15,081 nucleotides of DNA. Source: Candidatus Desantisiibacteriota bacterium (GTDB lineage Bacteria > JACRDZ01). Made by a program: the position numbers and the translations under genes. The notes below the pieces were generated by a model. That model saw only the letters and a program-made list of their open reading frames with translations. It was not told where the DNA came from and did not search any database. The first letter of the stretch is position 1, and each line of letters starts with the position of its first letter. Where the stretch lies: the NCBI GenBank assembly GCA_016209155.1, contig JACQWU010000297.1, forward strand, positions 1 to 15,081, read 5' to 3'. Shown in pieces: positions 1 through 15,081 of this stretch.

Positions 1-267
1 AAACATTGTGATCAGATAACCGGTTATTTCATCAATTACTATCTGAGACGGGTCTTTACGGCCAAAAAAATCTTCACAATAACTAACAGTCATATACCCG
101 GTTATGAAAAATAAAAAACAGATTCCAATATAAATATATAGATTATTAAACAATTTCATTAATAAAAAATAAATGACTATTCCAACCAGAGTACCGGCGG
201 TTCCCGGGAATATGGGAAAATACCCTGAATAAAAACCGGTTGCTAAAAATACTGCTAAATTTTTCAT
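1..267 (-). CDS. pgpA: Phosphatidylglycerophosphatase A, N-terminal 89 codons (cut by window edge)
   Basis: PgpA removes the phosphate from phosphatidylglycerophosphate to give phosphatidylglycerol at the inner membrane, the step after PgsA, encoded just upstream. Read from 267 leftwards, the protein begins MKNLAVFLATGFYSGYFPIF and continues with PGTAGTL (residues 22-28), the family's N-terminal signature. Two hydrophobic stretches follow, then the acidic signature KDPSQIVIDE (about residues 72-81), which matches the metal-binding region of the YutG/PgpA family. The start lies 6 bp after the pgsA stop. An AAAGGA ribosome-binding site sits within the pgsA 3' end, so the two are almost certainly co-translated. 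The C-terminal half lies outside the window, so intactness cannot be judged. Confidence 0.88.
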   Translation of the reverse strand, partial: MKNLAVFLATGFYSGYFPIFPGTAGTLVGIVIYFLLMKLFNNLYIYIGICFLFFITGYMTVSYCEDFFGRKDPSQIVIDEITGYLITMF

Positions 268-273
268 ATATAC

Positions 274-894
274 TTAAAATTCCTTTGAAAATATATTTTT
301 ATTTTTTATAAAGTAATTTAATCCTGATATAAATGTTATAACAACAGTTATTAACATTAAATAATAAGGTATTGAAGGAAAAATTGAAAGTATTAATTTC
401 CCCTGCATCCCGCCGTGTTGTGTCAGCATATTATCAAAGTTATTTTTATTAATATATGTAAAAGTTTTTGTGAAAATTTGTAATACCTGAATAACAATGA
501 TTGACAGGAGCTGGGTAGTGGTCTTATATTTTCCAAGTTTATCAGCGTCTATAATTTTATGTTCAAGACTTGCAAGTATACGCAGTCCCATTACTGCAAA
601 TTCACGGCTGATAATTATTATAGCCATCCATGCCGGAATTACTGCATCCTGCACTAAAAAAAATAATGCGGAAGTTATAAGAAATTTATCAGCCAGAGGA
701 TCAATAATTTTCCCGAAATTGGTAACCTCGCCTATTTCACGTGCTATTTTTCCATCATATAGATCACTTATAGCAGCAGCAATAAATATTAAAATCGCTA
801 TATAACGTATAAATAATCCCTCAAAAGTCATTAAAAAAGTAAAAATAAATGCAGCCAGGAACCTATATAGAGTAATACGATTAGGTATATTCAT
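274..894 (-). CDS. pgsA: CDP-diacylglycerol--glycerol-3-phosphate 3-phosphatidyltransferase
   Basis: PgsA makes phosphatidylglycerophosphate from CDP-diacylglycerol and glycerol-3-phosphate, the committed step to acidic phospholipids. The 206-residue protein carries the complete CDP-alcohol phosphatidyltransferase signature D-x2-D-G-x2-A-R-x8-G-x3-D-x3-D: D44, D47, G48, A51, R52, G61, D65 and D69. These aspartates bind the metal ions and act in catalysis in this family. Hydrophobic segments before and after the motif fit the six-TM fold. The N-terminus MNIPNRITLYR is the usual PgsA opening. Its ATG overlaps the coaD stop by four bases (ATGA), and AAAGGA lies in the coaD end, so translation is coupled. 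pgpA, the next enzyme in the pathway, follows directly. Length is a little above the usual 180-200 residues. Confidence 0.95.
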   Translation of the reverse strand: MNIPNRITLYRFLAAFIFTFLMTFEGLFIRYIAILIFIAAAISDLYDGKIAREIGEVTNFGKIIDPLADKFLITSALFFLVQDAVIPAWMAIIIISREFAVMGLRILASLEHKIIDADKLGKYKTTTQLLSIIVIQVLQIFTKTFTYINKNNFDNMLTQHGGMQGKLILSIFPSIPYYLMLITVVITFISGLNYFIKNKNIFSKEF

Positions 895-1373
895 AATTTA
901 AATTTCCTTTGCAGCTGGTTTTTAATGAACATGGGGACCAGCGTATCAATGTTACCCCCATACTGCGCTATTTCTTTAACAAGGCTGGAGCTTAAATAGG
1001 AATAAATCCCATTTGGTATCATGAAAATAGTCTCTATATCATTTGCAAGCTGGCGGTTCATCAGTGCCATTTGGAATTCATAGTCGAAATCAGATATGGC
1101 GCGCACACCGCGAATAACAACCTGTGCATTTTTCTTTTTAACAAAATCAACCAGTAACTCATCGAAAGGTTCAATTTTTATATTTTTTAAACCCTTTAAT
1201 GAGTGCTCCAGCATAAATATTCTTTCTTCCAGACTGAAAAGAGTAGATTTTTTAGGATGGAACATTACTGCAACAATAATTTTATTGAAAATTTTAATTC
1301 CGCGTTTTATTATATCAATGTGTCCATTTGTTACCGGATCAAATGTACCCGGATATACAGCTGTTTTTTTCAT
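891..1373 (-). CDS. coaD: Pantetheine-phosphate adenylyltransferase
   Basis: CoaD transfers AMP from ATP to 4'-phosphopantetheine, the penultimate step of coenzyme A synthesis, in the cytoplasm. The nucleotidyltransferase signature is present near the N-terminus (YPGTFDPVTNGH, residues 7-18, with the TNGH form of the T/HxGH motif and H18). Further family motifs are RGVRAISDFDYE (88-99) and the SSSLVKE loop (128-134). I chose the ATG at 1373 (160 residues, the usual length). It has AAAGG at a good distance (about 8 bases) and begins MKKTAVYPG. An in-frame GTG at 1382 would add three residues but lies on top of that ribosome-binding site. The gene starts 12 bp after the rsmD stop, the well-known rsmD-coaD pairing, and overlaps pgsA by 4 bp. 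Confidence 0.96.
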   Translation of the reverse strand: MKKTAVYPGTFDPVTNGHIDIIKRGIKIFNKIIVAVMFHPKKSTLFSLEERIFMLEHSLKGLKNIKIEPFDELLVDFVKKKNAQVVIRGVRAISDFDYEFQMALMNRQLANDIETIFMIPNGIYSYLSSSLVKEIAQYGGNIDTLVPMFIKNQLQRKFKL

Positions 1374-1385
1374 ATTAAACACCTT

Positions 1386-1847
1386 TCATTCATAAAAAGA
1401 AATTCCAATATTACCATATAAATTCTGTCTTTTCAAATTCATTGATCCTATTTTAGGCGGAACATCTTGAAAATAAGGCGGATCTAAAAATATAATATCA
1501 AATTTGTTCTGCTTTTTATATAAAATTTTTAAGGCAATATCTGCACTCTTCAAATATACCTCTCCATTTGTAAAATCAAGAAGGCTAAGGTTGTCCCTTA
1601 TTAAACGGTAATTATTAATATCCTGTTCAATAAAAGTACATGCTTTTGCGCCGCGGCTTAAAGCTTCTATCCCGACAGCACCCGAACCTGCAAAAAGATC
1701 CAGTACTTCAGCATTTTCAATGTAAGGAGTAAGGATATTAAATAAAGCTTCTCTGACCTTATCAGAAGTCGGACGTATTTTATTAAGCTTTGGATTTATT
1801 TTTTTTAAATAACGGTGACAGGCAATCCCGCCTATTATTCTTTGCAT
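1386..1847 (-). CDS. rsmD: 16S rRNA (guanine(966)-N2)-methyltransferase RsmD with an internal in-frame deletion
   Basis: RsmD methylates the N2 of G966 of 16S rRNA during 30S assembly. The N-terminus (RIIGG at 3-7, RPTSDKVREALFNIL at 25-39), SAM motif I (LDLFAGSGAVGIEALSRGA, 49-67) and the catalytic DPPY (122-125) are all intact. The length is 153 residues, against about 180-195 for the family. After DPPYFQDVPPK the protein jumps directly to IGSMNLKRQNLYGNIGISFY, which is recognisably the authentic RsmD C-terminus (compare the LPE.iG....RQ..YG....S.Y ending of relatives). Roughly 30 residues are therefore absent at about residue 132, near base 1454: the helix and the core strand that normally carries the LL...G.iv.EH segment. 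The frame is kept, so this is either a lineage-specific shortened enzyme, an inactive one, or an assembly collapse. It sits between mreD and coaD in the operon. Confidence 0.85.
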   Translation of the reverse strand: MQRIIGGIACHRYLKKINPKLNKIRPTSDKVREALFNILTPYIENAEVLDLFAGSGAVGIEALSRGAKACTFIEQDINNYRLIRDNLSLLDFTNGEVYLKSADIALKILYKKQNKFDIIFLDPPYFQDVPPKIGSMNLKRQNLYGNIGISFYE

Positions 1848-1858
1848 GTTATCTCATT

Positions 1859-2357
1859 TCATAATGCTGAATCAAATAATTCTCCGGATAACCATTTATT
1901 TATCTTCGGGAAGGATATTAAAATAAGAATAATATTATAAAAAGTTCCCGGGAATAGAATATAGACAAAGGTATCAGAAAAAGAAATATTAGATCCGAAA
2001 ATTTTTAATAGTAAATAAACTATACCGCTATACAGCAAGGTGGAAATAAAAGCTATTATAGATTGAATTATTTTATTAATATTATAGAAATTTTTATTGA
2101 ATATCCCTATAATAAAACCTGTTAATGTTCTGGCAAACGCGTTTAGTCCAAGCATTCCTCCGCATAGTATATCTTCTGCAAGTCCGGCAAGAAAACCGAA
2201 TGTCATCCCCTTTTCTGATCCCTCCAAAAGTGAAACGCTTACAACTAAAACAAGTATAAAATCAGGCTTAACATGATGTATATCAAACCATGTCAATACT
2301 GTTGCCTGTATCAGGATTCCTATAATTATTAAAATTATTTTTTTTTATATTATTCAT
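1859..2357 (-). CDS. mreD: Rod shape-determining protein MreD, apparently frameshifted in a nine-A tract
   Basis: MreD is the small polytopic membrane partner of MreC in the elongasome that directs lateral wall synthesis. The main frame (2296 to 1859) contains the diagnostic VKPDFILVLVV near its start and the FGFLAGLAEDIL helix, plus further hydrophobic helices. No ATG precedes the first helix in that frame; only an unlikely TTG at 2296, inside that helix, is available, and a TAA lies further upstream. The natural ATG at 2357 overlaps the mreC stop (ATGA) and reads M-N-N-I-K-K into nine A (2338-2346). If one A is dropped, the frame runs on as IILIIIGILIQATVLTWFD, a normal MreD first helix, giving 165 residues, the usual size. 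So either the sequence has one A too many, the gene is mutated, or slippage at the A run makes the product. Confidence 0.8.
2338..2346 (-). repeat. Nine-A homopolymer at the mreD frameshift
   Basis: Nine consecutive A on the minus strand (T on the plus strand), a few codons into mreD. Eight (or eleven) A would put the ATG at 2357 in frame with the rest of MreD. Runs of this length are typical both of indel sequencing errors and of polymerase slippage in AT-rich genomes. Confidence 0.85.
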
Positions 2358-3193
2358 TCTTCTGCCATGAAAGTGCCGGGATTCTCTATTATTAAAACTT
2401 CTTCAATCTTATAAAAATTTACATAAGGCACAACTTCAACATTTTGAAAAAGTCCATAATTTTTTTTTTCGATTTTACTTACAACTCCGAGTGGAAGTCC
2501 TTTGGGAAATATACCTCCAAGACCTGAGGTACTTACTATATCCCCATGTTTTATGTCTTCCATGCGTGAAATATACTCAAGACGGCATACTTTTTCCGAG
2601 AATCCTTTTAAAACGCCTATCGCCCTGCTCCGTTCAATTATTGCTCCGACTGCGCTATTTATATCGAGGATTAATTGAACCTTTGACCTTGATTTTGAAA
2701 CCTCAATTATTTTACCTATTACACCGTTAGTGGAAATTACAACCATATTTTCCTTTATCCCGTTTTTAGAACCTTTATCAATAAGAATTGTATTAAACCA
2801 GTTAGTGGGATCCTTCCCTACTACTTCAGATGAAATAAGGCTATACTGGTAATGCTGTGATAAATTAAGCAGCTTTCTAAGCCGCTTGTTTTCGATAAAA
2901 CATTCAGAATAAATCCTCTCTTTTTGTTTATATTTATCTATATATTTTTTTAATTTTTTATTTTCTTTTCTTAAGTAGCCAAATTCAGCAATATCTGCAT
3001 ATATTTCTCTTGCTTCTTTTTCAATGCGAATTGCCACCTTTTGAAAAGGAGCAAGAATCCATAAGCCTGTTTTCTTTATTAAACTGGTACGCGGCGGACG
3101 GTTTATTTGTGTGGTTAAAAGAATAATAGAAAATAATAAAAAAAATATCAGTGAAAAATATTTACGTGTAGTTTTATTTAAAACTTTGGTCAT
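2354..3193 (-). CDS. mreC: Rod shape-determining protein MreC
   Basis: MreC is the bitopic periplasmic scaffold that couples MreB and MreD to the wall synthases. The 279-residue protein has the expected layout: a short basic N-terminus, one transmembrane helix (about 11-29), a charged coiled-coil stretch (about 55-112, rich in K and E with heptad leucines), and a C-terminal beta-rich domain (about 119-270). That domain contains the GKDPTNWFNTILIDKGSKNG motif typical of the family and the later STSGLGGIFPKGLPLGVV segment. It starts 23 bp after the murA stop, with GGAA upstream of the ATG. Its TGA overlaps the mreD ATG. mreB is not adjacent; murA occupies the upstream position instead. Confidence 0.95.
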   Translation of the reverse strand: MTKVLNKTTRKYFSLIFFLLFSIILLTTQINRPPRTSLIKKTGLWILAPFQKVAIRIEKEAREIYADIAEFGYLRKENKKLKKYIDKYKQKERIYSECFIENKRLRKLLNLSQHYQYSLISSEVVGKDPTNWFNTILIDKGSKNGIKENMVVISTNGVIGKIIEVSKSRSKVQLILDINSAVGAIIERSRAIGVLKGFSEKVCRLEYISRMEDIKHGDIVSTSGLGGIFPKGLPLGVVSKIEKKNYGLFQNVEVVPYVNFYKIEEVLIIENPGTFMAEE

Positions 3194-3216
3194 AACGCTT
3201 TTCCATGAAACAAATT

Positions 3217-4488
3217 TTAGATATAATCGCCCTGAACCCTTTTGATATCAGCGCCAAGTTTTACTAATTTATCTTCAATCTTTTCATATCCCCTATCAAG
3301 ATGATATATTCTATGTATATGTGTTTCTCCATGGGCTAAGAGTCCGGCAATTATAAGAGCGGCGCTTGCCCGCAGATCGCTTGCCATAACATGTGCACCT
3401 GTAAGATAAGGAGCTCCGTTTATTATAGCGCTTTCACCCTCTATTTGAATTTTTGCTCCCATCCGGTTAAGTTCTGCTACATGGATGAAGCGATTTTCAA
3501 AAACTGTTTCAGTAATAACACTTTGTCCCCGGGCGATACAAAGAAGAGCCATAAACTGAGCCTGTATATCAGTTGGAAAACCCGGATATGGCATTGTTCT
3601 TATATTTACCGGTTTTAATTCATGAATTCTTCTGACACGTATATCATCATTCTCAATCTCAATTTTTCCTCCGGCTTCTTCGACTTTAGCGATTACTGTT
3701 TTTAAATGATCATAACGTGAGTTTTTAATTAATATATTTCCACCGGTGGCAAGTGCAGCAACCATAAAAGTGCCTGTTTCAATTCTATCCGGGATGATTT
3801 TGTAATCTGCTCCGTGCAGTCCTTTTTCAAATTGTCCATCAATAATAATATTGTTAGTTCCCGCACCTTTTATTTTTGCCCCCATAGATATTAGAAAATC
3901 CGCAAGATCAACTATTTCAGGTTCACACGCGGCATTCTCAATTATAGTCTCTCCTTTGGCAAGTGCAGCTGCTATCATAATATTTTCTGTAGCTCCCACA
4001 CTTGGAAAATCCAGGAATATTTTACCGCCGCGCAAAGGTCCTGAACATGAAGCTTCAATGTATCCATATCCAATTTCTATTTTAGCTCCCAGAGCCTCAA
4101 AACCTTTAAGATGAATATTTACAGGACGGACTCCTATGGCGCATCCTCCCGGCATGGATACCTTTGCTTTGCCAAAACGCGCAAGAAGCGGTCCCAATAC
4201 CAGAAAAGAAGCCCGCATTGTTTTAACAAGTTCATAAGGCGCTTCAAAAGAGGTGATATCCGATGCGTCAATATTTATTGTATCTTCCGTCCTGCTAATT
4301 TTCGCACCCAGAGTGCTTATGACCTGTCCCATTGTGGAGACATCCCTTATAGCGGGTACATTTTTTATATTGCATTTATCTTTTGTAAGTATTACCGCTG
4401 CCATGATAGGCAGAACCGCATTTTTAGAGCCGCTGATTGTGACTGTTCCTTCCAATTTTTTACCGCCGGTAATTAATATTTTATCCAT
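3217..4488 (-). CDS. murA: UDP-N-acetylglucosamine 1-carboxyvinyltransferase
   Basis: MurA transfers enolpyruvate from PEP to UDP-GlcNAc, the first committed step of peptidoglycan synthesis, in the cytoplasm. The 423-residue protein is full length. It has the N-terminal GSKNAVLP motif with K22 and the active-site loop PGGCAIGVRPV with the catalytic cysteine C116, so it should be of the fosfomycin-sensitive type. It also has the FPTDIQAQ segment and the C-terminal DLRASAALIIAGLLA and YHLDRGYEKIEDKL motifs. Residues after the loop read NIH where many relatives have DLH. It is the first gene of the minus-strand operon; the ATG at 4488 is about 20 nt from the predicted transcription start. The ribosome-binding site is weak (AAAGAG then A-rich). 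Confidence 0.97.
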   Translation of the reverse strand: MDKILITGGKKLEGTVTISGSKNAVLPIMAAVILTKDKCNIKNVPAIRDVSTMGQVISTLGAKISRTEDTINIDASDITSFEAPYELVKTMRASFLVLGPLLARFGKAKVSMPGGCAIGVRPVNIHLKGFEALGAKIEIGYGYIEASCSGPLRGGKIFLDFPSVGATENIMIAAALAKGETIIENAACEPEIVDLADFLISMGAKIKGAGTNNIIIDGQFEKGLHGADYKIIPDRIETGTFMVAALATGGNILIKNSRYDHLKTVIAKVEEAGGKIEIENDDIRVRRIHELKPVNIRTMPYPGFPTDIQAQFMALLCIARGQSVITETVFENRFIHVAELNRMGAKIQIEGESAIINGAPYLTGAHVMASDLRASAALIIAGLLAHGETHIHRIYHLDRGYEKIEDKLVKLGADIKRVQGDYI

Positions 4489-4515
4489 TTTTTTCTCTTT
4501 AATGTTTAAAAAATA

Positions 4516-4544
4516 ATCATATCAAATTTAGCAATAAATGTCAT
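4516..4544 (-). promoter_or_regulatory. Predicted sigma70-type promoter of the murA-mreCD operon
   Basis: On the minus strand ATGACA (4544-4539) is followed by exactly 17 bases and then TATGAT (4521-4516), each one base from consensus. Transcription would start near 4509, giving a short leader of about 20 nt before the murA ATG. Predicted by eye from sequence only. Confidence 0.6.
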
Positions 4545-4570
4545 GTTATTTTTTTAATTGTGATCATCCA

Positions 4571-4599
4571 TTGACTTTATTCGCACATAGTGATATATT
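4571..4599 (+). promoter_or_regulatory. Predicted sigma70-type promoter of the AAA+ ATPase gene
   Basis: TTGACT (4571-4576), 17 bases, then TATATT (4594-4599). The expected start near 4606 would place all three copies of the GCGGATTA word and the long hairpin inside the transcript leader. It is back to back with the murA promoter, with about 26 bp between the -35 boxes. Confidence 0.6.
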
Positions 4600-4607
4600 T
4601 TAGATGA

Positions 4608-4676
4608 TTGCGGATTAGTGTGAATTATATTGCATAATCCGCAAAGAATAAAATAAATTTATTCTTTGCGGATTAT
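4608..4676 (+). promoter_or_regulatory. ATPase leader: perfect 19-bp hairpin plus a competing arm
   Basis: Arm B (4634-4652) and arm C (4658-4676) are perfect 19-base reverse complements around a 5-base loop. A third arm A, TTGCGGATTA (4608-4617), repeats the core of C (4666-4675), so it can pair instead with the start of B (4635-4644) over 10 bp. A:B and B:C are mutually exclusive. The ribosome-binding site GGAG (4680-4683) begins four bases after arm C, and the ATG is at 4689. Possible roles are an RNA switch, with the B:C stem hindering ribosome access, or three operator half-sites for a DNA-binding protein. A short TTATTTT after C is too weak to call a terminator. Confidence 0.75.
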
Positions 4677-4688
4677 TTTGGAGATTAT

Positions 4689-6104
4689 ATGTTTGTTGGA
4701 CGAGAACAGGAATTAAAAAAATTAGAGAATGCCTATAAATCTTCAAAAGGTGAACTCTTTGTAATATATGGCCGGAGACGTATAGGTAAAAGTATGCTTG
4801 TAAGCCATTTTGGCAAAGACAAGCATGACTTTATTAAATTTGAAGCCCTGGAAAATGAAAACACGGCTGCCCAGATACGCCACTTTTCTAAAACTCTTGC
4901 AAAATATACAAAAGACCCGCTACTTGATAGTATTAATTTTAATAAATGGGACAATGTATTTACATTTATTACCGAACGGCTTATTTTGCATAGAAAAAGC
5001 GATCATAAACTTACTCTGTTTTTTGATGAAGTGCAGTGGATGGCTTCCGGCAGGAGTGAATTGATAAGCATCATCAAATACTACTGGGATAATCATTGGA
5101 AAGACAATAATGTTATGCTTATTCTATGTGGTTCAATTGCTTCATTCATGGTGCGTAAAATTATAAAATCAAAAGCTTTGTATGGCAGGATAACCGGCGA
5201 AATTCTACTTAAAGGTTTATTGCCAAATGAAGCGGCGCTTATTTTACGCGATAAACGTTCACCTGCGGAAATATTAAAATATATGTTGATATTCGGGGGA
5301 GTGCCAAAATATTTGGAAATGATTAATCGTTCGATTTCTTTTAATCTTAATATAAATGAATTGTGCTTTTCAAAAGATAGCATATTGGCTAAGGAGATGA
5401 ACAAAATATTTTATAGCCAGTTTAGAGAGCCGGCGCTCTATAAACGTATTGCAATGCTTCTTAATGAAAATAATCGATCTTTTGGAGAAATTGGGAAAGT
5501 ATTAAAAGTTCATTCAGGCGGCGGATTGAAATCATACCTTCAAAATCTGGAAGATGCTGAAATAATAAAATCATACGTTCCATTTGACAGGGATGATTCA
5601 ACAAAATTCAGAAAATATACACTAAGTGATGAATATATGATTTTTTATTTCAAGTATGTCGCACCAAATTTGCGTATAATAAATGAGAGTACCTCACATC
5701 AGATCTTTGAACGATTGGTTAAAAACAGTTTTGATTTATGGTTAGGCTTTGCTTTTGAACGTTTTTGTATAAAACACGCGGGCTACATAGCGGAAAAACT
5801 CGGTTTTGGCAATGAAATGCTTAATGCGGCGCCATACTTTGGCAGAGAAGATAATAAATTTCAAATAGATCTACTATTCAGAAGGTCGGACAATATAATC
5901 ACATTATGTGAAGTCAAACATTATAACAGGGAAATAGAAACATCAATTATTCCTGAAGTTGAACGGAAATGTAAGCTAATTAAAATACCAAGGAATTATA
6001 CTCTCGAAAAAGCTATTATCAGTTTATATGGCCCTGATAAATCCTTATTGGAAAGCGGCTATTTCAATTATTCCCTTACTTTAAATGACATATTGCGGAA
6101 ATAA
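4689..6104 (+). CDS. AAA+ ATPase with DUF234-like PD-(D/E)xK C-terminal domain
   Basis: This protein belongs to the 'archaeal ATPase' type of P-loop NTPase common in archaea and AT-rich bacteria; its cellular function is unknown. The opening FVGREQELKKLE is typical. Walker A is GRRRIGKS (28-35) and Walker B is LTLFFDEVQW (108-117, D113 and E114). The sensor-like strand LILCGS is at 145-150. A winged-helix-like region spans about 250-315. The C-terminal domain has E357 (FAFERF) and then QIDLLF with D394 and CEVK with E408 and K410, the spacing of a PD-(D/E)xK nuclease core. It stands alone between murA and the next operon, with its own promoter and a structured leader. The ATG has GGAG at a 5-base spacing. 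The winged-helix and nuclease parts suggest it binds DNA, but whether it cuts is not known. Confidence 0.88.
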   Translation: MFVGREQELKKLENAYKSSKGELFVIYGRRRIGKSMLVSHFGKDKHDFIKFEALENENTAAQIRHFSKTLAKYTKDPLLDSINFNKWDNVFTFITERLILHRKSDHKLTLFFDEVQWMASGRSELISIIKYYWDNHWKDNNVMLILCGSIASFMVRKIIKSKALYGRITGEILLKGLLPNEAALILRDKRSPAEILKYMLIFGGVPKYLEMINRSISFNLNINELCFSKDSILAKEMNKIFYSQFREPALYKRIAMLLNENNRSFGEIGKVLKVHSGGGLKSYLQNLEDAEIIKSYVPFDRDDSTKFRKYTLSDEYMIFYFKYVAPNLRIINESTSHQIFERLVKNSFDLWLGFAFERFCIKHAGYIAEKLGFGNEMLNAAPYFGREDNKFQIDLLFRRSDNIITLCEVKHYNREIETSIIPEVERKCKLIKIPRNYTLEKAIISLYGPDKSLLESGYFNYSLTLNDILRK

Positions 6105-6168
6105 TCGCTTTTTATATTTAAATCAATGTCCTGATTCAATCATTAAAAGCTAAAATGGGAAACAATTC

Positions 6169-6198
6169 TTGACTATACTGATAAAAGCGCTGTATATT
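6169..6198 (+). promoter_or_regulatory. Predicted promoter of the glycan-like operon
   Basis: TTGACT (6169-6174), 18 bases, TATATT (6193-6198), with TG directly before the -10. The leader would be about 70 nt. A second TATAAT at 6232-6237 has no matching -35 box and is a weaker alternative. The rest of 6105-6277 shows no gene. Confidence 0.55.
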
Positions 6199-6277
6199 GC
6201 TAAAACAAAAGGTAGAAATAGTGTAATTGCATATAATGAATGACCAGTCTGAGAGCATAGAGGGTTAATAATTTAAT

Positions 6278-7501
6278 ATGTCGAGTAAAAATAAATATTC
6301 TTATAATATTTTTAATGCTTTAAAAAACAAAATTACTAAAAGTGCCGGTAAAATAATCATTTCCAGAAAATTAGAGCAATGGCTTAAGAATAATAGAACC
6401 GGTTTTTTTGAAAATTTTAAAATACATGAAATAAGAAAAAAAACATTAAAATATATAGAACATCAGCGGCTTAAAGAAAGCCCGTATGGCCAATTCAGAT
6501 ATTCTGAAAGCCAAACTAAACCGGTACTTTATGCCTCTTTATATGCCGCACTTATCCGGTCTCTTTACCGTGATCTCGATAATCTAAGTGATATTCAAAA
6601 AAAAGAATGGATAAATTATATCCAATCATTTCAGTCAGAAGATGATGGATTATTTAAGGATAATATTATTAATAATGAATTGGCTGCTGATTCTGACTGG
6701 TGGGGATGGAGGCATTTGACTCTTCATGCTCTTATGGCTTTAACGGCTCTTGGTGCAGCTGCAGAGAAAAAAATTAAAATAATAGAGCCATTCAAGGATA
6801 TAAAATATACACTTAATTGGCTCGAAGAAAGAGATTGGGTAATCAGCCCTGCGGATACAAGTAATGAAGTCCAAAATTATATTTCAATGCTTCAATATAT
6901 AAGGGATTTTCATCATGAGGATTGGGCAAATAAGTCTCTTGAAAAAATTTATACTTTTTTAAATAAAATACAGGATCCAAAAACCGGATTATGGGGAGTG
7001 CGATTTGATAATCCTCTTTATTTATCTCTTGGTGTGCAGACAGGCTACCACTTATGGCTTCTGTATTTTTATGATAGAAAACCTGTCCAATATATGGAAA
7101 GGATAATTGATAGTTGTCTTTTTACACAAAATAAATTTGGAGGGTTTGGCGTACAAAAAAATTCAAGCGCATGTGAGGATATTGATTCAATAGATCCGCT
7201 GGCAAGATTGTCTTGTTTTACTGATTATAGAAAAAAAGATATTCAATTGGGTTTACAAAAAGCTTTGCTGTGGATTTTTGCAAATATGAATGAAGACGGC
7301 GGTTTTGTTTTCAGAAGAATGGAACCGTTTACATACGGACATTATCTCATGTCCTCAGGTAAAGATGAGAGCGCAATGTTCCCTACATGGTTTAGAACAT
7401 TATCTCTTGCATATATAGGTAAATGCATGCCGGACTCTTTGCCGGGAAATTTTGATTGGCAATTCATTAATTGTCCCGGTCTTACATTCTGGCGGAAGTA
7501 A
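6278..7501 (+). CDS. Alpha/alpha-toroid protein (squalene cyclase / prenyltransferase-like repeats)
   Basis: No specific function can be named. The 407-residue protein has no clear signal peptide or long hydrophobic helix. It shows spaced repeats of the type found in the alpha6-alpha6 barrel of terpenoid cyclases and protein prenyltransferases: FQSEDDGLF (118-126), IQDPKTGLWG (231-240), TQNKFGGFG (283-291) and MNEDGGFVFR (337-346). Between the last two lies an acidic cluster CEDIDSIDP (299-307). In prenyltransferases such C/D residues and a later histidine (here GHY near 355) bind zinc; whether they do so here is inference. I see no canonical DxDD of squalene-hopene cyclases. It is the first gene of a run with a flippase (21 bp downstream) and a methyltransferase, which suggests a role in making or modifying a surface glycan or lipid. 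AGAGGG lies 13 bases before the ATG, a long spacing. Confidence 0.65.
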   Translation: MSSKNKYSYNIFNALKNKITKSAGKIIISRKLEQWLKNNRTGFFENFKIHEIRKKTLKYIEHQRLKESPYGQFRYSESQTKPVLYASLYAALIRSLYRDLDNLSDIQKKEWINYIQSFQSEDDGLFKDNIINNELAADSDWWGWRHLTLHALMALTALGAAAEKKIKIIEPFKDIKYTLNWLEERDWVISPADTSNEVQNYISMLQYIRDFHHEDWANKSLEKIYTFLNKIQDPKTGLWGVRFDNPLYLSLGVQTGYHLWLLYFYDRKPVQYMERIIDSCLFTQNKFGGFGVQKNSSACEDIDSIDPLARLSCFTDYRKKDIQLGLQKALLWIFANMNEDGGFVFRRMEPFTYGHYLMSSGKDESAMFPTWFRTLSLAYIGKCMPDSLPGNFDWQFINCPGLTFWRK

Positions 7502-7522
7502 AAAACAAAAGGATAAAAAATA

Positions 7523-8989
7523 GTGGAAGAAGATAGAATAACTGCATTTGATATAAAAACTAAAATAGTAAAATCCCTTAAATGGACTATTTTAATGGAA
7601 ATAGTTATACGCCTTATTCAGCCTGTTACTATCCTTTTTCTCACTAGAATCTTATCTCCGTCAGATTTTGGACTTGTCGGAGTAGCAACTATAATAATTG
7701 GATTCTCTACTATATTTCAGGATTTTGGACTGGGGAAAACCCTTATTCAACGGGAGCAGGATATAGAAAAATCCGCAAATATTGTTTTTTGGACTAATAT
7801 CGGATTATCTCTTTTTATATATATAATTCTTTACATCAGCGCTCCTTTATTATCCGGATTTTTTCATGAACAAAAAGTAGTCAATGTGCTTAGAGTTTTA
7901 TGCTTACAGATAATTCTCTCTGGTTTTATTTCTGTCCATCAGGCACTACTTCAGCGTAAATTTCAATTTAAGCAGCTTTTTATTATCAAGATATGCACCG
8001 CTTTTGTCCCGGTACTGTTTTCAATACCGCTGGCATTAAAAGGTTACGGGGTTTGGGCTTTAATTATTGGAACTCTTGCCGGCGGAGTGATTCAGATTAT
8101 AATCTATTGGAAAATAAGTCCATGGAGACCTGAGCTCAGCTACGATTTTATTGTAGCCAGGCAATTGATAGGTTTTAGCAGCTGGGTTACTTCAGATGCG
8201 CTCCTGAGCTGGCTGGTAACATATGGAGATTCAATCATGATAGGTCATTCTCTTAATATAAAAGAAATGGGAATCTATCGTATCGGGACAAATATTGTTG
8301 TAGCTGTTATTGGAATTTTCATGAATCCTTTCCTGCCTGTTGTGTACTCGGCTTTTTCAAGATTACAGTCGAATTTACCGGAGACAAAACAATTGTTTAT
8401 GAAAATGACGAAATTTATAAGTGCTATATCTTTATTTGTAGGATTCGGGCTTGCTGTTTTTGCTTATCCTATTTCTAAACTTATTTTCGGACAAAAATGG
8501 CATGGGATAGAAATTGTCATTATCTGCATAGGAATAAAGGAAGCGATTTCATGGATCGTCGGAATAAATTCAGCAGTATATACAGCTGTCGGAAGACCGG
8601 ACTTAAATTCCAGGGTTCATGTTATTCAATTACTATGGTATCTCCCTCTATATATATTTTTCCCTTCTTTTGGACTGGAAATTTTTTGTATAGCATATAT
8701 ATGCGCTGCCTGTATTTCAATGTTTTTGCATATTTATTATTCGAACAAAATTTTGGATTACGGCTGGATTAAACTTATAAAAAATATCAGGATTTTATTA
8801 ATCGCAACTTTACTTTCTGTAACAGCAGTATTATTTAGTCATAGTATATTCGGTATTCCTTTTTATTTATTTGATCTATTGATTAATGGTATAATTTTTG
8901 TTTTGATCTATTTTCTGGTTATTTTTTTAAATGATAGAAAATTTATCTTAAATTTGTTTGATTTAGCAAGAAATTCAATGGCAAAATGA
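7523..8989 (+). CDS. Wzx-type polysaccharide/oligosaccharide flippase (MOP superfamily)
   Basis: A 488-residue polytopic inner-membrane protein of the polysaccharide synthesis/export type, expected to flip lipid-linked oligosaccharide from the cytoplasmic to the periplasmic face. The family opening is clear: a basic stretch, then LTRILSPSDFGLVGVA (about 42-57) and FQDFGLGKTLIQRE (65-78), as in the WzxC-like branch. About a dozen hydrophobic segments follow to the C-terminus. The start codon is GTG at 7523, chosen because AAAGGA lies 9 bases upstream and the next gene upstream ends 21 bp away. The stop overlaps the methyltransferase ATG (ATGA). No glycosyltransferase or polymerase gene lies nearby in the window, so the cargo is unknown. 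Confidence 0.88.
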   Translation: MEEDRITAFDIKTKIVKSLKWTILMEIVIRLIQPVTILFLTRILSPSDFGLVGVATIIIGFSTIFQDFGLGKTLIQREQDIEKSANIVFWTNIGLSLFIYIILYISAPLLSGFFHEQKVVNVLRVLCLQIILSGFISVHQALLQRKFQFKQLFIIKICTAFVPVLFSIPLALKGYGVWALIIGTLAGGVIQIIIYWKISPWRPELSYDFIVARQLIGFSSWVTSDALLSWLVTYGDSIMIGHSLNIKEMGIYRIGTNIVVAVIGIFMNPFLPVVYSAFSRLQSNLPETKQLFMKMTKFISAISLFVGFGLAVFAYPISKLIFGQKWHGIEIVIICIGIKEAISWIVGINSAVYTAVGRPDLNSRVHVIQLLWYLPLYIFFPSFGLEIFCIAYICAACISMFLHIYYSNKILDYGWIKLIKNIRILLIATLLSVTAVLFSHSIFGIPFYLFDLLINGIIFVLIYFLVIFLNDRKFILNLFDLARNSMAK

Positions 8990-9735
8990 ATAATATAAAA
9001 CCAAAAGAATATGATAATAATATAGATTATGCTTCTCCATACCATTGGAATATCGATCGCAGCGATTTAAATGGCGGAGTTGAATATTTTGGTTATATAG
9101 AATTGGTTGCGAATAAGTGTAAGGAGCTTGCATCCAAAAAAATTCTGGATGTCGGATGCGGGGATGGAAAAGCAACTGATGTAATTCAAAAAATCACAAA
9201 TGCCGATGTTACAGGTATTGATATTTCTGATAGAGCTATAGCGTTTGCACAACTTTTATCGGCTAAACCAGCTTTCAAAAATATCAACATTTTTGACATT
9301 GAAGACAGCTTTGATACTGTTATCATGATTGAGGTTCTTGAACATCTGGAAGCTGACATGGCTTTAAAATTCTTAAAAAAAATTTATCAAATTATGAAGG
9401 ACAGTGGTTCTTTAATTATTACAGTACCGAGTAATCTGTTCCCTATGCTTCATCCCGGGCATGTAAGGCATTTTAATAAAAATGATTTAGAAAAAGTTCT
9501 GAACAGCAGCGGTTTTATTATCAAGGAAGTGATTTTTCAACACAATATGTTATTTGACCGCAGGTTCGGAATATCTTTTCCTATCAGGACTATGTTGAGA
9601 TTATTAAGCAGCAGATTTTTTAAATCATCTGTACTTGACAGGGTATTATCAAAGATATACAATAAATATTTCAATATTACCATAGAAAAATATGCGGGGA
9701 GAATAATCGCTATAGCTAAAAAAGGAAACCTATGA
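8986..9735 (+). CDS. Class I SAM-dependent methyltransferase (UbiE/Coq3-like fold)
   Basis: The 249-residue protein has SAM motif I ILDVGCGDG (53-61), the acidic end of strand 2 in VTGIDIS (75-81, D79) and the post-strand-4 segment VIMIEVLEHL (112-121). The strand 5 region SGSLIITVPSN (140-150) follows. Such proteins in glycan clusters usually methylate a sugar or a lipid carrier end; the substrate here is unknown. It overlaps the flippase by 4 bp and has no ribosome-binding site of its own, so it is translationally coupled. Its last codons (IEKYAGRII.AKK) recur as a stray fragment at 13693-13749, evidence of a former second copy. Confidence 0.88.
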   Translation: MNNIKPKEYDNNIDYASPYHWNIDRSDLNGGVEYFGYIELVANKCKELASKKILDVGCGDGKATDVIQKITNADVTGIDISDRAIAFAQLLSAKPAFKNINIFDIEDSFDTVIMIEVLEHLEADMALKFLKKIYQIMKDSGSLIITVPSNLFPMLHPGHVRHFNKNDLEKVLNSSGFIIKEVIFQHNMLFDRRFGISFPIRTMLRLLSSRFFKSSVLDRVLSKIYNKYFNITIEKYAGRIIAIAKKGNL

Positions 9736-9762
9736 TTATCGCTAAATATTAGGGAGGATAAA

Positions 9763-11730
9763 ATGTGTCAATTTAATTCATCAGACTGTAAGAAATTATC
9801 ACAATATTTTTATGTTTTTTTAATTTTCATATTTTTTTTACTGACAGGTTGCGGTCAGGATACAAATAAAAAAACCGATCAACTTAATTCTGACGATACT
9901 ACTAAAACAGACAATACCGCTAAAACTACAGATACTACTAAAATTACAGATACTACAAATATCATTGATAGCGAAGATACTACAACAATAAATTCTGCAG
10001 GGAATACTGTATCTGTCGCAGATATTGCAGCATTTGCGGATAATCTTTACAGCCTTAAAGAGGAATCATCTGAAGAATCTTCCTCAGTACTAAACGGGGA
10101 ACTGCAAAAATTTTTCAAATCATTAGGAATGGCTGTTCTTGCAAATAATAACGAGACGGACTTTACTGCCGAGATTAATGCCGGCAGACCGGCTCTTCTT
10201 GAAATGCAGATAGATGCTATTTTGCGCGGATTAAAAAATAATCAATTTTACAGTATTCGCTCATGGGTAGTTTCCATGACGGAATTCGATATCCAAACAA
10301 TTGATCCTTCGGAATCCTTCACCTACGAATTTCTCACGGAAAAAATGATGGAGATTGCAGTAACCGATAATTACACAGTAGATACTTATCTTCTCGGATT
10401 AGTTATACAGCTTGGACGTGCGCGTGCGCGAAAGGCCAGATTAACTGAAATTGATACTGTCTGGAGTGATGGGATGCTCGATCCCCTGCAGCTTGAACTT
10501 CTGAATTTGGCTGTTTTTTTTGGTTCCAGTCAGCGTTCAGGAGTTTCCGGCAGACTAGTGAAAGAACTGCCTTCATCTGTTATGTGGCCGATAGAACAAA
10601 TTTTAGATACCATAATGGAAGAATGGACGAAGATGCCGATCGACCCGAAAGGTGCTGCACAGGCTACGCTGGCCGCATCACTGCTTTTATATGGTCATAC
10701 GGTTACAGTTGAGGCAGATAATTCCCAATTACACCATAAACATCCCGAGAATCCGGATGAAGTGCCATGGAATACACAGGTACGCGCATATGTAGAGTTT
10801 ACCGATAAGTACGATGATTACGACCGGTTATGGCTTGAAAGGCTTTCAGGAGCAACCATCCCCCTGCCCGGTCCGCGTTCAGGGATTGAGGTAAAGTGGG
10901 AGGCATGGGATATTGAAAAACATGGATCTTTTGAATTCTCGCAGACAACTACCAATAACGAGGGAAAAGTAATAACCTACTGGAAAACAATAGATGAGAT
11001 AGTACCAAAACCTCTTCGGCGTATCGAAAAGTACACTACAGGACTCATTCTATGTAAAGCAACCGGTTTACTGCCGGCAAAATGGCGTAATCTTGAGTTG
11101 ATTACATCAAGTACAACCGGTGCAGTCGGACAAGTCCGCATGCAGATTGGATATTATGAAATGCCGAATTTAACCCTTGACTTCGAATCCAAGCAAATTA
11201 TAACAAGCAAAGAACCATTTGAAGGACGCGTTGTCGGCTTGCAGATCCCGATGGAACTTGTGCGTCCGAATCCGGACAACCTTGACGGAGCATATTATAA
11301 AGCAGAACGCGCATTGAGTTATCCTACCGCTACATTTCAGCCGGATATTGACAAATGCACATGGACATTCCGTGTTAATTCACCAGGATACATCAGGGCG
11401 GAACTGCCTGTTCCGGATGAATCGGCAACAGAACTGACCCTGTTCCTGCTTCCCGGAAACTACGCTGAAGGACCTAATGAATTTTTTTCAATTGTCTGTC
11501 CAAAAGTACCGCCGCAGAATGGCATCACTGTTTTCTGGTGGACAGGGTGGGGAACACACTATGAAAACCGAATGTCAGAATCAATCGGACCGCTTCAGGC
11601 GCCTCGCTATGTATTCACAGAACAAGTTGGGACAACTCCGCTTTTCTCACATGAGGGCTCCGGAGTAATAACTCAAAGTAAAGAGACATTCACTAACTAT
11701 ACAAAGATAACTATTACAGCAAATGACTGA
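9763..11730 (+). CDS. Large orphan lipoprotein, 655 residues
   Basis: I do not recognise the family. A signal peptide of the lipoprotein type is clear: hydrophobic residues 14-27, then the lipobox LTGC with the lipidated cysteine at C30. A flexible Thr/Asp linker (about 32-78) with repeated TTK and TDT units leads to an acidic Ser/Glu-rich patch (about 96-105). The rest alternates helical parts (to about residue 320) with strand-rich, Trp- and Tyr-rich C-terminal segments; this looks extracytoplasmic. G+C content of the distal two thirds is visibly higher than in the neighbours (one 60-base sample at 11221 is 58%, against 30% in a sample of the flippase). The start has a strong AGGGAGGA at proper spacing. 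It follows the methyltransferase by 27 bp and so probably shares its transcript. Confidence 0.85.
   Translation: MCQFNSSDCKKLSQYFYVFLIFIFFLLTGCGQDTNKKTDQLNSDDTTKTDNTAKTTDTTKITDTTNIIDSEDTTTINSAGNTVSVADIAAFADNLYSLKEESSEESSSVLNGELQKFFKSLGMAVLANNNETDFTAEINAGRPALLEMQIDAILRGLKNNQFYSIRSWVVSMTEFDIQTIDPSESFTYEFLTEKMMEIAVTDNYTVDTYLLGLVIQLGRARARKARLTEIDTVWSDGMLDPLQLELLNLAVFFGSSQRSGVSGRLVKELPSSVMWPIEQILDTIMEEWTKMPIDPKGAAQATLAASLLLYGHTVTVEADNSQLHHKHPENPDEVPWNTQVRAYVEFTDKYDDYDRLWLERLSGATIPLPGPRSGIEVKWEAWDIEKHGSFEFSQTTTNNEGKVITYWKTIDEIVPKPLRRIEKYTTGLILCKATGLLPAKWRNLELITSSTTGAVGQVRMQIGYYEMPNLTLDFESKQIITSKEPFEGRVVGLQIPMELVRPNPDNLDGAYYKAERALSYPTATFQPDIDKCTWTFRVNSPGYIRAELPVPDESATELTLFLLPGNYAEGPNEFFSIVCPKVPPQNGITVFWWTGWGTHYENRMSESIGPLQAPRYVFTEQVGTTPLFSHEGSGVITQSKETFTNYTKITITAND
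9886..9985 (+). repeat. Degenerate in-frame repeat encoding a Thr/Asp-rich linker
   Basis: Variants of ACAGATACTACTAAAA recur several times, coding TTKTD/TDTTK units just after the lipid anchor. The units keep the reading frame, so copy-number change would alter linker length without a frameshift. Confidence 0.6.
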
Positions 11731-11759
11731 ATTTTAAAAAATAGAAATGGTTCTTTTTT

Positions 11760-12623
11760 ATGACTTGGTTAATATTTGCATTTCTGACAGCTTTATTTGA
11801 ATCCCTTAAAGATGTTTCAAGCAAGATGAACTTGAGAAATATTGATGAGTATATTATTTCATGGTCACTGCGTTTTTTTGCATTACCTTTTTTAATCCCA
11901 CTTTTATTTTTTACTAAAATCCCATCTTTAGGAACCCAATTTTGGATTGCATTGCTTGTTGGAGGCTCTCTTAATGTATTTACAACAATTCTTTATATGA
12001 AAGCAATAAAGGCTTCAGATTTATCCATTACAGTTCCGATGGTTACTTTCACTCCATTATTTCTTTTATTAACCTCGCCTTTTATGGTTGGTGAATTTCC
12101 TGGTATTTATGGTATAATTGGAATTGTTTTGGTTGTTCTGGGTTCCTATGTATTAAATATTAAACAAAGGCATAAAGGATATTTTGCACCTTTTCGAGCG
12201 CTTCTTAAAGAAAAAGGGCCAAAACTAATGCTTCTCGTAGCTTTCATATGGAGTATAACATCTAATTTTGATAAAATTGGCGTAAAAAATTCTTCGTCAA
12301 TTTTTTGGGCTATTGTAATGAACATATTTCTGACAATAGCAATGTTTCCAATAATGCTATATAAATCGCAAGGAAGTATAAAACAAATTATAGTAAATTA
12401 TAAAGCTCTAATTCCAATAGGGTTATTTAGTGCTTTGGTATTAGTATCCCAAATGACTGCACTAAATTTAACTCTTGTTGCAAATGTTATTTCAATAAAG
12501 CGGACAAGTACAATATTGAGTGTATTCCTGGGTTATTTTATTTTCAAAGAGAAGGGTATGACTGAAAGATTACTTGGTGTTGTAATAATGGTTGCCGGAG
12601 TTTTGTTCATAACGTTATCTTGA
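11760..12623 (+). CDS. EamA/DMT-family membrane transporter
   Basis: The 287-residue protein consists almost entirely of hydrophobic helices, with the ten-TM, two-repeat layout of the drug/metabolite transporter superfamily. The second half carries the usual basic SIKRTSTILSVFLGYFIFKE segment (about 243-262), followed by a last helix with GVVIMVAGVLFI. The substrate cannot be told. It starts 29 bp after the lipoprotein gene without a visible ribosome-binding site, so expression may depend on the upstream genes. A second, internally deleted copy lies at 14523-14997. Both copies are followed by the same 54-bp hairpin element. Confidence 0.88.
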   Translation: MTWLIFAFLTALFESLKDVSSKMNLRNIDEYIISWSLRFFALPFLIPLLFFTKIPSLGTQFWIALLVGGSLNVFTTILYMKAIKASDLSITVPMVTFTPLFLLLTSPFMVGEFPGIYGIIGIVLVVLGSYVLNIKQRHKGYFAPFRALLKEKGPKLMLLVAFIWSITSNFDKIGVKNSSSIFWAIVMNIFLTIAMFPIMLYKSQGSIKQIIVNYKALIPIGLFSALVLVSQMTALNLTLVANVISIKRTSTILSVFLGYFIFKEKGMTERLLGVVIMVAGVLFITLS

Positions 12624-12635
12624 TTAGAATTTTTG

Positions 12636-12689
12636 GTAGGGGTTCGATTCATCGAACCCGTTTACGGGCTTTATAAATCAAGTCCCTAC
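12636..12689. repeat. 54-bp two-hairpin dispersed element, copy 1
   Basis: The element has outer ends GTAGGGG and CCCTAC and two inner stem-loops separated by GTTTAC. The first (GGGTTCGAT, TC, ATCGAACCC) is a perfect 9-bp stem. The second (GGGCTTTAT, AA, ATCAAGTCC) has lost two pairs. It starts 12 bp after the transporter stop, so it could also act as a transcript 3' end. A second copy is at 15010-15063. The form resembles REP/MITE-type bacterial intergenic repeats. Confidence 0.8.
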
Positions 12690-12794
12690 AATATAAAATT
12701 TTCATTTTTTATCAAAATGGGGAATTCTTGTTTTCTCACATTTATAATTGATTTTATTATAAATGTTATAGAACAGTAATTCTTGGTGAATTAA

Positions 12795-12918
12795 AAAACC
12801 CTTGGGATTACTTCGCGGAGTTTACACTGAGTGAAATTAATGCGCTCGCAATGGCTAAAATTTAGTAATGTATCATTCTGAAGAACTTTATCCTGAAGTA
12901 ATCTCCTGGTCATTTTTA
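12795..12918. repeat. Decayed MITE/REP-like inverted repeat
   Basis: GATTACTTC (12806-12814) is matched by GAAGTAATC (12895-12903), and similarity continues outward (A-rich end, CTTGG against CCTGG). Inside are CGCTCGCAATGGC and ATCATTCTGAAGAA, words of the kind seen in dispersed intergenic repeats of many bacteria. No gene inside. Function unknown; boundaries are approximate. Confidence 0.5.
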
Positions 12919-12949
12919 CATAGAATTGCTGAGTGATAGATATTCCTGC

Positions 12950-12978
12950 TTGACAAAACATATAGTTTAATTAATAAT
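12950..12978 (+). promoter_or_regulatory. Predicted promoter of the small membrane protein gene
   Basis: Perfect TTGACA (12950-12955), 17 bases, AATAAT (12973-12978), one base from consensus. The leader would be about 65-70 nt to the ATG at 13053. Confidence 0.6.
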
Positions 12979-13052
12979 TGAATTTAATGCTGGAGTAGTG
13001 CTTGCCCCCTATCAAACTTATTATAAACATAAAATGAAATAAGGAGATATAT

Positions 13053-13622
13053 ATGTCAGATAAAGATAGCTATTCTATAGAAGAGATTATTGGCTCTGCT
13101 GAACTTCAAGATTCATTATTACAGAGTTATCGTAATTTTCATTTAACTGTTCAATCAATTTTTATTGCAATTGGTGCAGGTATATTTGTAACAATTTTAT
13201 CCTTTAAAGAACAGTTACAAGCGTATTTTGCCATCACAATTTTGTTAGCTATTTTTTTACTTAGTGCATACCTTTTATGGTGTATGCGCAATATGATAAC
13301 GGAAAGAGGAAAAGATGTAGATTTCTGGCATGTAGAATTAATTAAAGCTGAACAGGCACTTCCTGCTGATCAACGATTATTTACGAAGTTTAAAATTTAC
13401 CAAAAGTTAAAACGAGAAAATCATGATTACTTACAGGAGATGTTTCTCACAACGAAAAAAATTACTAAAGAAGATATTGAAAAGCTCGTAGAAAAAGGGC
13501 TTACTCATACTAGAAAAGTACTTGATAAGTGGCTATTTGTAGGTTTATGGATCATTTGGGCTCTTATTGTTTTATGTGCAAGTATCTATACTTTTGGACA
13601 CTTAGAATACGGTATCATATAA
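13053..13622 (+). CDS. Three-TM membrane protein of unknown function
   Basis: I do not recognise this 189-residue protein. It has a short acidic N-terminus, two adjacent hydrophobic helices (about 32-50 and 56-77), a charged middle of about 80 residues (including a helical Lys/Glu-rich part, 114-155), and a third helix (about 159-181). The Trp-rich helices and the large central domain, probably cytoplasmic, suggest a small signalling or effector-type membrane protein, but nothing names a function. It has its own promoter and a near-perfect ribosome-binding site (AAGGAG, 6 bases before ATG). It is therefore expressed independently of the transporter operon. It lies in accessory DNA between repeat remnants. 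Confidence 0.75.
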   Translation: MSDKDSYSIEEIIGSAELQDSLLQSYRNFHLTVQSIFIAIGAGIFVTILSFKEQLQAYFAITILLAIFLLSAYLLWCMRNMITERGKDVDFWHVELIKAEQALPADQRLFTKFKIYQKLKRENHDYLQEMFLTTKKITKEDIEKLVEKGLTHTRKVLDKWLFVGLWIIWALIVLCASIYTFGHLEYGII

Positions 13623-13692
13623 TTTCCCCATTGCAATGGAGAATTATAAAAAAGAATCTCCTGAACTTGCGGGCTTTAGAATTTTAATTTAA

Positions 13693-13749
13693 ATCAATAT
13701 TGAAAAATATGCGGGAAGAATAATCGTTGGTGCTAAAAAAAAGGAATAG
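13693..13749 (+). pseudogene. Stray 3' end of a methyltransferase gene
   Basis: The frame reads INIEKYAGRIIVGAKKKE then TAG, closely matching the end of the methyltransferase at 8986-9735 (NITIEKYAGRIIAIAKKGNL). The DNA also matches over about 45 bases. A TAA stands immediately before it (13690) and the rest of the gene is missing. It is a remnant of a second copy or of a related gene that once lay here. Confidence 0.7.
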
Positions 13750-13756
13750 TTTTATT

Positions 13757-13786
13757 TTGACAAACATATCTTTTGTCTGTTATTCT
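13757..13786 (+). promoter_or_regulatory. Toxin-antitoxin promoter with operator-like inverted repeat
   Basis: TTGACA (13757-13762), 18 bases, TATTCT (13781-13786), preceded by TGT (extended -10). Between the boxes lies a perfect inverted repeat GACAAA (13759-13764), 7 bases, TTTGTC (13772-13777). This is the expected place for an operator bound by the antitoxin or the antitoxin-toxin complex. Confidence 0.65.
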
Positions 13787-13837
13787 TTAAACATCTCTTT
13801 AATGAAAAATACAAATTTAAGGAAGGAGGGGTTTAAA

Positions 13838-14041
13838 ATGTCTGATATTATTGATGTACATGATTTACCTGATAATGAAATTAGAGTAGTGGAACAGCTG
13901 GTTGAATTATTAAGAAAAAAAACAAAGCCGGCAAAATCGCATGTTGCTGCTTATCAAAAAGAAAAAAAAATTAAATTTGCCAGCTGGTCTTTAGGTGTTA
14001 AAGGAAAACTTACGAGGGAGGAAATCTATGATTATCTCTAA
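13838..14041 (+). CDS. Antitoxin of a type II toxin-antitoxin pair (VapB-like)
   Basis: A 67-residue protein that should bind and neutralise the PIN toxin encoded just downstream and repress the operon. I chose the ATG at 13838 (MSDIIDVHDLPDNE) because GGAAGGAGGGG stands directly upstream and the promoter lies at 13757-13786; the frame is open further upstream but would start inside that promoter. Residues 13-28 form a likely helix and the tail FASWSLGVKGKLTREEIYDY is typical of small antitoxins paired with PIN toxins, where it wraps the toxin. Its own DNA-binding fold is not recognisable to me. It overlaps the toxin start by 14 bp. Confidence 0.8.
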   Translation: MSDIIDVHDLPDNEIRVVEQLVELLRKKTKPAKSHVAAYQKEKKIKFASWSLGVKGKLTREEIYDYL

Positions 14042-14480
14042 TCCCGAAGATGTATTTTTTTTAGATACTAATATTTTAGTTTATGCAGCAGATACTTCTT
14101 CGCCTTTTCACTCGCCTTCCAAAAAATTAAGAGATAGAGGGATAAAAGGAAATTTGGCTATTTGTATTTCTCCACAAGTATTGTGTGAATTTTTTACAGT
14201 CGTTACTGATCCTAAAAAAGTAACTAATCCCAAAACATCGGAGGAAGCACTAAAGGAGATTACAAAGTATATAGAAACAGATAAATTTTTTAAAATATTT
14301 TTCACTAAAGAATCCCTTAAAAAAACCGTGGAACTTGTAGAAAAATACAAAATAAAAAAACAGGAAATTTTTGATATCCAAATTGTGGCTACAATGCTAT
14401 CAAATAACATTACAAAAATATATACCTATAATACAGAACATTTTTCCAAATTTAAAGAGATAGAAGTTCTTACTCTTTAG
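14028..14480 (+). CDS. PIN-domain toxin ribonuclease (VapC-like)
   Basis: A 150-residue PIN-domain protein, expected to be a metal-dependent endoribonuclease that cuts tRNA, rRNA or mRNA when free of antitoxin. The acidic site is visible: D13 in FLDTNILVYA (11-20), E54 in VLCEFF (51-56) and D116 in FDIQIVATM (115-123). The fourth position falls in TYNTEHF (133-139), where this family often has N or D. I chose the ATG at 14028, with AGGGAGGA 6 bases upstream inside the antitoxin gene. The in-frame upstream extension has no ribosome-binding site. The overlapping antitoxin-first order fits a vapBC operon. Confidence 0.88.
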   Translation: MIISNPEDVFFLDTNILVYAADTSSPFHSPSKKLRDRGIKGNLAICISPQVLCEFFTVVTDPKKVTNPKTSEEALKEITKYIETDKFFKIFFTKESLKKTVELVEKYKIKKQEIFDIQIVATMLSNNITKIYTYNTEHFSKFKEIEVLTL

Positions 14481-14522
14481 AAGCAAAGATTAAAATTTAA
14501 CAGAGAATTATTACAATAATCT

Positions 14523-14997
14523 ATGACCTGGTTAATATTTGCATTTCTGACAGCTTTATTCGAATCCCTTAAAGATGTTTCAAGCAAGATGAGCTTGAGA
14601 AATATTGATGAATATATTATTTCATGGTCACTGCGTTTTTTTGCATTACCTTTTTTAATTCCGCTTTTGTTTTTTATTAAAATCCCATCTTTAGGAACCC
14701 AATTTTGGAATAGTAATGTTTCCGATAATGCTGTATAAATCACAAAGAAGTATAAAAGATATCACTGTAAATTATAAAGCTTTAACTCCAATAGGACTTT
14801 TTAGTGCTTTGGGCTTAGTATTTCAAATGATTGCAATAAATTTAACTCTTGTAGCAAATGTTATTTCAATAAAGCGGACAAACACAATAATGAGTGTATT
14901 CCTGGGTTATTTTATTTTCAAAGAGAAGGGTATGACTGAAAGATTACCTGGTGTTGTAATAATGGTTGCCGGAGTTTTGTTCATAACGTTATCTTGA
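14523..14997 (+). pseudogene. Second EamA transporter copy, broken by a 389-bp internal deletion
   Basis: 14523-14709 matches 11760-11946 with 8 differences in 187 bases, and 14710-14997 matches 12336-12623 including the stop. The 389 bp in between (11947-12335 of the intact copy) are missing. As 389 is not a multiple of three, the reading frame is lost: the first part stops at 14738. The second part is open in another frame as the last 90 or so residues. Six of the 8 differences in the first part are synonymous, so the copy was under protein-level selection for some time before it broke. Similarity starts at the ATG and runs on beyond the stop through the 54-bp element. Confidence 0.9.
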
Positions 14998-15009
14998 TTA
15001 GAATTTTTG

Positions 15010-15063
15010 GTAGGGGTTCGATTCATCGTTTCCGTTTACGGGCTTGATAAATCAAGCCCCTAC
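15010..15063. repeat. 54-bp two-hairpin dispersed element, copy 2
   Basis: Same length, position and outer ends (GTAGGGG, CCCCTAC) as the copy at 12636-12689, again 12 bp after the transporter stop. Here the second stem (GGGCTTGAT, AA, ATCAAGCCC) is perfect and the first (GGGTTCGAT, TC, ATCGTTTCC) has lost pairs, the reverse of copy 1. The flank after it (ACAATAT.AAATTTTCATTT) still matches copy 1 up to the window edge. Confidence 0.8.
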
Positions 15064-15081
15064 AATATCAAATTTTCATTT

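Follow-up and report, generated by a model that had tools for sequence, protein, structure and literature searches.

A gene-specific array of alternating half-sites over the promoter of a PDC-S27 ATPase-nuclease gene as a candidate self-operator

The window analyzed here, i.e., the whole stretch of 15,081 nucleotides from a Candidatus Desantisiibacteriota bacterium, contains a gene (4689-6104, plus strand) for a predicted ATPase-nuclease of 471 amino acids, preceded by a leader with three arms that can form two mutually exclusive hairpins. An earlier note offered two explanations of the leader: an attenuator-like or translation switch made of RNA, or a set of operator sites for the ATPase itself. 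The locus thus raises the question of whether the arms act as RNA or as double-stranded DNA and, if the latter, which protein reads them.

The window locus and its product

The word TTGCGGATTA occurs at 4608-4617 (arm A) and at 4666-4675 (within arm C), and its complement TAATCCGCAA at 4635-4644 (arm B), in agreement with the coordinates of the earlier note. Arms B and C form a perfect 19-bp inverted repeat (4634-4676; 4634-4652 against 4658-4676, with a loop of 5 nt), identified by stem search and RNA folding; it is the longest perfect stem of the window, the second longest being 11 bp. The assertion that such a palindrome is improbable by chance was borne out: the expected number of 19-bp stems in the window is about 9e-6, and the longest perfect stem in 30 window shuffles was 14 bp. 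Folded as RNA, arms A and B reach -15.4 kcal/mol, and the whole leader -27.7 in a structure that contains the B:C stem (z = -4.4).

A consensus scan predicted an extended -10 promoter, TTGACT-17-TATATT, in which a TG precedes the -10 box, at 4571-4599, plus strand; because it lies just upstream, the suggested start of the transcript just before arm A, at about 4606, is plausible as a prediction from promoter position. The ribosome-binding site GGAG, seen directly at 4680-4683 (plus strand), follows arm C, as had been proposed. One more half-site, missing from the earlier note, was found because the window was placed on the grid common to its homologues (see below). This is TTATTCGCA at 4577-4585 on the plus strand, a decayed copy with 7/9 positions correct, which lies between the -35 and -10 boxes, at a distance of exactly one period (58 bp) upstream of arm B. 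The complete array therefore comprises f1 (TTATTCGCA, assigned by the four-site model with period 58), r1 (arm A, TTGCGGATTA, 4608-4617, minus strand), f2 (arm B, TAATCCGCAAA, 4635-4645, plus strand) and r2 (arm C, TTTGCGGATTA, 4665-4675, minus strand), the last three being assigned by both sequence reading and the model. The arm distance of the B-C pair is 28 bp in the common frame of the homologues. The array scores 48 vs 34.5 in shuffles, and none of 60 shuffles was as good.

A search of the host genome (79% complete) found the paired word, or the array, only at the window site, and word density downstream of the gene was not above that inside the gene, with a single near-match, TTGCGGAA at 6093-6100, at the end of the gene. 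A transposon with terminal inverted repeats was considered and rejected, as the word is not enriched downstream of the gene.

The product was assigned by Pfam, PADLOC, conserved residues and AlphaFold to a family of proteins with ATPase_2, winged-helix and DUF234 (PD-(D/E)XK) domains. PF01637 (ATPase_2) and PF03008 (DUF234) were found above cut-off; the Pfam matches comprise only ATPase_2, AAA_16, AAA_14 and DUF234, and a WYL domain is not among them. The protein has a full-length PADLOC match to the single-gene candidate PDC-S27 (PDLC04984, E 1.4e-95, residues 2-468). It comprises AAA+, winged-helix and PD-(D/E)XK nuclease domains; its AlphaFold model is of high confidence (pLDDT 95.6, pTM 0.92), and the winged-helix region that the earlier note had ascribed to the ATPase is seen behind the AAA+ domain of the predicted fold. 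Among 93 aligned proteins no variation is seen at E114, D394 and K410, and K34, D113 and E408 are conserved at 90% or more; the Walker A/B and PD-(D/E)XK residues of the window protein are intact. The predicted fold resembles the archaeal ATPases PABY2304 (Z 22.2) and SSO1545 (Z 20.6; rmsd ~3 for both), NLR-type immune ATPases (Z ~17, rmsd 3.9), the DNA-bound Orc1/Cdc6 heterodimer 2qby (Z 15.7, rmsd 6.7, 301 aligned residues) and another Orc1/Cdc6 structure, 2v1u (Z 14.4, rmsd 7.5).

The gene is single-copy in its genome, was not found in three other genomes of the same phylum, and has relatives at 57-60% identity in Desulfobacterales, Pontiellaceae and Aminicenantes. As it is missing from the three phylum relatives and its close relatives belong to unrelated phyla, horizontal transfer of the gene is likely. 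A search of viral contigs by the peptide patterns of the protein yielded no relative, and a search with an 18-mer gave one stray match. Comparison of 73 loci revealed no neighbor gene shared beyond closely related loci, i.e., a single-gene setting.

Elsewhere in the window, an EamA-like transporter gene (11760-12623, in the region 11759-12634) has a broken second copy at 14522-15008, the pieces being 91-96% identical, and the end of a methyltransferase gene is repeated (9682-9723 and 13699-13740); the two repeats suggest a segmental duplication. A gene for a PIN-domain toxin-like protein (13995-14480) with a small upstream partner lies between the EamA copies. A predicted lipoprotein of 655 amino acids with a TDTTK-rich start, for which Pfam gave no match, is encoded at 9763-11730.

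Upstream regions of homologous genes

The earlier note had proposed searching for the word upstream of homologous ATPase genes, and the outcome was strongly positive. Of the close relatives whose upstream region is complete, almost all have this word or a near variant of it (ATCCGCAAA, ATCGGCAAA, ATGCGCAAA or TATCCGCAAG), mostly as two inverted pairs. At 55-60% protein identity both the word and its layout (period 57-58, with the arms 28 bp apart) recur across phyla, and homologues from several other phyla at 40-60% identity likewise have an f-r-f-r array, of almost identical geometry. An arm distance of 28 bp with the pairs 57-58 bp apart was found at loci L071, L072, L074, L076, L084 and L215; only one clear pair is present at L075, the word occurs without the full grid at L239, and the grid occurs with a different word at L236 (51% identity). 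At L163 and L242 the array reaches into the start codon with its last half-site. The upstream region of L086, from Simkaniaceae, contains a longer array, with extra TTTACCGGT-like copies over ~350 nt upstream of the gene.

For a wider survey 153 members of the family were gathered and reduced to 87 representatives less than 60% identical to one another, which are related to each other and do not count as 87 independent events. Their upstream regions were fitted with a four-site model (f, r, f, r; period and arm distance free), and dinucleotide shuffles given the same maximization as the real regions served as controls. Fifty of the 87 representatives beat all 60 shuffles, with ~1.4 expected, and the period was 50-59 bp in 41 of these 50 arrays vs ~21% in shuffles. 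When no better score in 20 shuffles was taken as the threshold, arrays were found in 45/87 ATPase upstream regions vs 3/53 upstream regions of neighboring genes from the same loci. Forty-four of the 87 fall outside the model with a period of 50-62; a second layout, in which 9-mer direct repeats follow each other at exactly 15 bp, occurs in 20 of these (1.6 expected), and others have no clear array. The four-site model does not describe the haloarchaeal members L247-L249, of which L247 has the 15-bp direct repeats. A four-site array (period 56, arm distance 28) was found in the member from Wolbachia phage WO (L251), a phage-borne ATPase-DUF234 gene located among head genes and preceded by two near-identical 56-bp units, TAACCGCGG...CCGCGGTAA.

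The sister family PDC-S01 has arrays in ~5/24 cases and is therefore not clean as a negative control; the array is not wholly exclusive to PDC-S27, and the rule may be wider than this family. Four-site arrays with a period of 51 were seen in the PDC-S01 loci L277, L279 and L256 (TCCTAAAAC, TTTCAAAAA and TGACAAAAA), whereas L259-L266 have one TTTCCCAAA/TTTGGGAAA pair that lies over the promoter.

A probable DNA site rather than an RNA structure

According to the first explanation of the leader, A:B and B:C would form alternately, and the choice would control transcription or translation of the ATPase gene. The arms of the window do fold well as RNA, and arm A would be downstream of the predicted start. 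However, a scan of 4400-6400 found no terminator-like site, an Rfam search of the window gave no match at the gathering threshold, and GGAG at 4680-4683 lies outside the B:C stem, hence it is not sequestered.

RNA pairing and word conservation, the two patterns that the earlier note had set against each other, were compared in 43 arrays for all six pairings of half-sites. Inside the word all six agree at ~0.8-0.95 per position, whereas directly outside it agreement drops sharply to ~0.25-0.6, against a background of 0.28; as the 9-mer was picked as the best match, the flanks are the sole unbiased part of this comparison, and they show no extended stem, the window and L077 excepted, where the stems (19 and 21 bp, respectively) are longer than a half-site. 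Moreover, the inverted pairs capable of forming a hairpin (f2:r2) do not exceed the direct pairs (f1:f2) in similarity. The likeness is confined to the word, which speaks against RNA, because a conserved hairpin would favor the inverted pairs.

The position of the sites points in the same direction. They overlap the predicted promoter of their own gene in the window and in homologues. Several homologues have the leading arm of a pair inside the spacer of the -35 and -10 boxes, where it would not be transcribed; f2 of L072, for example, is situated between consensus -35 and -10 boxes, and L071 and L074 are similar. A strict sigma-70 scan placed promoters in some members only, possibly because promoter words differ in several clades, and a tally of positions over the family was used instead. 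Exact TATATT hexamers cluster at the start of r2 (18 observed vs 0.6 expected), and the ribosome-binding sites come after r2, so that f2 should be upstream of the transcription start there. The attenuator or translation-switch reading is therefore not supported, and we consider an RNA switch highly improbable; in the window only, the unusually long stem may have an added effect as RNA.

The probable reader of the array and what it may mean

The word changes with the protein: it is common to 98% of pairs with more than 80% protein identity and to 3% of pairs at 40-50%. Paralogues within one genome mostly differ in the word (four of four in G462 and four of four in G471), while three near-identical copies in G354 have one shared word, as expected. 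Operators over promoters are common, which counts in favor of a host regulator whose sites happen to control these genes. Against it, paralogues in the same genome mostly have different words, the word accompanies the ATPase across phyla, and the paired word is found nowhere else in the host genome as far as it is complete (79%). The host-regulator reading is thus already disfavored, and of all the explanations discussed here we give it the least credence. Since the word tracks the protein, paralogues differ, no neighbor gene is shared and the host genome, as far as it is complete, contains the paired word a single time, the product of the adjacent gene is by far the likeliest reader of the array, as judged from comparison of sequences. 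The second explanation of the earlier note, operator sites for the ATPase itself, is favored by the same data, namely the presence of the word in homologues and its covariation with the protein. The near-identical arrangement with a gene-specific word before many genes of this family of suspected phage-defense ATPase-nucleases, in many phyla, suggests that each protein would read its own DNA label.

Partial correlations of the word with whole domains are weak (AAA 0.17, middle 0.09, nuclease -0.03). A sliding scan against residues, in which phylogeny was ignored, gave a peak at 161-179, in the AAA+ domain, and lesser peaks near 212, 248 and 311, the winged-helix parts being weakly linked; these residue links are suggestive only.

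Probably an oligomer of the ATPase occupies the adjacent array and thereby represses the gene that encodes it, the arms serving as operator half-sites. Here we infer the ATPase as the binder, oligomeric binding via the winged helix and an AAA+ loop, and repression as the effect. The half-sites f1-r1-f2-r2 would form a double-stranded DNA array over the promoter of the gene, to which the ATPase encoded next to it would bind sequence-specifically; an oligomer would bridge the alternating half-sites, contacting DNA through the winged helix plus the AAA+ loop, and the bound ATPase would repress its own transcription. Such autorepression would keep a potentially dangerous ATPase-nuclease scarce. 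Against the self-operator reading, f1 of the window is degraded (7/9), the stem exceeds the needs of a half-site, half of the representatives (44/87) fall outside the four-site model with a period of 50-62, and some members of PDC-S01 have arrays as well.

Two other roles of the same protein have to be weighed. First, the nuclease could be held inactive on the array until a phage attack, or the array being lost, unleashed DNA cutting, with repression as a side effect. The (near-)invariant D394, E408, K410 and Walker residues, the status of PDC-S27 as a defense candidate, the arrays private to each gene and traveling with it, and a predicted fold also similar to NLR-type immune ATPases (Z ~17) agree with this role. 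However, autoregulation fully accounts for the promoter overlap, and inhibition on the array is a conjecture, so we regard this role as unlikely. The same low likelihood applies to its broader form, in which each PDC-S27 protein would be an immune machine parked on a private array that is both operator and off-switch, disturbance would free the nuclease, and the whole would be an addiction or self-label unit with a word diversifying across phyla. Second, the protein could unwind or mark the array DNA for replication or gene movement, as an initiator at an origin-like unit. Its predicted Orc1/Cdc6-like fold, the similarity of the alternating half-sites and 15-bp repeats to origin boxes and iterons, and the distribution of the gene, with the closest relatives in unrelated phyla and none found in three phylum relatives, fit such a role, while the far end of the gene has no copies of the word, neighbors are not shared and the setting is that of a chromosomal single gene; we find an initiator very improbable.

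Several known systems resemble the proposed autorepressing ATPase. In archaea, inverted boxes adjoin the Orc1/Cdc6 initiator gene; AAA+ and winged-helix domains are common to both systems, and the predicted fold matches DNA-bound 2qby, whereas the family described here has a gene-private word, overlap with the promoter and an added nuclease domain. Plasmid Rep proteins have direct and inverted repeats near their own gene and autoregulate; their iterons resemble the 15-bp repeat class of the family, although Rep is a different protein family. By analogy, the nearest known logic is that of BrxR, a winged-helix regulator on inverted repeats of ~10-11 bp over a defense promoter (PMC9122601). In BrxR and CapW, likewise, a winged-helix protein and inverted repeats over the promoter hold down defense genes, but BrxR is a separate WYL-domain regulator with repeats 5 bp apart, whereas in the window no protein but the ATPase-nuclease is a candidate for reading the sites, and there are four half-sites ~26-29 bp apart.

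PDC-S27, an ATPase fused to a PD-(D/E)XK domain, is reported to have 4,562 bacterial and 3,503 archaeal copies, about 8,000 (PMC12988326), and the window protein is a full-length member of the same make-up. No published description of upstream arrays for the family was found in a search with most subscription papers and all bioRxiv preprints outside its coverage; the accessible parts of the PDC-S27 literature do not describe a cis array and report no anti-phage activity, the family being known there as a candidate only. It is among the commonest defense candidates of bacteria and archaea, and no paper on its mechanism was found in the same accessible literature. The private co-evolving array indicates that PDC-S27 proteins are probably sequence-specific DNA binders; it gives the likely target sequence of each protein from the genome alone and makes an unexplained family testable by a single gel-shift. 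In addition, the family would offer a large number of natural examples of how winged-helix AAA+ proteins switch to a new DNA word.
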